Assembly (NCBI RefSeq): GCF_025685575.1 | Contig: NZ_JAGSYD010000001.1 | Span: 561,852-625,851 of the forward strand | Direction: 5' to 3' | DNA from: Granulicella cerasi | Lineage (GTDB): Bacteria > Acidobacteriota > Terriglobia > Terriglobales > Acidobacteriaceae | DNA length: 64,000 nucleotides | Shown: piece by piece, positions 1 through 64,000 of the stretch | How the letters are laid out: the number at the start of each line of letters is the position of its first letter | Position numbering within the stretch: position 1 is the first letter of the stretch | Notes under the pieces: generated by a model | Databases searched by the model: none | What the model was told of the DNA's origin: nothing | What the model saw: only the letters and a program-made list of their open reading frames with translations | Translations under genes and position numbers: made by a program

Positions 1-55
1 CACTCGCCAGCCGCGCCCGCAGCACCTCATAGAACGTGTCCTTCGCGTTCTGCAT
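1..55 (-). CDS. Phage-type hypothetical protein, N-terminal fragment
   Basis: Only the first 18 codons are inside the window; the gene runs off the left edge. The ATG at 55-53 is preceded by a good AAGGAG ribosome site at the right distance. The visible start is MQNAKDTFYEVLRARLAS. Its place directly after the head-tail connector and the small 192-575 protein suggests a head-completion or tail-joining protein, but the fragment is too short to assign a family. Confidence 0.6.
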   Translation of the reverse strand, partial: MQNAKDTFYEVLRARLAS

Positions 56-117
56 ATCGCTCCTTCAACCGTTCGTCTTCGTTGTCATCGCAAGGAGAAT
101 CGGCGCACACCAGCATC

Positions 118-180
118 GTTGGGTGCCCCATCCGTACGCGGCTTCACGCGGACGGGTGGGCGGCCACGAATCTCCGCAAG
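118..180. repeat. Palindromic intergenic repeat, copy 1
   Basis: The element has an 8-bp stem (CCCATCCG at 127-134 and CGGGTGGG at 153-160, with one G-T pair). It is closely similar to 4852-4914, including the flanks GTGGC/GCCAC and GATCTCCGCA-like ends. Both copies lie just beyond the stop codon of a minus-strand gene. It could act as a terminator, although no T-run follows. Confidence 0.6.
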
Positions 181-191
181 CTCTTCTCGCG

Positions 192-575
192 CTACGATCT
201 CGTCTCGCGCAAACCCAGCACATAGCAGTACGCCGAGCCCATCGCTTGCCCCGCCTTACAGCTCGTCACCGCATACAGCACATCGCCAACAACCACACCC
301 AACGCTGTCGCAAACATCGCCGTCGCAGACTCCGCACCAGCCTCACCCGCGGCCCGCGCCACCGCATTCGCCGACACCATCAACGCAGTGGTCTCCGCGC
401 TTTTTCGAAACACCGCAGGCTCCAACGCCACATCCTGAAACGCCGGCGTCGCGTAACCGAGCTCCTCGTCTGCATCACCCGCCACCGCCGTCATCGGCAC
501 ACGCAACGACACTCGCTGCCCACCATTCACACGCAGCAACGCATCCGCCGCTCGCGCATTTGCCTCAGCATTCAT
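192..575 (-). CDS. Small phage-type hypothetical protein
   Basis: This 127-residue, alanine-rich protein has no signal peptide or membrane segment. Its ATG overlaps the stop codon of the upstream head-tail connector gene as ATGA (572-575), so the two are very likely translated together. Its place after the connector suggests a head-associated or head-closure role. I do not recognise a family, and the function is inferred from position only. Confidence 0.6.
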   Translation of the reverse strand: MNAEANARAADALLRVNGGQRVSLRVPMTAVAGDADEELGYATPAFQDVALEPAVFRKSAETTALMVSANAVARAAGEAGAESATAMFATALGVVVGDVLYAVTSCKAGQAMGSAYCYVLGLRETRS

Positions 576-1174
576 CCGCCCAGCCTCTCCGCCACATACG
601 GCCGCAGCAACGCCTGCACCTGGCTGTCGATCAACGAGTCGCTAAAGTACTCCGTCTGCAGCGTGTCCATCTTCGTCGACTTCACATTCAGCCCCGGCGT
701 CGCCTGCGCATTCTTCACCACCTGCGCACAAGCCACCTTCACCGCATCCGGCACCACCGCAAGCCCCGCCGTATACGTGATCTCCACATCGCTATACCGC
801 AGCCCCAACGCATGACCAAACGCAACCTCACCTGTCGCCGCATCGACATCGAGCGTCGTCACATCCACATCGATCCACTGACCCGTCAATCCGAACGCAC
901 CTGCGACGAACTCCTGAAACGGCACAAAGCCCTCAAGCCTTTCCGTCAACGTCGCATACTTCGCACGCGCCGCCGTCACTGCACTCACCGGCCCATAGCT
1001 CAGCACCACACGCTGCCGCTCGCCCACACGCATGCGCTCCGTGTAGTTCGTCACCAGCAACGACGCCCGCTTGCAATGCGCATCGATCATCGCGCTCGCC
1101 GCGACCACCCACGCATCCGCCGTCTCTTCACTCAACCCAAACTCCGCATACTCCGCGGGTAACAAATACGCCAT
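572..1174 (-). CDS. Phage head-tail connector-like protein
   Basis: This 200-residue protein starts MAYLLPAEYAEFG and has the layout of gp6-like head-tail connector proteins: an N-terminal helical part (about 1-45, with residues such as ASAMIDAHCKR), a middle beta-rich part, and a C-terminal helical part (VKVACAQVVKNA and later). Members of that family form the ring under the portal that closes the filled head. It lies directly after the major capsid gene and before the coupled 192-575 gene, as expected for head genes. The ATG is preceded by GGGGAGG. The family call is from overall pattern and context rather than a decisive motif. Confidence 0.65.
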   Translation of the reverse strand: MAYLLPAEYAEFGLSEETADAWVVAASAMIDAHCKRASLLVTNYTERMRVGERQRVVLSYGPVSAVTAARAKYATLTERLEGFVPFQEFVAGAFGLTGQWIDVDVTTLDVDAATGEVAFGHALGLRYSDVEITYTAGLAVVPDAVKVACAQVVKNAQATPGLNVKSTKMDTLQTEYFSDSLIDSQVQALLRPYVAERLGG

Positions 1175-1188
1175 CCAAGCCTCCCCTC

Positions 1189-1222
1189 AAAGCAAAGCGC
1201 CGCAGCAATCGCTGCGGCGCTT
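1189..1222 (-). terminator. Hairpin with T-rich tail between capsid and connector genes
   Basis: A perfect 12-bp stem (1195-1206 with 1211-1222) and a 4-nt loop are followed on the minus strand by TTTGCTTT and then directly by the GGGGAGG ribosome site of the connector gene. It looks like a rho-independent terminator. No space is left for a separate promoter. Confidence 0.7.
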
Positions 1223-1252
1223 CACTCATGACTTCACACTTACGACTCGCCC

Positions 1253-2224
1253 TTAGCGCGTCACCAGCACCTGATAATGCGCATAGCTCGCACCCTTCAC
1301 CACCGGCGCACCAAACTTCACGACCACATGCTGCGAAGCCAGCGAGCCAGGCGTGCCCAGCTGGAACACACGCGGATTCGCATCACCCAACCAGTGATAC
1401 TCAATCAGGTCTTCGGTCACGATGTACGCAGGAAGCACCGCCGATCCCGAACCCGGTGTACCCGTGTACGGCAGCGTCCACTCCGGAATCAGCGGCAGAT
1501 CGCCCGCCTGTGTCGAAAGCGTCTTCACCGTCATGCCGCCTTCCACTTCCTTCGTGTTCATCACCACGTTGAACTCCGACTTCATCTCGCGATCCAGCAG
1601 ATCCAGCAGCACCGGATTCGCATAGATCGCCGTCGGTCGAACACCATAGCTCGTGTTCGAAAGCATCTGCGCCACCGTCGACTTCAGTCCGTCGACAATC
1701 GACTCGCCCGCGCCGATCGCAAGGCTGTTGCCACCCGCCGCAATCTGCGACGCCACGCCATAGTACTGCGCCGTCGTCGGCGAGCTCAGACTCGTGTCTG
1801 TGCCATTCCACAGCGCAATGTCATGTGTGCGCAGAACACCATCGACAGTGTCGGCAAGGTCCTTCGCCTGCAGATACGCAAACTGCGACTGCTGCTTGCC
1901 CAGCTCCAGATCAAACAGGTTGTAGTTGATCTGCGAGACCAGCGCCTTCAGCGGCACACTGCGCTCCACACGCGTCGGTTGAACCACCGGCGCAACGATG
2001 TTGCGCGGGTCCACAAAGCCCGCCGAAGCTGCAGGCGAGGGAATCGCCGTCTCTTCAAAGTAGCGCGACGGATGGCCTGTCGCCGGCACCTGCTTGATGC
2101 GCTGACCAAACACACCACGACGGCGCACCAGGTCCGTGATCTCCGTCTGATACAGCGGAACCTCCACCGCACCCGGTCCAATGTAATCCGCTGCTGCGCT
2201 GATCTCCGTAAACTTCGCGTTCAT
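1253..2224 (-). CDS. Major capsid protein
   Basis: This is a 323-residue phage major capsid protein that builds the icosahedral shell. Its position, downstream of portal and probable protease genes and upstream of the connector, is the standard one. The start at 2224 (MNAKFTEISAAADYIGPG) was chosen because an AGAGGAG site lies 6 nt upstream. An open frame extends 18 codons further but lacks a ribosome site. The sequence has features of the capsid group with an N-terminal arm followed by an alpha/beta body (DRVIRRRG-like segment, LLDLLDREMKSEFNVV, and a C-terminal HVVVKFGAPVVKGASYAHYQVLVTR-like end). No long N-terminal scaffold domain is evident, so scaffolding may come from the 2379-2726 protein. 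Confidence 0.75.
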   Translation of the reverse strand: MNAKFTEISAAADYIGPGAVEVPLYQTEITDLVRRRGVFGQRIKQVPATGHPSRYFEETAIPSPAASAGFVDPRNIVAPVVQPTRVERSVPLKALVSQINYNLFDLELGKQQSQFAYLQAKDLADTVDGVLRTHDIALWNGTDTSLSSPTTAQYYGVASQIAAGGNSLAIGAGESIVDGLKSTVAQMLSNTSYGVRPTAIYANPVLLDLLDREMKSEFNVVMNTKEVEGGMTVKTLSTQAGDLPLIPEWTLPYTGTPGSGSAVLPAYIVTEDLIEYHWLGDANPRVFQLGTPGSLASQHVVVKFGAPVVKGASYAHYQVLVTR

Positions 2225-2245
2225 TCTTTCTCCTCTTCTCTCTGC

Positions 2246-2274
2246 AAAAACAAAAGGCGCAGCCTCAGCCGCAC
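2246..2274 (-). terminator. Hairpin with T-rich tail before the capsid gene
   Basis: A 7-bp stem with G-T pairs (2257-2263 with 2268-2274) is followed on the minus strand by CTTTTGTTTTTGC and then by the AGAGGAG ribosome site of the capsid gene. It is weaker than the other terminators of this region but has the same layout. Confidence 0.5.
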
Positions 2275-2280
2275 CCACTC

Positions 2281-2372
2281 AAAACCCATCACTCGTAACT
2301 CAAGACTCGAACCAAACTTCAGCCACAACATCCACTGAAAGCTGTCGAACTGAGAGCTGGCAGCTGACTCAT
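2281..2372. repeat. Intergenic word repeat (GAGT and CAGCT types)
   Basis: On the minus strand this stretch reads as a run of GAGTyNyGAGT-like words followed by CAGCTNyCAG-like words. The same composite is found at 3318-3396 and 7621-7700. The GAGT half alone is found at 4797-4840, 14168-14207 and 15619-15660. All copies lie between genes. Confidence 0.55.
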
Positions 2373-2378
2373 CAACCG

Positions 2379-2726
2379 CTAGCCAACAATCCCCGCACGA
2401 AGCAACTCCGCCTTCACCGCGAACCTCTGCTCCACGCTCAGGTTCGCCAGCGCGGCATCGAGCGATGCACCCGCCTCAACACCCTTCGCGACCATCGCAC
2501 CCACGGTCTTACGACCAGCAGGCTCGGCAACCGCAGCCGCAGACAGCTCCGCAATCTTCGCCTCCGCCTCTTCCAGGCGACGCGGCAACTCCGCCTCACG
2601 CTCATTCGGCTCCACCGTCGCGGTGATCTTCTCCACACGCTCCGTCATCGAGCCCTCAAGTCGCTCAACCGAATCAATCAGTCGCTCCATCGCATCCACC
2701 AACTCCACCGTCATCTCGTCCTTCAT
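2379..2726 (-). CDS. Small coiled-coil phage protein, possible scaffold
   Basis: This 115-residue, strongly charged protein is rich in Glu and Ala, with heptad-like helices in its first 70 residues (MKDEMTVELVDAMERLID and onward) and a short C-terminal domain (LSVEQRFAVKAELLRAGIVG). It lies between the probable protease and the capsid gene, where many phages carry the scaffold or a decoration protein. The ATG at 2726 has an AGAGAGG site 7 nt upstream. The scaffold role is an inference from position and the predicted coiled coil. Confidence 0.55.
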   Translation of the reverse strand: MKDEMTVELVDAMERLIDSVERLEGSMTERVEKITATVEPNEREAELPRRLEEAEAKIAELSAAAVAEPAGRKTVGAMVAKGVEAGASLDAALANLSVEQRFAVKAELLRAGIVG

Positions 2727-2765
2727 CTCCACACCTCTCTCCGCGCACTCCGCGTTCTGCTTCCT

Positions 2766-3296
2766 CTATCCGCGACACTGACGCCGCAACCGAAACGAAG
2801 TCTTCCGATACGCCGCCTTGTCCTTCAACAAAATCGCCGCACCCGTAAATGTCGCTCGTGTCAGCGTCCACACGCTCGCCTTCATATCGGCCACATGCGC
2901 ATCGGCCAGCTCAAAGCTCATGCCCATCTCGCTCTGCGTCGCACGAGCCCCGCCCATGCGCTCTTCCATCTCCGGAAAATCCCGCGCAAACAAGAAGCCA
3001 CTCACCATCAGCCTTCGCCCATGCATCCGCGCGCTCGTGATGATGCCGCACTTCTGCCGCGCATCATGCCCATCCCAACCGGCTTTGTAGTCCACCGCCA
3101 TTCCCAGCAGACTCGGCATGGCCGCCTCCGCAGCCTCACGCGTCAACACCACACGATGCCCACGCGCTCCACTCGGGGCCTTATCGCTCGGCTCATCCAC
3201 CAGCGTCAAACACCCCTCAAACGGCAGCCGGTTCGGATGCTTCTCCACCTCAGGAAACGCCACCTGCATCGCCACCTCACGATGCGTCTTCTCCAC
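2766..3296 (-). CDS. Probable prohead protease
   Basis: This 176-residue protein lies between the portal and capsid genes, the usual place of the head maturation protease. The segment MGMSFEL near the middle resembles the serine-containing strand of prohead proteases. The later WTLTRATFTGAAILLKDKAAY segment resembles the strand pair in which those enzymes end their catalytic core. I do not see a certain catalytic His, so the activity is inferred. The GTG start at 3296 was chosen because GAGGAGG lies 5 nt upstream. An open frame extends further upstream into repeat sequence and is unlikely to be translated. Confidence 0.5.
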   Translation of the reverse strand: MEKTHREVAMQVAFPEVEKHPNRLPFEGCLTLVDEPSDKAPSGARGHRVVLTREAAEAAMPSLLGMAVDYKAGWDGHDARQKCGIITSARMHGRRLMVSGFLFARDFPEMEERMGGARATQSEMGMSFELADAHVADMKASVWTLTRATFTGAAILLKDKAAYRKTSFRLRRQCRG

Positions 3297-3317
3297 ATCC
3301 ACCTCCTCAGCAATCCA

Positions 3318-3396
3318 AAACTCATACCTCACGACTCGTAGCTCGCAACTCGTATCAAAACTGGCTGCTGGTAGCTGCAAAACGGAAAGCTGGACC
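3318..3396. repeat. Intergenic word repeat (GAGT and CAGCT types)
   Basis: This is the second composite copy of the element at 2281-2372: GAGT-type words at 3318-3360 followed by CAGCT-type words at 3357-3396. It lies between the portal stop and the protease start. Confidence 0.5.
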
Positions 3397-3401
3397 AAAC
3401 C

Positions 3402-4739
3402 CTACGCCGCGTCTGCCGTGACTAACTTCGGCAACCCAAGCCGCTCACGCACTTCATCACGCGTCAGCACCCCGCTTTTGAACAGCGACAAATGCTCCGC
3501 GCGTTCGGCCTGCTGCTTCTGCGCCGCAATCTCCTCAGGCGTAGGCGGATGAGGTTCAGGAAGAGCAGGCAGTCCACGCATCGCGCGTACATCCGCAACC
3601 GTGAGTACCTTCGCAGCCAGCATCTTCAACTGCGCATCGATCTCCTGCATCTCATCGCGACTCTCCAGCTCGCTCCATACAAACCGCAGATCATCCCAGC
3701 CCAACCGCTTGCCGATCACATCGCGCGTCACATGCTCCGCGATCAACCGCGCCAGCGGCACCACCGCATTCTGAAACGCCTCATCCGCCATCTCCGCAGC
3801 CGTCGAGCGATTCACATCGTTCAACACCCCCAGCATCATCGGCGGCAGATCGAACGCATTCGCAATCATCGCCAGCAAAAACTGCTGCCATTGCAAATGC
3901 AGGTCCGCATCCGTGCCACCCGCAAAGCGAAGCACCTCCGGCTTCTCGTCGCAGCTCAGCACCGGCACGCGCCCCGTGCCCTCCACCTCGTCCTGCCACC
4001 AGCGAATCAACCGCTCCTGCTGCTCCGGCGTGCGGTCCTTCATCCACAACGCATACTGCGCCACGCCATTCGCCGCCAGCTTGCCCGCATACCGATGCGC
4101 CTGAAAGAACTGCGTGATCGCCTCAAACGCCACCTCCAGCTTGCCCAGTCCCAGCACCGTATGCGTTCGCGGATTCAGCCGCACATACATCAGCTCGTCA
4201 TCGAGCAATGGCACCGCCGCACTCGCCACCCCATGGCGCATCTGCGCATAATGCGGCGTCGTCGCATCGCCATTCCACTCCGCATTCACCTGTACCGTCG
4301 CCCCATCCACCGGATACAGATTCACCGGCCTGCGCGCATCGCCGCTCAACTCCATCTCCACCGAGCCAAAGCCACCGACAAGAATGTCTTCGATCACCTG
4401 CTCCAGCAGCGTCTGAAAACTATCGCTCGCATTCGGCGCCTGCAGCGATCGCACCACCGCCGCCACGCGCTGGCGCTGCTCCACACCTTCATCGCCGACT
4501 GCGATCACACGCGGCTCCACGCGCCACTCCATCGAAGCGATGCGGTTCTTGATGTAGTTCAACGCCCTCCGCGCCACCGGCGTCTCCGCAAATCGCCGCA
4601 GGTTCTCCACCGTCGGTTTCGGCGCCGCATACGCTACACGCGTCGGCGAAAGCGCCAACCCTCGCGGCACACTCACCGTCTTGCGCTCGCCCTCGGCCTC
4701 CATCTTCGCCACCCTCGACCACACATCTTTCCAACCCAT
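3402..4739 (-). CDS. Phage portal protein
   Basis: This 445-residue portal protein would form the dodecameric ring at one head vertex through which DNA is packaged and ejected. It carries recognisable portal features: an early helical part (RRALNYIKNRIASMEWRVEP), the central DDELMYVRLNPRTHTVLGLG segment with the LGLGKLEVAF helix, the LLAMIANAFDLPPMMLG segment, and the late DVRAMRGLPALPEPHPPTPEE tail. The ATG at 4739 is used because GGAGGGG lies just upstream; a GTG directly before it is also possible. It lies downstream of terminase as usual, but here the accessory trio 4915-7590 separates the two. Confidence 0.88.
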   Translation of the reverse strand: MGWKDVWSRVAKMEAEGERKTVSVPRGLALSPTRVAYAAPKPTVENLRRFAETPVARRALNYIKNRIASMEWRVEPRVIAVGDEGVEQRQRVAAVVRSLQAPNASDSFQTLLEQVIEDILVGGFGSVEMELSGDARRPVNLYPVDGATVQVNAEWNGDATTPHYAQMRHGVASAAVPLLDDELMYVRLNPRTHTVLGLGKLEVAFEAITQFFQAHRYAGKLAANGVAQYALWMKDRTPEQQERLIRWWQDEVEGTGRVPVLSCDEKPEVLRFAGGTDADLHLQWQQFLLAMIANAFDLPPMMLGVLNDVNRSTAAEMADEAFQNAVVPLARLIAEHVTRDVIGKRLGWDDLRFVWSELESRDEMQEIDAQLKMLAAKVLTVADVRAMRGLPALPEPHPPTPEEIAAQKQQAERAEHLSLFKSGVLTRDEVRERLGLPKLVTADAA

Positions 4740-4750
4740 CACCCCTCCGC

Positions 4751-4786
4751 AAAAAGCAAAAGGCGCAATCCCGAAGGATCACGCCT
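4751..4786 (-). terminator. Terminator between DUF3037 gene and portal gene
   Basis: An 11-bp imperfect stem (4761-4771 with 4776-4786) with a TTCG loop on the minus strand is followed by TTTTGCTTTTT and then directly by the GGAGGGG ribosome site of the portal gene. It closes the accessory trio at its 3' side. Confidence 0.7.
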
Positions 4787-4796
4787 GACATCTGTC

Positions 4797-4840
4797 TCTC
4801 AACTCACAACTCAAAACCCACGACTCAAAACTCGAATCAA
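4797..4840. repeat. Intergenic word repeat (GAGT type)
   Basis: This stretch consists of tandem ACTCANAACTC-like words on the plus strand (GAGT words on the minus strand). It lies between the DUF3037 gene and the portal gene, next to a terminator and a palindromic repeat. Confidence 0.5.
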
Positions 4841-4851
4841 CCCCAGCCACA

Positions 4852-4914
4852 CATCCGGCTGCCCCATCCGTACACCGCTCCTGGCGGACGGGTGGGCTGC
4901 CACAGATCTCCGCA
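4852..4914. repeat. Palindromic intergenic repeat, copy 2
   Basis: The stem is CCCATCCG at 4863-4870 and CGGGTGGG at 4889-4896. It is near-identical in layout to 118-180 and ends exactly at the stop codon of the DUF3037 gene. Confidence 0.6.
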
Positions 4915-5730
4915 TCAAACCTTCAACTCATACCGAGCCGTCTCCGCCGCCCGCGCCAGGTCCGCCACCGTCAACACCCGAATCGCCTCGCGCTCCATCA
5001 CGCTCAAGCCAAACGCATACTGCTCCTCATCACCTACCGTCGCGCGACGCTCCACCACGGCCGTCAACTCAAGCTCCACACCTTCCACACGCGCCACACC
5101 TCCACGCAACCGCGAAGCCGAATATGCCAACCCCTTCGCGCCCTCAACGTCGCTCTCCAGCGACACCGCCTGAAACATCCGCACCTTGCCATTGCGATAC
5201 CCGCAATCCAGCTTCAGCGGATCACCCGCCTGCGTGTACTGCGACGCCGCAATCTTCTTACGCATCAGCTTCCACACACCCGCGCGCTCAAACGCATCCC
5301 GCATCTCACCCGCAATCAACGCGCGCCCACTCTGCTTCTGCCGTACACGAGCCACCTTCAGCGGCTCTACATACATCCGCATCAGCTGCTCCATCTCGGC
5401 CACTACGCTCTCTGCCAGCGTGGCGCGCATCTCCGTCAACTGCACGCTGTTCGACAGCGAATCCTCCAGCGTCTGCACAATCGGCTTCGCATTCACCGTC
5501 TCCACCACGCCCGCTTCCAGCCGCGCCGCAATCTCCGCCTCCAACGCCTCCAGCAACTCCGTGTCCGCATCCGGATCCATGCAGCGCACACGACTCCAGT
5601 CGCGCGTGAACTTCACCTGCGCCGCACCATCCGGCGCACGCAGCACCACGCCGATGTTCGCAAACTCGCCTTTCACTACATCCGGCACATACCGAATCAG
5701 CGAGAATTCGCACTGCAGCCTGTCCGCCAT
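4915..5730 (-). CDS. DUF3037 family protein
   Basis: This 271-residue protein opens with MADRLQCEFSLIRYVPDVVKG and GEFANIGVVLRAPDG, the hallmark N-terminus of DUF3037. It continues with a charged helical middle part and an Arg/Val-rich C-terminal part. DUF3037 genes are known to lie next to HipA-like kinase genes, as here, but their biochemical role is not established. The ATG at 5730 overlaps the stop codon of the upstream oxygenase as TGATG, which implies translational coupling; this decided the start over a longer open frame. The protein is longer than the core DUF3037 domain, so a second domain may be present after about residue 130. Confidence 0.75.
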   Translation of the reverse strand: MADRLQCEFSLIRYVPDVVKGEFANIGVVLRAPDGAAQVKFTRDWSRVRCMDPDADTELLEALEAEIAARLEAGVVETVNAKPIVQTLEDSLSNSVQLTEMRATLAESVVAEMEQLMRMYVEPLKVARVRQKQSGRALIAGEMRDAFERAGVWKLMRKKIAASQYTQAGDPLKLDCGYRNGKVRMFQAVSLESDVEGAKGLAYSASRLRGGVARVEGVELELTAVVERRATVGDEEQYAFGLSVMEREAIRVLTVADLARAAETARYELKV

Positions 5731-6704
5731 CACGCCCACTCCGTGTTGTGCGCAAAGCTCGTCGGCCACATCGACATATATTGCACCACCCTCGGCCGTT
5801 CCGCACGGTTCGCGCTGCTTGCATGCGGCAACGACTGATGCCACAGCACCAGATCACCGCGCTTCGCCGCAACCGGCATCAGCTCCGACGTCAAACTCCG
5901 CTTCGCATACTCCCGCACATCGTCTCCTGCAGGCACACGCTTCAACCAATCTCCCAGCGACCGATGAAACCCCGGCACACAACAAAACGCGCCTTGATCC
6001 TCGGCGACGTCCACGAGATACAAAACCCCTTGCACGCCAAAGTGGTGCGGCTCCGCCAATGTCGTGTCCCAATGCAGATGCGGCCCCGGAAACGGCCACC
6101 CCTCGCGCTCCGGCGGATTGAACCCCGCCTGGTCCACCGTCGCCCACAGATCCTCGCGCCCCCACAACTGCGCAAACGCCTTCGCCACCTTTGCCGACCT
6201 ACGGTTCTTCACCAACGCCGCATGACGCAACAACGGTACCCAGATCGTGTGCCCCAATTCCGCGCCATACCAACTCTCCGCGTCGTTCGGATCCATCTTC
6301 AGCTGCTCATACACCGCAGCCTCCGAGTCTCTCGCATCCTCTTCGCTGATCGCCCCGCGCAGCACCACATACCCATGCTCATCGCAGTGCGCGAGGTCTT
6401 CCTCACTCAATCCTTCAACACCCTCCAGCGACAACGGCGCCCCAACCACCTCGCCCCGCATCGCCGCACGCACCCGCTCCACCGCCGTGTCATCGAACCA
6501 CTCGCCGCTCCGCTCCATCACCCAGGCATGAAACGCCTCGAGACTCGGCTGCTCCTGCATCAGATAGAGGTTCGCCTCGCGCACATTCAGGCCCAGCCCG
6601 GCGAGCAGCGTCATATCGCGCACCCATGTCGCCGCGTCGCTCGCACTTACATGCCGCGTCTTCCGCTCCCAATACTCCGCCAGGTCCTTCGTCTCGAAAC
6701 CCAC
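5730..6704 (-). CDS. Phytanoyl-CoA dioxygenase-like 2-oxoglutarate oxygenase
   Basis: This 324-residue protein belongs to the PhyH fold of Fe(II)/2-oxoglutarate oxygenases, which hydroxylate small molecules. The iron triad is visible as H211 and D213 (HLHWDT) and H294 (SLPHASSANR). R304 in ERPRVVQY is the expected 2-oxoglutarate contact. The first 100 residues form a helical domain not typical of short PhyH enzymes. The GTG start lies 7 nt after the kinase stop with GAGG overlapping that stop, and the 3' end overlaps the DUF3037 start, so the three genes form one tightly coupled unit. The substrate is unknown. Finding such an enzyme between terminase and portal is unusual. Confidence 0.8.
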   Translation of the reverse strand: MGFETKDLAEYWERKTRHVSASDAATWVRDMTLLAGLGLNVREANLYLMQEQPSLEAFHAWVMERSGEWFDDTAVERVRAAMRGEVVGAPLSLEGVEGLSEEDLAHCDEHGYVVLRGAISEEDARDSEAAVYEQLKMDPNDAESWYGAELGHTIWVPLLRHAALVKNRRSAKVAKAFAQLWGREDLWATVDQAGFNPPEREGWPFPGPHLHWDTTLAEPHHFGVQGVLYLVDVAEDQGAFCCVPGFHRSLGDWLKRVPAGDDVREYAKRSLTSELMPVAAKRGDLVLWHQSLPHASSANRAERPRVVQYMSMWPTSFAHNTEWA

Positions 6705-6711
6705 CGCATCC

Positions 6712-7590
6712 TCACATCAAAAACTTCGCAGCATCCGCCGGCACCTCTACCAACCCATCGATCGCCACCGGCACATTCACACTCACTGACCGTCCCCAAT
6801 TCGGGAACGGTTCCCGCGATGATTCCCGAAACGCCACAATCAACTCCCGCACCTTCGCGCGTCGCACCAGCATCGCTTCCATCAACTTCTCAATCTCGCG
6901 CACATCCCCGCCGTACCACTCCGGAGGAACGCACTCCGCGATGCTCCACAACTTGTCCGCCGCAAACGCCTCAATCCGCGACAACCACGGCTCGAAACTC
7001 TCCCATCCGGTCACGCTACGGTACACCGAGTTGCGCGCAAACACACCCCGCAGTGGAATGTCCGGAAACGTCCACTCGCCCGCGTTGAAGCAATACCCCT
7101 GGTCCACAAACACCGCACGATACTTCCGCTCGCGTGGCTTGCGTTCATACACCGCTTGTCTTCCATTGCAATTGCCAGACCATTTGTCGACAGCCAGCAT
7201 GCCCGCGAACTCGCGCAGGTTCCGCAGCTCACTCATCTGCCCCTCGGGCAGGTAGTCCACTACCTGCCCCGGCATCAGTCCGCCCACAAACTGTGACCCA
7301 AACTGCAGCCCCGGCACGCAGCGTTCATGCCGCCCTTGCCCCAGCGCAAACGACATCGTCGGAGACTTCTCGGCGAGCCATTCACTCACCTCGATCACAT
7401 CCGTCTTCGGTACGCTCAGGCCCACAGCCTCAGCCAGCTTCGTCGCGATCAGCTCATTGGCCAGCACGCGCAGATGTTGTGGGTTGTTCTTGAACTTCAC
7501 CACCCACAGCTTTCCATCCGAGCCCAGCATCAACTGGCTCTGCGCTCCGCCGCGCATCTTTTGAATGGCTTGTACCGCCGTGACCGCCAA
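6712..7590 (-). CDS. HipA-like kinase family protein
   Basis: This 292-residue protein has the HipA-like kinase layout: a nucleotide-binding part with K32 (LWVVKFKNN), a conserved helix ANELIATKLAEAVGLSVP, the catalytic-loop equivalent D135 to N140 (AVDKWSGNCNGRQ), and D163 (AVFVDQGYCF) in the place of the metal-binding Asp. HipA-type enzymes phosphorylate protein targets; HipA of E. coli modifies GltX. The target here is unknown, and the protein is shorter than HipA, lacking its N-terminal subdomain. No HipB-like antitoxin gene is next to it; a DUF3037 gene follows instead, an association seen in other bacteria. A TTG start was chosen because the frame is closed upstream and AGGTGA lies 7 nt before it. 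Confidence 0.75.
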   Translation of the reverse strand: MAVTAVQAIQKMRGGAQSQLMLGSDGKLWVVKFKNNPQHLRVLANELIATKLAEAVGLSVPKTDVIEVSEWLAEKSPTMSFALGQGRHERCVPGLQFGSQFVGGLMPGQVVDYLPEGQMSELRNLREFAGMLAVDKWSGNCNGRQAVYERKPRERKYRAVFVDQGYCFNAGEWTFPDIPLRGVFARNSVYRSVTGWESFEPWLSRIEAFAADKLWSIAECVPPEWYGGDVREIEKLMEAMLVRRAKVRELIVAFRESSREPFPNWGRSVSVNVPVAIDGLVEVPADAAKFLM

Positions 7591-7620
7591 CTCAACGTCA
7601 CCTCACCAGCCACCATACCA

Positions 7621-7700
7621 AACTCGCCGCGCAACTCATCACTCACGACTCAAATCGAAACCTGACGGCCGACAAACTGAAAGCTCGAAGCTGACTTCGA
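7621..7700. repeat. Intergenic word repeat (GAGT and CAGCT types)
   Basis: This is the third composite copy: GAGT-type words at 7621-7665, then words of the GAAAGCT/AGCTGAC type at 7666-7700. It lies between the terminase stop and the kinase start. Confidence 0.5.
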
Positions 7701-7704
7701 AGCC

Positions 7705-9168
7705 TCAACCCACCATCTCCGCCCGCACACAAAGCCCCAACGCCATCGCCATCACCAGGTCATCATGCCTGCCCGCCGCAGCGCCCATGCGACCACCCTC
7801 GCTCACCACAAAGCTCCTGCATTCGCGCAACAACCGCTCACTCATCACCGCCTCAGCACGCTCACCGAGCCAGGCATCCAGTCGCGCTATCATCTCCGGC
7901 TTCGAGGCCGAGGTCGTCAACCACCCGGCCTCGCCACGCAGTCTGTACAGCCGCCCATACCGCTCCTGCGTTTCGAGATACGCAATCACCGCCGCGCCAT
8001 GATTGTTCCGCTCGACCGCCACCAGGGCCTCGCCATACTCGCGCGCCAGCGCCGCCACCACCCGTGCCAACTCCGCCGGCCGCAACCGCTCCTGCAACTC
8101 CGCACACTGCATCCCCGTTGCGATATCCAATACCTGTACCGCAGCAAAGTCGCCTTCACCCACGCCACCAGCGGTATCCACCGCCACCAGATACTGCCGC
8201 CCCGCACGCGCTGGCAACCACACACGCAACGCTCCACCACGTCGCACAGCAGCGGCCCCGGGCGTATCACGCAACCTGGCCTCAATCGCCTCCACCGCAA
8301 AGCAACAAGCCCCGGTCGCACGGAAGCAGCTCTCCGCATCTTCGGCAAACTCTTGCGCCCGCAGCGCACGAAAGTTCTTCTCCAGCCCACGCCGAAACCC
8401 GATCTGCTCCGCGCTCAACCCATGCGCCCGCACCAGCGCCAACTCCTCCGCACTCATCGCCTGCACATCAACCGCCGCGCCCACATAAGCTCGCTCCATC
8501 CACCACGGCATAAAGTGCCGCACCGCATCACCACTCATCCACTCTTCGTAGAACGCCCCATACGCACCCTGCGGCGTACTCTCCAACACGCTCTGCCCCT
8601 CCGGCGCCAACGCCGCGCGCAGACCCGCAAGCGTCTCCGTCGCATCGCCAGGCCATCGCCCTACCTCGCTGCAATGCAGCATCTGCAAACTCAGCCCGCG
8701 CCCCGCATTCGCCTCGGCCGCACTCGCAATGCGCAGCTCACTCCCAAGCTCCGCAAACACCATCTGCGCGCTATTGCTCCGCTCCAGCCGCAACGCACCC
8801 TCGCGCATCTCCAGCGGGAGAACTCCCCACATCCTGCGCGTCATCGCGAACAAACTCTCCGCCGCATCGCGCGTATGCGCCACCTCGAGCACCATCACGC
8901 CCGGGTGCGTTATCGCAAAGAGCAGACACTGCGCTGCCGCCCACGTCGTCATCCCCATCTGCCGGGCCTTCAGCACGATATTGTGTTGTCCACGTCGCTG
9001 CTCATACGCACGCTGCGCCGTGTTCGCCTCCAGCGCAATCATTCTCCCGCGACGATCGCGCACGCGCACCCAGCGCTGCGCCACTTTCATCGCATAGCCG
9101 CGTTCCTGCTCCATGCGACGGCCCATCTCCAGCAGATACTCCACATCCGTCCGCCGCTTCTTCGGCAC
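7705..9168 (-). CDS. terL: Phage terminase large subunit
   Basis: This 487-residue DNA-packaging motor carries an N-terminal ATPase and a C-terminal nuclease. The ATPase P-loop equivalent is KARQMGMTTW. A Walker-B-like segment reads LHCSEVGRWP, followed by the coupling motif ESTPQG. The nuclease acidic residues appear in LVAVDTAGGVGEGD, VAVERNNHG and HDDLVMAMAL. The GTG at 9168 was chosen because GAGGAG lies 4 nt upstream and the longer open frame runs antisense-like into the terminator and tail-fibre gene. A separate small subunit is not recognised; 15162-15449 is a weak candidate. Confidence 0.9.
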   Translation of the reverse strand: MPKKRRTDVEYLLEMGRRMEQERGYAMKVAQRWVRVRDRRGRMIALEANTAQRAYEQRRGQHNIVLKARQMGMTTWAAAQCLLFAITHPGVMVLEVAHTRDAAESLFAMTRRMWGVLPLEMREGALRLERSNSAQMVFAELGSELRIASAAEANAGRGLSLQMLHCSEVGRWPGDATETLAGLRAALAPEGQSVLESTPQGAYGAFYEEWMSGDAVRHFMPWWMERAYVGAAVDVQAMSAEELALVRAHGLSAEQIGFRRGLEKNFRALRAQEFAEDAESCFRATGACCFAVEAIEARLRDTPGAAAVRRGGALRVWLPARAGRQYLVAVDTAGGVGEGDFAAVQVLDIATGMQCAELQERLRPAELARVVAALAREYGEALVAVERNNHGAAVIAYLETQERYGRLYRLRGEAGWLTTSASKPEMIARLDAWLGERAEAVMSERLLRECRSFVVSEGGRMGAAAGRHDDLVMAMALGLCVRAEMVG

Positions 9169-9184
9169 TTCACTCCTCACCTGC

Positions 9185-9223
9185 AAAAATGCGGCGCCCG
9201 AACATCTCCTCCGAGCGCCGCAT
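9185..9223 (-). terminator. Terminator after the tail-fibre-like gene
   Basis: A 12-bp stem (9189-9200 with 9212-9223, one G-T pair) and an 11-nt loop are followed by T5 on the minus strand. It lies between the tail-fibre stop at 9234 and the terminase start at 9168. Confidence 0.85.
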
Positions 9224-9233
9224 GGTCTCTTCC

Positions 9234-12200
9234 CTAGTTCGCGCTCAGCAGGGCAATCGTCATCTCTGCCGCCTGAATGCTGAACGCCGTGCCATCGACA
9301 TACCCATACATCTGCAGATGGTCGCCAGCATTCAAGTGCACCGTGCGCACGTTCTGCGCGCCGTTGCGCGTCGCGGCCGGCGTCGTGAACCAAAGGAACG
9401 AAGGCACATCCGCCACTGCCACCGCAGCGCCCACGCCATAGTTCACGCCACTCGTACTGCTGTCCGCAAAACGCAGCGTCGTCACTACCTGGTACGTTCC
9501 CGTCACCGGCACGACATAAACGTTGTTCGTCGCGTCCCACGCGCCGCTCGTGTCCGTCGTCACGCTCGGCAACAGAATCTTGAAGAAACTGCTGTTCGTC
9601 GTCGCCTGTGCACCGTAGTTCGTCGAGTACGTCATGTCCGCAAACACCACGTTCGACGCGCTTCCGCCGATCGGTACTGACCACGTTCCATCCTCGCGCA
9701 GATAGCGCGTCGCACCCGCGCTGGCTCCAGGATCCGGCACCGCACCCACCGCATGAGTCGCACCGCTCGGTCCAAACACCGGCAGACGCGCCGCTGCAAT
9801 CGTGCCCGTCGTAATCGCACTCGCGCTCACACCGCCGTTGATGCTCGTGGCATTCAGCGTTGTTACGTTCATCGTCTGCGCATTCACCGTCGTCGTCGTG
9901 AAGCCATTCACTCCCAGCGACGCCGCACCACCCGCAATGTTGAACTCCAGCTCGCGCGTCTGCGGTGCAAAGGTGATCGCGTCCGTCGTCGCGCCACTCG
10001 CGCTATCCATCAGCATCAGCGCATACGTCGAGTTCCACTTGCTGCACCCATGCAGATTGCAGCCCACATGCAGCGCCGCGCTTTCGCCCGCTTCCACATC
10101 CATCGCATACTTCCACGGGCCATTCACGCCCACACCGGCCGATGGCAGCAGATGCGTTCCGCCTTCGCCGCGATACTCCGTCGCCGCATTGGCATTCGTG
10201 GCGTTGAAGCCCTCCGTGCCCGGACCGACATTGCCGCTGTAGGTCAACCCGCGCGACGAGTTACCGCTACGCTGCGGCAGATAACGCGTCACCACCTCAT
10301 AGCTCGGCTTCACGTCTGCCTGAAAGTAATGCGGCTCTTCCACCGTATCGCCCGCAGCCCAGTTCACCGTATTCGCAGCCAGCGTAAACGCACCGTCGAT
10401 CGCACGCGTGCCGGCGTTCATCACGCTCAGCACCTCGGCCATCGGATAGAGCGCGTAGCTCCCGGTCAGCACACTTACCGTGCCTCCGCTCGTCGTCGTG
10501 TCCGCACCTGTACTGGTGAACTGCAACTTGTTCGAAGCGGTCGAGGTCATCGTGAACGTTCCGTTGAAGCTCGGATCGCTCGCTCCACTCAGTGTCACAG
10601 CCATGCCGCTCAAGTCGCGGGCATCACCGCTCACCGTCGCCGTCGCCACATTGCTCGAACGCACAATCGACGTCACCGCGAACGACTCATTCAGATACCC
10701 GCCCGTCGTTTGCATGCGACCGATGACTGAAGTCTGTCCGCCTGCATACAGAAGCTCCGTTGCACTCGTTGAGCCCAGCACCGGAAACACCTGTTTCAAC
10801 ACACCCACCGTGTCCACCTTGGACTCGATGCCGTATCCGCACAGGCCACCTACCGCAATCGTCGCGCCGCTCTGATGCGGCTTGTTCAGCGTCAACTGCA
10901 CATGCGTTCCATCGACTACGTGGAACGCTGCAGTCTCGAACTGCTCATCCAGCCCTTGAACAACATCGTCCGCCACACAAGCCACACCGTTCGTGCTCGG
11001 CAACGCCGCCGTATTCGTCGCAAAGTAACTCGCTACACCGCTCGTCGCAATCGGCAGCGTCACCGTGCCTGGAGCCACATTCGTCGCTTGTGGATTCGCA
11101 GCCGCAGCCGTTGCCAGAAACACGCTCACCGGAAAGCTCGACCCGCTGAAATCCGCGAGCCCATGCGTCGTCACCGTACCCGAGATCAGCTGCCCCACCG
11201 AGATCACCTTTGCCGGGTTCGTGTCGATCAGGTAGCGGCCTTCGCCCTGCGTGCCACCATCCGCCACCACAGTCGTCGTAAGGCTCGTCGAGCCCGGCGT
11301 ACATCCACTCGCACAAGTCGCGCGGAAGAGATGTGTATCTTCATACGTCAGCCAGTCGAACATATGCGAGCCTTCATCGCTCGCATCTCGAGCGCCACCA
11401 GACGCATTCAGCGAGAACGACTCCACAATGCAATCACCCACCGCATAGCAGTTCGCCGCCGAGCTCGTGTTCAAATGCTGACCCAGCGTGTAGTAGTTCC
11501 CGGTCAGCGACTGTGCCGTATACGTCGATTTGAAGTAAGGCACGCTGCCGCCATTCGCCAGCGCCGTATTGCTGCCGCCCGACAACGCATCGATCTCCGC
11601 GCTCTCTGCCGCCACATAGAGATTGCCGCCATACGTCGCCGCGGGCTGCGTCGATTGCACACGCTGCGTGCTCGCAATCGCATCATCGCTCGACGGTGAA
11701 TGCGGATCGAGATACAGGTGATACTCCGCAGCCCCACGTTCGTCCTTCAAGTGCTCATGCGTACTGGTGCTCGCGACCGCCGTCACACCCGTGCCGCTAT
11801 AGTTGGCATCGATCACCACGCTGCACTTTCCCGCCACACACTCCGGGCTCGCCTGCGCCGCTGCCACTCCATCCGTCGAAGGCGAAGCCACAAACCCCGA
11901 CGCATACAGCTCGCCGTTCAAGCGATTCACTTGCAGCTCTGTATTGTCCGGCTGCGACACCACCTGCGTTGCACTCGGCAGCAGCGCCACCTTGCCGTTG
12001 ATACCCGCAGCCACCGCCGTCACATTCGTGTCCACATAGTTCTTGTCCGCCGCCTGCGTCGCTGTCACCGGATCACCCGGCAACACCAGCGGCCCACTCA
12101 TCGTGTCGCCCGCCTTCAACACATACGGCGAGCTGTCCAGGGGAATCGCACCAATCTGCGCCTGCGCGATCTGCGTGTCCACATACTGCTTGCTCACCGT

Positions 12201-12617
12201 CTGCATCGCCACGCTCGCGGGCAAGACCTGATTGCGTACCCCCGCAATCTTCGCCGCGCCGCCACCCGGCACAGTCACCGGAATCACCCAATACTCCTTG
12301 CTCACTGTGCCGTCGGTCAGGTGATACACCACCGTGTAATAGTTCCCCATCGGCGTCGCACCTGCGTTCGGCGCCAGTGCCACACGCAGGCCACCCTGCG
12401 CATCCAGCGTCACCGTCTTCACGCCCGCTGGCACGCTCACGCCGTTCGCCATCGTGAACGCATTCCACGAGATCAACACCGTACCCTGCGCCGCCGTTCC
12501 ATCCGCGCGATACACCGTATCGCTCACCGCCGTCGTCGTTACCTGTGCCGTCGCCAGACTCGCCCACATCAGCGCAAACGCCAGCAGCGCAGACCACCGC
12601 TTCCATCCACTCTTCAT
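9234..12617 (-). CDS. Secreted tail-fibre-like protein with C1q-like C-terminus
   Basis: This 1127-residue, Ser/Thr/Gly/Ala-rich protein opens with a clear Sec signal peptide (KSGWKRW, a hydrophobic stretch, then ATAQ). Residues of about 130-200 carry the phage-fibre type segment KAGDTMSGPLVLPGDP followed by ADKNYVDTNV. A long beta-rich middle resembles a fibre or parallel beta-helix. The last 110 residues look like a C1q/TNF-type jelly roll (VPVTGTYQVVTTLRF, then VHLNAGDHLQMYGY). Such ends trimerise or bind ligands. A signal peptide is not expected on a phage virion protein, so it may be a cell-surface protein derived from a fibre. The ATG at 12617 has GGAGGGG just upstream. Confidence 0.65.
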   Translation of the reverse strand: MKSGWKRWSALLAFALMWASLATAQVTTTAVSDTVYRADGTAAQGTVLISWNAFTMANGVSVPAGVKTVTLDAQGGLRVALAPNAGATPMGNYYTVVYHLTDGTVSKEYWVIPVTVPGGGAAKIAGVRNQVLPASVAMQTVSKQYVDTQIAQAQIGAIPLDSSPYVLKAGDTMSGPLVLPGDPVTATQAADKNYVDTNVTAVAAGINGKVALLPSATQVVSQPDNTELQVNRLNGELYASGFVASPSTDGVAAAQASPECVAGKCSVVIDANYSGTGVTAVASTSTHEHLKDERGAAEYHLYLDPHSPSSDDAIASTQRVQSTQPAATYGGNLYVAAESAEIDALSGGSNTALANGGSVPYFKSTYTAQSLTGNYYTLGQHLNTSSAANCYAVGDCIVESFSLNASGGARDASDEGSHMFDWLTYEDTHLFRATCASGCTPGSTSLTTTVVADGGTQGEGRYLIDTNPAKVISVGQLISGTVTTHGLADFSGSSFPVSVFLATAAAANPQATNVAPGTVTLPIATSGVASYFATNTAALPSTNGVACVADDVVQGLDEQFETAAFHVVDGTHVQLTLNKPHQSGATIAVGGLCGYGIESKVDTVGVLKQVFPVLGSTSATELLYAGGQTSVIGRMQTTGGYLNESFAVTSIVRSSNVATATVSGDARDLSGMAVTLSGASDPSFNGTFTMTSTASNKLQFTSTGADTTTSGGTVSVLTGSYALYPMAEVLSVMNAGTRAIDGAFTLAANTVNWAAGDTVEEPHYFQADVKPSYEVVTRYLPQRSGNSSRGLTYSGNVGPGTEGFNATNANAATEYRGEGGTHLLPSAGVGVNGPWKYAMDVEAGESAALHVGCNLHGCSKWNSTYALMLMDSASGATTDAITFAPQTRELEFNIAGGAASLGVNGFTTTTVNAQTMNVTTLNATSINGGVSASAITTGTIAAARLPVFGPSGATHAVGAVPDPGASAGATRYLREDGTWSVPIGGSASNVVFADMTYSTNYGAQATTNSSFFKILLPSVTTDTSGAWDATNNVYVVPVTGTYQVVTTLRFADSSTSGVNYGVGAAVAVADVPSFLWFTTPAATRNGAQNVRTVHLNAGDHLQMYGYVDGTAFSIQAAEMTIALLSAN

Positions 12618-12685
12618 CGCCCCTCCATTTCGCATATCTCTCCCTTGCGCGCCCACCCACGCGCAGCTTTGCTACCATCGACCTC

Positions 12686-12886
12686 ATGGAACACAACAAC
12701 GCCTATCGCAGCAGCCAGGACATCGCACTCGACCTGCTCAAGTTCGTCGCAGCACACGCCAACGTGGGCCGCACCGCTTCCGCCTCGACCCCCGGCTTCG
12801 CCCCCGGCTCCGCCGCCAAGAACGAGGACCAGGTCGACTCCCTCCTCGCTCTCTACGCGCGCTGCCGCGAAGCCGTCGAAAAGTAA
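12686..12886 (+). CDS. Short hypothetical protein
   Basis: This 66-residue protein starts MEHNNAYRSSQDIALDLLKF and ends VDSLLALYARCREAVEK. It is helical with a Ser/Pro/Gly linker in the middle and has no membrane segment. No strong ribosome site lies before the ATG. Its codon use resembles its neighbours and it lies divergently from the tail-fibre-like gene. A palindromic repeat follows it. I do not recognise a family; the even spread of hydrophobic residues supports a real gene. Confidence 0.55.
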   Translation: MEHNNAYRSSQDIALDLLKFVAAHANVGRTASASTPGFAPGSAAKNEDQVDSLLALYARCREAVEK

Positions 12887-12901
12887 GCCCTCCACAAACC
12901 A

Positions 12902-12943
12902 AGTGCCCCAGGTCTCGCGTCTGAGACCTGGGTTCGCAGGATG
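12902..12943 (+). repeat. CCAGGTCTCGC palindromic repeat, copy A
   Basis: The element contains the inverted pair CCAGGTCTC and GAGACCTGG with a short loop, preceded by GTGCC and followed by GTTCGCAGGA. Related copies are at 17495-17529, 25971-26010 and (reversed) 57331-57366. All lie beyond the 3' end of a gene, so they may act as terminators. Confidence 0.75.
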
Positions 12944-13077
12944 CACGCGCGTAGAGCCACCCATACGCCGCGCGACCTGCACCCGCGCCTCCACGTCGTT
13001 TCGTCGTTCATCGCCGCAGGGCAGATGCGTCTCCACCGCCTCTACGGCGTACGGGGAGACCCACGTAAACTGAATCC

Positions 13078-14106
13078 GTGGAAACGAATCACCGCACACG
13101 CATCGCCGTCATCGGGGCAGGGGCCTTCGGCCGCAACCATCTCCGCGTCTACCGCGAACTCGAAGCCTCCACCGACGTCCAGCTCACCGCCGTCGTCGAC
13201 GCTTCGCCCGAGATCCGCACCGCCGCCGCTGCGCAATACAGCATCCCGGCCTTCGCCACCGTCGAAGAACTTCTCGCCGCGCGGCTGGACCTGGACGCCG
13301 CCAGCGTCTGCGTGCCCACCATCCATCACGCCGCCGTCGCGCAGCAGCTCCTCGCCGCCGGCCTCGATGTCCTCATCGAAAAACCCTTCGCCGCCACTCT
13401 CGAAGAAGCCGAGCAAACCCTCGCCATCGCCCGCGCACACGATCGCATCGTGCAGATCGGCCATCTCGAGCGCTTCAACCCTGCGGTCACCGCAACCCTC
13501 GAAAATCTCACGCAGCCCATGTTCTTCGAGGCCCACCGCCTCAGCCTCTTCACCCCGCGCTCGCTCGACGTCGATGTCGTTCTCGACCTCATGATCCACG
13601 ACCTCGACATCGTCCTCGCCCTCGCGCGCTCAGAAGTCGCCAGCGTCCACGCCACCGGCATCCCCATCCTGTCGCGCAAAACCGACATCGCCAACGTCCG
13701 CGTCGAGTTCCACTCCGGCGCCGTCGCCAACTTCACGGCCTCCCGCGTCTCCACCGAGCAGGTCCGCAAGCTGCGCCTCTTCCAGCCGCATCAATATCTC
13801 TCGCTCGACTTCGCCCGCCAGGAACTCCTCACCATCTCCGTGGACCCCGCGCTCGCCGAACAAATCTCCAACGGCTACCGCCCCCCAGCAACCGTTCCGG
13901 CGAACCACCCCACCACCGGCTTCGACCTGCAGAAGCTCGACCTCCCCCGCGCCGAACCTCTGCGCCTCGAGCTCGAAGACTTCCTCGCCAGCATCCGCAC
14001 GCGCCAGCAACCTCGCGTCCCCGGCGAAGCCGGCTTAGCCGCCCTCGCGCTCGCCCTCCGCATCAACGCTGAAATTGCCGCCCACCATCAGCGCGCCGGC
14101 CTCTAA
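13078..14106 (+). CDS. Gfo/Idh/MocA family oxidoreductase
   Basis: This 342-residue, NAD(P)-dependent sugar oxidoreductase has the dinucleotide loop GAGAFGRNH near the N-terminus, followed by the family's VCVPT and LIEKPFA segments (about residues 80-105) and the C-terminal beta-sheet domain with HDLDIVLAL. The GTG start gives METNHRTRIAVIG. The substrate cannot be told from sequence. It is on the strand opposite to the phage-like genes and looks like an ordinary cellular gene enclosed by them. A bidirectional-type terminator follows at 14133-14167. Confidence 0.85.
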   Translation: METNHRTRIAVIGAGAFGRNHLRVYRELEASTDVQLTAVVDASPEIRTAAAAQYSIPAFATVEELLAARLDLDAASVCVPTIHHAAVAQQLLAAGLDVLIEKPFAATLEEAEQTLAIARAHDRIVQIGHLERFNPAVTATLENLTQPMFFEAHRLSLFTPRSLDVDVVLDLMIHDLDIVLALARSEVASVHATGIPILSRKTDIANVRVEFHSGAVANFTASRVSTEQVRKLRLFQPHQYLSLDFARQELLTISVDPALAEQISNGYRPPATVPANHPTTGFDLQKLDLPRAEPLRLELEDFLASIRTRQQPRVPGEAGLAALALALRINAEIAAHHQRAGL

Positions 14107-14132
14107 CCTGGGTTCGGAATCACCCCACCCGA

Positions 14133-14167
14133 AAACAAAAAGGCGGTCGGGATATCCCAACCGCCTT
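14133..14167 (-). terminator. Terminator for the LolA-like gene
   Basis: A 12-bp stem (14140-14151 with 14156-14167, one G-T pair) and an ATAT loop are followed by TTTTTGTTTT on the minus strand. It lies between two convergent genes and could also stop plus-strand transcription. Confidence 0.85.
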
Positions 14168-14207
14168 ACTCAAACTCAAGACTCGAAACTCACAACTCAA
14201 ACCAAAC
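14168..14207. repeat. Intergenic word repeat (GAGT type)
   Basis: ACTCAAACTCAAGACTCG-like tandem words directly follow the stop of the LolA-like gene. They are the same family as the copy at 4797-4840. Confidence 0.5.
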
Positions 14208-15104
14208 CTACTTCAACTCCTGCACCGTCACCGTCGGCGGAGGCTTCAGTTCAAACTGATCATCCTCCAGCTCGCCATTGATGGTCATCTTCGTGATCTC
14301 CACCTTCAGCGAATACTGGTCCAACGGCCGCTGCATCGTGATCACCGACGGAAACTGCACGTTATTGAACGTCTTGTACTTCTCATACGTCGCCGACGTC
14401 ACCACGCGCCCTTGCTCGTCATAGATGTCCTGCTGAAACGGCAGCATATCCACGCGGCTGATGTGCAGCACACGCACCGTGCGCAGCACGTTGCCTGACT
14501 TCACCTTCGAAATCGTCAGGTCATAGTCAGGCTCTTCCATCGACACCCGCTTCTTGTCCGGCAACGGCACAATGCGCGTGGACTCGTTCAAGCTCACAAA
14601 CTCATCTGCAGCCACGCCCGGCACCAGCAACGAATCGAAGAACACTCCCGGCCGCAAGTTCTCCAGCCCATTCTTCGACGGCGTCGTCACCGTGTTCGAC
14701 CCATGCATCCACGCATCGCCATGTCCGGCCGTCGCATGCACCAGCGTGAACATCTTTCCGTCCGACACCATATCCAGCGCACGCGACCCCAGCACCGGCA
14801 ACTGCAGAATCACCCGCAGATCGTTCGGCTTGCGCACAAAGATGTACCCGCGGAACGAGGTGTACGTCACCACCTTGCCCGTCTTGCCACCGCCTTGGCT
14901 GGCCGTAATCAGCACACTCGCGTTCAGCGTCTTGATCGACGCATCCCGCGCAGACGTATCCTTCTCGATCTGGTCTACAGAGGTCGAGTGATATATGTCC
15001 GGAGCCATCGTCTTCTGCACCAGCTTCGTTGTCTGGTAGCAGCTCTTCGGTATGCCCAGAATGGCGAAAGCCGCCACCAACGATACTGTGCGAAATCCCA
15101 TCAT
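14208..15104 (-). CDS. LolA-like periplasmic lipoprotein-handling protein (DUF4292-like)
   Basis: This protein of about 298 residues has a hydrophobic N-terminal export signal (FRTVSLVAAFAILGI) and an export-site Cys in PKSCYQTT that does not match a standard lipobox. The rest is beta-rich, with SVLITASQG, a FRGYIFVRKPNDLRVILQLP segment and a DMVSDGKMFTLVH segment. This resembles LolA/LolB and DUF4292 proteins, which bind lipids on the inner side of the outer membrane. The start is uncertain: ATG at 15104 or 15101, or a TTG at 15119, none with a clear ribosome site. It looks cellular rather than phage-derived. Confidence 0.7.
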   Translation of the reverse strand: MMGFRTVSLVAAFAILGIPKSCYQTTKLVQKTMAPDIYHSTSVDQIEKDTSARDASIKTLNASVLITASQGGGKTGKVVTYTSFRGYIFVRKPNDLRVILQLPVLGSRALDMVSDGKMFTLVHATAGHGDAWMHGSNTVTTPSKNGLENLRPGVFFDSLLVPGVAADEFVSLNESTRIVPLPDKKRVSMEEPDYDLTISKVKSGNVLRTVRVLHISRVDMLPFQQDIYDEQGRVVTSATYEKYKTFNNVQFPSVITMQRPLDQYSLKVEITKMTINGELEDDQFELKPPPTVTVQELK

Positions 15105-15161
15105 CGATTCAAGGAACAAGTATATCGACGCCCGAGCACCCTTTGCCGATTCATCTCTTTT

Positions 15162-15449
15162 TCAACCGCCCCGCTCTAACTCTTCAAACAGCCGCTGCGC
15201 CGCACCCTTGCCTCGCCGCTTGCCCTGTGCCTCGTTCTCCTGCAACAACTCCGTCGCCAGCTTCACATGCTGACAGCTCCCGCTCTTCGCCGCGTTCAGA
15301 AATCCCTCCAGCACCGACGGAAAGTGCTCCGCCAGTGTTTTCCGCATGAACTTCCCACATTGCGAAGGTCGCAGCGGTCGCTCCGGGGCCTTCACCTCGA
15401 CCCTCTTCTCCGCCGCCTTCGGTTGCCCTACCGCCTTCTTAGCCCCCAT
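15162..15449 (-). CDS. Short basic hypothetical protein
   Basis: This 95-residue protein has a Lys/Pro-rich N-terminus (about 1-30) and then a helical part (GKFMRKTLAEHFPSVLEGFL, later HVKLATELLQ). The charge pattern and size could fit a terminase small subunit or a DNA-binding protein, but I see no decisive motif. The ATG at 15449 has GGTGG just upstream, directly after a terminator-like hairpin. It lies between the sigma-like gene and the LolA-like gene, all on the minus strand. Confidence 0.55.
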   Translation of the reverse strand: MGAKKAVGQPKAAEKRVEVKAPERPLRPSQCGKFMRKTLAEHFPSVLEGFLNAAKSGSCQHVKLATELLQENEAQGKRRGKGAAQRLFEELERGG

Positions 15450-15460
15450 TCCCACCACCC

Positions 15461-15496
15461 AAAACAAAAGCGGCAGTCCCTGTCGGGCCGCCGCTT
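15461..15496 (-). terminator. Hairpin with T-rich tail before the 95-residue gene
   Basis: An interrupted stem (AAGCGGC at 15468-15474 with GCCGCTT at 15490-15496, plus inner pairs) is followed by TTTTGTTTT on the minus strand and then by the next ribosome site. Confidence 0.65.
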
Positions 15497-15618
15497 CCTC
15501 ACTTACCTATCCAGAATACCAACCTCACCAGAAAAACTACGCAAACAAAATATCCCTGCCTATCTCCCGCAAATCCAGCACGTTACGGCTTTGCCCCCCA
15601 GCCGTCACCCCTTGACAG

Positions 15619-15680
15619 CGAAACTCACCACTCACCACTCGTCACTCAAAACTCAATCCCAAACCGAAAGCTACCTGCAC
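15619..15680. repeat. Intergenic word repeat (GAGT and CAGCT types)
   Basis: ACTCACCACTC-like tandem words at 15619-15660 are followed by a short CGAAAGCTACCTGC part. The composite layout matches 2281-2372, 3318-3396 and 7621-7700. Confidence 0.5.
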
Positions 15681-15683
15681 CCT

Positions 15684-15712
15684 AAAAAAACGGCGAGGCC
15701 GAAGCCCCGCCG
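15684..15712 (-). terminator. Terminator of the sigma-like gene
   Basis: A 9-bp stem (15691-15699 with 15704-15712, one G-T pair) with a TTCG loop is followed by T7 on the minus strand, 18 nt after the stop codon of the sigma-like gene. Confidence 0.9.
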
Positions 15713-15729
15713 CAAGAACCACCGCGCGT

Positions 15730-16347
15730 CTACGCCCGCCCATGCATCGGCTCGAGCATCTTCGCCGCCAGCAGCATCCCGGTCAGCCGGTCGATCGCCT
15801 TGCCATACTTCGACACCACCGTCCGCAGACTCACACCCAGCATCCCCGCCGCTTCGCCGTGCGTATACTCCTGCAGCGCGATCCGCTTGATCAGTTCCTG
15901 CTCCTCGCCTGTCAGCTTCGCCAGGCAGCGCTCCATGTCAAAGCAGAAGATGATGACGTCCTCGAAGCTCTTCACCCGATAGCTCGTCACCTTGCTCCGA
16001 AACAGCTCCCGACCCAGCAGACTCGGCACGCGGCCCGACTCCATTGCCATTCGCAGATAGCGGCGCAACATCGCCTCCGTGTACTTGCGATAGAACGCCA
16101 GTTCCGGCTTCGGAGCCTCAGCGGGCTTGGCCGTCTCAACGGGCGCTGCCGCAAGCTCGCCCACAGCCCACATCCGCGGCACCACCACCACGCGCCCCGT
16201 TGATCCCTCGCGCAACACCTGCTCACCCATCACACGCTGCTGCGCCGGAAACATCACCACATTCGACTTCTTCGCCATCATCACCGTCTGCTCCTTCTCA
16301 TCGTTCATCTTCGTCATCGCCGTCGCCGTCAGAGTCATCGCCCTCAT
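15730..16347 (-). CDS. Sigma-region-4-like HTH regulator
   Basis: This 205-residue protein has a basic N-terminal part (residues about 1-75) and a C-terminal half resembling sigma-70 region 4: KLTGEEQELIKRIALQEYTHGEAAGMLGVSLRTVVSKYGKA, in which EAAGMLGVSLRTV is the helix-turn-helix. It lacks a region 2, so it is probably an activator or phage-type late-gene regulator rather than a full sigma factor. The ATG at 16347 overlaps the stop of the upstream zinc-ribbon gene as ATGA, with GAAGGGG upstream. It is first in line ahead of the phage-like genes, which suggests a control role. Confidence 0.7.
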   Translation of the reverse strand: MRAMTLTATAMTKMNDEKEQTVMMAKKSNVVMFPAQQRVMGEQVLREGSTGRVVVVPRMWAVGELAAAPVETAKPAEAPKPELAFYRKYTEAMLRRYLRMAMESGRVPSLLGRELFRSKVTSYRVKSFEDVIIFCFDMERCLAKLTGEEQELIKRIALQEYTHGEAAGMLGVSLRTVVSKYGKAIDRLTGMLLAAKMLEPMHGRA

Positions 16348-16637
16348 CGAGTCACCCCTTCCGCCGCGGCCGCATCCGGCCCCGCTCCACATCCCGGTCG
16401 GCCTCCGCCCGCGCGAGCGCTCGTCCTGCCCACGCGCCACGTCCCCGACCCCTTCTTCCTTCCGCGCGTGCTCCTCGCCACCGGAGCTGGAAACTCCTTC
16501 AGCCACGTCACGCACGGTCTGCAATATCGCCGCGCCCCTTCGCCCGCAACAGGACGAAGCCACAGCGATCCGCAGCTCTCACAGACCTTCAACTCCACGG
16601 TCTGCGCCGGTTTCTTCAAAACGCAAAAGTCCTTCAT
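16344..16637 (-). CDS. Small zinc-ribbon protein
   Basis: This 97-residue protein has two Cys pairs, CESCG and YCRPC, spaced about 18 residues apart, forming a probable zinc ribbon, followed by a basic, Arg/Gly-rich tail that may bind nucleic acid. The ATG at 16637 has GGAG 7 nt upstream. The stop overlaps the sigma-like start, so the pair is co-translated. It could be a partner of the sigma-like protein. No exact family is recognised. Confidence 0.65.
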   Translation of the reverse strand: MKDFCVLKKPAQTVELKVCESCGSLWLRPVAGEGARRYCRPCVTWLKEFPAPVARSTRGRKKGSGTWRVGRTSARAGGGRPGCGAGPDAAAAEGVTR

Positions 16638-17494
16638 CTCACTTCTCCAGGGTTTGCTGCTATGTCCCCGGCGAGCCTCAGCTATCAGCGGTCGAATAGG
16701 GCTCGCTCGGCTGCTTGGGCGAACCCCTCGGGTTCGCACTCCCAAATAAAGTCCAGAGAGCTGGGTGACCAAGCCCCATGCTACTGGCAGCCAGTGTGCA
16801 CCCCATCATTCGCTTGGCTCACGCAGAAAATCCCCCGTTTTCGGCTGTCCCAAAATGGCGCAACCGCTAGGGGAGTTTCGTGGTTATAGGAATCGCGAAC
16901 CCCACATGTCAACAGACCTTGGTGGAAACTCCTAAGTAATTGCAAAGAAAGAAATTAGAATCGCTTCGCCGTACAATGCGGCGAGCCTCGTCCACAACAT
17001 TCGCCACGCCTTCGCTATGCACTAAATCATGGCTAATGCGTCACTTAGCAGCCGTTCCTATTCCGGAAAAAGCCACGTGAAACCCTGCAGTTGCCTAGCC
17101 AAAATATTTCGCCTTATTTTCGCTTTGCAGCAAGCTTCTTCATCACGATTTCGCCGAAACCCTTACAGCCAAAAGAGATTCCCGCTGACCCATATCTCTC
17201 GGGTCTTCGTCGAGGGAGGGCTGTCGAATATCGTCCTGTGTGCGCGATAAAAGGCCGACCCGGCAAGTGTTGCGTCCCACCCCTTTGGCAAGCCCTACTG
17301 CTTGCACAAATGCACCAAAGTCCCTTGTGAAAATCGCTAAAATAGCCACTTCCGGCACCCAGATCGGCCCTGACCGCAAACCATCGGTCTACCTTCCGGC
17401 ACCGACACCAACCGCGGCCTCGAACATCCTGCATGTCATCCCCACAGGAAGATATGCGTCCGTCCGACCCTATTTGCCACTAGCAAAACCGCTC

Positions 17495-17529
17495 GGGTGC
17501 CCCAGGTCTCGCCTTTGAGCCCTGGGTTT
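17495..17529 (+). repeat. CCAGGTCTCGC palindromic repeat, copy B
   Basis: This copy has the GGTGCCCCAGGTCTCGC half followed by a slightly decayed second half (GAGCCCTGGG instead of GAGACCTGG). It lies beyond the 3' end of mltG. Confidence 0.7.
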
Positions 17530-17540
17530 CCACCGAAATC

Positions 17541-17573
17541 CAAAGCAAAACGGCCGGGCCAAAGCCCGACCGT
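17541..17573 (-). terminator. Terminator of mltG
   Basis: A 10-bp stem (17550-17559 with 17564-17573, one G-T pair) is followed on the minus strand by TTTTGCTTT. It lies 22 nt beyond the mltG stop. Confidence 0.8.
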
Positions 17574-17594
17574 CTGCGTTTCCCGCGAAAAATC

Positions 17595-18569
17595 TTATTT
17601 CCCGCCGGCCGCCCGATACGCCGCCACGTTCTGCGTATGCTCCGCCAGCGTCCGCGCGAAGGTCGTGTTCCCGCGCGCGTCGGCGACAAAGTACAAATAG
17701 TCGCTCTTGAGCGGATGCATCGCCGCCTGCAGCGCCGCCACACCGGGGTTGCAGATCGGTCCCGGTGGCAGCCCCGCATGGGTGTAGGTGTTATACGTCG
17801 AGTCCGAGTGCAGCTCGCTCTGATGAATCACGCCCGTCCACGTCCCGCGCAACTCGCTGGCATACGCCACCGCCGGGTCGGTCTGCAGCGGCATCCCCAA
17901 CGCCAGTCGGTTCTCAAACACCCCAGCCACAGCCGCCCGCTCGCTTGGAATATGCACCTCGCGCTCGACCAGCGAAGCCATCGTCACCACACGCGGAGCG
18001 TCCCGCGGCTCCACGCCCAACTTCGCGGCCATCTGCCCAAACCGCTTCACCATCGCTGCAATCATATCCACGGCGGTCGCTTTCCGGCTGAACTTGTAAG
18101 TGTCAGGAAACAAATAGCCTTCGACAGAGGCGGCCATCGGATTCCAGCGCTTCACCAGTTCGGGATGCTGTAGTTCCGCGGCCAGGAACTCCTTTTCCGA
18201 AAGCAGCCCGGCATCGCCCACGGCCTTCGCCACCTGGAAGATGTCATAGCCCTCGGGAATCACCACGGTCTTCGTATAGACGTCGCCCTTGCGCAGCCGC
18301 GCATAGACCTCCGTCATCGGCGCCGGGTGGTCGAAGCGGTACTCGCCCGCCTTCAGCGTGCCGCCCCTGTACTTCTTCAACGCGGCAAACAGCACGCCGC
18401 TGCGGATCACGCCAGCTTTCCGTAGCGCGTCGCCGATACCTTCAGTGTTGGTGCCCGGTGCAATCTCCACAAAGGTCTCGCTGGAGGGGCCATACGGGGT
18501 TACAGCCAGCCAGCCAGCACCGGCCACCGCTACCAGAACGAAAACGACAATCCACCCAAGCCAACGCAC
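17595..18569 (-). CDS. mltG: Endolytic murein transglycosylase MltG
   Basis: This 324-residue inner-membrane enzyme cleaves nascent peptidoglycan strands and helps set glycan length. One N-terminal membrane helix (WIVVFVLVAVAGAGWLAV) is followed by a LysM-like part (TVVIPEGYDIFQVAKAV) and the YceG catalytic domain with VEGYLFPDTYKF. The catalytic Glu is E202 in MASLVEREV, and the HAGLPPGPICNPG segment is typical of the family. The GTG at 18569 was chosen because it gives a short N-terminus before the membrane helix and has AGGA upstream; a longer frame begins at 18629. Confidence 0.92.
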   Translation of the reverse strand: MRWLGWIVVFVLVAVAGAGWLAVTPYGPSSETFVEIAPGTNTEGIGDALRKAGVIRSGVLFAALKKYRGGTLKAGEYRFDHPAPMTEVYARLRKGDVYTKTVVIPEGYDIFQVAKAVGDAGLLSEKEFLAAELQHPELVKRWNPMAASVEGYLFPDTYKFSRKATAVDMIAAMVKRFGQMAAKLGVEPRDAPRVVTMASLVEREVHIPSERAAVAGVFENRLALGMPLQTDPAVAYASELRGTWTGVIHQSELHSDSTYNTYTHAGLPPGPICNPGVAALQAAMHPLKSDYLYFVADARGNTTFARTLAEHTQNVAAYRAAGGK

Positions 18570-18821
18570 ATCCTGATCGTAAATCGCCCAGATGGTGCAT
18601 CGTGAACCATCTACGGCACATCCCATCACCGTTCAATGCAGAATCTTGCCGTTCGCTGCATGACCGAAGACAGCCCTCGTCCACAGTTTTACTTTTGAAC
18701 GTGGAGCTATCCCGGTCGACGCGGACCCGGGGCAGCAAGACCCCGTACCGCGCGATGTACTTCTCGGGCCACGATGCAATCGTTTAGTCTGAGAACCTAA
18801 CATTTAGGAGAATCCAGAACG

Positions 18822-20924
18822 ATGTCTAAGGTAACCAAGCTCGTAGAAAAGGGCGTAGTGCTCACGGCCAAGGCCGGCTGGGCCGTGTTCGACAAGATCA
18901 ACTCGATCAGCCCGAACAAGAGCTTCACCCCCAAGTGGTCCGACAAGCCCCTCCTCAAGAGCTACCAGAAGGAGAAGCCGCCCCTCGGTTGGCCGCGTAC
19001 TACGGACTCGCTCTGCCCGCGCTGCGTGCCGGAGATCCGCCAGCAGATCCTCGACGGCAAGCTGCCGCACGAAGTTCTTCTCAACGAGAAGGTCGGCGAA
19101 ATCAAGGCTCAGATCATCGAGCGCGATGGCCAGATCCTCATGGTCAAGGATTGCCCGATTCACGGTCACTTCGAGGACGTTATGTCCATCGATCCGCCGA
19201 TGATGAAGCATCTCGAAGACGTTTTCCCGGGCCGCGACATCCGCGCCCACAACGATGAGAAGCTCCACAACCACGGCACGTCGACCGTCACCCACGGCCG
19301 CGGCTCGGTGCTCACCATCGATCTCACCAACCGTTGCAACATGATGTGCGATCCCTGCTTCATGGACGCCAACCAGGTTGGCTTCGTCCACGAACTCACG
19401 TGGGACGAGATCAAGACCATGCTCGACAACGCGATCACCATCAAGCCGCGTCGTCAGATGTCCGTGCAGTTCTCGGGCGGTGAGCCCACCCTGTCGCCGT
19501 ACTTCCTCGACGCCGTCGCTTACGCGCGTAAGGTTGGCTACAACTCGGTGCAGGCTGCAACCAACGGCATCGAATTCGCAAAGTCGGCGGAGTTCGCTCG
19601 CGCTGCGGCTGAAGCCGGTCTGCGCTACGCTTACCTCCAGTTCGACGGCATCGGCAACGCTGCCAACTCGCACCGTAAGGTGGGCAACTCGTTCGACGTG
19701 AAGCTGCAGGCGATCCACAACCTGCACGCTGCCGGTGTGGACATCGTTCCCGTCACCTGCATCATCAACGGCATCAACAACGAGCAGGTTGGCCGCATCA
19801 TCGAGTTCGCGCTCGACAACCCGAAGAAGATCAACTTCCTCTCGTTCCAGCCGGTATCGTTCACCGGTCGTGACGAAGCCGTCTCCGACGAGCGTCGCCA
19901 CGCACAGCGCTACACCCTCTCGCATCTCGCGCACGACGTCCGCACCCAGACGGGTCTCGGCGAATCGACCCGCGACTGGTTCCCGATCTCGTTCATGTCG
20001 ACCTTCTCTGACTGGGCCGATCTGGTTCACGGACCGGAGCACGAGTGGGGCCAGCTCTCCTGCGGTTGCCACCCGAACTGCGGTATCGGCATGGCGCTCA
20101 TGATTGATAAGGAAACGAAGGAAGCTGTGCCCGTCACCGCGTTCCTGGACGCCGTGCAGCTCGCGAAGGACATTGCAAAGGTGAACGACGCGGCTCGTGG
20201 CAAGTTTGGCACGATCCTCGGCGCTTCGCTCGCGCTCATCCGCAACTACAAGCCTTCGATGGCTCCCAAGAACTTCAGCATCTTCGCCCTCCTCGAGAAG
20301 TTCGACAAGTGCTTCGGCGCGACCGGCCGCAACTACGGCAAGGTCACCGCGGATCGTACGATGGCGGACATCGAGAAGCGCCGCGGCGACCGTTGGAACT
20401 TCCTCTTCATCGCCGGCATGTGGTTCCAGGACCTCTTCAACTACGACTTCCGCCGCACCGAGCAGTGCATCATCCCGTACGCGACGCAGGAAGGCGAAAT
20501 CTCCTTCTGCGCATACAACACGGGTATCGGCTGGCGCAACATCATCGAGAAGATGCACATGACGTCGACCCTCACCAAGTGGTACGAGGAGCACGGCCGT
20601 CACGAGATCTTCGCCGGTGGTAAGAAGGTTTCGCTCGACAAGCAGGACAAGTACGACCTGAAGTTGAACGATGCTCACGTGAACTCGGCTGCGAACGACA
20701 CGTTCGACAAGCTCGGCATTGCGAAGAATGCGCGCGAAGAAAAGATCCGCGCACGCGACGCGAAGCTCAAGCAGGATGCCGAGAACGCCCGCATGGCGAA
20801 GCTCTACCGCAAGGAAATTCTGAAGGAGCAGGAGCAGCCTGGCTTCATCGCCCTCGGCGAAATCAAGGCCGCCCCGGCACCCGCCGCCAAGCAGGAAGAG
20901 AACGACCTCGTCTCCGGCGACTAA
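18822..20924 (+). CDS. Radical SAM protein, tetraether/membrane-spanning lipid synthase-like
   Basis: This 700-residue radical SAM enzyme has the cluster motif C172-x3-C176-x2-C179 (TNRCNMMCDPCF) and FSGGEP at 218-222. Extra Cys residues at C65 and C68 (LCPRC) and C111 (DCPIHGHF), and later SCGCHPNCGIG and a pair at CIIPY and FCAYN, match the plan of the archaeal tetraether synthase (Tes) family, which joins two lipid tails carbon to carbon and holds several Fe-S sites. Acidobacteria make membrane-spanning iso-diabolic acid lipids, so a role in that step is a good inference, but exact substrate is not shown. AGGAG lies upstream of the ATG. The gene is monocistronic, with a strong terminator after it. 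The last 70 residues are charged and low in complexity. Confidence 0.75.
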   Translation: MSKVTKLVEKGVVLTAKAGWAVFDKINSISPNKSFTPKWSDKPLLKSYQKEKPPLGWPRTTDSLCPRCVPEIRQQILDGKLPHEVLLNEKVGEIKAQIIERDGQILMVKDCPIHGHFEDVMSIDPPMMKHLEDVFPGRDIRAHNDEKLHNHGTSTVTHGRGSVLTIDLTNRCNMMCDPCFMDANQVGFVHELTWDEIKTMLDNAITIKPRRQMSVQFSGGEPTLSPYFLDAVAYARKVGYNSVQAATNGIEFAKSAEFARAAAEAGLRYAYLQFDGIGNAANSHRKVGNSFDVKLQAIHNLHAAGVDIVPVTCIINGINNEQVGRIIEFALDNPKKINFLSFQPVSFTGRDEAVSDERRHAQRYTLSHLAHDVRTQTGLGESTRDWFPISFMSTFSDWADLVHGPEHEWGQLSCGCHPNCGIGMALMIDKETKEAVPVTAFLDAVQLAKDIAKVNDAARGKFGTILGASLALIRNYKPSMAPKNFSIFALLEKFDKCFGATGRNYGKVTADRTMADIEKRRGDRWNFLFIAGMWFQDLFNYDFRRTEQCIIPYATQEGEISFCAYNTGIGWRNIIEKMHMTSTLTKWYEEHGRHEIFAGGKKVSLDKQDKYDLKLNDAHVNSAANDTFDKLGIAKNAREEKIRARDAKLKQDAENARMAKLYRKEILKEQEQPGFIALGEIKAAPAPAAKQEENDLVSGD

Positions 20925-20940
20925 CTCCTCAGCAAAGTAG

Positions 20941-20979
20941 AAATATAAAGGCCACCCACATGGGTGGCCTTTATATTTT
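20941..20979. terminator. Terminator after the radical SAM gene
   Basis: A perfect stem of 17 bp (20941-20957 with 20962-20978) ends in TTTATATTTT. It lies just before the start of the next plus-strand gene at 20984, which therefore needs readthrough or starts within this sequence. Confidence 0.92.
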
Positions 20980-20983
20980 GGTA

Positions 20984-21313
20984 ATGCTCACCAACCCCAA
21001 GATCTTGGAGCTGATCGGTCGATACGGCGGCCCTACAGCCGTCGTGTTGTGGGTCGTTGCTCTTTTCAACTATCTGCTTGTGAAGCTGCCTGGCGATCCA
21101 CAAGCAAAAGAAAAGCGTATCGCCCGCAGCGCAATTGGTCTCTTTGTATTGGGTGGAATAGCTCTACTGACCCAGATGAAGCTCCCGAAGACTGTGAAAA
21201 CTACAGTTCAAATCACGCCCAGCAACAATATGAGCTGTGGCGCATTAAGTCCCAATGCTCCGAATAATAGCGGCAATATTTCGATCTCAGGAACGGTAGG
21301 TAACGAGAAGTGA
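20984..21313 (+). CDS. Small membrane protein of the AT-richer insertion
   Basis: This 109-residue protein has two predicted membrane helices (GGPTAVVLWVVALFNYLLV and SAIGLFVLGGIALLT). Its last 30 residues carry the motif NNMSCGALSPNAPNNSG followed by NISISG. The next protein carries a similar motif near its N-terminus. The G/C content is visibly lower than in the flanking genes, which supports recent transfer. The stop overlaps the next start as GTGA, so the two genes are coupled. The function is unknown; the paired motif suggests a joint envelope role. Confidence 0.65.
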   Translation: MLTNPKILELIGRYGGPTAVVLWVVALFNYLLVKLPGDPQAKEKRIARSAIGLFVLGGIALLTQMKLPKTVKTTVQITPSNNMSCGALSPNAPNNSGNISISGTVGNEK

Positions 21314-21978
21314 TTCGAGTATTACTACTAGCATTGCTGCTGTTGCCCGCAAGTGCTTTCGGGCAACAGATGAGTAAAAACAACTCGACGGGTGGTATTT
21401 GCAGTCCGTCATTACCGGACAATCATGGTTCGGTCACGATCAACTGTAGTGGTTTTTCTGACAAGCAACTGAAGCTCATCGACAAGTTTCTCAATCAGCT
21501 TTCCGCAAAGCAGGCAGAGGAGCAAGATATCCTCTTGCAAAAGATGAATACGATCCTCGAAGTCGTTCGTAGCACCGAAAGCGTCGTTAAGCCTCGCCGC
21601 TTGAGCAGGAGCGACATCATGAGACTACAACGTTCTGGTTTAAACGCATGTGCTCCAGTTGCGATAAGATTCGTCGTTCCGCCTGACGATCAAGAAGCTT
21701 CCGATCTCGCTGAAGAGTTTTCCAGTGTTCTCTCGCATCGGAATCTTGATTCGATGGTGATCTATCGTCAACTGCCACCGCGACAATCTGATTCTGACGT
21801 TTCAGTGAGCAACGGTCAACAGGGAGTTTGTCTTCGACAACTGATAACAGGCAATACGTTGAGCCTGACATTCGCGTATTACAACTCATCTATGACGGCG
21901 CCCAAGCAGGACGATCAACAACAGCCCATCGTGTTTTTCATTTATCCCAAAATAGTGAAGCCGGCCGCGGAAAAATGA
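21310..21978 (+). CDS. Secreted protein of the AT-richer insertion
   Basis: This 222-residue protein has a Sec signal peptide (MIRVLLLALLLLPASAFGQQ) and the motif GGICSPSLPDNHGSVTINCSG, related to that of the upstream protein. A coiled-coil stretch (about residues 50-90, DKQLKLIDKFLNQLSAKQ and on) and a C-terminal globular part with two more Cys follow. The GTG start overlaps the upstream stop. Its 3' end overlaps the convergent AraC gene by 37 bp. Similar GNVTI-type motifs occur in many bacterial secreted proteins of unknown function. Confidence 0.65.
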   Translation: MIRVLLLALLLLPASAFGQQMSKNNSTGGICSPSLPDNHGSVTINCSGFSDKQLKLIDKFLNQLSAKQAEEQDILLQKMNTILEVVRSTESVVKPRRLSRSDIMRLQRSGLNACAPVAIRFVVPPDDQEASDLAEEFSSVLSHRNLDSMVIYRQLPPRQSDSDVSVSNGQQGVCLRQLITGNTLSLTFAYYNSSMTAPKQDDQQQPIVFFIYPKIVKPAAEK

Positions 21979-22853
21979 GCTGGTGTTATACCCATCCGCT
22001 TCCGAAACGCCCTTACAAAGTTCGTATCCGAACTGAACCCAACCTCAGCGGCGATCTCCTTCACCGACATCCCACCCATTTTCAGCAGCCGCTTCGCGCG
22101 TTCGAGTCGCTGCTCCAGCACGTACTGATACGGCGTCTGCCCGGTGCTCGCGCGGAACTCGTGCGCGAAGTGCGACTCACTCATTTGTAGTTCTGCGGCA
22201 ACTTCCGCCAGCCGAAGATCGCGATGCAGGTTGTCAGTCATGAACTCCAGCGCTCGGCGTAGCTTCTGTTGCGAGAGCCGCCCCTGAAACGCCTTCAGTC
22301 CGCCATCGAACGAGCCGTAACTCCGCACCATAGCCTGCGTAAGCCCTGCCTCAAGCTGATCGACATAGAGCGCGCCCAGCGGAAAGCCATCCGTGGCCTC
22401 GCGGTGCATCTCTTGCACTACGCGCGCGAGCCCCGCATCACGCAGCGCCCAGCGGTTCGCAAAATCCACCTGCCGCACGCCAAGCTCCTCACTCACGCGC
22501 GCCAGCAACTCCGGCTTCACCGAAACCACCAGTCGCGACGACGCCTCCGTCCACCGCAGCCGATCGCGTGTTCCCGGAGCGAGCAGAATCATCGACCCTG
22601 GCGCGGTCCGCTCCACGCGATTGCGGCCGTCGTTCCACCACTCCATCTCCGGTGCGCCGGAAAGCTGGAGGTGCAGGCAAAGCTCATTGTGCTGGTGTTC
22701 AGGAATCTCGATCGCGCCAACGTCGTGGCGCTCGAGCAGCATGCCTCGCCACAGGGAAGCCGCTGCGGCCTTAAGCGCATGGGTATCCGGCAGCAGCGGG
22801 ACCAGGCGGTCACGCTGCCAAACCTGAATCCGATCCTGCGCTCGGCTGCTCAC
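21942..22853 (-). CDS. AraC family transcriptional regulator
   Basis: This 303-residue regulator has an N-terminal cupin-type ligand domain (EHQHNELCLHLQL) and a C-terminal AraC DNA-binding domain with two helix-turn-helix units (LAEVAAELQMSESHFAHEF and VKEIAAEVGFSSDTNFVRAF). The inducer and targets are unknown. The GTG at 22853 has AAGGCGA upstream. Its last codons overlap the 3' end of the AT-richer insertion, which may mark a junction. The divergently oriented 56-residue gene at 22962 could be a target. Confidence 0.88.
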   Translation of the reverse strand: MSSRAQDRIQVWQRDRLVPLLPDTHALKAAAASLWRGMLLERHDVGAIEIPEHQHNELCLHLQLSGAPEMEWWNDGRNRVERTAPGSMILLAPGTRDRLRWTEASSRLVVSVKPELLARVSEELGVRQVDFANRWALRDAGLARVVQEMHREATDGFPLGALYVDQLEAGLTQAMVRSYGSFDGGLKAFQGRLSQQKLRRALEFMTDNLHRDLRLAEVAAELQMSESHFAHEFRASTGQTPYQYVLEQRLERAKRLLKMGGMSVKEIAAEVGFSSDTNFVRAFRKRMGITPAHFSAAGFTILG

Positions 22854-22961
22854 TCGCCTTCATCCTCTCACTTCATTGGATGATTCCGCTTTGTCGCAGG
22901 AATTGCATATCCTCGCCGTCCGCTCGCGTGAACCTAAGAACAGCAGAGGAGGGAACACATC

Positions 22962-23132
22962 ATGCGCAAGGTCTCTGAGGTTGTCAGCGAAGGTTTCATT
23001 TGGGGCGTCGGCATTACCCGTCCGCGCGAAGGCGAGCAACGCCGCGCCGCACGTTACATCAGCTTCATTCTCGCGGGCTCCATCGCGCTCGCCGTCGGTG
23101 CGTTCTTCTTTCTCTCGCAGCGCATTTTCTAG
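22962..23132 (+). CDS. 56-residue single-pass membrane protein
   Basis: A short gene with a strong GAGGAGG ribosome site. The protein has a polar N-terminal part (MRKVSEVVSEGFIWGVGITR) and one C-terminal membrane helix (SFILAGSIALAVGAFFFL). It lies convergently with the nucleoside hydrolase gene with only 2 bp between the stop codons (TAGCGCTA). I do not recognise a family. Its length and ribosome site support a real gene. Confidence 0.7.
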   Translation: MRKVSEVVSEGFIWGVGITRPREGEQRRAARYISFILAGSIALAVGAFFFLSQRIF

Positions 23133-23134
23133 CG

Positions 23135-24184
23135 CTAGGAGAGCGCGCGAAACATCATCTCTTTGAACTTCTTCTCGTCCGCAGCCGCGCACACGGTCAC
23201 ATTCGGCGGCTGCTTCATCGTTCCCAGTTCATCGATGAGCATGGCGCCACGCGTCAACTCGCCTTGCGTCTCCACGTCGCAATAACGCGGCAGCAGCTCC
23301 ATCGCAATCGTCGGATCGATCACGATCGCTGTCGTGATCGCGTCGGGATGATTGGAGCCGTTCATCTTCTGATGTTCTTTGCAGTACACGCGCCGCACCT
23401 TGTTGATCTCCGTGAAGAACTTCGCCAACGGCGTACCCAGCTTCGCCACGCGCTCGTAGTCGGCATCCGTAAAGATCGAGCTATGCACGCTCACGTCGAA
23501 GCCCACCGTCGTGATCGGCACACCGGAGTGGAAGACGATCTTTGCCGCTTCAGGATCAACCCAGATGTTGTACGTCGCGACCGGCGTCACGTTGCCATAG
23601 AACTTATACGTGCCGCCCATGAACGTAATGCCTTGAATCAGCGGTGCAATCGAAGGCTTCCGCAGCAACAACAGCGCCACATTCGTCAGCGCTCCAATCG
23701 CGACGATGGTGATCTCATGCGGATGCGCCTCGATCAAGCGAATCATCGCATCGACAGCCCATTCCTCTTCCGGCTTCTGCTCGGGGTCAGGGAAGAAGCT
23801 GTTGCTCATGCCATCTTTGCCGTGCACGTAGGTCGCGTCGCCATGTATCGGCCGCAGCAGCGGTCGCGAGCTGCCGAGGAACACCGGCACCTTATGCGCA
23901 TTGCCCGAAACCTGCAGCGTATACAGCGCGTTCTTCGCTTCCTGATCGAACTCGACGTTGCCCACCACGATCGTGATGGCCTCGACCTTGATGGTCGGAG
24001 CCTTCATCGCCAGCAGGATCGCAGCAGCATCGTCCGTCGCCGTATCCGTGTCGAGAATGATGCGTCTGCGCCCCGCAGCCGGCTCTTCGCTGCGCATCTT
24101 CGCCAGCGCCGACACGGGTGCCAGGGCACTCGCCGAAGCCGTGCCCGCCATTGCCTGCAAGAACTGCCGTCGTGTCGCTTCCAT
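23135..24184 (-). CDS. Tat-exported nucleoside hydrolase
   Basis: This 349-residue inosine/uridine-preferring type nucleoside hydrolase cleaves the N-glycosidic bond of nucleosides. The Ca2+-binding N-terminal motif is DTDTATDD. A Tat signal (TRRQFLQAMAGTASASALAP) precedes it, so the enzyme acts outside the cytoplasm. The ATG at 24184 has GAGGGAG upstream; an open frame extends further but lacks support. Conserved segments include VAIGALTNVALLL and the GFDVSVHSSIF region. Periplasmic salvage of nucleosides is inferred. Confidence 0.85.
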   Translation of the reverse strand: MEATRRQFLQAMAGTASASALAPVSALAKMRSEEPAAGRRRIILDTDTATDDAAAILLAMKAPTIKVEAITIVVGNVEFDQEAKNALYTLQVSGNAHKVPVFLGSSRPLLRPIHGDATYVHGKDGMSNSFFPDPEQKPEEEWAVDAMIRLIEAHPHEITIVAIGALTNVALLLLRKPSIAPLIQGITFMGGTYKFYGNVTPVATYNIWVDPEAAKIVFHSGVPITTVGFDVSVHSSIFTDADYERVAKLGTPLAKFFTEINKVRRVYCKEHQKMNGSNHPDAITTAIVIDPTIAMELLPRYCDVETQGELTRGAMLIDELGTMKQPPNVTVCAAADEKKFKEMMFRALS

Positions 24185-24366
24185 CAGAGCTCCCTCGATG
24201 TTTTCTTCAGCATAGACTGCCACAGGCCCTGCGCGTATATCGACCGCTACTGACGCACAAGCCAACACCATTGCGTCGTCGCCGCATCCTCTGTGCGCAC
24301 GCTTGCATCCAAGCAACCAAGCGCCTTACCGACGGGCCCCCTAAAAATCTCTGCTGAAGGACTTCT

Positions 24367-25950
24367 GTGGCGGACGCAAATCAGAATTGGAAGCCCAAGG
24401 TAAATCCCTGGCTCATCGCAGCCACGGTCGCCCTGGCGGCATTCATGGAGGTGCTGGACACCTCCATCGCGAACGTTGCGCTGCCACACATCGCAGGCGA
24501 CCTCGGCGCATCGACCGATCAGGGCACGTGGGTGCTCACCAGCTATCTCGTGGCCAACGCCGTCGTGTTGCCCGCGGGCGCGTGGGCTTCGTCGGTCATC
24601 GGCCGCAAGAACTTCTTCCTTTCCTGCATCACGCTCTTCACGGTGGCGAGCTTCCTCTGCGGCATTGCTCCGTCGTTGCCGATTCTCCTTGTTTCACGCG
24701 TCATCCAGGGTGCAGGCGGTGGCGGTCTTCAGCCGATGGCGCAGGCCATCATGGCTGACAGCTTCGACGAGAAGCGCCGCGGTCAGGCCTTCGCGCTCTA
24801 CGGCCTCGTCGCCGTGCTCGCGCCCTCCATCGGCCCCACGCTCGGTGGCTGGATCACCGACAACTACTCCTGGCGTTGGATCTTCTACATCAATATCCCC
24901 GTCGGCCTGCTGGCATTCTTCCTCGTCACGCGCCTGGTCGAAGATCCGCCGTGGATCAAGGCAGACCGACAGAACCTTTTCCGCCTCGACTTCATCGGCC
25001 TCGGCTTCCTCACGCTCGCCATGGGTGGCCTGCAAATCTTCCTCGACAAGGGCGAAGAGAAGGACTGGTTTGGCTCGCACTTCATCGTCTTCTTCTTCGT
25101 CATGTTCGTGATCGGTATGACCGGGCTCATCTGGCAGGAACTCCGCGCGAAGAACCCGATCATGAACCTGCGCCTCTTCAAGTTCAAAAACTTCGCCATC
25201 TGCACCATGCTCATGGCGTTGGTCGGCGGTGTGCTGAACGCAGCCACCGTATTGCAGCCGCAGTTCATGCAGGAGATTCTCGGTTACACCGCAACACGCG
25301 CCGGCGAAGCGCTCACCGGTGGCGGTATCGCGCTCATCATTGTGATGCCGCTCGCAGGCGTGGCCGTCGGCAAGTTCCCTGCGCGCAATCTCGTGATGCT
25401 CGGCTTCGCGTTCTTTGCGTTCAGCTTCTGGTTCTCGTCACTTCACATCTCGCTCGGCATGAGCTTCGGCTACAACGCCTTCATCCGCATCATTCAGGTG
25501 TTGCCGATCCCGTTCGCGTTCATCTCCATCACCAATGCGGCGTACGTCGGCTTGCCGCGCGAGGCATCGAACCAGGTCTCGGGCATCATCAACTTCGCGC
25601 GCAACGTCGGTGGCTCCATCCTCATCTCGCTCACCGGCGCTGCGGTGACGGAGCGCTCGCTCTACCATCAGGCGCGCATGCAGAACTACATGTCGCCGGA
25701 GAACTACGGCTACCAGCAGGCCATCAAGGCCTTTACGAGTATGTTCGGTGGAAGCGCCGGCTCGGCCAACGCGCAGATCTACGCGAAGGGCGCCATCTAC
25801 CAGCAGCTCAACGAGCAGGCCTCCGTGCTGGGCTACATGGACGTCTACCGCGTGCTCGCATGGATGTCCGTCTTCCTCATCGCATTGGCGCTACTGCTCA
25901 ACAAGAACCGTCCCGGCCAGGGCGCACCCGCAGGAGAGGCCGTCCACTAA
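24367..25950 (+). CDS. DHA2 family MFS multidrug exporter (EmrB-like)
   Basis: This 527-residue, 14-helix transporter of the EmrB/QacA group has motif D1 in FMEVLDTSIANVALPHIAGDL, motif A near SSVIGRKNF, and motif C in GLVAVLAPSIGPTLGGWI. It would export drugs or toxic compounds with proton exchange. The GTG start is preceded by AAGGA. No EmrA-type membrane-fusion gene is next to it, so a partner may be encoded elsewhere. A palindromic repeat follows the stop. Confidence 0.9.
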   Translation: MADANQNWKPKVNPWLIAATVALAAFMEVLDTSIANVALPHIAGDLGASTDQGTWVLTSYLVANAVVLPAGAWASSVIGRKNFFLSCITLFTVASFLCGIAPSLPILLVSRVIQGAGGGGLQPMAQAIMADSFDEKRRGQAFALYGLVAVLAPSIGPTLGGWITDNYSWRWIFYINIPVGLLAFFLVTRLVEDPPWIKADRQNLFRLDFIGLGFLTLAMGGLQIFLDKGEEKDWFGSHFIVFFFVMFVIGMTGLIWQELRAKNPIMNLRLFKFKNFAICTMLMALVGGVLNAATVLQPQFMQEILGYTATRAGEALTGGGIALIIVMPLAGVAVGKFPARNLVMLGFAFFAFSFWFSSLHISLGMSFGYNAFIRIIQVLPIPFAFISITNAAYVGLPREASNQVSGIINFARNVGGSILISLTGAAVTERSLYHQARMQNYMSPENYGYQQAIKAFTSMFGGSAGSANAQIYAKGAIYQQLNEQASVLGYMDVYRVLAWMSVFLIALALLLNKNRPGQGAPAGEAVH

Positions 25951-25970
25951 ACGACGGCGCGCTTCAATCA

Positions 25971-26010
25971 GGTGCCTCAGGTCTCGCATCTCAGACCTGG
26001 GTTTGCAGGA
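25971..26010 (+). repeat. CCAGGTCTCGC palindromic repeat, copy C
   Basis: This copy reads GGTGCCTCAGGTCTCGC, then CAGACCTGGGTTTGCAGGA. Its right flank resembles that of copy A. It lies between the exporter gene and panB and may stop transcription. Confidence 0.75.
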
Positions 26011-26165
26011 CGAGCGTGTTCTTCAGCTCTCCATCGCCTGCAGCAAGCTCTCCGTGCCCTCTGCGTTCGCCTTTGCCCGCGAGCCACAAATCACCACCCA
26101 GGCGTATACTTTCTCCATTCGGGCGTTATCTGCGCGTCTCGCGGAACCGCACTGGAGAACACAAT

Positions 26166-27071
26166 ATGAGCTTTCACACCCCCGCTTCATCCGGGACGCA
26201 GTCACTCGTACGCGTCACCGCGCCAGCGTTGCTTCAGAAGAAGCGTTCCGCTGAACCCATCACCGCCCTCACTGCTACCGACTACCCCACCGCGCGTCTC
26301 GCTGACGAAGCGGGAGTGGATCTCATCCTCGTAGGCGACTCGCTGGCGATGACCGTGCTCGGCTACGACAGCACGCTGCCGCTCACCATGGACGAGATGA
26401 TGCACCACGCTCGCGCCGTGCGTCGCGGCGTGCAGCGCGCGTTGCTCGTTGTGGACATGCCCTACGGCAGCTATCAGATCGACGACACCTCCGCCGTGAA
26501 GAACGCTCTGCGCTTCATGCAGGAGGCCGGCGCTGAAGCTGTCAAGATCGAAGGCGGTCGGCGTCGCGCCGCGCTCGTCGAACGCCTCACGCAAGCAGAG
26601 ATTCCCGTCGTCGGCCATATCGGCCTCACGCCGCAGTCCGTGCACATCATGGGCGGCTTCCGCGTGCAGGCCAGGCAGGAGCAGGCCATCGAAACGCTGC
26701 TCGAAGACGCGGCGCTGCTCGAAGCTGCAGGCGCGATCGCGATCGTTGTCGAAGGTGTGCCGCGCGAAGTCGCCGCGCGCGTCGCGCAGGCGTTGACGAT
26801 CCCGGTCATCGGCATTGGGGCGGGCCCCGAGTGCGACGGACAGATCCTTGTCTTCCACGATGCCGTGCAACTGACCTTCTCGCAGCCCGCAAAGTTTGTG
26901 CGACGCTTCGCCCAAGCTGGTGATGAAATGCTCGCCGGTCTTCGCGAATACTGCGATGCCGTGAAGCAGCGCACCTTTCCTGCAGACTCCGAAAGCTACC
27001 ATCTCAGCGCGGAGGTTCGCGCCCGCATCGAGCCGCAAGCCACTAAGACGCTGCTTGAGAAAGCGAGCTGA
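26166..27071 (+). CDS. panB: 3-methyl-2-oxobutanoate hydroxymethyltransferase
   Basis: This 301-residue enzyme makes ketopantoate from 2-oxoisovalerate, the first committed step to pantothenate. Family segments include ITALTATDYPTARLADEAGVD, DLILVGDSLAM, and the IEGGRRRAALVERL and GFRVQARQ regions. The C-terminal VIGIGAGPECDGQILVFHD is highly typical. GGAG lies upstream of the ATG. It is the first gene of panB-panC-coaBC; 4 bp separate it from panC. A TATACT sequence at 26105-26110 may be its -10 box, but no good -35 box was found. Confidence 0.95.
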   Translation: MSFHTPASSGTQSLVRVTAPALLQKKRSAEPITALTATDYPTARLADEAGVDLILVGDSLAMTVLGYDSTLPLTMDEMMHHARAVRRGVQRALLVVDMPYGSYQIDDTSAVKNALRFMQEAGAEAVKIEGGRRRAALVERLTQAEIPVVGHIGLTPQSVHIMGGFRVQARQEQAIETLLEDAALLEAAGAIAIVVEGVPREVAARVAQALTIPVIGIGAGPECDGQILVFHDAVQLTFSQPAKFVRRFAQAGDEMLAGLREYCDAVKQRTFPADSESYHLSAEVRARIEPQATKTLLEKAS

Positions 27072-27075
27072 CGCG

Positions 27076-27969
27076 ATGCAGATCTGTCACACCATCCGCG
27101 AGTTTCGCGAAGCACGCGCCGTGCTCACACGCTCTGGCAAAACGCTCGGCCTCGTACCCACGATGGGCGCGCTGCACGAAGGCCACCTCTCGCTCGTGCG
27201 CTCCGCAGCGAGCGAGTGCGATGCAGTCGCCATCACCATCTTCGTGAACCCCACACAGTTCGCGCCCGGCGAAGACTTCGACCGCTATCCACGCACCTTT
27301 GAAGCCGATCTCGCATTGCTTCAAAGTGAAAATGTCGCCCTCGTCTTCGCACCCTCGCCCGCGGAGATGTACCCGCCGAGCGCGCCGCAAGTCATCGTCG
27401 ACATACCCGAGATCGGCGCGCGTCTCGACGGTGCATCACGCCCCGGACACTTCCGCGGCGTAGCCACGGTCGTGTCGAAGCTCTTCAACATCACCACCCC
27501 TGATCGCGCATACTTCGGTCAGAAGGACGCAGCGCAAGTCGCAGTGCTACGCGCGATGGTGCGCGCGCTCGACACGCCTGTCGACGTCCGAGTCTGCCCC
27601 ACGGTACGCGATGTTGATGGCCTCGCTTTGAGCTCGCGTAACCGCTATCTCTCCGCTCTCGAACGCACGCAAGCGCTCGCGCTGCCGCGCATCCTCGAGA
27701 GCGTCGCCGAACGCATCACTCCAGGCAGCGACCTCGCAATGCTCCGCGCCAGCCTCGCCGCCAAGCTCAACGCAGCCGACGGATTCACGCTCGACTACGC
27801 TGCGATCGTGCATCCCGACACCTTGCTGCCCATCAGCTCGCTCGACGAAGGCGCACTCATCGCCGCGGCGGTTCACGTAGGCAAAACGCGCTTGATCGAC
27901 AACATCGTCCTCACGCCCGTTGCTCGTGAACACGAGGAACTCACGCTCACCGCAGGAGCCGCGCGATGA
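27076..27969 (+). CDS. panC: Pantothenate synthetase
   Basis: This 297-residue enzyme joins pantoate and beta-alanine with ATP use. The nucleotidyl-transferase motif is PTMGALHEGHLSLV, and SSRNRYL takes the place of the KMSKS-type motif. The FVNPTQF, GHFRGVATVV and YFGQKDAAQV segments are typical. The ATG at 27076 lies 4 bp after the panB stop, and the 3' end overlaps the coaBC start as ATGA. Aspartate decarboxylase (panD) is not in the window. Confidence 0.95.
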   Translation: MQICHTIREFREARAVLTRSGKTLGLVPTMGALHEGHLSLVRSAASECDAVAITIFVNPTQFAPGEDFDRYPRTFEADLALLQSENVALVFAPSPAEMYPPSAPQVIVDIPEIGARLDGASRPGHFRGVATVVSKLFNITTPDRAYFGQKDAAQVAVLRAMVRALDTPVDVRVCPTVRDVDGLALSSRNRYLSALERTQALALPRILESVAERITPGSDLAMLRASLAAKLNAADGFTLDYAAIVHPDTLLPISSLDEGALIAAAVHVGKTRLIDNIVLTPVAREHEELTLTAGAAR

Positions 27970-29186
27970 GAGTACTTCTCGCTGTGACCGGCGGCATTGC
28001 CGCGTATAAATCGGCAGAGCTCGCACGCACACTGCAGAAGCAGGGCATCGACGTTGAAGTTGCGATGACCGCTTCAGCGGAGCGTTTCATCACCCCGCTT
28101 ACTTTCTCGTCGCTCACCGGCAATCGCGTGCACACCTCGCTGTGGGACTCGTCCGAGGAAGACACGCAAGCGATCGAACACATCGCCGTCATGCAACGTT
28201 GCAACGCTATGCTCGTAGTCCCCGCTACCGCGAACACACTCGCGAAGTTCGCACACGGCATCGCGGACGACTTCATCACCGCAACGTATCTTGCGAACAC
28301 CAAGCCCGTCCTCGTCGCGCCTGCGATGAACGTGAACATGTGGAACCACGCAGCGACGCAGGCGAATCTGCAGACGCTAGCGCAACGCGGCGTACAGATC
28401 ATCGCGCCAGACGCGGGTTATCTCGCCTGCGGCATGGTCGGCGAAGGCCGCCTCGCATCGCTTGAAACCATCGTCGAAGCCACGCTACACACGCTCGTCC
28501 CGCGTCACGATCTCGCCGGTGAATCGATCCTCATTACCGCAGGTGGCACACGCGAACCCCTCGACGCAGTGCGCTTCCTCGGCAATCGCAGCAGCGGCCG
28601 CATGGGGCACGCTGTTGCGGAGGCTGCTGCACAGCGCGGCGCGCATGTCATCCTCATCACCGCATCTTCGCTGGCGATTGCAGCAAACATCGAAACCGTC
28701 CGCGTGAACACTGCGGCAGAAATGCATCAAGCGGTTCTTGCATCGCTTCCGCGAGCGTCGATGGTCGTGAAGTCCGCTGCGGTTGCAGACTTTCGGCCCA
28801 TGCGCACAACGCAAGGCAAGCTGAAGCGCAACGGGCCACTCATGCTCGAACTCGAACCGACCGAGGACATCGCCGCTGAAATCGTTCGCCTGCGCGCGCC
28901 ACATACGCTCGTGCTCGCCTTCGCTGCCGAAGCCGATAACCTCGAAGCCAACGCACTCGGCAAGCTTCACCGCAAAGGCGTCGATGCTATCTTCGCCAAC
29001 AACGTCACGGAAGCAGGCATCGGCTTCGACGCAGAACAAAACGCTGGCCTGCTGATCACGCGAGACGAAACAACGAACCTCGCACGCATGAGTAAGCGCG
29101 CCCTGGCGGATCGTCTGCTGGACGCCTTGCTCGAGCTACGCATCCGTAAAACTGCGAGCCAGCTTGTGAACGAGTCAGCGGTCTAG
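27966..29186 (+). CDS. coaBC: Bifunctional phosphopantothenoylcysteine decarboxylase/synthase
   Basis: This 406-residue fused enzyme performs the second and third steps from phosphopantothenate to coenzyme A. The N-terminal FMN-dependent CoaC half has GGIAAYKSAELAR, PAMNVNMW and the catalytic Cys in GYLACGMVGEGRL. The C-terminal CoaB half has ITAGGTREPLDAVRFLGNRS and KSAAVADFRP. The gene overlaps panC by 4 nt, so the operon makes pantothenate and feeds it to CoA synthesis. Confidence 0.95.
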   Translation: MRVLLAVTGGIAAYKSAELARTLQKQGIDVEVAMTASAERFITPLTFSSLTGNRVHTSLWDSSEEDTQAIEHIAVMQRCNAMLVVPATANTLAKFAHGIADDFITATYLANTKPVLVAPAMNVNMWNHAATQANLQTLAQRGVQIIAPDAGYLACGMVGEGRLASLETIVEATLHTLVPRHDLAGESILITAGGTREPLDAVRFLGNRSSGRMGHAVAEAAAQRGAHVILITASSLAIAANIETVRVNTAAEMHQAVLASLPRASMVVKSAAVADFRPMRTTQGKLKRNGPLMLELEPTEDIAAEIVRLRAPHTLVLAFAAEADNLEANALGKLHRKGVDAIFANNVTEAGIGFDAEQNAGLLITRDETTNLARMSKRALADRLLDALLELRIRKTASQLVNESAV

Positions 29187-29203
29187 CGAGCCATCAAAAC
29201 AAG

Positions 29204-29236
29204 AAGAGAGCCGATATCCTCGGCTCTCTTCGTTTG
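29204..29236. terminator. Bidirectional terminator between coaBC and the flavin reductase gene
   Basis: A perfect 11-bp stem (29204-29214 with 29220-29230) with a 5-nt loop lies between two convergent genes; CTTCGTTTGC follows on the plus strand. Confidence 0.88.
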
Positions 29237-29275
29237 CTATTCCCGCAGAGAAGTTGCGGTTGCACCGGCGATGAT

Positions 29276-29911
29276 CTACCCCAGCGGCCAGAGCTTGCGA
29301 TCCAGTTGGAAGATCTCACGGGTGCGCACATAGCCACCTGCGCCGTGCATGCGGCCAATCAATCGCAGCTTGGCCGGATCGACATAGAGGCGCTCCACAT
29401 CTTCGAACGCCTCGGTCCACACATGCGCTTCCACCATCGTGCCGAGCAGCAGCGTGCTCTTGCCGCCGAAGTTCATCGTCTGCAGCAGCGTGCATTCAAT
29501 GGACACCGGCGATTCCGCAATGCGAGGCACCTTCACCTTGGTCGAAGGCGCGGTGGTCAGCTCGGCAAGCGCGACTTCATCGACGCCGCGTGGCGCATTC
29601 ACGGCGGTAAGATTCATTGCCTCGCCAAGCTCTTCGGGAACAAGGTTCACCACAAACTCGCCCGTCGTCTGAATGTTCGCGAGCGTGTCCTTGCCTTCGC
29701 GATCCGGCGCAGCCGAAAAGCTTACCGCGACGAGCGGAGGATCTGAAGAAACGATGTTGAAGAAAGAAAATGGCGCGGCGTTCACGGCGCCATGTTGGTC
29801 TTGCGTGGTGATCCACGCAATGGGACGCGGCAAAATAGTCGAGGCGAGCAGCTTGTAGCTGTCGCCTCGGGTCATGGTCTCAAGATCGAAGTGCGAGAAA
29901 CGGTCGCTCAT
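29276..29911 (-). CDS. Flavin reductase family protein
   Basis: This 211-residue FMN-binding, split-barrel flavoprotein has ILPRPIAWITTQDQHGAVNAAPFSFFNIVSSDPP, the typical flavin-reductase signature, and TTGEFVVNLVPEE later. Such proteins reduce flavins with NAD(P)H or serve in partner systems. It starts 9 nt after the stop of the PepSY gene, so it is probably the last gene of the EF-hand/ApbE/PepSY operon, in which a flavin function fits well. Confidence 0.85.
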   Translation of the reverse strand: MSDRFSHFDLETMTRGDSYKLLASTILPRPIAWITTQDQHGAVNAAPFSFFNIVSSDPPLVAVSFSAAPDREGKDTLANIQTTGEFVVNLVPEELGEAMNLTAVNAPRGVDEVALAELTTAPSTKVKVPRIAESPVSIECTLLQTMNFGGKSTLLLGTMVEAHVWTEAFEDVERLYVDPAKLRLIGRMHGAGGYVRTREIFQLDRKLWPLG

Positions 29912-29920
29912 GCATCCACA

Positions 29921-30520
29921 CTACGGCACAAACGCCTTCGCCATCCACCAGATGATGAGCGTGCCCACGCCAGCCAGGATCAGCCCGCTCACGCGACGCT
30001 TGTAGACGAACCAGATCAGCACCAGGCCCGTAAGGGAAACCAGCACCAGCAGAATCGCCGAAGCGTCGATCACGCCCGCCCACACCTTGCCCGCATCGCG
30101 GCCCTTGTGCAGGTCGTTCATCACGGCGACGAAGCCGCTTTTTACGACGGTAAGATCGTATTTCCCTGTGGCGCGATCGATGAACGCATCGGCGGTGTAA
30201 CCCGGTGCCTTGAACGACACCGACACCTGCGAATCGTCGACGCGGAAGTCCGATACTGCGCCTTGTACGTGATCCGCTGCACGCAGCTTCTCGACAACGC
30301 CGAGCTTGTCCGCGCCACTTGCATCCTTGGAGTTCAGCAGGTCAGAACTCATCGCGCCGTGTGACTCGATGGTGCGCGACTGCTTCGCAAACCAGTCAGG
30401 GTGGTTCAGCGTGAGCCCCGTCGCGGCGAAGAACAGCACCACGCCGAAGCTCACCATGCTGAGATACACATGCAGCCAACGCGCCGAAACTGCCGTGGCC
30501 TTGCGCACTTTCGCACGCAT
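29921..30520 (-). CDS. PepSY-type membrane protein
   Basis: This 199-residue protein is a shortened PepSY-associated membrane protein. An N-terminal membrane helix (YLSMVSFGVVLFFAATGLTLNH) is followed by an extracytoplasmic PepSY-like part and two C-terminal helices (ILLVLVSLTGLVLIW and GLILAGVGTLIIWW). PepSY membrane proteins are found next to ApbE and pass electrons across the membrane in known cases. The ATG at 30520 was chosen; a TTG at 30574 overlapping the ApbE stop is possible. Confidence 0.75.
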   Translation of the reverse strand: MRAKVRKATAVSARWLHVYLSMVSFGVVLFFAATGLTLNHPDWFAKQSRTIESHGAMSSDLLNSKDASGADKLGVVEKLRAADHVQGAVSDFRVDDSQVSVSFKAPGYTADAFIDRATGKYDLTVVKSGFVAVMNDLHKGRDAGKVWAGVIDASAILLVLVSLTGLVLIWFVYKRRVSGLILAGVGTLIIWWMAKAFVP

Positions 30521-30554
30521 CGGCACCGGCTGCTTCGTGTGGGGCTTCGGGTTG

Positions 30555-32096
30555 TTAGCGCTTGTGATAGTCAAGCGTGACGGCTCCCAGTTCCTTGCTT
30601 CCGCTCACAGCGGCCTTGCTGGGCGCGCCGTTGAAGTCGATCTCGCGGCGCTCGATCTCATAGCCGCCATGCTCGCGCGAGGCCTCAATGCAGATCGTGT
30701 ACTTGCCCGACTTCACCAGCTTACCTTCGTTGTCCTTGCCGTCCCACTTCAGCGTGTACTTGCCTGCAGGGCGCGTGGCCGACGACACCGTCTTCGAGAT
30801 GTCCGTGCCTTCCGCCAGGTTACGAATCTGGTCGTCGTGATACCACTGCTTCAGTTCCGGCAACCAGCGCGGGTTCTCGGTCCACAGCGCGATCGTGCGA
30901 ACAGGGAAGTGGTCCGCATCTTCCACCCACACAGCCACGTACGGGCGGCGATAGCGCGCGTCCTCAATGCGCGGAAGCTCCAACGCAATCGACAGCTCAA
31001 ACGCCGGGTTCCATGCGCCGGCAGCGACCTTCGCCGGAGCGTGCGGCGCGGTGTACATCACCGGCTTCACGCTGGCGTTCTCATACGCGCTCCAACCTGC
31101 ACTGCGCACTTCGCTGCCGTCGGCGAGCACGAGCATGTACTCCGCGCCGTTGGTGTTTGCTGCGAGCGCCGCGCTCTCTGCGGGAGTCAGCACGCTCATC
31201 GCGGTCGCAAGCGCGCCGGCCGTCTCCGCATCGTGAGCGATGACGGTGGACGACAACACATGGCCTGTCGGCATTGCCGTGCGCGGGTCAAGAATATGCG
31301 ACATCGCCGCAGCGACCTCGCGACGATACGATCCGCTCGTAGCCACCGCGCGATCGCGCACGTTCAGCTCTGCGAGCGCCGCATCGTTCTCGGCATCCTG
31401 CTGCGGATTCGCTACAGCCACCAACTCGGTGAGCGCACCGCGCACGACGACATCGCCGCCCACGTTCAGCATCACGCCGCTTGCGCCCGCTACCATCGCG
31501 GCTTCTGCAGCCTTGCTCGTGATCGCCGACTTCGCAAACGTAGCGAATGCGAGCGGCACATCGCTCAGACGCGTCGCCGTCTGCGTCGCCGCATCAAGCT
31601 TCCAGTGCGGCTGCTGCATTGCTTCCACGGTTGCGGCGATCTCCTGCTGCGACGGCTTGCGGCCTTCCGCTGCAGCGCGCTTCCAAAGCTGTGCGGCGGC
31701 CTCGCTTGAAGCATCGAGCGCGCCGTTCGACTTCTCGCGCCATGCATCGAAGCTTGCGAGCATCGCGAACAACTCCGGCGAAACCTTCACCGGCGTGAAG
31801 CGCGTGCGCTCCCACTGCGAAAGCTCGCTGTCCTTGCGCCACGAGCTCAGGCGCGCTTCTTCACGGTCGAACACCTGCAACGCTGCGGCTTCTGCGCGCT
31901 GCGCTTCGGTGAAGCTCGCTGCACGCACGCGCACATCGAGCGAGGTGCCGAGCACGTTCTCATGCGCAAAACGCCATGCACCATCGTGCATACCGTTTGC
32001 GTTGGCCGCTGCCTGCGCGAACGCAGGCGAGTGCACGGCCACCAACGCCATCGGCAACATCGTCGCCGCCAACTTATGCTTTGTCGTCCAGGCCAT
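30555..32096 (-). CDS. ApbE-like FAD:protein FMN transferase fused to DUF2271
   Basis: This 513-residue exported protein has a signal peptide (LAATMLPMALVAVHSPAFAQ), an ApbE-like domain (about 40-320) and a C-terminal DUF2271 domain (about 350-500). ApbE signatures are the GGD in VMLNVGGDVVVRG, MSHILDPRTAMPTG, and the DAETAGALATAMSVL helix. ApbE attaches FMN to Thr or Ser of target proteins outside the cytoplasm. DUF2271 (AFELSIALELP, then DGKDNEGKLVKSGKYTICIE) is often found with such systems. The start overlaps the EF-hand stop as TAATG. Confidence 0.85.
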   Translation of the reverse strand: MAWTTKHKLAATMLPMALVAVHSPAFAQAAANANGMHDGAWRFAHENVLGTSLDVRVRAASFTEAQRAEAAALQVFDREEARLSSWRKDSELSQWERTRFTPVKVSPELFAMLASFDAWREKSNGALDASSEAAAQLWKRAAAEGRKPSQQEIAATVEAMQQPHWKLDAATQTATRLSDVPLAFATFAKSAITSKAAEAAMVAGASGVMLNVGGDVVVRGALTELVAVANPQQDAENDAALAELNVRDRAVATSGSYRREVAAAMSHILDPRTAMPTGHVLSSTVIAHDAETAGALATAMSVLTPAESAALAANTNGAEYMLVLADGSEVRSAGWSAYENASVKPVMYTAPHAPAKVAAGAWNPAFELSIALELPRIEDARYRRPYVAVWVEDADHFPVRTIALWTENPRWLPELKQWYHDDQIRNLAEGTDISKTVSSATRPAGKYTLKWDGKDNEGKLVKSGKYTICIEASREHGGYEIERREIDFNGAPSKAAVSGSKELGAVTLDYHKR

Positions 32097-32944
32097 TAGT
32101 GCTTCTCCTCTGCGGGCTTCTGCTCGCCGCCCTGCTGAGGACGTCCACCCATCTGCGGGTTGTTCTTGTAGAACTCCAACAGCTCCGCCTTGTCGGCAAA
32201 GCCGTCGCCGTTCGTGTCAATCTTCTCGAACATCGCCTGCATGCGATCGGGCATCTCGGCCTTGCTCAGCTTGCCGTCCTTGTTCGTGTCCCACTCGTCG
32301 ATCATGTGGTTGACGCGCTCTTCGGGCGACATCTGCTTCACGCGGATCTCATCCGGCGTCAGTTGACCATCGGCATTCTTGTCCAGCGTCAGCAGGCTCT
32401 TCGGCGCAGCGGCAATCTCATCGGCTTCGAGGATTCCATCGTGGTTCAGGTCCAGCGCCGCGAGAATCGGGTCCATGCGGAACATGCCGCCAGCGCGACC
32501 GGGCTCGGTGCGGCCAGCGGGCATACCCTGCTTGCGCGCCATCGCACGAATCTCGTCCGGCGTAATCTTGCCGTCCTTGTTCGCGTCCGCGCGTTCCATC
32601 AGGTTCTGCATGCGCGCAGGCAGTTCGTCGGCAGTCAAAACGCCGTCGCCGTTCTTGTCCAGCAGCATCAACTGCTTCACGAGGTCTTCGGCCGACGCGC
32701 CAGCGTTCTCAGGGCGCTTGCTCAGCTCATCGTTGGTGATCTGGCCGTCGCCGTTGGTGTCGAGCGTCAGCAGGCTCTTGGAGGCCGCAGCGATCTCCGC
32801 CGCCGAAAGCGTGCCGTCGCCATCGGTGTCCAGCGCCTTCAGCACCATGCGCGGACCACCGCCGGGGCCCTGCGCCCACACCGCCTGCGGCGCACAAACT
32901 GCGGCCATCGCCGCCAGCAAACCAATCGCTCCTGCTCGCTTCAC
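32096..32944 (-). CDS. Secreted EF-hand protein with eight Ca2+ loops
   Basis: This 282-residue protein has a signal peptide (MKRAGAIGLLAAMAAVCAPQ) and eight canonical EF loops: DTDGDGTLSAAE, DTNGDGQITNDE, DKNGDGVLTADE, DANKDGKITPDE, DLNHDGILEADE, DKNADGQLTPDE, DTNKDGKLSKAE and DTNGDGFADKAE. It should bind several Ca2+ ions in the periplasm. It is first in the operon with ApbE-DUF2271, PepSY and flavin reductase. The role in flavin chemistry is not known; it may be a Ca2+-dependent scaffold. A putative promoter with an inverted repeat lies upstream. Confidence 0.9.
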   Translation of the reverse strand: MKRAGAIGLLAAMAAVCAPQAVWAQGPGGGPRMVLKALDTDGDGTLSAAEIAAASKSLLTLDTNGDGQITNDELSKRPENAGASAEDLVKQLMLLDKNGDGVLTADELPARMQNLMERADANKDGKITPDEIRAMARKQGMPAGRTEPGRAGGMFRMDPILAALDLNHDGILEADEIAAAPKSLLTLDKNADGQLTPDEIRVKQMSPEERVNHMIDEWDTNKDGKLSKAEMPDRMQAMFEKIDTNGDGFADKAELLEFYKNNPQMGGRPQQGGEQKPAEEKH

Positions 32945-32970
32945 TTGTTGTTCCTGCCTGAAAATCGAAT

Positions 32971-33019
32971 TAGGACTACTTTTGTCCTAGTTATATCTGC
33001 TCAAGCCCGTCGCAGGCAA
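32971..33019 (-). promoter_or_regulatory. Putative promoter and operator of the EF-hand operon
   Basis: On the minus strand TTGCCT (33019-33014) and TATAAC (32995-32990) are 18 nt apart and could be -35 and -10 boxes. The inverted repeat TAGGAC (32971-32976) and GTCCTA (32984-32989) lies directly downstream, where the transcript would start. This is a usual place for a repressor site. The repressor is not known. Confidence 0.5.
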
Positions 33020-33040
33020 ACCCTTTGTTCGTTTAGCATC

Positions 33041-33670
33041 ATGCGCATGCCGCGCATTCCGCAGGTCGACGCCTACATTGAGAAGGCTCAACCCTTCGCC
33101 CAGCCCATCCTCATGCACATTCGCGAGACAGTGCACGCGGCCGTGCCGCAGGTCGAAGAAGCCATCAAGTGGCGTATGCCGTTCTTCGTCCACAAGGGCA
33201 TCATTCTGGCGAACATGGCGGGCTTCAAGAACCATGTGAACTTCGGCTTCTGGAACGGCAATGCGCCGACCGACCCGCAGCACACCGGCTCCATGCGCAA
33301 CTTCGACCATGTCACCGATCTCAAGGAGCTGCCGCCAGCGAAGGAACTGAAGCGCATGATGGTGGAGGCCGTGCGGCAGATCGACTCCGGCGAGCGCACC
33401 AGGAGTATCGTGCGCAAGGAAGATCCAGCCAAGGCGCGGCCCGAGGCCGAGGTGCCCACGGCCTTCGCAGCGGCGCTCAAGAAGAACAAAGCGGCTGCCG
33501 CAAACTTCAAGGCCTTCAGCCCGTCATGCCGTCGCGAGTACTGCACGTGGATCGACGAGGCCAAGCGCGATGAGACCCGCGACAAGCGCATCGCCGAAGC
33601 GATCGAGTGGATCGCCGAAGGCAAGCAGCGCCACTGGAAGTACCAGATGAAGATGAAGCAAAAGCAGTAA
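33041..33670 (+). CDS. YdeI/OmpD-associated family protein (DUF1801-containing)
   Basis: This 209-residue protein has a DUF1801-like first half (VDAYIEKAQPF, then EEAIKWRMPFFVHKG, HVNFGFWNG) and a C-terminal half of the YdeI/OmdA type (SPSCRREYCTWIDEAKRDETR and GKQRHWKYQM). The function of such proteins is not known; a member of the OmdA type was linked to stress and bacteriocin tolerance. Two ATGs are possible (33041 and 33047). It lies divergently from the EF-hand operon and is followed within 11 bp by mutY. Confidence 0.8.
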   Translation: MRMPRIPQVDAYIEKAQPFAQPILMHIRETVHAAVPQVEEAIKWRMPFFVHKGIILANMAGFKNHVNFGFWNGNAPTDPQHTGSMRNFDHVTDLKELPPAKELKRMMVEAVRQIDSGERTRSIVRKEDPAKARPEAEVPTAFAAALKKNKAAAANFKAFSPSCRREYCTWIDEAKRDETRDKRIAEAIEWIAEGKQRHWKYQMKMKQKQ

Positions 33671-33681
33671 GCTTTCAGTAG

Positions 33682-34908
33682 ATGCCTCGACGTAAAGCCG
33701 CACCCCCAGCCGAAGACCAATCCGCAGAGAGTGCACCGCATCTCGCGTTTGATCCTGCAGAGTTTTCCGCGCGGTTGGCGCATTGGTTCAAGCACAACGC
33801 ACGCGATCTGCCATGGCGCAACATCCGCGACCCGTATGCGACGTGGCTCTCCGAGATCATGCTGCAGCAGACGCGCGTGGCCACGGTCATCGAGCGTTAC
33901 GTTGAGTTCCTCGAACGCTTTCCCACGGTCACGGCGTTAGCAGAAGCCGAAGAAGCCGACGTGCTCGCGCTCTGGAGTGGCCTCGGCTACTATCGCCGCG
34001 CGCGCATGTTGCATCGCGGAGCGCAGTTCGTGCTGCGCGAGTTCGACGGCAAGCTTCCGCGCACATCGCATGAGCTGCGCACGTTGCCCGGCGTGGGCGA
34101 CTACACCGCCGCCGCCATCGCGAGTATCGCTTTCCGCGAGCGCATTGCGGCCATCGACGGCAACGTGGAGCGCGTGATCAACCGCGTGCTCGGCTGGCCC
34201 GAAGATCGCTCCACCAAAGCCCGCGCGGCGCTGCAGCAAGTGGCGCAATCGCTGGTGCCGCCGCTTCTCTCGCCACGGTCGAAAGCCAATCCGCCGGGTG
34301 ATCACAATCAGGCGATGATGGAGCTCGGTGCGACGGTTTGCACACCACGTTCGCCCCTCTGCCTGCAATGCCCTGTGGTTGAGTTCTGCCAGACGCGTGG
34401 TGAACACATCACCGCGCCGCGCGCGAAGCAGAAGAGCCGCACCGTTGCCTACCTGCTCGCGATCCGCAAGCGCGGCACGAGCACGGAGGTGCTGCTGCAT
34501 AAGCGCGACGCGCAGCAGAGTCTGATGGCCAATATGCTGGAGCTTCCGCCGCTGCCGATGGAGGCCGTCGCCGAGCGCGAACCTACGCTGCGGCTGCGCC
34601 ATAGCATCACGGACACCAGCTACTACGTGCAGATTTTTACGGAGTCGGCGCCAGGAGTTCCGCCGCATCATGATCCCGACGTCATCGACGAGTATCACGA
34701 CGAACTGGTCGTGGCTACGCCGGATGACCACGTCGATAGCTCGGAGTTGTTGCCGCAGATCGCGGCTTCTGCAGAGGCGTTGCAGTGGCACAACACGAAG
34801 CTGCTGGCGTTGCTTCCGCTTACCGGCCTTGCGCGAAAAGCCCTGCAGCGCAGCGGCGTGATGCTTGTGCCGCGACCAACGCTTGCAGGGCTTCCACCGC
34901 TGGAGTAG
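33682..34908 (+). CDS. mutY: Adenine DNA glycosylase
   Basis: This 408-residue glycosylase removes adenine paired with 8-oxoguanine. The catalytic Glu is E58 in SEIMLQQT, and the HhH-GPD motif is LPGVGDYTAAAIASIAF with D159 in IDGN. The [4Fe-4S] Cys are C220, C227, C230 and C236. A C-terminal NUDIX-like domain (about 250-390) recognises the oxidised base, and RLRHSITDTSYY fits. Its stop codon directly adjoins that of the convergent esterase gene (TAGCTA). Confidence 0.93.
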   Translation: MPRRKAAPPAEDQSAESAPHLAFDPAEFSARLAHWFKHNARDLPWRNIRDPYATWLSEIMLQQTRVATVIERYVEFLERFPTVTALAEAEEADVLALWSGLGYYRRARMLHRGAQFVLREFDGKLPRTSHELRTLPGVGDYTAAAIASIAFRERIAAIDGNVERVINRVLGWPEDRSTKARAALQQVAQSLVPPLLSPRSKANPPGDHNQAMMELGATVCTPRSPLCLQCPVVEFCQTRGEHITAPRAKQKSRTVAYLLAIRKRGTSTEVLLHKRDAQQSLMANMLELPPLPMEAVAEREPTLRLRHSITDTSYYVQIFTESAPGVPPHHDPDVIDEYHDELVVATPDDHVDSSELLPQIAASAEALQWHNTKLLALLPLTGLARKALQRSGVMLVPRPTLAGLPPLE

Positions 34909-35781
34909 CTACTTCTTCTTCAGGTTCGTATCGAGGAACGCAAGTACCGCCTGCAGGTTTTCCTGCGCGTAGCGAGAGTGCTTCCAGTAGTTGTGTCCGC
35001 CTCCGCGCGCTACGTAGTAGGTCACGTTGTTGCCGTCCGCCTGCATCGCGGCCATGAACTTCTTCGCCTGCACGTCGGGGATCATGTGATCGTGATCGCC
35101 GTGGCCCACAAAGATCGGCACAGCGTTCGGGGTGATGTGGCTTTGCGGGGAAGCGTCATCGCAGACCTCTTGCACCGCTGCGCAGTGGCCGCCGAGGTAG
35201 CGGCGCAGCAGGAAGTGCTCGGTGTGCGCGTCGTACAGGCCGTTCAGTACAACAGCTGCTTGTACCGGCACGGCGTCGCGCTCCATCTGCCCTTCCGGCA
35301 GGATCGCGGGGCCATTCGGTTCCAGTGCAGCGAGCGCCGCCAGCTCTCCGCCGGCTGAGCTTCCGAGCACCGCGATGCGGTTCGGGTCGAGGTGATAAAA
35401 CATCGCGCGCAGACGCAGGAAGCGCACAGCCGCGCGAAGCTCCATCCACGACCACGGGAACGACAGCTTCTTCTTGTCGTAATCGATCGTCAGCGCGGCG
35501 TAGCCATGCTGCGTGAGCTCCAGCGCGAGCTTCTTCATCTCCGTGCGCGAGCCGGAGCGCCACGCGCCGCCATGCACGAGCACCACTACGGGGTAGCCGC
35601 CCGCAGGCGCATCTTCATGCGGCCGATAGAGGTCGGCCTCGTAGATGCCGGTGCGGTCTACGGTGTAGGCGATGGCGTGCGAAGGATGGAAGATTCCGGC
35701 GTGAGCGCCGGCAACCGTGCTCAACAGAGCAGCACAAACGGTGGCAGTAGCAACGAAATTACGGCAGCAGCGAACGAACAT
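34909..35781 (-). CDS. Secreted alpha/beta hydrolase, esterase type
   Basis: This 290-residue protein has a Sec signal peptide (NFVATATVCAALLSTVAGAHA) and an alpha/beta-hydrolase fold. The oxyanion segment is HGGAW (70-74), the nucleophile is S142 in GSSAGG, and the catalytic His is in GGGHNYW. The pattern resembles feruloyl esterase-like or acyl-esterase enzymes that act on plant or polymer material. The substrate is inferred only. The ATG is at 35781 with a weak AAGAGA site. Confidence 0.85.
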   Translation of the reverse strand: MFVRCCRNFVATATVCAALLSTVAGAHAGIFHPSHAIAYTVDRTGIYEADLYRPHEDAPAGGYPVVVLVHGGAWRSGSRTEMKKLALELTQHGYAALTIDYDKKKLSFPWSWMELRAAVRFLRLRAMFYHLDPNRIAVLGSSAGGELAALAALEPNGPAILPEGQMERDAVPVQAAVVLNGLYDAHTEHFLLRRYLGGHCAAVQEVCDDASPQSHITPNAVPIFVGHGDHDHMIPDVQAKKFMAAMQADGNNVTYYVARGGGHNYWKHSRYAQENLQAVLAFLDTNLKKK

Positions 35782-35856
35782 GTATCTCTTGGGATGCCGC
35801 GCGGGTTGCGAAGGTTCCGCAACACCCTGAGAAACACGGTCCTCTCCTAGTATCGC

Positions 35857-37203
35857 TCACATATATTCTGCGCCGTACTCGACCGGAATTTGAGTAAACG
35901 CGATGCGCGTCGGCGCAGCCTCGCGCGCGGGCAACATTCCTGCAAAATGCAGCGTAGTGTGGCCGTATTTCAGATTCAACTTGTCCATGGCGGCCGACAA
36001 CTCAGACCGATTGCCGGGCTCGTCGAAGAGCTTCACCTGCATTTCGTCGTCGGAGACCAGGTTCCGCAGCGTCACGCCGACAAAGAACGGCTTCTGGTGC
36101 TCTTCCCCCTGCGGGCGCTTGGCCCACATGCCGCGCAGGGCTTCCAGCAGCGTCAGCGTGTCGTTGCAGTGCGCGAATCGAGCTTCCATCGCCCAACCCG
36201 TCTGCGTAATGCCGCTGTTGTGCTTCTTCACGCGGCCTTGCGTTTGCTGGCTCTGCTCGCGCGTCAGCGAATACTTGATCGTCACCGCAAGCGTCGCTGC
36301 ATGGAACTTCTCCATGCGCAGCCGCATTGATGCCTTATGCAGCAATTTGTGCGCAACGGCCCACGCACCCTCCTGCGAGCGATGCTCCGGCGCGAGCACA
36401 TGCGAATGCCCCAGCGACTTCTGCGCCTCGTTTGGCACCGGCGCACCATCGTCGCCGGTCACGTGCCCGCGCAGCCAGTGGTAGAGCCGATCACCCCACA
36501 CGGAATCCCACAACGCGTGCATGCCCGCGCGATCGAGCGCTAGCAGTTGCGGCATCGTGGTGATGCCCTTGGCGTTCAGCCGCACCTCGGTCTTGGCGCC
36601 GACACCCGGCAGATCGCGCAGCTCAAGATGGGCGATCGCGCGCGGCAACTGTGAGGGCAGCAGACCAATCAGCCCATCGGGCTTCTGCATATCGCTGGCG
36701 ATCTTCGCGAGGTAACGATTCGGCGCCATGCCGATCGAGCAACGCAGCGTAGAGCCCACGTTTTCTCGAATCGCCCGCTTGATGTCGAGCGCAATGCGGC
36801 GCGCATTGGCAGGCTGGCGTTCCTTGCCCATCAGCTCGCACACCATCTCGTCGATCGACGGAGTATGTGCCACCGGGCAAACGTTGTTCACCGCTTCAGC
36901 GATCGCGTGCGAGGTCTTTGCATACTCCGTATGCGATCCGTTGACCAGGATGATGTCGGGGATGATCTTCTTGGCTTCGCCGACCTTCGTGCCAGTCTTG
37001 ACGCCCTTGTCCTTGCACTCGTAGCTCGCCGCAATGATGGTGCCGGTGTCCGACATTGTGCCCACCACCGCCGTCGGCTTGCCGCGATACTCCGGATGGT
37101 TCTCCTGCTCTACGGAGGCGAAGAAGCTGTTCAGGTCGACGTGCAGAAAGCCGAAGAAATCCTCTGATTCATCGGTTTTCAAATCGAGCGTCGACACAGG
37201 CAT
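35857..37203 (-). CDS. Y-family DNA polymerase (DinB/Pol IV type)
   Basis: This 448-residue translesion polymerase has the catalytic Asp D23 in HVDLNSFFASVEQ and D118/E119 in PSIDEM. The helix-hairpin-helix thumb is LRDLPGVGAKTEVRL, and the C-terminal little-finger part follows to about 400. The RIAFTQIPVEYG tail differs from the usual clamp-binding end. The ATG at 37203 lies directly after AGGAG with no spacer; a GTG at 37197 has a better distance and is an alternative start. Such enzymes copy damaged DNA at low fidelity. Confidence 0.88.
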   Translation of the reverse strand: MPVSTLDLKTDESEDFFGFLHVDLNSFFASVEQENHPEYRGKPTAVVGTMSDTGTIIAASYECKDKGVKTGTKVGEAKKIIPDIILVNGSHTEYAKTSHAIAEAVNNVCPVAHTPSIDEMVCELMGKERQPANARRIALDIKRAIRENVGSTLRCSIGMAPNRYLAKIASDMQKPDGLIGLLPSQLPRAIAHLELRDLPGVGAKTEVRLNAKGITTMPQLLALDRAGMHALWDSVWGDRLYHWLRGHVTGDDGAPVPNEAQKSLGHSHVLAPEHRSQEGAWAVAHKLLHKASMRLRMEKFHAATLAVTIKYSLTREQSQQTQGRVKKHNSGITQTGWAMEARFAHCNDTLTLLEALRGMWAKRPQGEEHQKPFFVGVTLRNLVSDDEMQVKLFDEPGNRSELSAAMDKLNLKYGHTTLHFAGMLPAREAAPTRIAFTQIPVEYGAEYM

Positions 37204-37251
37204 CTCCTGCCTCTATTTTATTCGCCCCTTCTTCGCCCGCAACCGCAATCT

Positions 37252-38532
37252 TCAGCCTTCCGCGACCGGCTCCGGGCCTCGCGTCGGCTTACTGGGCACG
37301 GCCACCTTGACGGCTTTACCGGTGCGCGCTGATTCGTAGATCGCTTCGAGCAGCTTCTGGTCCTGTAAGCCCTCTTCACCGGGGGTGTGCGGAGGCAGAT
37401 TCTTCAGTACGCAGGTCGCCATGTGGTCCATCTCCAGCGCGAACTGGTCCTGCTCCTGGATGCGCGGCTGCATCTGGGTTTCGGTGCCATCGACGAGCTT
37501 CGACATCATCAGCTTGTTACCGTGATAGCCAAAGGCCGGCTCCAGCGCACCCCACGCTTCAACTCCTTCCACGCGGTAAAACTGCGAACTGTGTCCGGCG
37601 TAGCCTGTGTTGCAAGACGCGATAAGCCCCGACGGAAACCGCAACGTGAATGAGCAGGTCGCCTCGACTTCGGTAAAGCGCGGATCATCCTTCGGCTGCC
37701 ATGTTGTGCCGCTCACCTCGTAGGGCTCCTCATTGCTGAGGAAGCGCGCCGCGTTCAGGCAGTAAATGCCGACGTCGGGCAGGCATCCACCGCCCGCCAT
37801 TGCCTTCTTCAAACGCCATTGGTCTTCGCGTCCCTGGTTCTGCGTGTTGGACGCGATGAACGAGCGCAGCGTGCCCAGCTTGCCTTCGCGGATCATCTTC
37901 GCCAGCGCGCGATTATTCGGCTCATACTGCTGGCGATACGCGACCATCAGCTTCACGCCGGCCTTATCGCACGCGGCGATCATGCGCTCGCACGCCGCGA
38001 CCGTCGTCGCCATCGGCTTTTCGCACAGGATGTCTTTGCCCAGCTTCGCGCCGCGCAGCACGTACTCCTCGTGCATATTGTTGGGCAGCACGATGTAGAT
38101 CACCTTGACCTCCGGCATCTGCGCCAGCTTCTCGTACTCGCTGTAGTGCAGCACGGCTTCAGGGCGCACGTTGTACTGCCGCGCGAGCTTCATGCCCTTG
38201 TCGAGATTGCCGTCATGCCCGGTAACGAACGCGACCGGCTTGCAGTACTTCGTCTTCGCCATCGCGGGCAGAATCGCCTCCAGCGAGAGCGCGCCCAGAC
38301 CCACCACCGCAAAGCCGACGCGCTGGTCGTCGTTGCGGAACGGCCCGGGAGTTTTCGTCTTCGGATCGGTGGCCGCATGCTCGCCCGGCGGTGGTTCCAC
38401 CTTGTTGGGCGCGGCACTCGAACTCTGCTGCGCGGCGGCAACGCTTAAGCCTGCAGCGGCTGCGGCTCCGCCGGCGGTCCTCAGAAAGTTGCGACGATTC
38501 AGCGGAAACGGAAGCACATTCATCTCGCTCAT
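37252..38532 (-). CDS. Tat-exported Gfo/Idh/MocA oxidoreductase
   Basis: This 426-residue glucose-fructose-oxidoreductase-like enzyme has a Tat signal (LNRRNFLRTAGGAAAAAG), the dinucleotide loop VGLGALSLEAILPA and the family segment ILCEKPMATT with YRQQYEPNNRA. The C-terminal sheet domain follows (about 230-420). Periplasmic enzymes of this type carry tightly bound NADP and oxidise sugars. Two other ATGs (38541, 38523) are possible. It differs clearly from the cytoplasmic relative at 13078. Confidence 0.87.
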   Translation of the reverse strand: MSEMNVLPFPLNRRNFLRTAGGAAAAAGLSVAAAQQSSSAAPNKVEPPPGEHAATDPKTKTPGPFRNDDQRVGFAVVGLGALSLEAILPAMAKTKYCKPVAFVTGHDGNLDKGMKLARQYNVRPEAVLHYSEYEKLAQMPEVKVIYIVLPNNMHEEYVLRGAKLGKDILCEKPMATTVAACERMIAACDKAGVKLMVAYRQQYEPNNRALAKMIREGKLGTLRSFIASNTQNQGREDQWRLKKAMAGGGCLPDVGIYCLNAARFLSNEEPYEVSGTTWQPKDDPRFTEVEATCSFTLRFPSGLIASCNTGYAGHSSQFYRVEGVEAWGALEPAFGYHGNKLMMSKLVDGTETQMQPRIQEQDQFALEMDHMATCVLKNLPPHTPGEEGLQDQKLLEAIYESARTGKAVKVAVPSKPTRGPEPVAEG

Positions 38533-38563
38533 GCCTTGCAAGATGCGTTTCTTGCGAACGCAA

Positions 38564-38589
38564 GATGCCCTCGCCGAAGCGAGGGCATC
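38564..38589. terminator. Hairpin downstream of the 38612 gene
   Basis: A perfect 11-bp stem (38564-38574 with 38579-38589) with a CGAA/TTCG loop lies 22 nt beyond the stop of the coupled pair 38612-39212. The following T-run is weak. Confidence 0.65.
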
Positions 38590-38611
38590 GTCCTGCGTTG
38601 GTCACATCAAA

Positions 38612-38989
38612 CTATTCGGAAAGCTTCAGCGTGTAGCTAAGATTCGGCTTGCTGTTGAACATGCTCACGCTCTTCGTCTTCGACTTGGCCCCGTTCAACT
38701 CGGCCCAAACATCGTAGTCGCTGGAAAGCGAAAGCTGGCCGAAGTGAAAGTATCCCTTCGCATCGGTCAGGTAGCTCTTGATGGAGAGCGTCTTGGTGTC
38801 CTTGATGTAGACGACCGCATTCTCGATGGGCTTACCGTCCTTGCCGTTCACCGTGCCTTCCACGGTGCGGACAGCCGGTTGCCCTGTCGGCGACTGAGCG
38901 CGCGTCACAGGGGAGCTCGAAACTACGGCGACGCCGCAGACAAGCAGCGCGGCCGAAAGAGCAAGCGCACCTGCGAGTCGCTTACTCAT
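38612..38989 (-). CDS. Secreted carboxypeptidase-regulatory-like domain protein
   Basis: This 125-residue protein has a signal peptide (KRLAGALALSAALLVCGVAVV) and one Ig-like/transthyretin-like domain: VEGTVNGKDGKPIENAVVYI, then YLTDAKGYFHFGQL and YDVWAELNGAKS. This is the carboxypeptidase regulatory-like fold common in acidobacterial surface proteins. The ATG lies within the last codons of the LysW-like gene (ATGAGTAA overlap of 8 nt), so translation is coupled. Its role is unknown. Confidence 0.78.
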   Translation of the reverse strand: MSKRLAGALALSAALLVCGVAVVSSSPVTRAQSPTGQPAVRTVEGTVNGKDGKPIENAVVYIKDTKTLSIKSYLTDAKGYFHFGQLSLSSDYDVWAELNGAKSKTKSVSMFNSKPNLSYTLKLSE

Positions 38990-39212
38990 CGTCGTCATCG
39001 TCGTCGTAGTCATCGTCATCATCATCGTCGTCGTAGTCGTCGTCTTCCTCGTCTTCGTCTTCCTCATCTCCAACGGGAGCCAACTCCAGCGGATCGCTCG
39101 ATACTACTTCCAACTCGGTTCCGCACTCGTCGCAGGTAAGGGTCTGCCCCTCAACTGCCTCTTCGGCGTCCACATCCAACGGGTTGTCACATTCCGGGCA
39201 TGCTACTGACAT
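38982..39212 (-). CDS. LysW-like zinc ribbon with poly-Asp tail
   Basis: This 76-residue protein has the LysW plan: Cys pairs C5/C8 and C27/C30 (ACPECDN, TCDECGT), then LEVVSSDPLELAPV and a very acidic tail ending in Glu. LysW carries lysine or ornithine intermediates on its C-terminal Glu. Here, however, the tail is lengthened to about 27 mostly Asp residues (49-76) with two Tyr. GGAGG lies upstream. No lysX-type ligase is near. The poly-Asp tail is encoded by a GAT/GAC repeat, which may vary in length. A carrier or metal-binding role is inferred. Confidence 0.75.
   Translation of the reverse strand: MSVACPECDNPLDVDAEEAVEGQTLTCDECGTELEVVSSDPLELAPVGDEEDEDEEDDDYDDDDDDDDYDDDDDDE
38985..39060. 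repeat. GAT/GAC trinucleotide repeat in the LysW-like tail
   Basis: This is a nearly pure run of Asp codons (ATC/GTC on the plus strand) broken by a few Glu and Tyr codons. Such runs are prone to slippage in steps of three bases, so the tail length is likely to differ among strains. Shifted frames give Met- or Thr-rich runs that are not genes. Confidence 0.7.
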
Positions 39213-39441
39213 AAACCCTGTCCTCCAGCGAAAATTTTGCGCGCATCCTTGTAGCATTGAACTGCAAGGAGTTTGCCGCTCCCTCCGTTTTAGCGAGGTA
39301 GCCGTGACTCGTCAACATGGGACGCATGAAGATCCTCCACGGTTTCTTCATCGAGCAGTTTTCTTCATCAAATTTCATACTGCTTCAAGTGGGTGGAAAC
39401 CCTCGCGGCAGTTTGCCTTTCTCCGAGGAACCCGGTCGACC

Positions 39442-40281
39442 ATGGCATCGAACACCATCCCCTTCGCGCTGCCGCCCTTCCGTGGGCTGGTGAAGCGCAT
39501 CGTGCTCGCCGCGCTTGCGGTCTGGGCCGTCACCTTTGCTCTTTCCCTGATCTCGTCGGAGATGGCCGGCCTCGTCTACGCCAAGTTCGGCCTCGTACCG
39601 CAGGATTTTTGCTCAGGACTGCTCTGGCAGCCGCTCACCTATCCGCTCGTCAGCGTGAAGCAAGATATCTTCGGCCTGCTTCTCAGCCTGCTGTCGTTCT
39701 GGTTTTTCGGCTCCGCGCTGGAAAGCGAACGCGGCATTCGCTGGTTTGGCGAATTCATTGTTTTCTCGAGTGTTACCGGCTCCGTCGTCGCCGCAGTGTT
39801 GAGCCGCCTCGCCTTTGAAAACTCCCCCAGCCTGAGGCCATCGATGGTGGTCCTGGGCCTGGGACCATTGAACATTCTGCTACTGCTCGCGTTTGCGCGA
39901 ATGCACCCCGAAGACGAACTCGTCTTCAACTTCATCCTGCGCATGAGGGCCAAATACCTCGCGGCGATCTTCATCCTCATTTACGTTGCCAGCGCCATGA
40001 CCACCGGTCACCGCCTGGACCTCCTCGTCGCTGTCTGTGTCTCGCTCGCGGGCCTCGCGTTCCTCCGCTTTGCGCCCTACTTCGGCTTCCGCCTGCACAT
40101 TTCCGAGCGGTACTACCGCATCCGCAACGCGCAGCAGATTCGCAAGCGCCGCCGCGCGGCCAAGAAGTTCAAGGTGTATATGAACCAGCAGGGCAAGGAC
40201 GTCAGCATCGACTCCAGCGGACGTTACATCAAGCCCGAAGAAGAGCGTCGCGACCCCAACGATCGCAGCTGGATGAACTAA
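39442..40281 (+). CDS. Rhomboid-like membrane protein, catalytic Ser not visible
   Basis: This 279-residue membrane protein has about six helices and a cytoplasmic basic tail (RKRRRAAKKFKVYMNQQ, then the DUF6576-like end). The helix plan resembles rhomboids (LLWQPLTYPLVS, then FGLLLSLLSFWFFGSALESERG), but the usual GASG active site is replaced by VVLGLGPLNILLLLAF and no matching His is clear. It is therefore more like an inactive, pseudo-rhomboid protein. The function is inferred as membrane-protein handling. No ribosome site is evident just before the ATG. Confidence 0.75.
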   Translation: MASNTIPFALPPFRGLVKRIVLAALAVWAVTFALSLISSEMAGLVYAKFGLVPQDFCSGLLWQPLTYPLVSVKQDIFGLLLSLLSFWFFGSALESERGIRWFGEFIVFSSVTGSVVAAVLSRLAFENSPSLRPSMVVLGLGPLNILLLLAFARMHPEDELVFNFILRMRAKYLAAIFILIYVASAMTTGHRLDLLVAVCVSLAGLAFLRFAPYFGFRLHISERYYRIRNAQQIRKRRRAAKKFKVYMNQQGKDVSIDSSGRYIKPEEERRDPNDRSWMN

Positions 40282-40386
40282 CGAGAACCGCATCCGTCGC
40301 ACATCGCAACAACGCACACGAGCCGACGGAAAAAACGAAGCATCGCTCTACGAGCACAGGAGTCTAACCACGCAAGGAGAAGACTC

Positions 40387-41337
40387 ATGCAAAAGCGTTC
40401 GCTCGGAAAGAGCCACCTCGAGATCGTGCCTCTGGTGCTCGGTGGCAATGTGTTTGGTTGGACCGCCGATGATGCCACCTCGTTCCGCATCCTCGACGCC
40501 TTCGTCGATGCCGGCTTTGACGCCGTGGACACCGCGAACATGTACTCGGCCTGGGTGCCGGGCCACAAGGGCGGCGAGTCGGAGACCGTGATCGGCAAGT
40601 GGTTCGCGCAGGGTGGCAAACGCGAAAAGGTGAAGCTCTTCACCAAGGTCGGCAACCCCATGGGCGACGGCTCCAAGGGGCTCAAGAAGGAATACATCCT
40701 CCAGCAGGTCGAAGACTCGCTTAAGCGCCTGCAGACCGACCACATCGATCTCTACCAGTCGCACATGGACGACGACACCACGCCGCTCGACGAAACGCTG
40801 GAGGCCTATCAGATCCTCATCGGCCAAGGGAAGGTCGGAGCCATCGGTGCATCGAACTACGGCGGCGCGCGCCTCGCAGAAGCACTCGAAGTTTCCAACG
40901 CGAAGAACCTGCCGGCGTACATCTCGCTGCAGCCCGAGTACAACCTCTACGACCGCGCGAAGTATGAGAGCGATCTCGCTCCTGTGCTTTCGAAGTACGG
41001 TATCGGCTCCATCGTGTACTGGCCGCTGGCGTCGGGCTTCCTCACGGGCAAGTACAAGACAAAGGCCGATGCTGCGGGCGCAAAGCGCGAAGGCATGGTC
41101 GGCAAGTACTTCGACGATCGCGGCCTGAAAATTCTGAAGGCGCTCGCCGAAGTCAGCGAAGAGACCGGCGCCGCGCAGGCCACCGTAACGCTTGCATGGA
41201 CGCTCGCACAGCCAACGGTCACCGCGCCCATCGCCAGCGTCAGCAAGCCGGAACAGCTCGATGCTCTGCTGGCTTCGGTGTCGCTCAAGCTGAGCGAGGA
41301 ACAAGTCAAAAAGCTCACCGACGCCAGCGCCTACTAG
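40387..41337 (+). CDS. Aldo/keto reductase
   Basis: This 316-residue, NADPH-dependent TIM-barrel oxidoreductase has the catalytic Asp and Tyr in DAVDTANMYSAW. The LFTKVGNPMGDG segment holds the Lys, and the following His-containing LYQSHMDDD strand completes the usual set. The C-terminal WPLASGFLTGKY and TVTAPIASVSKPEQ segments fit the AKR family that acts on a range of aldehydes and sugars. GGAG lies upstream of the ATG. The gene is monocistronic with a strong terminator. Confidence 0.92.
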   Translation: MQKRSLGKSHLEIVPLVLGGNVFGWTADDATSFRILDAFVDAGFDAVDTANMYSAWVPGHKGGESETVIGKWFAQGGKREKVKLFTKVGNPMGDGSKGLKKEYILQQVEDSLKRLQTDHIDLYQSHMDDDTTPLDETLEAYQILIGQGKVGAIGASNYGGARLAEALEVSNAKNLPAYISLQPEYNLYDRAKYESDLAPVLSKYGIGSIVYWPLASGFLTGKYKTKADAAGAKREGMVGKYFDDRGLKILKALAEVSEETGAAQATVTLAWTLAQPTVTAPIASVSKPEQLDALLASVSLKLSEEQVKKLTDASAY

Positions 41338-41342
41338 GGGTT

Positions 41343-41446
41343 GTTCTACGTTCTACGTTCTAAGTTGTAAGTGAAATAAAAAGCGAATGCGCTCCTTTGG
41401 GAGCGCTTTCGCTTTTGTCCTCTACTTACAACGTAGAACCTACAAC
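41343..41446. terminator. Bidirectional terminator inside a longer inverted repeat
   Basis: The core is a 16-bp stem (41380-41395 with 41400-41415, one mismatch) rich in T at both outer sides. It is flanked by an outer inverted pair: GTTCTAAGTTGTAAGT near 41357-41372 and ACTTACAACGTAGAAC at 41424-41439, with one mismatch. The outer words recur at 45615-45637. It separates two convergent genes. Confidence 0.85.
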
Positions 41447-41456
41447 ACAGAACGGA

Positions 41457-42695
41457 CTACACCGGCAGCGGATCGCGCTGTTGCTTCGGTGCCTTCCATC
41501 CGAAGAACGCCGTTACGGCAGCGAGGACAATCATCGAAGCGATGAGCGCAACGCATCCCGGCCAGCCGTAGTGCTTCCACGCCACGCCGGGCAACATGCC
41601 GCCAACGGTGCCGCCCAGGTAGTAGATGCAGATGTACATGCCCGTCGCCGACACGCGCGCGCCCGTCGGCGCAGCATCGCGCATGAAGCTGTTCGCTGAG
41701 GTCTGCGCTATGAACACGCACGAGCTCGCCAACGACAATCCCACCGCGACCAGCACGAGCGAGTGTGAGAGCGTCGTTGTAATCCCAATCACGCCCAACG
41801 CCGTTGCCAGCATCATGCCATTGCGCAACCCTATACGCGCAAGGAAGCGGCCCACGATCAACGTGGCCAGAAGACCGAAGAGGTACACCGCGAAGAGATC
41901 GCTGAGCTTCTCCGTCGACAATCCAAACGGCGCTGCCGAGAGATAGAACGTCACAAAATTGAACGTCGAAACCAACGTGAACAACATGCAGAAGCCGATG
42001 AGGAAAGTCGCCAGCAAACGCACGCTGCGCAGGTTCTTCAAGATCGGTGTCCACACAGAATGCACGCGCTGTGAGTGGCGATGGCGCGCCTGTGGCAACA
42101 GCGTGGATGTAACCGCGGCGCCGAGAAGACCCAGCAACGCCAACGCAACGAAGACCATGTGCCAGCCATAGCGCTGCGCGATCATGCCACCGAGAAAGCG
42201 TCCGACGAACCCGCCGAACACCGTGCCTGCGACGTAGCTGCTCATCACCTTCGGAATCTCCATCGGCGGAAACTCATCGGTGATGTACGCGATGGTGAGG
42301 ATGAAGATGCCCGGTGTGGAGAGCCCCTGGAAGAAACGTCCGATGGCCAGCATCGTGAGGCTCTGCGCGGTGCTCGCAAGCAATGTCACCAGCGAGAGCA
42401 CTACCATCGAGCTCACGATGAAACGCTTGCGAGGCAGTCGCTCTCCGTAGAGAGCCAGCAGAAACGAAGTGATCGCCACGCCGATCGTCGCCGCGCTCAC
42501 CGTTATGCCCACCTGCGCTTCCGTCACGCCAAAAACGTGCGACAACATCGGCAGCATGGGCTGCGTGCAATAGAGATTGAGAAACGCGACCGTACCGCAG
42601 AGAAATACCGCAACCAGACGAAGCCCCGACCCGCGCAACGGCACGTGCTGAGGTTCGTTCAAAATCGGCGATGACGCCAAAGTGCCCATATTCAT
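41457..42695 (-). CDS. MFS transporter
   Basis: This 412-residue, 12-helix exporter opens RLVAVFLCGTVAFLNLYCTQPMLP, followed by motif A in LYGERLPRKRF. The pattern FFQGLSTPGIFILTIAYITDE and the second half beginning RLLATFLIGFCMLF resemble the YnfM/AraJ-like sugar-efflux or drug-efflux group. The substrate is unknown. The ATG at 42695 gives MNMGTLASS; no strong ribosome site is seen. It lies convergently with the aldo/keto reductase gene. Confidence 0.85.
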   Translation of the reverse strand: MNMGTLASSPILNEPQHVPLRGSGLRLVAVFLCGTVAFLNLYCTQPMLPMLSHVFGVTEAQVGITVSAATIGVAITSFLLALYGERLPRKRFIVSSMVVLSLVTLLASTAQSLTMLAIGRFFQGLSTPGIFILTIAYITDEFPPMEIPKVMSSYVAGTVFGGFVGRFLGGMIAQRYGWHMVFVALALLGLLGAAVTSTLLPQARHRHSQRVHSVWTPILKNLRSVRLLATFLIGFCMLFTLVSTFNFVTFYLSAAPFGLSTEKLSDLFAVYLFGLLATLIVGRFLARIGLRNGMMLATALGVIGITTTLSHSLVLVAVGLSLASSCVFIAQTSANSFMRDAAPTGARVSATGMYICIYYLGGTVGGMLPGVAWKHYGWPGCVALIASMIVLAAVTAFFGWKAPKQQRDPLPV

Positions 42696-42744
42696 TGGAT
42701 GATACGCGCCTTGCCTGGACTCATCGCTTGTGCGGATCAACGCA

Positions 42745-42775
42745 AACGGCTCCGCCAATGCATGGCGGAGCCGTT
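42745..42775. terminator. Terminator of ahpD
   Basis: A perfect 13-bp stem (42745-42757 with 42763-42775) with a 5-nt loop is followed by TTTGCGTT on the minus strand, 18 nt after the ahpD stop. Confidence 0.85.
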
Positions 42776-42793
42776 GTGCGACATCTTTTGCGA

Positions 42794-43339
42794 TTACGCC
42801 GACGGTGTCGGCGCAGCCTTCTCGCTGTCGAGCACCACGCCAATCGCGTGGATCACTGACGTCACGCGCACAGCCGCGTTGATCAGTTCTTCGGACACAC
42901 CCTTGCCGCGCAGCACAGCTTCGTGCGATCCAACGCACTTGCCGCAAGCGTTCACCGCCGACACTGCAAGGCACCACAGCTCGAAGTCGTTGTGGTCCAC
43001 GTTGTGTCCACGCAGCGCATTCATGCGCAGGCGCGCGGGCAGCGTCGCGTACTTCTCGTTGTCGGTCAGGTGGTGGAAGCGATAGTAGACATTGTTCATG
43101 CCCATGATCGCGGCCGCAGCCTTCACGGCGTCAATCACGTTTGCGTCGAGCAGCGTGCTCGCCTGCGCGATCGTCGCCGCGGTCAGATCAGGCTGACGCG
43201 TCGCAATCGCCGTGGCGACAACGGTGCCCCAGAGCTGTTGCGGCGTCAGTTCGGTATTCTGCTTCACCAGCGAAGAAAAGTTCAGCTTCAGGTCCTTGGC
43301 ATAGCCAGGAAGACCTGCAATCAAATCATCAAGAGCCAT
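42794..43339 (-). CDS. ahpD: Alkyl hydroperoxidase AhpD
   Basis: This 181-residue member of the AhpD family has the catalytic C132-x2-C135 and H139 in NACGKCVGSHE. AhpD passes electrons to the peroxiredoxin AhpC (through lipoyl proteins in mycobacteria). It lies directly downstream of the AhpC gene with a hairpin between them. The length is typical. Together with AhpC and the upstream PerR-type gene it forms a peroxide-defence cluster. Confidence 0.93.
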   Translation of the reverse strand: MALDDLIAGLPGYAKDLKLNFSSLVKQNTELTPQQLWGTVVATAIATRQPDLTAATIAQASTLLDANVIDAVKAAAAIMGMNNVYYRFHHLTDNEKYATLPARLRMNALRGHNVDHNDFELWCLAVSAVNACGKCVGSHEAVLRGKGVSEELINAAVRVTSVIHAIGVVLDSEKAAPTPSA

Positions 43340-43384
43340 TGCAAAATCCTTTCGTGCAGCACCGGGTTCTCAGTGCAAGAGGTG

Positions 43385-43422
43385 CAAGAAAAGGTGGCCA
43401 CGCCTTTGCGTTGTGGCCACCT
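43385..43422 (-). terminator. Hairpin between ahpC and ahpD
   Basis: A perfect 10-bp stem (43392-43401 with 43413-43422) is followed by TTTTCTT on the minus strand. It may partly stop transcription after ahpC and lower the level of ahpD. Confidence 0.75.
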
Positions 43423-43440
43423 CGTAATGAGTCGTGAAGC

Positions 43441-43974
43441 TTAGACCGAGAGGGTCTCCTGACCCTTCTGCCAGTTGCAGGGGCAGAGCTCGTCGGTCTG
43501 CAGCGCGTCGAGAACGCGCAGCACTTCCTGCGGGTTGCGGCCAACGCTGCCGGCCGTCACGTACACGAACTGGATCTCGTTGTTCGGGTCGACGAGGAAG
43601 GTCGCACGCTGTGCCACGCCTTCCGCGCTCAGGATGCCGAGTTCGCCGCAGAGCTCACGCTTGATGTCAGCGAGCATGGGGAAGGGAAGGTCCTTCAGGT
43701 CGTCGTGGTTGTTGCGCCATGCGAGGTGCACGAACTCCGAATCGATCGAACCGCCGAGGATCTGGCAGTCGCGGTCGAGGAAGTCCTGGTTCAGCTTGCC
43801 GAAGCCAGCGATCTCGGTCGGGCACACAAAGGTGAAGTCCTTCGGCCAGAAGAAGTAAAGCTTCCACTTGCCCTCGTACGACTTGTTCGTGATGGTCTCG
43901 AAAGCCTTGTTGTTGTCGCGGCTTACGGTTGCAGTCAAAGAGAATTCGGGGAATTGTTCGCCAATTTGCAGCAT
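43441..43974 (-). CDS. ahpC: Peroxiredoxin AhpC-type
   Basis: This 177-residue 2-Cys peroxiredoxin reduces peroxides. The peroxidatic Cys is C51 in DFTFVCPTEIAGF, and a C-terminal pair (C164 and C166 in LCPCNWQKG) supplies the resolving Cys; this resembles the AhpC type that pairs with AhpD. The ATG at 43974 has GGAG 8 nt upstream; the longer open frame is unlikely. It follows the PerR-like gene on the same strand. Confidence 0.94.
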   Translation of the reverse strand: MLQIGEQFPEFSLTATVSRDNNKAFETITNKSYEGKWKLYFFWPKDFTFVCPTEIAGFGKLNQDFLDRDCQILGGSIDSEFVHLAWRNNHDDLKDLPFPMLADIKRELCGELGILSAEGVAQRATFLVDPNNEIQFVYVTAGSVGRNPQEVLRVLDALQTDELCPCNWQKGQETLSV

Positions 43975-44078
43975 TGGAGGAGCTCCTTCGTTTGAGTAAA
44001 GTTCACCGCATGATCCGAGGCATGCGCCGCGGACCGGAGAGTTGCAATATGAAGTTGTCGCGCTCTGCTTCCGCGCTC

Positions 44079-44513
44079 TTAGTGCACCAGACCCTTTGCC
44101 TGGCACTTCGGGCAAAGTCCGATGACGTCCACGGAGTACCGTTCCACCAGGAATCCTCCGGGAAGCTTTTTGCGAGCAGGCATAAGGCCCAGCGCCTGCT
44201 CATCGATGTCGGAGATCGTCTTGCACTCCGAGCAAACCATGTGGTGATGTGGCCGCGCGTTCAACTCAATACGCTGCGTGCCGTGGTGCAGACTCACCTC
44301 GCGAAAGATGCCGCAATCCACGAAGAGATGAATGTTTTTGTAGACGGTCGCGAGCGAGATGCTCGGCACCTTCTTGCGCACAATCTCGTAGACCTCTTCG
44401 GGCGATGGATGCCCATGCATCTTCTGCATCACCTCAAACAGCACCTGACGCTGATGCGTCACAGGGATGCCGTGCTCCTGGCAAAGCTCGCGAAATGTGT
44501 CTTGAGAGATCAC
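44079..44513 (-). CDS. Fur family regulator, PerR-like
   Basis: This 144-residue, metal-dependent repressor has the winged-helix part (PVTHQRQVLFEVMQ, SLATVYKNIHLF) and two structural zinc Cys pairs (C94/C97 and C134/C137), as in PerR. The His-rich RPHHHMVCSEC segment holds metal ligands. It lies upstream of ahpC-ahpD on the same strand, and a perfect palindrome lies just before its start. Peroxide sensing is inferred from context. Confidence 0.9.
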   Translation of the reverse strand: MISQDTFRELCQEHGIPVTHQRQVLFEVMQKMHGHPSPEEVYEIVRKKVPSISLATVYKNIHLFVDCGIFREVSLHHGTQRIELNARPHHHMVCSECKTISDIDEQALGLMPARKKLPGGFLVERYSVDVIGLCPKCQAKGLVH

Positions 44514-44529
44514 TTGCTAAGAAGTATTA

Positions 44530-44548
44530 GATGATAAGAATTATCATC
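44530..44548. promoter_or_regulatory. PerR/Fur-type operator
   Basis: The perfect inverted repeat GATGATAA-GAA-TTATCATC lies 16 nt upstream of the perR-like start. It resembles PerR/Fur boxes (TTATAAT-type palindromes) and points to self-regulation and control of ahpC-ahpD. It may also act on the divergent gene at 44611. Confidence 0.75.
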
Positions 44549-44610
44549 CGTCAAATGAGTGCATCCGTTTGATGCCGATTTGACGTCCTTGTACTAGGAG
44601 AGCCGCGCTA

Positions 44611-45546
44611 ATGAAGACGTTGTGGGCAGGGTTGGCAAGTTTCGTTCTAGGCGCAAGTACGGCGTTGGCACAGGCGCCTGCTCATCAAGATCAGCCTGCA
44701 ACGACGTATCTTGTGGCAGATCGCGTCACGCTGCCACTGGTGCTCGTTAAGGGCTACCCCTTCGTTGAGGGTTCCATTCACGGCACGAAGGGCAAGCTGC
44801 TCCTCGATCTCGGCCAGAAACCGGCGTTCGCTGTGGACGATCACACCGTACATTTCCCAGACGCAAAGGTCGTCGGCCACGGCTTCTTCGGATCGGGGCA
44901 GAAGTTCGAGGTTTCACAGCTTCCCGTGGTGGACTCGATCATGCTCCCTTCAGGATTGCACTTTGAGAACCTGCAGAACGTGCGCGGCACACCGGGGCTT
45001 CCGCTGGAGCAGGACATCACGCCGGAGTTCATCGGCTGGATTGGGGTGGAGTTCTGGAAGGGCTACGTCGTTCGCCTCGACTACCGTCATCCCAGCGTGA
45101 CTTTTTTCCGTAACAACGCGAGTGATGCCGGCGAGCATGCCGCAGAGGCCGACGAGGCAATCGTGCAGACCATCGCGCTCGATCACGGCAACCGACATGA
45201 CTTGCTCAGTATGCAGGCAAAGCTAGGCGATCGTCCGCTCACGATCTCGCTGGACACTGGTAGCCACAACACGGCGTGGCTCACGCAAGAGCAGATCACG
45301 ATGCTACAAAAAGAAGGTCACATGACCGCACTTGACGCCGAGGACAGGGCGACTTTGTCCGGTCTTAGCCTTGACGATCAAGCCGTGCCCCCGATGGTCT
45401 TCGAGGTTCAAAAAGGTGAAGCCCCGACGAAGCAATTCTTCCCGCATGCGAATGGGCTGCTCCTGAACTTCGGCTACGAATTCTTTATCCGCTACAAAAC
45501 AATATTGAATTACGAGCAGCTTCGCATGACGCTGCTAAAGCCTTAG
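44611..45546 (+). CDS. Exported retropepsin-like aspartic protease family protein
   Basis: This 311-residue protein has a signal peptide (LASFVLGASTALAQA) and two aspartyl-protease-like lobes. The first contains LLLDLGQK (D66), and the second contains the canonical LDTGSHN (D215). Only the second has the DTGS motif. Related acidobacterial proteins are annotated as clan AA aspartic proteases; whether it cleaves peptides is not known. The gene is divergent from perR and may share the operator region. Confidence 0.75.
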   Translation: MKTLWAGLASFVLGASTALAQAPAHQDQPATTYLVADRVTLPLVLVKGYPFVEGSIHGTKGKLLLDLGQKPAFAVDDHTVHFPDAKVVGHGFFGSGQKFEVSQLPVVDSIMLPSGLHFENLQNVRGTPGLPLEQDITPEFIGWIGVEFWKGYVVRLDYRHPSVTFFRNNASDAGEHAAEADEAIVQTIALDHGNRHDLLSMQAKLGDRPLTISLDTGSHNTAWLTQEQITMLQKEGHMTALDAEDRATLSGLSLDDQAVPPMVFEVQKGEAPTKQFFPHANGLLLNFGYEFFIRYKTILNYEQLRMTLLKP

Positions 45547-45576
45547 CCGCGCTGCTCGACGAATGTGGCAAAAAGC

Positions 45577-45608
45577 AAGGGCGACGTACGAAGACGTCGC
45601 CCTTTTCA
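45577..45608. terminator. Bidirectional terminator between the protease-like gene and aspS
   Basis: A perfect 11-bp stem (45577-45587 with 45594-45604) is followed by TTTT-type tails on both strands. Confidence 0.85.
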
Positions 45609-45614
45609 TCGATT

Positions 45615-45637
45615 CCTTACAACGTAGAACGTACAAC
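45615..45637. repeat. TTACAACGTAGAAC word, second copy
   Basis: This copy shares a 16-base core CTTACAACGTAGAACS with 41425-41446. It lies just beyond the aspS stop, in the same setting as the first copy. Confidence 0.6.
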
Positions 45638-45644
45638 TCTACGC

Positions 45645-47504
45645 CTACGACTTATGCACGATGCGCAGGTTCAACTCGCGCAACTGCACTTCGTTCGCGG
45701 GACTCGGTGCATCGACCATCAAGTCGATCGCCTTCGCAGTCTTCGGGAACGCGATGACCTCACGCAGCGAGCTTGCGCCAGCGAGGATCATCACGATGCG
45801 GTCGAGACCCAGCGCGATGCCGCCGTGCGGAGGCGTGCCATACTCCAGCGCGTCGAGGAAGAAGCCGAAGCGCTCCTTGGCTTCTTCGTCGCTCATGCCG
45901 AGCGAGCGGAAGATCTCCGCCTGCACATCCTGGCGATGGATACGGATCGAACCCGAGCCAAGCTCCGTGCCGTTCAGCACGATGTCATAGGCCAGCGCGC
46001 GCACTGCGCCCTTGTCGTTGTAGAGCGCGCCCGACTTGATGTCTTCCTCATGCGGCGAGGTGAACGGATGGTGCGCCGCATCCCAGCGCTTGTGCTCTTC
46101 GTTCCACTCGTACATCGGGAAGTCGGTCACCCAGAGGAACTTGAAGTCTGCTGCGGTGCCGGTCTGCGCAAACAGACCGTGCTTGTCTGCGTACTTCTTC
46201 GCGAGGTCCAGACGAAGCTGGCCGACGCGCTTCGGAATCCAGAGCGTGTCGTAGTTCCAGGCGTGCGGGGTCTCGGGCTTCGGCGTCACAACGATGATGA
46301 GGTCGTCGGTCGTCAGGCTCTCGCCGTTGAAGACCACCTGCTCCGCGTTCAGCTTCGCGCCAATCTCTTCGGCGAGCGGAGCAAACTGCTCTGCCGTGCG
46401 CAGGCGAGCGACGTCGAGCAGATCCAGTCCGCTTTCGCCAAAGCTTGTACGAACCTCAGCGAGCAGCGCCTTGCGTGCCGAGCCGGAAAGTTCGCCGACG
46501 CGCGGAATTGTGAAGCCATAGACCGGCAGCGTGGGATCGATCTTCAGCGTCACGCGCAGCTCCGGCGTGAGCACATCGCTCAGGTTCACCATCGCGGGCA
46601 GGCGCATGTCCGGCTTGTCGATGCCGTATTTCTGGATCGCCTCGTCGTAGCTCATCTTGAGGAACGAGCCTTCGGGCAGCGTGATGCCTGCGACCTTGAA
46701 CGCCGCACGCAGGAAGCCTTCGGCCACGCCGAAGATCGTCTCCTGCTGCGGGAAGGTCATCTCCAGGTCGATCTGCGTGAAGTCCGGCTGACGGTCGGCG
46801 CGGAGGTCTTCATCGCGGAAGCAGCGTGCGATCTGGAAGTAGCGGTCGAAGCCGCCGATCATCAGAATCTGCTTGAAGATCTGCGGCGACTGCGGCAGCG
46901 CGTAGAACTCGCCTGCATGGACGCGCGAGGGCACGAGGTAATCGCGTGCGCCTTCGGGCGTGGAGCGCGTCAGCAGCGGCGTTTCCACTTCGAGGAAGTC
47001 GTTGTCGGAGAGATACTCGCGAATCGCGCGCGCAACCTTGTGGCGCAGCACGAAGTTCTTCTGCAGCTCGGGACGGCGCAGGTCGAGGTAGCGATACTTC
47101 AGGCGCACCTCTTCGTTGGTGATCGGCGCGTCGTCCGCGATGGGGAAGGGCGGCGTCTTCGCTTCGTTCAGCAGCCAGCACTCTTCGGCGACGACTTCGA
47201 TGTCGCCGGTATCCATCTTCGGATTCTTGAGGCCTTCGCCGCGCTCGCGTACCTTGCCGCGAACAGCGACGACGAACTCGGGGCGCGAAGTTTCGGCCTT
47301 CAGATGAGCTTCAATGGAGTCGCTCTTGTCGAAGACGACCTGGGTGATGCCGGTGCGGTCGCGCAGGTCGAGGAAGATCAGGTCGCCATGGTCACGGCGA
47401 CGATTCACCCATCCCATGAGGATGACGGTAGAGCCAGCGTCCGATGCGCGCAGTTCGCCCAGCTTGTGCGAGCGCTGCAGATTGCCTAGAAAATCGAGTG
47501 TCAC
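45645..47504 (-). CDS. aspS: Aspartate--tRNA ligase
   Basis: This 619-residue class II synthetase has an N-terminal OB fold binding the anticodon (VILMGWVNRRRDHGDLIFLDLRD), the catalytic core with FRDEDLRADRQPDFTQIDLEM, and the bacterial-type GAD insertion (about residues 300-430). The C-terminal LGLDRIVMILAGASSLREVIAFPKT is motif 3. The GTG at 47504 is close to GGAAGG; a longer frame is unlikely. Whether it also charges tRNA-Asn cannot be judged here. Confidence 0.95.
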   Translation of the reverse strand: MTLDFLGNLQRSHKLGELRASDAGSTVILMGWVNRRRDHGDLIFLDLRDRTGITQVVFDKSDSIEAHLKAETSRPEFVVAVRGKVRERGEGLKNPKMDTGDIEVVAEECWLLNEAKTPPFPIADDAPITNEEVRLKYRYLDLRRPELQKNFVLRHKVARAIREYLSDNDFLEVETPLLTRSTPEGARDYLVPSRVHAGEFYALPQSPQIFKQILMIGGFDRYFQIARCFRDEDLRADRQPDFTQIDLEMTFPQQETIFGVAEGFLRAAFKVAGITLPEGSFLKMSYDEAIQKYGIDKPDMRLPAMVNLSDVLTPELRVTLKIDPTLPVYGFTIPRVGELSGSARKALLAEVRTSFGESGLDLLDVARLRTAEQFAPLAEEIGAKLNAEQVVFNGESLTTDDLIIVVTPKPETPHAWNYDTLWIPKRVGQLRLDLAKKYADKHGLFAQTGTAADFKFLWVTDFPMYEWNEEHKRWDAAHHPFTSPHEEDIKSGALYNDKGAVRALAYDIVLNGTELGSGSIRIHRQDVQAEIFRSLGMSDEEAKERFGFFLDALEYGTPPHGGIALGLDRIVMILAGASSLREVIAFPKTAKAIDLMVDAPSPANEVQLRELNLRIVHKS

Positions 47505-47560
47505 AATCCTTCCATTGTACGAAAAATTACTGCTTCGCCCCGTTTCCTGGCCGTTGCACA

Positions 47561-47986
47561 ATGAAAGACATGCCCTCGCCCACACCGTTGTTCACTCCTC
47601 GCGAAGCCGCTCACATGCTTGGCATCAGCTACCCGACCATCAAACAGTGGATCCTCTCCGGCAAGCTGAAAACCGTGCAAACACCGGGCGGACACCACCG
47701 CATCTCGGCCACGGCCATGAAGCCTTTCCTCGCCAAGGACGCGGCTAAGCCTGAAACTGAAAGCCGCGAGCGTTTTCGGCGCGTCTCCGGGCGCAACCAG
47801 CTCATCGGCCGCGTGGTGAGCGTGCGGGTAGAGGGCCTGATGGCGCAGGTTGTCGTCGCGGTAGGCGAGCAGGAGGTGTCGAGCATCATTACCGCCGACG
47901 CCGTGCGGGAGCTAGGGCTGAAGAAGGGCGATCAGGTCGCGGCTCTGGTGAAGTCGACCGATGTGATGATCGAGCGCTTCGAGTAG
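47561..47986 (+). CDS. Excisionase-type HTH protein with molybdate-binding (Mop/TOBE) domain
   Basis: This 141-residue protein has an N-terminal MerR/excisionase-like HTH (TPREAAHMLGISYPTIKQWI and GGHHRI) and a C-terminal Mop/TOBE domain (RNQLIGRVVSVRVEGLMAQVVVAVG, then AALVKSTDVMIE), which binds molybdate in ModE-like and Mop proteins. It may be a small molybdate-responsive regulator; no molybdate transport gene is adjacent. It is divergent from aspS. Its stop adjoins that of the next convergent gene. Confidence 0.85.
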   Translation: MKDMPSPTPLFTPREAAHMLGISYPTIKQWILSGKLKTVQTPGGHHRISATAMKPFLAKDAAKPETESRERFRRVSGRNQLIGRVVSVRVEGLMAQVVVAVGEQEVSSIITADAVRELGLKKGDQVAALVKSTDVMIERFE

Positions 47987-49060
47987 CTAGAGCCCTTGCC
48001 GCTCGCGCTGCCGCAGCGGCCGCACCAGCAGATACCAGAGGAAGTCGATCGCCAACGCCAGCGCGCCGCCAATGACGGTGTTCAGCAGGCGGATATGCGC
48101 CGCAGCCGTCTCGGAGAATCCGCCGAAGCGGAACAGGAAGACGATGTACAGCGTGGTGACTACCGAAAACAGCGCGTAGTTCACCGCTTGCAGCGCAAAG
48201 CAACAGAGCGCGAACACCACGACCATGACGCCGACAAACCAATGCGGCAGCGAGGTCAGATGGGCGAGGCCGAACGCGATGGCTGCACCGCCGATCGTGC
48301 CTACGATGCGCGCCAGCGATCGGCTCACCGTGCCGGTCCACTGTTGCTTCAACACCAGCAGCGCGGTCATCGGAATCCAGTAGCCATTGCGCAGGTGCAG
48401 GTGTCGATAGAGAGCGGTCGCGACGATCATCGTCACGATGAGCCTCCCGGCAAAGCTCACGGACTCGCTGTTCCAGCTCGCTTGCCTGTGCAGTTCTCGG
48501 CCGTCGTAACGCACACGCGCCGCGACGATCTTCCAGAGCGGCGCGCCGTGATGCACGTTCCAGCGCACGCGGAAGAGCAGATGAATCGTAATCTGCAAAG
48601 CGCCACCGAGCAGTACCATCGCCGCGCGGCCCACTGCGTAATGCGTGCCGTTGGCGAAGTATGTGGAAACGATGAGGAAGACGGCCGACTGTTGCGCGAG
48701 CCAACCGGCGCTCGGGCCAAGGCTCGAGATCACGCCGTAGTTCATCGCCGCGAAGGCGACGACGATCAGCACCGCGGGCGTCCACGGCGCAGCAAGGCTG
48801 CCTGCGAGCGTTGCGCTTGCCATGCCCAGCGTCGCGCAGATCATGCTCAACACCGGCGACGACAGCGTCGGATGAAATACCGCGAAGCCGATGGAGAACG
48901 CTCCACCAGCAGCGATCGCACCCGCAGCGCGATGTCCTGTCACCTGGCCAAGCACAAGGCAGAGCGCGATGGCGATCATCGCAATAAAGCCTTCGCGAAA
49001 CGTCTGCTTCGACCATGGAGTGGGAAAGGTGTCGGCGGAGATGTCGCGAAGGCTAAGCAT
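47987..49060 (-). CDS. FUSC family membrane protein
   Basis: This 357-residue membrane protein has about eight to ten helices in two blocks (starting FIAMIAIALCLVLGQVTGHRA and, after a middle cytoplasmic part, SFAGRLIVTMIVATALY), a plan typical of FUSC/aromatic-acid-exporter-like proteins. The RNGYWIPMTALLVLKQQWTGTVSRSL segment is the family hallmark. It lies 20 bp after hisS on the same strand. Export of aromatic or stress compounds is inferred. Confidence 0.82.
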   Translation of the reverse strand: MLSLRDISADTFPTPWSKQTFREGFIAMIAIALCLVLGQVTGHRAAGAIAAGGAFSIGFAVFHPTLSSPVLSMICATLGMASATLAGSLAAPWTPAVLIVVAFAAMNYGVISSLGPSAGWLAQQSAVFLIVSTYFANGTHYAVGRAAMVLLGGALQITIHLLFRVRWNVHHGAPLWKIVAARVRYDGRELHRQASWNSESVSFAGRLIVTMIVATALYRHLHLRNGYWIPMTALLVLKQQWTGTVSRSLARIVGTIGGAAIAFGLAHLTSLPHWFVGVMVVVFALCCFALQAVNYALFSVVTTLYIVFLFRFGGFSETAAAHIRLLNTVIGGALALAIDFLWYLLVRPLRQRERQGL

Positions 49061-49080
49061 GTACTCGCTTGTGTGATGCG

Positions 49081-50394
49081 TTATCGCAGCTTCGTGCTCA
49101 GCTCGGCGCGAGCGATCTTCACCTGCTCGCCTTGGGCGAAGTTTTTCACGGTGAAGACGTCGTTCGCCACCTCGTCTTCGCCCACCAGCACAATCGCACG
49201 CGCGACCTTGTCGGCATTGTCGAAGCTCTTGCGCAGCTTGAAGCTGCCATCGCCGACTTCGACCGTCAGCCCGGCCGCACGCAGATCATGTGCGAGCTTC
49301 AGGGCTGCGGGGTTCTGCGCCGTGCCAAGCGGAGCCACGTATGCATCGAGCTTCGGAGCTTCGAGCGTCTTGCCCTCTGCCGCAGCATCGGCTTCCGCCT
49401 GCGCCTGCAGCGTCAGAATCAAACGATCTTCGCCAATCGCAAAGCCGATACCCGGCGCGCGTGGGCCACCGAGCATCTCGCTCAGGCCGTCGTAGCGTCC
49501 GCCGCCGAGCAGCGCGTTCTGCGTACCCAGGCCGGTCGTCACGGTGAACTCAAACGTCGTGCGCGTGTAGTAGTCGAGCCCGCGCACCAGTCGCGGATTG
49601 ATCGTGTACGGTACGCCGCACGCATCCAGTGCCGCACGCACCTGCTCGAAGTGCACGCGCGACTCCTCGCCGAGGTAGTCCGCAATCTTCGGCAGATTGT
49701 TGATGATTTCCTGGTCGTTCTCGTCCTTGCTGTCGAGCACGCGCAGCGGATTCAGGTCCGCACGACGCTGATTGTCCTCGCACATCAGGTGCTTCACCGG
49801 TTGCAGCGCCTCGCGCAGCGCCGCGTTGTAGCACGTGCGATCGTCCGCGTTGCCCACAGAGTTCAGCTCCAGCTTCCAGCCGCGAATGCCGAGCTCGTCG
49901 AGCATCGTCGCGAGCATTTCGAGGATCTCCGCATCGCGCAGCGCGGACTCCGCGCCCGAAGATTGCGGCCCGATGACCTCTGCGCCGATCTGCCAGAACT
50001 GGCGATAGCGTCCACGCTGCGGACGCTCGCGACGGAACTGCGGGCCGATGTAGAAGAGCTTCTGCAGCGCGCCGGTCTCGCCCAGCTTGTGCTCGATGTA
50101 CGCACGCACGACGCCGGCGGTGTTCTCCGGGCGCAGCGTCAGGTTCTGTGCCTTTTCAGAAGCCGCGCGGGCGCGGTCTTCCCACGTAAACATCTCTTTG
50201 GAGACGATGTCAGTCTCTTCGCCCACGCCACGCGCGAAGAGCTCCGTGCTTTCAAAGACGGGGGTGCGGATTTCGCCGAAGCCATAGCGCGCAAAGACCG
50301 CGCGGGCGGTCGCCTCGACGCGGTTCCACAGCGGAGTTTGATCAGGAAGAAGGTCGCGCGTACCGCGGACTGCTTTGAGTGTTGAGCTTGCCAT
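49081..50394 (-). CDS. hisS: Histidine--tRNA ligase
   Basis: This 437-residue class II synthetase has motif 2 in RPENTAGVVRAYIEH and FRRERPQRGRYRQFWQIG. The histidine A motif is LVRGLDYYTRTTFEF. The C-terminal anticodon domain follows (LDAYVAPLG and on). The ATG at 50394 (MASSTLKAVRGTRD) was chosen over an upstream one at 50412. It is the first gene of a pair with the FUSC gene. Confidence 0.95.
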   Translation of the reverse strand: MASSTLKAVRGTRDLLPDQTPLWNRVEATARAVFARYGFGEIRTPVFESTELFARGVGEETDIVSKEMFTWEDRARAASEKAQNLTLRPENTAGVVRAYIEHKLGETGALQKLFYIGPQFRRERPQRGRYRQFWQIGAEVIGPQSSGAESALRDAEILEMLATMLDELGIRGWKLELNSVGNADDRTCYNAALREALQPVKHLMCEDNQRRADLNPLRVLDSKDENDQEIINNLPKIADYLGEESRVHFEQVRAALDACGVPYTINPRLVRGLDYYTRTTFEFTVTTGLGTQNALLGGGRYDGLSEMLGGPRAPGIGFAIGEDRLILTLQAQAEADAAAEGKTLEAPKLDAYVAPLGTAQNPAALKLAHDLRAAGLTVEVGDGSFKLRKSFDNADKVARAIVLVGEDEVANDVFTVKNFAQGEQVKIARAELSTKLR

Positions 50395-50431
50395 CACTCT
50401 CAAGTTTAGCAATGCATGTTGCCAAAGAAGC

Positions 50432-50478
50432 GGCCTGCCTCAGTGTGCGCCTGGAGGCGAACGTCACGGAGGCAGGCC
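50432..50478 (-). terminator. Hairpin after the DUF6249-like gene
   Basis: A 10-bp stem (50432-50441 with 50469-50478) surrounds a 27-nt loop that holds a smaller hairpin. On the minus strand GCTTCTTTGG follows. It is a moderate terminator candidate between 50506 and hisS. Confidence 0.55.
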
Positions 50479-50505
50479 ATCATGCGGCGGGCACCGACTC
50501 GCTGC

Positions 50506-50964
50506 TTACTCGAGAGTCGTCGTCGGCTTCTCCAGCCCGCTCAGTGCGAAGTCCTCGTCCTGCTTGCGCACGTCCCACCAGATGCCGAGGCCGATTGCCA
50601 GCGGAATCAGCGCCGCAGCCGCACCGCAGAGCACCGGGCGCACCTGCAGAATCGCCGCCAGCACCACGAAGAAGAGAGCGATGCCCGCGGAACCGGCGAG
50701 CAGGATGTTTGCGGCCAGACGGAGATTCGCGCGGCGGCGCACCAGCGACTGCGTCGGTTTGCCGTGGATGATCGCGAGCTCTTCTTCCGTGGGCGGCAGC
50801 GTGACGCCGTGAGCGATCGCAGTCAGGCGTTCCTGGCTGCGAATCTGGCGCTTGCGCACCTCCGACCAACTGCTGGCCACGGCCATGCCGAGGATCATCG
50901 CGCAACCCGCGACGGGGACGATAAAGGGGCTGTCGGCTACATTGCTGTTCATTAGTTCGAGCAC
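50506..50964 (-). CDS. DUF6249-like membrane protein
   Basis: This 152-residue protein has three membrane helices (FIVPVAGCAMILGMAVASSW, LAANILLAGSAGIALFFVV and LCGAAAALIPLAIGLGIWW). A charged cytoplasmic part lies between helix 1 and 2. The layout fits DUF6249 proteins, which are often next to ECF sigma genes. The GTG at 50964 has GAGGAG 9 nt upstream. A promoter-like element matching that of the divergent sigma gene lies upstream, so it is probably a target of that sigma factor. Confidence 0.7.
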   Translation of the reverse strand: MLELMNSNVADSPFIVPVAGCAMILGMAVASSWSEVRKRQIRSQERLTAIAHGVTLPPTEEELAIIHGKPTQSLVRRRANLRLAANILLAGSAGIALFFVVLAAILQVRPVLCGAAAALIPLAIGLGIWWDVRKQDEDFALSGLEKPTTTLE

Positions 50965-51018
50965 GGTGGATCTCCTCGGGCCGGTATCATGTGCCGGTCG
51001 TTTTCGTTTACGCTGCGC

Positions 51019-51046
51019 TTGGACTGCGGAGGTTTCCGAAAGTTTC
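51019..51046 (-). promoter_or_regulatory. Putative ECF-type promoter, leftward
   Basis: On the minus strand GAAACTTTC (51046-51038), 14 nt, and TCCAA (51023-51019) mirror the rightward element at 51059-51086 with the same distance. It would drive the DUF6249-like gene. The -10-like part differs from the rightward one (TCTGA). Confidence 0.55.
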
Positions 51047-51058
51047 AGCCGGGCACAT

Positions 51059-51086
51059 GAAACTTTCAGCAGGCAGCTCAGTCTGA
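51059..51086 (+). promoter_or_regulatory. Putative ECF-type promoter of the sigma gene
   Basis: GAAACTTTC (51059-51067), 14 nt, and TCTGA (51082-51086) match the general sigma-E-type pattern (GAACTT-16-TCTGA). It lies 33 bp upstream of the start codon. Self-activation by the sigma factor is inferred. Confidence 0.65.
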
Positions 51087-51118
51087 GCGCGTACAGTGGT
51101 CGCAAAGCTCAGGAGCGC

Positions 51119-51757
51119 ATGACGGGAAACGCTACATCGGTGGAAGGCTTCACGGCGCTGGTGCGCGAGCACCAGACCGCGGTCTTTCGCACGTTGACGC
51201 GACTCACCGGTGCAGGTCCACATGTGGAAGACCTCGCGCAGGAGGCGTTTCTGCGCCTCTATCGCGCGCTGCCGGAGTTTCGCGGTGATGCGGCGATCAG
51301 CACCTATCTTTACCGCATCGTCGTGAACCTCGCGCAGGACGAGTGGAAGCGCCGCCGCCGCGAGCGTGGCGTACTGGCATCGGTGCCCGTCGACGACCAA
51401 GACCTCGACGACAACGGTGCGGCGTGGCTTGAAAATCAGGCAGGCAGCGACCTGCTCGATCACGGCCGCACGCCGGAGCAGAAGCTTTCGGACGCGCATC
51501 TGCAGAGGATCGTCGAAGAGGAGCTGGCGCTGCTGCCGCCACAGGAGCGCGCTGTAATCGTGCTCTATCACCAGGAAGAGCAGACGTACGAGGCCATCAG
51601 CGCGGCGCTCGCGCTGCCTATCAACACGGTGCGCACGCATCTGCACCGCGGCCGCAAACGCCTGAGTGACCGCATTCGCCTGCGCACCGGCGAGGTGCCG
51701 GAAGCCGCGAGTGCCAAGGCCTCGCCCGCGCATCTGCTGGCCGAAAGGAGAGTCTGA
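51119..51757 (+). CDS. ECF-type RNA polymerase sigma factor
   Basis: This 212-residue sigma factor has region 2 (VEGFTALVREHQTAVFRTLTRL, EDLAQEAFLRLYRAL, STYLYRIVVNLAQDEWKRRRR) and region 4 (LLPPQERAVIVLYHQEEQTYEAISAALALPINTVRTHLHRGRKRL). AGGAG lies just before the ATG at 51119; an open frame extends upstream but covers the promoter. Its stop overlaps the start of the downstream membrane protein as TGATG, a usual place for an anti-sigma factor. Confidence 0.93.
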   Translation: MTGNATSVEGFTALVREHQTAVFRTLTRLTGAGPHVEDLAQEAFLRLYRALPEFRGDAAISTYLYRIVVNLAQDEWKRRRRERGVLASVPVDDQDLDDNGAAWLENQAGSDLLDHGRTPEQKLSDAHLQRIVEEELALLPPQERAVIVLYHQEEQTYEAISAALALPINTVRTHLHRGRKRLSDRIRLRTGEVPEAASAKASPAHLLAERRV

Positions 51758-52092
51758 TGTTTTACGCTAAGGATGTGGAGCCACTTCGCCAGGACGATTT
51801 TGAAGCACGCCTCGTCGCTGCGCTCGAGCAGCAGCCGACGGTAGAGGTCTCGCCCGCGTTCGCCGCAAAGGTGGCCGTCGCGCTCCCTGCCGCGCCGCCA
51901 CGTCGTCGCGTCGTCCATGCCGGTCGTGTCGCCGCGATGGCGTCTGTCGCCGTGCTTTTGATGGTGGTGCTCTGGCTGGCACCGCACAGCGTGCCGGACC
52001 TGCGCAACATCGCCTTCTGCGTGGAGATGGCAGCGATCGCCGCGATGGCCATGATTGCGCTCTGGCTTTCGCGCTCGTGGAGTCGTGCTTAA
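51757..52092 (+). CDS. Small membrane protein, probable anti-sigma partner
   Basis: This 111-residue protein has a soluble N-terminal part (about 1-55) and two membrane helices (VAAMASVAVLLMVVLWLAP and MAAIAAMAMIALWL). It has no zinc-binding HxxxCxxC motif. It is coupled to the sigma gene by TGATG. Many anti-sigma factors have this size and layout, so the role is inferred from position. Confidence 0.65.
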   Translation: MFYAKDVEPLRQDDFEARLVAALEQQPTVEVSPAFAAKVAVALPAAPPRRRVVHAGRVAAMASVAVLLMVVLWLAPHSVPDLRNIAFCVEMAAIAAMAMIALWLSRSWSRA

Positions 52093-52116
52093 ACCTCGAT
52101 CGCTGTAGACGAAGAA

Positions 52117-52145
52117 AGGCCGCTCACGAAGAGCGGCCTAGTTTG
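52117..52145 (+). terminator. Terminator of the sigma operon
   Basis: A perfect 9-bp stem (52117-52125 with 52131-52139) is followed by AGTTTGTT. Confidence 0.8.
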
Positions 52146-52348
52146 TTGCATGCTGCAGTTTCGCGAGCGGTACAACAAAAATCTGCGCTGGCGAATCTGT
52201 AGATTTCCTAGCGACATACCTTCAGATGCACGGAGATTCGAGTTGAGTTGCCTCGGGACAATGTCGCCATGCGAGGCAGCGCGGCGTTGACGACACCGCA
52301 TCCCATGTTCAATACAGGCGACGCATTCGCCTCTCAGGAGACCAACCC

Positions 52349-52690
52349 ATGAATAAGGCCGTTTACGTCGCCGCCGTGATTTTTGCCTATGCCGGCATCG
52401 CTCCCGCACAGGTTCAGCCCAGCGCTCCCGCTCCGGGAACGCCGGCGGCGACCGCACCTGCTTCCATGCCCGCGACCCCCGGCAAAGCCCAGGATGCTAC
52501 CGCGCCCACGACCAACGCGCCGCAGGACATGAAAGAGCAGCAGAAGCAGGCAAAGAAGAACGAAGACGCCGCCAAGGCGCAGGAAAAGTCCGCTAAGCAG
52601 CAGTCCAAGGTGCTGAAGGAGCAGGAAAAGGCAACGAAGAAGGAAGAGAAGGCTCAGAAGAAGGCCAAGGACGCGCAGCCTCAGCAGTAG
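52349..52690 (+). CDS. Exported Lys/Ala/Gln-rich coiled-coil protein
   Basis: This 113-residue protein has a signal peptide (MNKAVYVAAVIFAYAGIAPAQ), a Pro/Ala/Thr linker (about 24-60) and a highly charged helical part (EQQKQAKKNEDAAKAQEKSA and on). AGGAG lies upstream. It may be a cell-wall or outer-membrane-associated spacer protein. The C-terminal end and stop lie inside a 20-bp tandem duplication. Confidence 0.7.
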   Translation: MNKAVYVAAVIFAYAGIAPAQVQPSAPAPGTPAATAPASMPATPGKAQDATAPTTNAPQDMKEQQKQAKKNEDAAKAQEKSAKQQSKVLKEQEKATKKEEKAQKKAKDAQPQQ

Positions 52691-52709
52691 ACGCGCAGCC
52701 CCAGCAGTA
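52670..52709 (+). repeat. 20-bp tandem duplication across a stop codon
   Basis: 52670-52689 and 52690-52709 are identical except for one base. The stop codon of the upstream gene (52688-52690) lies at the junction, so the copy may have arisen by recent slippage. Confidence 0.75.
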
Positions 52710-52718
52710 CAGTAGACG

Positions 52719-53243
52719 CTAGTCCTCGAAGCCGTCGTCTTCCATGTACTCGCGCGAGTACTCCACGTACTTCTCAGCGTATTTCCGAATTCCCGCAAGG
52801 TCCTCTTCGCCGAGGGCCTTGCGTATTTTTGCGGGCACTCCGGCGACCAATGACGCCGGCGGAACTTCGACGCCCTCCAGCACGAGCGCGCCGGCGGCCA
52901 CGATCGAACCCGCGCCGATCTTCGCGCCGTTCAGGATCACCGCGCCCATGCCGACGAGCACGTCATCCTCCAGCGTGCAGCCGTGGACGGTGGCATTATG
53001 GCCGATGGTGCAGCGTTTGCCGACGACGGTGGGGTGCAGGTCCTTCATGCCGTGCAGCACGGCGCCGTCCTGAATGTTCGACTCCTCGCCGACCTCGATG
53101 AAGTGCACGTCGCCGCGCAAAACGGCGTTCGGCCACACGCTGGAGCGAGCGCCGAGGCGCACCTCGCCGATGACCGTGGCGGCGCGGTCAACATAGGCGT
53201 CGGGGGCGATCTGCGGACGGCGTCCGCGATGAGTGCGAATCAT
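52719..53243 (-). CDS. Gamma-type carbonic anhydrase family protein
   Basis: This 174-residue protein is a left-handed beta-helix with hexapeptide repeats (VIGEVRLGARSSVWPNAVLRG and on). The three zinc His are H64 (VLHG), H82 (IGHN) and H87 (TVHG). The length and ending helix (KYAEKYVEYSREY) fit the YrdA/PaaY-like group. Reversible CO2 hydration is possible, but many members have little activity. Confidence 0.9.
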   Translation of the reverse strand: MIRTHRGRRPQIAPDAYVDRAATVIGEVRLGARSSVWPNAVLRGDVHFIEVGEESNIQDGAVLHGMKDLHPTVVGKRCTIGHNATVHGCTLEDDVLVGMGAVILNGAKIGAGSIVAAGALVLEGVEVPPASLVAGVPAKIRKALGEEDLAGIRKYAEKYVEYSREYMEDDGFED

Positions 53244-53415
53244 GATTTCTACTCTACGCCGAGGCGGGGTTTTCGATCTGGCAGGACAAATGCCGACAAA
53301 ACCTTACAATCCCCGGGAACCGATTTCGCGATTTCACACCAAACCCTCGTTTTTGGCTCGATTTCGCGGTATCCTACTAGTTAGCCAACGGGCGAAGTTT
53401 GGGGGTGTATTTCAC

Positions 53416-53613
53416 TTGGCAGAAGTACGAGTTCAAGAAGGTGAACCTTTGGAGAATGCCCTGCGCCGTTTTAAGCGCAAGGTGCAGACCGAGGACATCA
53501 TCAAGGAAGTGAAGCGTCACTCCTTTTATCTGAAGCCGGGCGAAAAGAAGCGCGTCAAAGAAGCGCTCGCTCGCAAGCGCAACCGTAAGAAGGTGCGTAA
53601 GGAACAGGACTAA
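53416..53613 (+). CDS. rpsU: 30S ribosomal protein S21
   Basis: This 65-residue protein matches bS21 along its length: AEVRVQEGEPLENALRRFKR, a middle EVKRHSFYLKPGEKK and a basic end. It is a late-assembly protein near the 3' end of 16S rRNA. The start is TTG at 53416 with GGGGG 8-9 nt upstream; no ATG fits, and the TTG gives the right N-terminus. Confidence 0.95.
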   Translation: MAEVRVQEGEPLENALRRFKRKVQTEDIIKEVKRHSFYLKPGEKKRVKEALARKRNRKKVRKEQD

Positions 53614-53841
53614 TGACGGGCGGGTCGGTGCGGACGAGAGTCTGCCGCCGGCCTGCACTTCAGCACCACCTCTGCATCACTTTGTTCTCCTCCCAGGAAT
53701 CATTCTCCGCTGGACGAATGCAGCGGCCTGGTCTTCTCAGATGTTCGGGCCCGCAACGTAACGCAGTGAGGTTGGAAAGCCTTCCGCGCCCTTGTACGCG
53801 GCCACGCCTTCCACCGGATCCCGAACGATGGGAAAGGCGCT

Positions 53842-54348
53842 ATGGAATTCGTCGACAGAATCCTGAGATGCTCTGATTGCGGCCAAGACTTTGTCTTCAC
53901 GGCCGGCGAGCAGATCTTCTTTTTCGACAAGCAGTTTAAGAACGACCCGAAGCGCTGCAAGCCTTGCAAGGCCAAGCGCGCTGGCATCGGTCGCAGTGGC
54001 GCGAATGGCGCGACAACCCTCCCGCTTTCCCGCACGGAAACCCGCGCAGAGTGCTCCTCCTGCGGCGTGGAGACCACGGTGCCCTTCAAGCCCACGCAAG
54101 GACGTCCGGTGCTGTGTCGCTCGTGCTTCCAGCTGAAGCGCGTGCCGAGCGCCGTGGCTGCTGTCGCCGCTCTGGATTCGCCGGAAGCGCAGGTAGAGGC
54201 GCTCACCGAGCAGATGGCTGCGGCGAACGCCGCGCTGCCGGTCGAACCCGCGATGGAAGCGGTGATGGAAGCGCCTGCTGCGGTGATCGCAGCGGAGGCT
54301 TCTGAGGCAGACGTCGCTGCTCTGGCGGCGGAAGCCCCGCAAGCCTAA
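53842..54348 (+). CDS. Double zinc-ribbon protein with Ala-rich tail
   Basis: This 168-residue protein has two zinc-ribbon-like units: CSDCGQDF with CKPC (residues 10-42) and CSSCG with CRSC (about 71-95). The first matches the short zf-trcl type found next to cold-shock or ribosomal genes. The C-terminal third is an Ala/Glu-rich, low-complexity tail. It follows rpsU on the same strand. It may bind RNA; this is inferred. Confidence 0.75.
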   Translation: MEFVDRILRCSDCGQDFVFTAGEQIFFFDKQFKNDPKRCKPCKAKRAGIGRSGANGATTLPLSRTETRAECSSCGVETTVPFKPTQGRPVLCRSCFQLKRVPSAVAAVAALDSPEAQVEALTEQMAAANAALPVEPAMEAVMEAPAAVIAAEASEADVAALAAEAPQA

Positions 54349-54369
54349 GCCGCCAGGTTTCGGCCAAAG

Positions 54370-54393
54370 AAAACGGGCCTCTCGGCCCGTTTT
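54370..54393. terminator. Terminator after the double zinc-ribbon gene
   Basis: A perfect 10-bp stem (AAAACGGGCC with GGCCCGTTTT) and a TCTC loop with T-runs suit both convergent genes. Confidence 0.88.
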
Positions 54394-54416
54394 GTCTTGC
54401 GGTGAAGCCGCAGCGG

Positions 54417-55769
54417 CTAGGCCGTGGCTCCGCGCTTGCCCTGCATCCACATGCCGAGCGGCATCATCACCAGCAGCATGACGCCGCAGAGCGCGAAGAC
54501 CGTGCGGATGCTGATGTGTTCGCTCAGCACGCCGCTCAGGATCAGGCCGAGGATCTGTGCGGTGAAGATTGCCGACATCACCGTCGAGCCAACGCGGCCC
54601 ATCATCGGCGGCGGCGTCTCAAGGGCGATCAGCGTTTGTGCGGGCACGATGACCGCCGCCGCCGAGAGTCCGATGATGAAAAGGCCGGGGATCATCGCCC
54701 CAAGATGGGGCAGCGCCGCCAGCAGGAAGACACCGATGGCGATGCCCGAGAGCCCGCTGTAGACCAGCGTTGTGGCCTTCTTACCCTTGAACTTCGTTGT
54801 GATGAGGTTGATGCCGATGAGCATGCCGAGGCCGATCATCGGGCTGGTGTAGCCGAAGGTCTTTTCGGACTTGTGCAGGATGTCGCGCACATACACCGCG
54901 ATGAGCGGAGCAAAGCAGCCGAGCACAAACATCGCTGAAGCCAACGCGAGGATGACGAAGCTGAGCGCCGCGTGATGAATGATGAAGCTCGCGCCCTGCT
55001 TCATGTCGGAGACGACGCGCGCAAGGCCGGTCGGCTCCGCGGCGGCGGGTGCGGTGACGCCGTCGGGGTTCGTCGTCGGATCGGGCACGACTGGCACGCT
55101 TGTCGGCGTGGTGAGCGTGAGCGAAAGGATCAGCGTGCCGGAGGCGATGAAGCTCACCGCATCGAGCCAGTACGCAGGGTGGGGCCCGAGCTTCGAGACG
55201 AACCACGCGGCGATGGGGCCGCCGATGATGCGCATGATCATCATCACCTGCTGCAGCAAGCTCTGCGCCGACTGCATACCGTGGCGCGGCACAGCGGTGC
55301 GTATCGCTACGCCCTGCGCGGGACCGAAGAAGCTGGAAACCACGCTGATCAGCGCGAGCGCGATGTAGAAACCCCAGACGTTATGCACCAACAGGAGGCT
55401 CAGGCAGAGCAGCGCGCGCAGATAGTCCGAGGTGACGAGCGTGATCTTCGTCGGCCAGCGGTCCACGAAGACGCCCGAGAGTACGCCGAGGATGGCGATC
55501 GGCCCCATGTAGGCAATCTGCACGCCGGTGATCTGCTGCGGCGTGGCGCGGAGCTGGTAGGTCATCACGATCATGACCGCGAAGAGCGCAAGGAAGTCGC
55601 CGAAGGTGGAGACGATCTGCGCGTACCAGAGCCGCCGCATGACGGGGATGCGCAGCACCTCGGCCATGCTCATCGGGGCGACCGTTGGCGGAGTCGTAGC
55701 AGTTTGCGGGGGGAGAGTCGCTTCGTTCTGGCTCATAGTGTCATCGCTCTGGATGCTCTTATCTGGCAT
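54417..55769 (-). CDS. MFS transporter (EntS/MdtG-like)
   Basis: This 450-residue, 12-helix transporter has an N-terminal polar extension (about 1-45), the segment WYAQIVSTFGDFLALFAVMIVMTYQL, motif A-like GVFVDRWPTKI, and the second half beginning LSFVILALASAMFVLG. It resembles the EntS/MdtG-like exporters that release siderophores or drugs. The start is uncertain: 55769 or 55736. No neighbour points to a substrate. Confidence 0.8.
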   Translation of the reverse strand: MPDKSIQSDDTMSQNEATLPPQTATTPPTVAPMSMAEVLRIPVMRRLWYAQIVSTFGDFLALFAVMIVMTYQLRATPQQITGVQIAYMGPIAILGVLSGVFVDRWPTKITLVTSDYLRALLCLSLLLVHNVWGFYIALALISVVSSFFGPAQGVAIRTAVPRHGMQSAQSLLQQVMMIMRIIGGPIAAWFVSKLGPHPAYWLDAVSFIASGTLILSLTLTTPTSVPVVPDPTTNPDGVTAPAAAEPTGLARVVSDMKQGASFIIHHAALSFVILALASAMFVLGCFAPLIAVYVRDILHKSEKTFGYTSPMIGLGMLIGINLITTKFKGKKATTLVYSGLSGIAIGVFLLAALPHLGAMIPGLFIIGLSAAAVIVPAQTLIALETPPPMMGRVGSTVMSAIFTAQILGLILSGVLSEHISIRTVFALCGVMLLVMMPLGMWMQGKRGATA

Positions 55770-55847
55770 CAGTTGCTGGAATGTCGGGGGTGTGGCGATT
55801 CTTACACAGATGCGCTGCAGGAACCGACGTTGCGGCGGCAAAGAGAG

Positions 55848-55879
55848 ACGCCCTCGAGGTCATCGCGACTCGAGGGCGT
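55848..55879. terminator. Terminator of pyrR
   Basis: A perfect 11-bp stem (55848-55858 with 55869-55879) with a 10-nt loop lies 22 nt after the pyrR stop; CTCTCTTTG follows on the minus strand. Confidence 0.85.
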
Positions 55880-55901
55880 TTGTTCCTTCTGTGGAAGCGG
55901 C

Positions 55902-56489
55902 CTAGTCAGCCAGTTCCATCAGTAGCACCTGTTCGTCGTTGTCAATCTCGCGGAGCTTCACTTCGATGATCTCGCGGCGGCTGGTGGGAACGATGCGGCC
56001 GATGAACTTGGCCTCGATCGGCAGTTCGCGGTGGCCGCGGTCGATCAGCACGAGCAGCTGTACGCTCTTGGGGCGGCCGTGGTCGAAGAGTGCGTCAAGA
56101 GCTGCGCGGATGGTGCGGCCCGTGTAGAGCACGTCGTCCATCAGGATGATGTCGCGACCGGTGACGTCGAAGCCAAGCTCGCCCTTTTCGACAACGGGAC
56201 GCACGTCACGCGTGGTGAGGTCGTCGCGGTAGAAGCTGATGTCGAGCGTGCCGACATCGACGGGCTGCTTTTCAATGTTGGTGATGAGCTTGCCCAGACG
56301 CTCGGCCAGCGGCACGCCGCGGCGCTTGATGCCGACGAGACCCACGTTCGCGGCGCCGTTGTTGCGCTCGACGATTTCATGCGCCAGGCGGACGAGCGTG
56401 CGCTCGATCTCGGAGGCCGACATCAGGCGGCCTTTCTCGCGGAGCTTGGAGGTCTTGGTCGAGGGTGCGGGCGTAGTCGTTTCGCTCAT
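55902..56489 (-). CDS. pyrR: Bifunctional PyrR regulator/uracil phosphoribosyltransferase
   Basis: This 195-residue PRTase-fold protein has the PRPP motif in LMDDVLYTGRTIRAALDAL and the VGIKRRGVPLA loop; the C-terminal DRGHRELPIEAKFIGR segment is typical. PyrR binds pyr mRNA leaders and has weak uracil phosphoribosyltransferase activity. No pyrBC or pyrP lies downstream here; the gene instead follows a zinc-ribbon membrane gene by 22 bp. Confidence 0.94.
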   Translation of the reverse strand: MSETTTPAPSTKTSKLREKGRLMSASEIERTLVRLAHEIVERNNGAANVGLVGIKRRGVPLAERLGKLITNIEKQPVDVGTLDISFYRDDLTTRDVRPVVEKGELGFDVTGRDIILMDDVLYTGRTIRAALDALFDHGRPKSVQLLVLIDRGHRELPIEAKFIGRIVPTSRREIIEVKLREIDNDEQVLLMELAD

Positions 56490-56511
56490 GGTGTCGTCAG
56501 GATATCAAGGC

Positions 56512-57264
56512 CTACGCCTTGCGTGCTCGCAGGGCGCCAGCAAAGGCTCCGCCGAGCGCGGAGAAGGCGAGGTACATCAGGGTGAAGATGGCGAGCGAAG
56601 CGAGCAGAATACCGGCGCGGATCTCGGGGTTGTCGAAGCTCGCGGCTAACGGCGCGACGGAAGCGGCGTCTTTGCCTGCGCCCTGCAGCATGGCGAACTT
56701 CGCCTGCGCGAACATCGCGTTGAACTGGCCGTCCACGCGAGCGGAATCGTGGCGCACGTAGCGCTCCAGCAGCAGTTGCACGGTGTTTACCGAGGACATG
56801 CCGAGCATCACGAAGAGGCCGGTGAGTGCACCGAGCTTGGAGCCGAAGTCCATGGTGATGCGCGTGCCCGTGGCGCGGGAAGCGTAGATGCCAAGCGCGA
56901 CGATGGGCGCGCTGACGGCCCAGAGCAGACCGAGCAGTCCTGCAGGCGCGGCGACCGCTCCGACGAGGGCGAAGACCAAGGCGATGCCACCGGCAAGCGC
57001 GGCACACTGCACGGCGATGCGCCAGTCGGGGCGCGTCGGGTCAGGCGGCGGGGCCGCTGGAGTCGAGCTCGCAGAGGGGGTGGGGAATTCGGCTGAGGCA
57101 AGCTGTGCCGGGCCGGCGATAGCACCTGCCCGCTCTTGCGCTGCGCGTTCGGCGAGCTCTTCGGAGAGCTTCACTTGCGGCATTCCGCAGTGGCGGCAAT
57201 AGGTCAGCGCGCCGTCTTCATCATCTTCCACCGCGAAGCGGCAGCGTGGGCAAAGGTGTTGCAT
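56512..57264 (-). CDS. Zinc-ribbon membrane protein
   Basis: This 250-residue protein has an N-terminal zinc ribbon (LCPRCRF and YCRHCGM), a Pro/Ala linker (about 50-80), and four membrane helices (GGIALVFALVGAVAAPAGLL, LLGLLWAVSAPIVALGIY, LGALTGLFVMLG and ILLASLAIFTLMYLAF). The family is unknown. It is probably co-transcribed with pyrR. Start alternatives are GTG at 57267 and ATG at 57264. Confidence 0.72.
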   Translation of the reverse strand: MQHLCPRCRFAVEDDEDGALTYCRHCGMPQVKLSEELAERAAQERAGAIAGPAQLASAEFPTPSASSTPAAPPPDPTRPDWRIAVQCAALAGGIALVFALVGAVAAPAGLLGLLWAVSAPIVALGIYASRATGTRITMDFGSKLGALTGLFVMLGMSSVNTVQLLLERYVRHDSARVDGQFNAMFAQAKFAMLQGAGKDAASVAPLAASFDNPEIRAGILLASLAIFTLMYLAFSALGGAFAGALRARKA

Positions 57265-57330
57265 CACTTCTAAGGGTACAGGGAAGGCGGGGAAGAAGGA
57301 TTTAGGAAGAGCAGATGAGGAGAGATTCTC

Positions 57331-57366
57331 AGAACCCAGGTCTCAGAAGCGAGACCTGGGGCGCCC
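57331..57366 (-). repeat. CCAGGTCTCGC palindromic repeat, copy D (reversed)
   Basis: On the minus strand this reads GGGCGCCCCAGGTCTCGC, then CTGAGACCTGGGTTCT; it is the same element as A-C in reverse. It lies between the lipoprotein gene stop and the zinc-ribbon membrane gene start. Confidence 0.8.
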
Positions 57367-57424
57367 GTTCGTGGTGGGGCGCGAGACCACTTCCTACTTC
57401 CTAGCCTCTCCTGGTTTCTCGCCT

Positions 57425-58048
57425 CTACTGCGCGGTCTTGTGGTCGCTGCTGTCGAAGGTCACCGAACCGGGCAGATCGAGTTTGACGAGGCCGATCTTG
57501 GTGGCGCCGTCCTTCGTTTCAATGCCGACGATGCGCTGGTGCTTCGGCGAGCCGGTGCGGAGCTCGAAGCTGGGAGCCGCGCCTCCGCGTACGCGGACGG
57601 TGTCGTTCTTGCCGTCATTGCAGGTCAGGCCCTGCTCGGTGCGGGTGGGCTCGCCGACGGGGGCCTTGTCAACGCACTTGAGCACAGAGCCGTACTTGGC
57701 GAGGTCCTTGCGGTAGAAGGCCTCGACCTGCGAAGGCTGATCGTGCGTCTGGTAGCTGGCCGCAGTAACGCCGAGGTGGAAGCCGCCGAAGTTCAGGTTT
57801 ACGTCGGCCTGGTCGTTGTCTTTGTCGTTCTTGTCCTTCACGGGCACGGCGCCGGGGTAGAGCGCGAGGCCGAGGTTTCCGGCGACGCGCGCGTCGTCGG
57901 TCTTCACGTTCACGGAGCCGAAGGGCGTGGCGACATCCACGTTTTCCTTGTTGCCGCTGCCGGTCTTGGTGATGCGGCAGCCAGTGGTGCTGCTCAGCGC
58001 CAGCAGCGCCACGAGAGGAAGAGCAAGAGAGGCAGTTCGAAGCTTCAT
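57425..58048 (-). CDS. Putative lipoprotein
   Basis: This 207-residue protein has a lipoprotein signal (LPLVALLALSSTTGC) and a beta-rich body: VDVATPFGSVNVKTDD, then LALYPGAVPVKDKND and a domain from about 90 with KCVDKAPVGEPTRTEQG. The ATG at 58048 has AGGAG upstream. The function is unknown. It may be anchored in a membrane and lies divergently from the FecR/DUF6600 gene. Confidence 0.75.
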   Translation of the reverse strand: MKLRTASLALPLVALLALSSTTGCRITKTGSGNKENVDVATPFGSVNVKTDDARVAGNLGLALYPGAVPVKDKNDKDNDQADVNLNFGGFHLGVTAASYQTHDQPSQVEAFYRKDLAKYGSVLKCVDKAPVGEPTRTEQGLTCNDGKNDTVRVRGGAAPSFELRTGSPKHQRIVGIETKDGATKIGLVKLDLPGSVTFDSSDHKTAQ

Positions 58049-58212
58049 GGACGTACGCTCCTGTAGTTCGAGCAAGAATACGACGGCTTGCCCGCAGAGG
58101 TTCCCGGGATTCGCACTGCGATGCATCTTTTTTCTGCAGCGCGGGTTTAGGATGAGGCGCCGGGGCTTGTTTGCCCGATGATCTTGTTCCTCAGGAAAGG
58201 GGATGGACTCGA

Positions 58213-60348
58213 ATGAAAACCTTCAGCCGTCACCGTGTTTTGTGGTTCGCGCCCGCTGTAGCGGCTGCGGGCCTGATGTTTGGCGGAGCGTATCTGCTCA
58301 GCGCGCAGGACCCCTCGGGCGCCTACGCTCAGATGACGCCCGACCAGCAGCAACAGGCTGATTTTCAAGCCGGAACGGGCGATCCCTCCGCCGATCCGCC
58401 ACAGCGTGTGGCGCGCGTGGCCGTGTTGAACGGGCAGGCATCGTTCCAGCCCGCAGCGGGCAATGGATTCGTCTCTGCAGAGCTGAACTATCCGCTGACC
58501 GGCGGTGACCGTCTCTACACCGCCGACAACTCGCAGGCGGAGGTTCAGACCGGGCAGATCGCCGTGCGCCTCGGCGCGAACACGGACTTCACCGTGCAGG
58601 CGATGACCGACACGCTGGCGCAGTTCGGCCTCGCGGGCGGCTCGGTGCACCTGCGCACCTTCGGCTACGACGTCGGTTCGCAAACCGAGGTGGACACGCC
58701 GAACGTCGCGGTGAGCGTGCAGGCGGCGGGCGACATCCGCATCGACGTCGATCCGAGCCAGGACATTACCTGGGTGAATGTCCTCAGCGGACAGGCGCGC
58801 ATTGAGGGCAATAACTTCACGCAGGTGGTGAACTCCGGCACGGCGCTGCAGCTTGCAGGCACGGACAACCTCGAGGTGCAGCAGGTGCACGCGCAGCAGG
58901 CCGACGTCCTCGACCAGTTCTCGATCAGCCGCGATCAGCAGTTCCAGCAGGCCGAGCAGGAAGTCGGCGGTTACGTCGATGAGGGCACGATCGGCAGCGA
59001 GGACCTTGCCGCCAACGGCAGCTGGCAGCAGGACAGCGAGTACGGTCCGGTCTGGTATCCGGCGGGCGTTGCTGTGGACTGGGAGCCGTATCGCGTCGGC
59101 CACTGGGCGTTCGTTCCGCCGTGGGGCTGGACGTGGGTCGGCGGTGAGCGTTGGGGCTTTGCGCCGTACCACTACGGTCGCTGGGCGCGCTTTGGCCCGC
59201 GCTGGGGCTGGATTCCCGGCCCGCGCGGCGTGCGTCCGGTCTATGCTCCGGCGTTGGTCGTTTTCGTCGGTGGATCGAACTTCACGGGCTGGTTCCCGCT
59301 AGGCCCGCGCGAGGTCTTTACGCCTTGGTATCGCACCAGCGGCATCTACATCAACCGCGTCAACGTGACGAACATCTGGAGCCGCGACCCGGCGATGGTG
59401 CGTCGCGTGTATGACATGCGGACGCCATACTCGGGCTTCGCGGGCGGCAACGCCGGGCGCAATTTTGCTTACCGTGGCCGCGCCGTGGCGATGGCTCCCG
59501 GGGCCTTCGCGGCGGGGCGTCCGGTGGCGGGTAACCGCATGCAGCTCGGGCAGCAGCAACTTGCAGGCGCCGCTGTGGTCGGTCGTCCGCAGGTGCAACC
59601 GGGGCCGCGAATGTATGGTGGCGGCGCTCCGAATGGTGGCGCACGCCAGCCGCAACAGCAGCAGGGCGGCGGGTTCTTCCGCGGGCCTTCGCAGTCCAAC
59701 AGGCCGGGCAGCGCGGGCTATAACCGCGGCGGCAACGGTGGACAGATGCAGCGCGGTGGCCCGCAACAGGGTGGCCAACCGCCGCAGCAGGGCGGCTATG
59801 TCGGTCGTCCGGGGGGCAATCAGCCGGGGCAGAACAACGGCGGTAACTGGAACCGCGGCGGCGGTCAGCCTTCGGGCGGTCAGCCGCAGCAGCCGGCAAC
59901 CTCGAACGGTGGTGGCAATAGCCGTCCGCAGGGCTACATGCCGACGCCGCAGCCGGGCCGCCGCATAGATTCTGCTCCCGGCAACGGTGGCAACGTCACA
60001 CAGCCTTCGGGCGATGTTCGCAGCGGCGCGCATATGTCTCCGGGGGACTCGCAGAACGCGCCCACGATGCGTTCTGCACCGCCGAACCAGCAGCAGCCGA
60101 CCGGGCGGACGCAGGACCCGAATCCGCGCCGGAACTTCGGTCCGGTGGAAGGGGGCGAGCCGCAGCAGCGCCAGCAGCCGCAACAGCACCAACCGGATCG
60201 CCAGCAGATGCAGCGGATGTACCAGCCGCAACCGCAGGCCCAACAACCCCAGCGGCAGGCGCAGCCTCAGGCCCCGCCGCAGCGGCAACAGCCCGTCCAG
60301 CCGCAGCGCCAGGCACCGCCTGCGCCGCGTAAGGACGATAAGAAGTAG
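58213..60348 (+). CDS. FecR/DUF6600 protein with Gln-rich C-terminus
   Basis: This 711-residue protein has an N-terminal signal or membrane segment (LWFAPAVAAAGLMFGGAYLL), a FecR-like domain (about 70-240), and the Trp/Tyr-rich DUF6600 domain (about 270-350, with WYPAGVAVDWEPYRVGHW and RWGFAPYHYGRWARFG). The last 270 residues are a Gln/Pro/Gly/Asn-rich, low-complexity tail. It is probably a surface or periplasmic protein. GGGG lies upstream of the ATG. Its function is unknown. Confidence 0.8.
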   Translation: MKTFSRHRVLWFAPAVAAAGLMFGGAYLLSAQDPSGAYAQMTPDQQQQADFQAGTGDPSADPPQRVARVAVLNGQASFQPAAGNGFVSAELNYPLTGGDRLYTADNSQAEVQTGQIAVRLGANTDFTVQAMTDTLAQFGLAGGSVHLRTFGYDVGSQTEVDTPNVAVSVQAAGDIRIDVDPSQDITWVNVLSGQARIEGNNFTQVVNSGTALQLAGTDNLEVQQVHAQQADVLDQFSISRDQQFQQAEQEVGGYVDEGTIGSEDLAANGSWQQDSEYGPVWYPAGVAVDWEPYRVGHWAFVPPWGWTWVGGERWGFAPYHYGRWARFGPRWGWIPGPRGVRPVYAPALVVFVGGSNFTGWFPLGPREVFTPWYRTSGIYINRVNVTNIWSRDPAMVRRVYDMRTPYSGFAGGNAGRNFAYRGRAVAMAPGAFAAGRPVAGNRMQLGQQQLAGAAVVGRPQVQPGPRMYGGGAPNGGARQPQQQQGGGFFRGPSQSNRPGSAGYNRGGNGGQMQRGGPQQGGQPPQQGGYVGRPGGNQPGQNNGGNWNRGGGQPSGGQPQQPATSNGGGNSRPQGYMPTPQPGRRIDSAPGNGGNVTQPSGDVRSGAHMSPGDSQNAPTMRSAPPNQQQPTGRTQDPNPRRNFGPVEGGEPQQRQQPQQHQPDRQQMQRMYQPQPQAQQPQRQAQPQAPPQRQQPVQPQRQAPPAPRKDDKK

Positions 60349-60365
60349 TCGGCACGAAAAGCCGA

Positions 60366-60396
60366 AGGGGCGGGGGCGAATGCCTCCGCCCCTTTT
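60366..60396 (+). terminator. Terminator of the FecR/DUF6600 gene
   Basis: A 12-bp stem (60366-60377 with 60382-60393, one G-T pair) is followed by TTTT. The T-run is also the first part of the tandem repeat next to it. Confidence 0.85.
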
Positions 60397-60418
60397 GCAT
60401 ATCGGTTTTGCATATCGG
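60393..60418 (+). repeat. 13-bp tandem repeat upstream of the transketolase gene
   Basis: Two perfect adjoining copies of TTTTGCATATCGG lie 188 bp upstream of tkt. They may form a promoter element or binding site, or a slippage product. Confidence 0.7.
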
Positions 60419-60606
60419 TGAAAATCCGTCCTTTCCAGCCCCTTCGAACAGCGCGCAACGACACGCCTGCGCAAAACTTTGTACACTGGAAGCCAGCAGC
60501 GGCCTCCGCAAGTGGCGGACCGCAGGCGAGCGATCGTCTCCCGCTGCCCACGTTTCTTGTTCTTTTATCCAAACCCCCAAAGAACCGACGAAGGACTTCA
60601 TTACCC

Positions 60607-62601
60607 ATGAGCGAACTTTCGCAGCAGGAACTCGATCAGCTTTCGATCAACACCCTCCGCCTCCTGGCCGTAGACCAGGTAGAAAAGGCCAACAGTGGCC
60701 ACCCGGGCGCGCCTTTGGGCTGCGCGCCCATCGCATACCTGCTCTTTCACAAGTTCATGAAGTACAACCCGAAGGAGTCGCTCTGGAGCGACCGCGACCG
60801 CTTCGTTCTCTCGAACGGCCACGCTTCGGCACTGCTCTACGGCACGCTGCACCTGGCTGGCTTCAAGGTTTCGATGGACGACCTGAAGAGCTTCCGCCAG
60901 TGGGAATCCCGCACGCCGGGTCACCCCGAGTCGCATGAAACCGACGGCGTCGAAGTGACGACCGGCCCCCTCGGCCAGGGTTTTGCGGAGGCCGTCGGCC
61001 TCGCGATCGCTGAGAAGCACCAGGCTGCGGTATACAACAACGACAAGTTCAAGATCGTCGACCACTACACCTACGTCATCTGCGGCGATGGCTGCCTGAT
61101 GGAAGGCATCTCGCACGAAGCGGCGTCGCTGGCCGGCACGCTGAAGCTGAACAAGCTGATCGTGCTCTATGACGACAACCTCATCTCGCTCGACGGCCCG
61201 ACCGACCTCTCGTACACCGAAGACGTTACCAAGCGCTTCGAGGCATACGGCTGGCACGTGGAGTTCGTCTCCGACGGCAACGATCTTGACGAGATCTCGA
61301 AGGCTATCGAAGCGGGCAAGTCGCAGAAGGAAAAGCCCACGCTGATCCGCGTGCGCACGGTCATCGGCTTCGGCGCACCGAAGGCAGGCACCAAGTCCGT
61401 GCACGGTGAGCCGCTGGGCAAGGAAGGCACGATTGCTGCCAAGAAGTTCTTCGGCTTCGACCCCGAAAAGAGCTTCTTCATCCCCGAGGAAGCGCTGACC
61501 AACTGGCGCAAGGCCGAGGAGAAGGGCGCGAAGGCTGTTGCCGCATGGCACGAGCGCTTCGACGCTTACGCGAAGGAGTTCCCGGAGCTCGCCGCGCAGT
61601 ACACGCGTACCTCGGAAGAGAAGCTCCCCGCAGACTGGCAGAAGGAACTGCCGGTGTTCCCGTCGGACAAGCCTGTGGCGACGCGTAACGCTGGCCAGGT
61701 CGTGCTGAACAAGCTCGGCGCAGTGCTGCCGGAGCTCTTCGGTGGTGCAGCCGATCTCACCTCGTCCACGAAAACCATCTTCAAGGACTCGGCCAACTTC
61801 CACGAAGACCCGAAGGGCCGCAACGTCTTCTTCGGCGTGCGCGAGTTCGGCATGATGGCTGCGGTGAACGGTATCTCGGCGCACGGCGGTCTGCTGCCGT
61901 TCGGCTCGACCTTCTTCACCTTCAGCGATTACTGCCGCTCGGCGCTCCGCATGGGCGCTCTGCAGCACTCGCGCTCGCTGTACATCTTCACGCATGACTC
62001 GGTGGGCCTGGGCGAAGACGGCCCGACGCACCAGCCGGTGGAGCACCTCGGCGCGCTGCGCATCATCCCTGAGCTCACGGACTTCCGTCCGGCGGATGCG
62101 AACGAGACCTCGGCAGCATGGGGCCTCGCAGTGGAGCGCGGCGGACCGGCATGGATGGCGCTCTCGCGTCAGGACCTGCCCACGCTGGACGCGGACAAGT
62201 ACAAGGTGTTCGACGGCGTTCGCAAGGGTGCTTACAAGCTGGAGTCCTACGGTTCGGATGTCGTGCTCGTCTCGACCGGTTCCGAAGTGCAGCTCATCCT
62301 GAAGGCTGGCGAAGAGCTGAAGGCTGCAGGCATCAACGCGACGGTTGTGTCGATGCCCAGCTTCAAGATCTTCGAAGAGCAGACGGCTGAGTACAAGGAC
62401 TCGATCTTCCCGAAGAACGTGCCGGTGGTTTCGATCGAAGCCGCAGCCACGCAGCCCTGGTACAAGTACGTGGGCCGCGACGGCTACGCGATCGGCATCG
62501 ATCGCTTCGGCGCCTCGGCTCCCGGCCCGCTGGTGCTGGAAAAGCTCGGCATCACCGCTGCTCATGTGGTGGAAGCTGCGAAGAAGGTCGTTAAGAAGTA
62601 A
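60607..62601 (+). CDS. tkt: Transketolase
   Basis: This 664-residue, thiamine-diphosphate enzyme moves two-carbon units in the pentose phosphate pathway. Family segments include ANSGHPGAPLGCAPIAYLLF, the ThDP motif GDGCLMEGISHEAASLAG, and VREFGMMAAVNGISAHGG with the HDSVGLGEDGPTHQPVEHL loop. The ATG at 60607 starts MSELSQQELDQL; an open frame continues upstream but the family N-terminus starts here. A small protein gene and rpiA follow. Confidence 0.96.
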   Translation: MSELSQQELDQLSINTLRLLAVDQVEKANSGHPGAPLGCAPIAYLLFHKFMKYNPKESLWSDRDRFVLSNGHASALLYGTLHLAGFKVSMDDLKSFRQWESRTPGHPESHETDGVEVTTGPLGQGFAEAVGLAIAEKHQAAVYNNDKFKIVDHYTYVICGDGCLMEGISHEAASLAGTLKLNKLIVLYDDNLISLDGPTDLSYTEDVTKRFEAYGWHVEFVSDGNDLDEISKAIEAGKSQKEKPTLIRVRTVIGFGAPKAGTKSVHGEPLGKEGTIAAKKFFGFDPEKSFFIPEEALTNWRKAEEKGAKAVAAWHERFDAYAKEFPELAAQYTRTSEEKLPADWQKELPVFPSDKPVATRNAGQVVLNKLGAVLPELFGGAADLTSSTKTIFKDSANFHEDPKGRNVFFGVREFGMMAAVNGISAHGGLLPFGSTFFTFSDYCRSALRMGALQHSRSLYIFTHDSVGLGEDGPTHQPVEHLGALRIIPELTDFRPADANETSAAWGLAVERGGPAWMALSRQDLPTLDADKYKVFDGVRKGAYKLESYGSDVVLVSTGSEVQLILKAGEELKAAGINATVVSMPSFKIFEEQTAEYKDSIFPKNVPVVSIEAAATQPWYKYVGRDGYAIGIDRFGASAPGPLVLEKLGITAAHVVEAAKKVVKK

Positions 62602-62630
62602 GCAAATAACAAGTAATATGTGCAGCAACG

Positions 62631-62662
62631 CACCAGGCTGAGACTACCGTCTCAGCCTGGTG
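62631..62662. terminator. Hairpin after tkt
   Basis: A perfect 14-bp stem (62631-62644 with 62649-62662) and TACC loop lie 29 nt beyond the tkt stop. No T-run follows, so it may be an RNA-stabilising structure rather than a terminator. Confidence 0.75.
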
Positions 62663-62696
62663 CCGTTAGAGGAGCCGCTTGCTGTAGGCTTTTGAT

Positions 62697-62918
62697 GTGA
62701 AGACTTGCAAAGAATGCGCTCAATTTTCTGAAGAGTCTTGGGACCTCTACGCCCTCAAGAAGGGCGTTGAAGACGAGCTCAAATTACTCAAGAAGAACGA
62801 TCCTCTCTACTCGGTTCGTCAGGGTGAGCTGAAACACTTGAGCGGCTTGCAGAAGACACTTCGTGAGCATAGTTACGCCCATTCGCAAACGCACCAAGGA
62901 CAAGAAGATACGTTATGA
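62697..62918 (+). CDS. Small Cys-pair protein coupled to rpiA
   Basis: This 73-residue protein begins with a Cys pair (MKTCKECAQF) followed by a helical, charged body (LKKGVEDELKLLKKNDPLYS and on). The start is GTG at 62697. The stop overlaps the rpiA start as ATGA, so it is translated together with rpiA. The family is not recognised; the single CxxC could bind metal in a dimer. Confidence 0.65.
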   Translation: MKTCKECAQFSEESWDLYALKKGVEDELKLLKKNDPLYSVRQGELKHLSGLQKTLREHSYAHSQTHQGQEDTL

Positions 62919-63595
62919 CACAAGATGACGCAAAAGCACTGGTAGGCAAGCGGGCAGCGGCGATGGTTGAAGATGGCATGCGTGTGGGGCTCGGTACGGG
63001 CTCGACCTCGGTGCAGTTCATCAAGGCGCTGGGTGCGCGCGTGCAGCAGGGCTTGAAAATTCGCGCGGTCGCTTCGAGTGACTCGAGCGCGGAGCTTGGC
63101 CGCTCGCTGGGCATCGAGGTTGTCTCGCTCGAAGAGATGCCGGAGATTGATCTCTACATCGACGGCGCGGATGAAGTCGCGCCGGGGCTTGCGCTCATCA
63201 AGGGCGGCGGCGCGGCATTGCTGCGCGAGAAGATCGTTGCCAGCTCGTCGAAGCGCTTCGTCTGTGTGGTGGACGAGTCGAAGCTTGTGCCGCACCTGGG
63301 AAAATTTCCGCTGCCGATCGAGATCATCAAGATGGCGCGTCCGCTGGTCGAAGACAAGCTCTTCAAGCTCGGCCTGAACCCCATGCTGCGTATGCAGAAG
63401 GACGGCGCATCGCCGCTGCTCACCGATGAGCAGAACTACATCCTCGACTGCCATTGCGGCGTCATCGAAGACCCCGAGAAGACCGCTGCGGAGATTCGCG
63501 CGATCGTCGGCGTCGTGGAGCATGGCTTGTTCTTGCGCATGGCTGAGGTCGCGCTGGTCGCAGGCGGCAACGGCGTGACCGAGTACAACGGATAG
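62915..63595 (+). CDS. rpiA: Ribose-5-phosphate isomerase A
   Basis: This 226-residue enzyme converts ribose-5-phosphate and ribulose-5-phosphate. The GLGTGSTSVQFI phosphate-binding motif, LYIDGADEVAPGLALIKGGG, and VVDESKLVPHLGKFPLPIE are typical. With tkt it forms a pentose phosphate cluster in which the small Cys-pair gene sits. Confidence 0.95.
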   Translation: MTQDDAKALVGKRAAAMVEDGMRVGLGTGSTSVQFIKALGARVQQGLKIRAVASSDSSAELGRSLGIEVVSLEEMPEIDLYIDGADEVAPGLALIKGGGAALLREKIVASSSKRFVCVVDESKLVPHLGKFPLPIEIIKMARPLVEDKLFKLGLNPMLRMQKDGASPLLTDEQNYILDCHCGVIEDPEKTAAEIRAIVGVVEHGLFLRMAEVALVAGGNGVTEYNG

Positions 63596-63646
63596 ATTTC
63601 GCAAAGAGAGAAGACGCCGCGGCTGAGAAACGTCTAGAGTGGTGAA

Positions 63647-64000
63647 ATGTTGATCGGCCGTCAGTTACGCCTAGTGGCGTCGTTGTGTCTCGTTGCTTGC
63701 GGTGCCGGGATCTCCGGCGCGCGCGCTGCGGCGCAAACGCAGCCGGTGTTGATGCTCTCGGACGTACACTTCGATCCGTTCCGTGACCCCGCGAAGTTCG
63801 ACGCGCTGCAGAAGGCGCCCGCGAGCGAGTGGGCATCGGTCCTGAGCAAGCCTGCAGCGTCTGCGCAGATTGAAGAGTTCCAGAAGCTCGCGAAGGCTTG
63901 TCCATCGCGTGGAATCGACAGCGATTGGCCGCTCTTCAAGGCGTCGCTTGAGCAGTCGCGCAAACGCATCGCGTCGCCTGCGTTCATCACCGTTACCGGC
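63647..64000 (+). CDS. Exported metallophosphoesterase, sphingomyelinase-like, N-terminal part
   Basis: The gene is cut at the right edge after 118 codons. The N-terminal signal (RLVASLCLVACGAG) contains a possible lipobox, LVAC. The metallophosphoesterase first motif is SDVHFDP (D39, H41). The middle CPSRGIDSDWPLFKASLEQS and FITVTG at the end resemble acid sphingomyelinase-like phosphoesterases that act outside the cell. The substrate cannot be judged from the fragment. Confidence 0.78.
   Translation, partial: MLIGRQLRLVASLCLVACGAGISGARAAAQTQPVLMLSDVHFDPFRDPAKFDALQKAPASEWASVLSKPAASAQIEEFQKLAKACPSRGIDSDWPLFKASLEQSRKRIASPAFITVTG

Follow-up and report, generated by a model that had tools for sequence, protein, structure and literature searches.

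A HipA-like kinase and DUF3037 pair held inside a vertically inherited, gene-transfer-agent-like phage head cluster of Acidobacteriaceae

Why is a HipA-like kinase encoded between the terminase and the portal protein of a phage head cluster? The question arises in the window, by which we mean the whole stretch of DNA analysed, 64,000 nucleotides of the Granulicella cerasi genome, where an earlier note had drawn attention to three tightly coupled genes at exactly this place. The arrangement is confirmed. The kinase gene (7590-6712; like every gene of the cluster within the window, on the minus strand) is separated by 7 nt from a gene for a PhyH-type 2-oxoglutarate/Fe(II) oxygenase (6704-5730), which in turn overlaps the gene of a DUF3037 protein (5730-4915) in a TGATG motif, the stop TGA occupying 5732-5730 and the ATG 5730-5728. 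Upstream lies the gene of a large terminase subunit (about 9170-7705, its start codon uncertain; Terminase_6C 4e-5, phrog_2 1e-23), whose translation holds the motifs KARQMGMT, AVDTAGG, VAVERNN and HDDL, the ATPase and nuclease motifs being intact; downstream lies that of a portal protein (4742-3402; PF04860 9e-53, phrog_2662 5e-38).

Transcription of the cluster starts at its right end with a large fibre-like protein (12656-9234) that has a signal-peptide-like N-terminus, is conserved beside the terminase in relatives and finds no match in Pfam or PHROGs. It continues through terminase, kinase, PhyH, DUF3037 and portal to a conserved gene at the position of a prohead protease (2766..3398; placed by synteny in those relatives that have sequence there, with no library match), a conserved small protein at a scaffold-like position ahead of the capsid gene (2379..2732; placed by synteny, with weak coiled-coil-like matches only), the major capsid protein (2224-1253) and a head-tail adaptor (1174-572; phrog_442 1e-17). 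The capsid protein is assigned to the HK97 fold from an AlphaFold2 model; only the C-terminal half is modelled with confidence, and residues 133-323 of the model align to encapsulins and phage capsids with Z up to 13.4; a sequence search of the capsid profile against solved structures gave no match. A conserved cluster gene of 127 aa (192..575, kept in synteny across relatives) and the start of the next, of 164 aa (1..55), bring the cluster to the window edge, and we followed it leftward on the same contig of the window genome (G000). There it continues for about 4 kb, to about window position -4134, with genes of 164, 299, 712, 118 and 111 aa, and ends where two genes of the opposite strand follow, for a 2-oxoacid dehydrogenase E2 component and a lipoyl ligase. 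The right border is formed by a chromosomal GFO/IDH/MocA oxidoreductase gene (13078..14106, plus strand; PF01408 6e-28), which borders the locus in relatives both with and without phage genes. From border to border the cluster measures about 17 kb. The tail-like and holin-like genes have no family match in Pfam or PHROGs; by inspection, the 118-aa protein shows a single C-terminal hydrophobic helix, which suggests a candidate holin.

The kinase and the DUF3037 protein are a real and known pair, PDC-M66. The PADLOC profile PDC-M66A matches the kinase at 1e-7 and PDC-M66B matches the DUF3037 protein at 7e-17, over residues 8-218, in agreement with Pfam (HipA_2, PF20613, 7e-10; DUF3037, PF11236, 1e-24). 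A DUF3037 gene is present in 72 of 101 relatives, and in nearly every family searched it adjoins the kinase, also outside the phage cluster. The earlier description of the two as known neighbours holds; in the window PhyH separates them. The kinase, the predicted toxin, also looks active, as had been supposed: K32, D135, N140 and D163 are invariant among 17 homologs of the window protein, and the best structural neighbours of its moderately confident AlphaFold2 model (mean pLDDT 66) are the kinases HipA, HipT, CtkA and PI4K. Searched by sequence against solved structures, the kinase profile found no match.

The related DS-6/HipAD has been shown to act as a toxin-antitoxin anti-phage system. 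In the Retron-Sda1 operon, deletion of the kinase abolishes defence and deletion of DUF3037 is toxic (PMC12548924); in DS-6, since renamed HipAD, mutation of a kinase residue abolishes defence (PMC13092281). What the window pair has in common with PDC-M66 and DS-6/HipAD is the same two adjacent families, matches to both PADLOC profiles and the retained catalytic residues. The tested examples are free-standing or lie beside a retron, whereas the pair here is chromosomal, inherited vertically across a bacterial class and, in one family, placed inside a phage head cluster; in addition the DUF1829/HTH part goes undetected, a search at E 0.1 having matched neither DUF1829 nor HTH in the DUF3037 protein. 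That part, present in DS-6B and Retron-Sda1, is not known as a requirement of the PDC-M66/HipAD family. With HipBA and HipBST the window kinase shares the HipA-type fold and the D-N-D catalytic residues, but it has no HipB-type HTH antitoxin beside it: its neighbours, PhyH/DUF3037 and the terminase, lack any HTH family match, and the partner is DUF3037, the predicted antitoxin or kinase regulator.

The head cluster is inherited vertically, as chromosomal loci ordinarily are, and evolves under purifying selection. Its tree, built from five head genes, follows rpoB (Mantel r 0.91, with 0 of 2000 permutations as high), 85% of quartets agreeing overall and 93% within the genus; dN/dS is 0.03-0.28 in the head genes and reaches 0.32 in the 712-aa gene, and between the window genome and G006 the synonymous divergence of the capsid gene (dS 0.63) is like that of the flanking host E2 gene (0.50). 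The pair, too, is inherited vertically, across the whole class of Acidobacteriota to which the Acidobacteriaceae belong: the tree of HipA plus DUF3037 tracks rpoB with r 0.90 and 85% of quartets, if with only 63% within the genus, and pairs group by family. What had been taken for an ordinary phage module with cargo is instead a vertically inherited chromosomal locus. Of the earlier proposal of a phage-carried accessory module, a role in phage exclusion stays plausible, and the place inside a head module holds. The capsid gene occurs once or is absent (present in 36 of 101 relatives and in 35 of 396 genomes across the phylum), every positive being a member of the Acidobacteriaceae (our family f1, with Granulicella, Edaphobacter, Bryocella, Acidipila, Acidobacterium and Terriglobus among its named members), and capsid identity across the family is 70-93%. 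Where genomes could be extended on that side, the E2 gene borders the cluster end in 12 of 12; elsewhere GFO or E2 is found where the flank is in view.

The position of the pair is just as constant. In 99 of the 106 genomes that hold both genes, the kinase lies just upstream of the portal on the same strand, at a median gap of 1.25 kb. The remaining seven are five genomes whose best matches fall on separate contigs, and G059 and G035, in which pair and cluster really are apart. The terminase-portal gap, described before as normally free of cargo, is thus filled by the pair in nearly every Acidobacteriaceae cluster. The pair appears to be the older of the two. Profile searches of flanks, mostly about 6 kb on each side, found no phage genes near the pairs of other families of the class, and in family f7 the pair already adjoins E2. 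The order of events may have been different: the cluster could date back as far as the pair and have disappeared from every other family. Within the Acidobacteriaceae, two Granulicella clades and Terriglobus albidus DSM 26559 have only the pair between GFO and E2. In the genus, grouping of the pair-only genomes in a single clade is rejected both on rpoB (p-AU 0.007) and on the pair tree (p-AU 0.04), meaning that the phage genes to either side of the pair disappeared there on two or more occasions. In the pair-only genomes dN/dS of the pair is 0.07-0.14, that is, the pair remains under purifying selection, and its retention after loss of the phage genes suggests that it works independently of any particle.

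We therefore propose, with a probability of roughly two in three, a toxin-antitoxin anti-phage pair of the HipAD/PDC-M66 type that is vertical in its class and, in the Acidobacteriaceae, lodged inside a domesticated, gene-transfer-agent-like head cluster, with PhyH as a dispensable passenger. An abortive-infection pair whose benefit is to the cell and independent of the particle is the best supported function. DUF3037 would restrain the kinase until infection by a phage, or the loss of DUF3037 itself, sets it free; the freed kinase would phosphorylate a host target and stop growth, so that the infection aborts. Such a pair would also be addictive: DUF3037 would be hard to lose before the kinase, which would explain why deletions of phage genes tend to end at the pair. 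PhyH would not be needed for any of this.

Alternatively, the pair might regulate the cluster in which it lies, being co-transcribed with terminase and portal, with the kinase gating growth arrest, packaging or release, and hence be a component of a gene-transfer-agent machine and not of defence. The constant terminase-portal position speaks for this, being kept even in rearranged clusters (L194, L200), as does the common strand and, as weak evidence, the lack of a sigma-70-like site on the coding strand between the genes. We nonetheless regard it as unlikely, given that selection maintains the pair where all phage genes are gone, that the pair predates the cluster, and that the two can be uncoupled: pair and cluster lie apart in G035, while clusters without the pair between terminase and portal occur in G059/L188 and in the viral contig L174, where the gap is only about 280 nt. 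The viral contigs raise another possibility, namely an ordinary temperate phage family that has the pair as a defence moron and integrates again and again between E2 and GFO. The capsid is carried by 26 IMG/VR contigs, most of them with the same gene order, and three large soil viral contigs (74-214 kb) encode a 70% identical capsid but, over the stretch read, no further gene of the cluster, which points to a phage group with a shared capsid. The same-order contigs are mostly below 20 kb, however, and when shorter than the locus they are indistinguishable from pieces of a chromosome. A full reading of the window genome from E2 to GFO recognised no integrase, repressor or replication gene (several genes there have no family match), the locus is always single-copy, and its phage tree tracks rpoB, with capsid and E2 divergence alike; moreover, neither capsid nor kinase has a match in 50,697 phage records. 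Repeated integration therefore seems quite improbable, and the defence pair in an inherited locus remains our preferred reading. Prophages have been listed in these genera, with none reported in strain KBS 146 (Eichorst 2018; PMC5900883), a strain that carries the cluster, and a study of the Sphagnum core virome described contigs resembling phage, possibly degraded or co-opted prophage, with alignments to genomes of Acidobacteriaceae and Acetobacteraceae (PMC12142844).

A further alternative keeps the trio together as a three-gene accessory system, the kinase being controlled by a small molecule or protein that the oxygenase modifies. The tight coupling with its TGATG overlap would fit, and the oxygenase is well preserved: the protein matches PF05721 at 1e-17, the HWD, later H and R ligands of iron and 2-oxoglutarate are present in the translation, as had been noted, and dN/dS is 0.22-0.29. 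PhyH is still under selection and so does something for the host. Compared with other PhyH 2-oxoglutarate oxygenases, it shares the domain with its HxD...H and Arg and differs by an N-terminal extension of about 100 aa, conserved among close relatives; the nearest solved enzymes are only weak matches. Its distribution is another matter. Any PhyH relative is found in only 15 of 101 relatives, and PhyH interrupts the pair in just five sampled species: G000, G006, G007 and G015 carry the gene there, G009/L038 a 3' remnant of it. The earlier note had held that absence of PhyH from most kinase/DUF3037 pairs would make the trio a chance insertion, and this is what we see: in named genomes, the 80 closest kinase loci include 2 with PhyH between the two genes and 78 without it. 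The PhyH tree also speaks against a unit: in it the gene that G015 has inside its pair clusters with one of G010 located outside the pair, near a transposase-like ORF. For the four PhyH-bearing genomes with rpoB, a single clade is rejected on rpoB (p-AU 0.018), although all five PhyH-bearing pairs do come together, weakly, in the pair tree (83/91); the segment may thus have been exchanged between lineages or inserted twice. No PhyH was found in phages or viral contigs, and its plasmid matches are distant oxygenases. The PhyH genes inside pairs thus do not appear to be one lineage, and PhyH is probably a recent mobile passenger, inserted between the genes of the pair in a few Granulicella lineages. 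Given this distribution and tree, we reject the trio as a system, which leaves the three-gene reading very improbable, and return to the two-gene defence pair.

If the pair is for defence, what is the cluster around it? Judged from its genes, it has the profile of a gene-transfer-agent-like domesticated phage: an HK97-type head with terminase and portal, a vertically inherited fixed locus, purifying selection, and no recognised replication or integration genes. Known gene transfer agents (RcGTA of the Rhodogtaviriformidae, the Bartogtaviriformidae and the Brachygtaviriformidae) are likewise compact chromosomal head-tail clusters of about 15-17 kb, vertical and under purifying selection, and without integration or replication genes. 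In contrast, the present cluster belongs to another phylum, our searches recognised no protein relation to the known agents, and the kinase-antitoxin pair between terminase and portal sets it apart. One could go further and suppose that the Acidobacteriaceae carry a family-wide gene transfer agent, making particles that would carry DNA, with the HipAD pair wired into the head operon so that particle production, or attack by a rival phage, is coupled to growth arrest of the producer. This extension is rather unlikely in our view, but if true it would be the first gene transfer agent described in the Acidobacteriota as far as the literature searched shows, in which we found no report of one in Acidobacteria.

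Anti-phage pairs are usually met in defence islands or as phage cargo. What is new here is the setting, a pair that keeps a constant place in the midst of a phage head cluster, which a whole family of abundant soil bacteria inherits and which the pair outlives. Whether Acidobacteriaceae exchange DNA by gene transfer agent can be tested directly in cultured strains, as can whether a toxin-antitoxin pair protects a domesticated phage, regulates it or merely survives it. It also follows that soil contigs which bear the cluster and are classed as viral may come from bacterial chromosomes.

A last point concerns the 3' side of the trio, said earlier to be bounded by a terminator and repeats. The terminator-like 11-bp hairpin (4786-4761) is one of a number of such sites in the region that equals that of shuffled sequence. 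Copies of a AACTCATCACTCACGACTCAAA-like repeat lie at 3319, 4808 and 7633 (0 expected), and the repeat is absent from the clusters of relatives; it has 16 near-matches genome-wide with a strand bias, and on these grounds we reject it as an insertion scar or operator. It is a genome-specific, intergenic repeat.

The order of the head cluster is altered in Edaphobacter, as it is in certain other family members, the capsid block preceding the fibre-like gene and terL (L194, L200, L201, L204, L226, L237 and L245); despite this rearrangement, the HipA-like kinase and DUF3037 pair still lies between terL and portal at these loci. Two unrelated genes occupy the site expected for the pair in genome G059 (L188, 14612-16062): by inspection, the first encodes a secreted-looking repeat protein of 247 aa and the second a 144-aa protein that resembles 23S-rRNA intervening-sequence proteins.

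The fibre-like protein encoded next to terL (window 9234-12656) is kept in relatives, with 31-62% identity among the loci compared. Its N-terminus is signal-peptide-like (MKSGWKRWSALLAFALMWASLATAQ), an odd start for a phage structural protein. At the left end of the cluster, left of the window (G000:C1, about 557717-558415), lie genes for a 118-aa and a 111-aa protein, the former holin-like by inspection, with a single, C-terminal hydrophobic helix; the two could possibly be lysis genes.

A 22-nt repeat (near AACTCATCACTCACGACTCAAA) is found in intergenic regions of the cluster, with copies on the + strand at window positions 3319, 4808 and 7633 and further copies at contig positions 558298 and 576031. 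Genome-wide there are 16 near-matches, 15 of them on the same strand and four inside the 17-kb cluster; the repeat is absent from the relatives' clusters that were searched.

Three large soil viral contigs from IMG/VR (L178, L179 and L180, 74-214 kb; coordinates 10001-10969) encode a capsid protein with 70% identity to that of the cluster, their remaining genes being different, and these viruses may be relatives of the phage ancestral to the cluster. Another viral contig, of 34.7 kb (L213), carries a kinase with 46% identity to the window kinase (5992-6798) and an integrase-like ORF; no DUF3037 gene was found adjoining this kinase.

Finally, the assembly of G062 is probably mixed or misplaced, because its rpoB (L181) clusters firmly with that of G035, a member of the Acidobacteriaceae (f1), despite its assignment to another family (f2).
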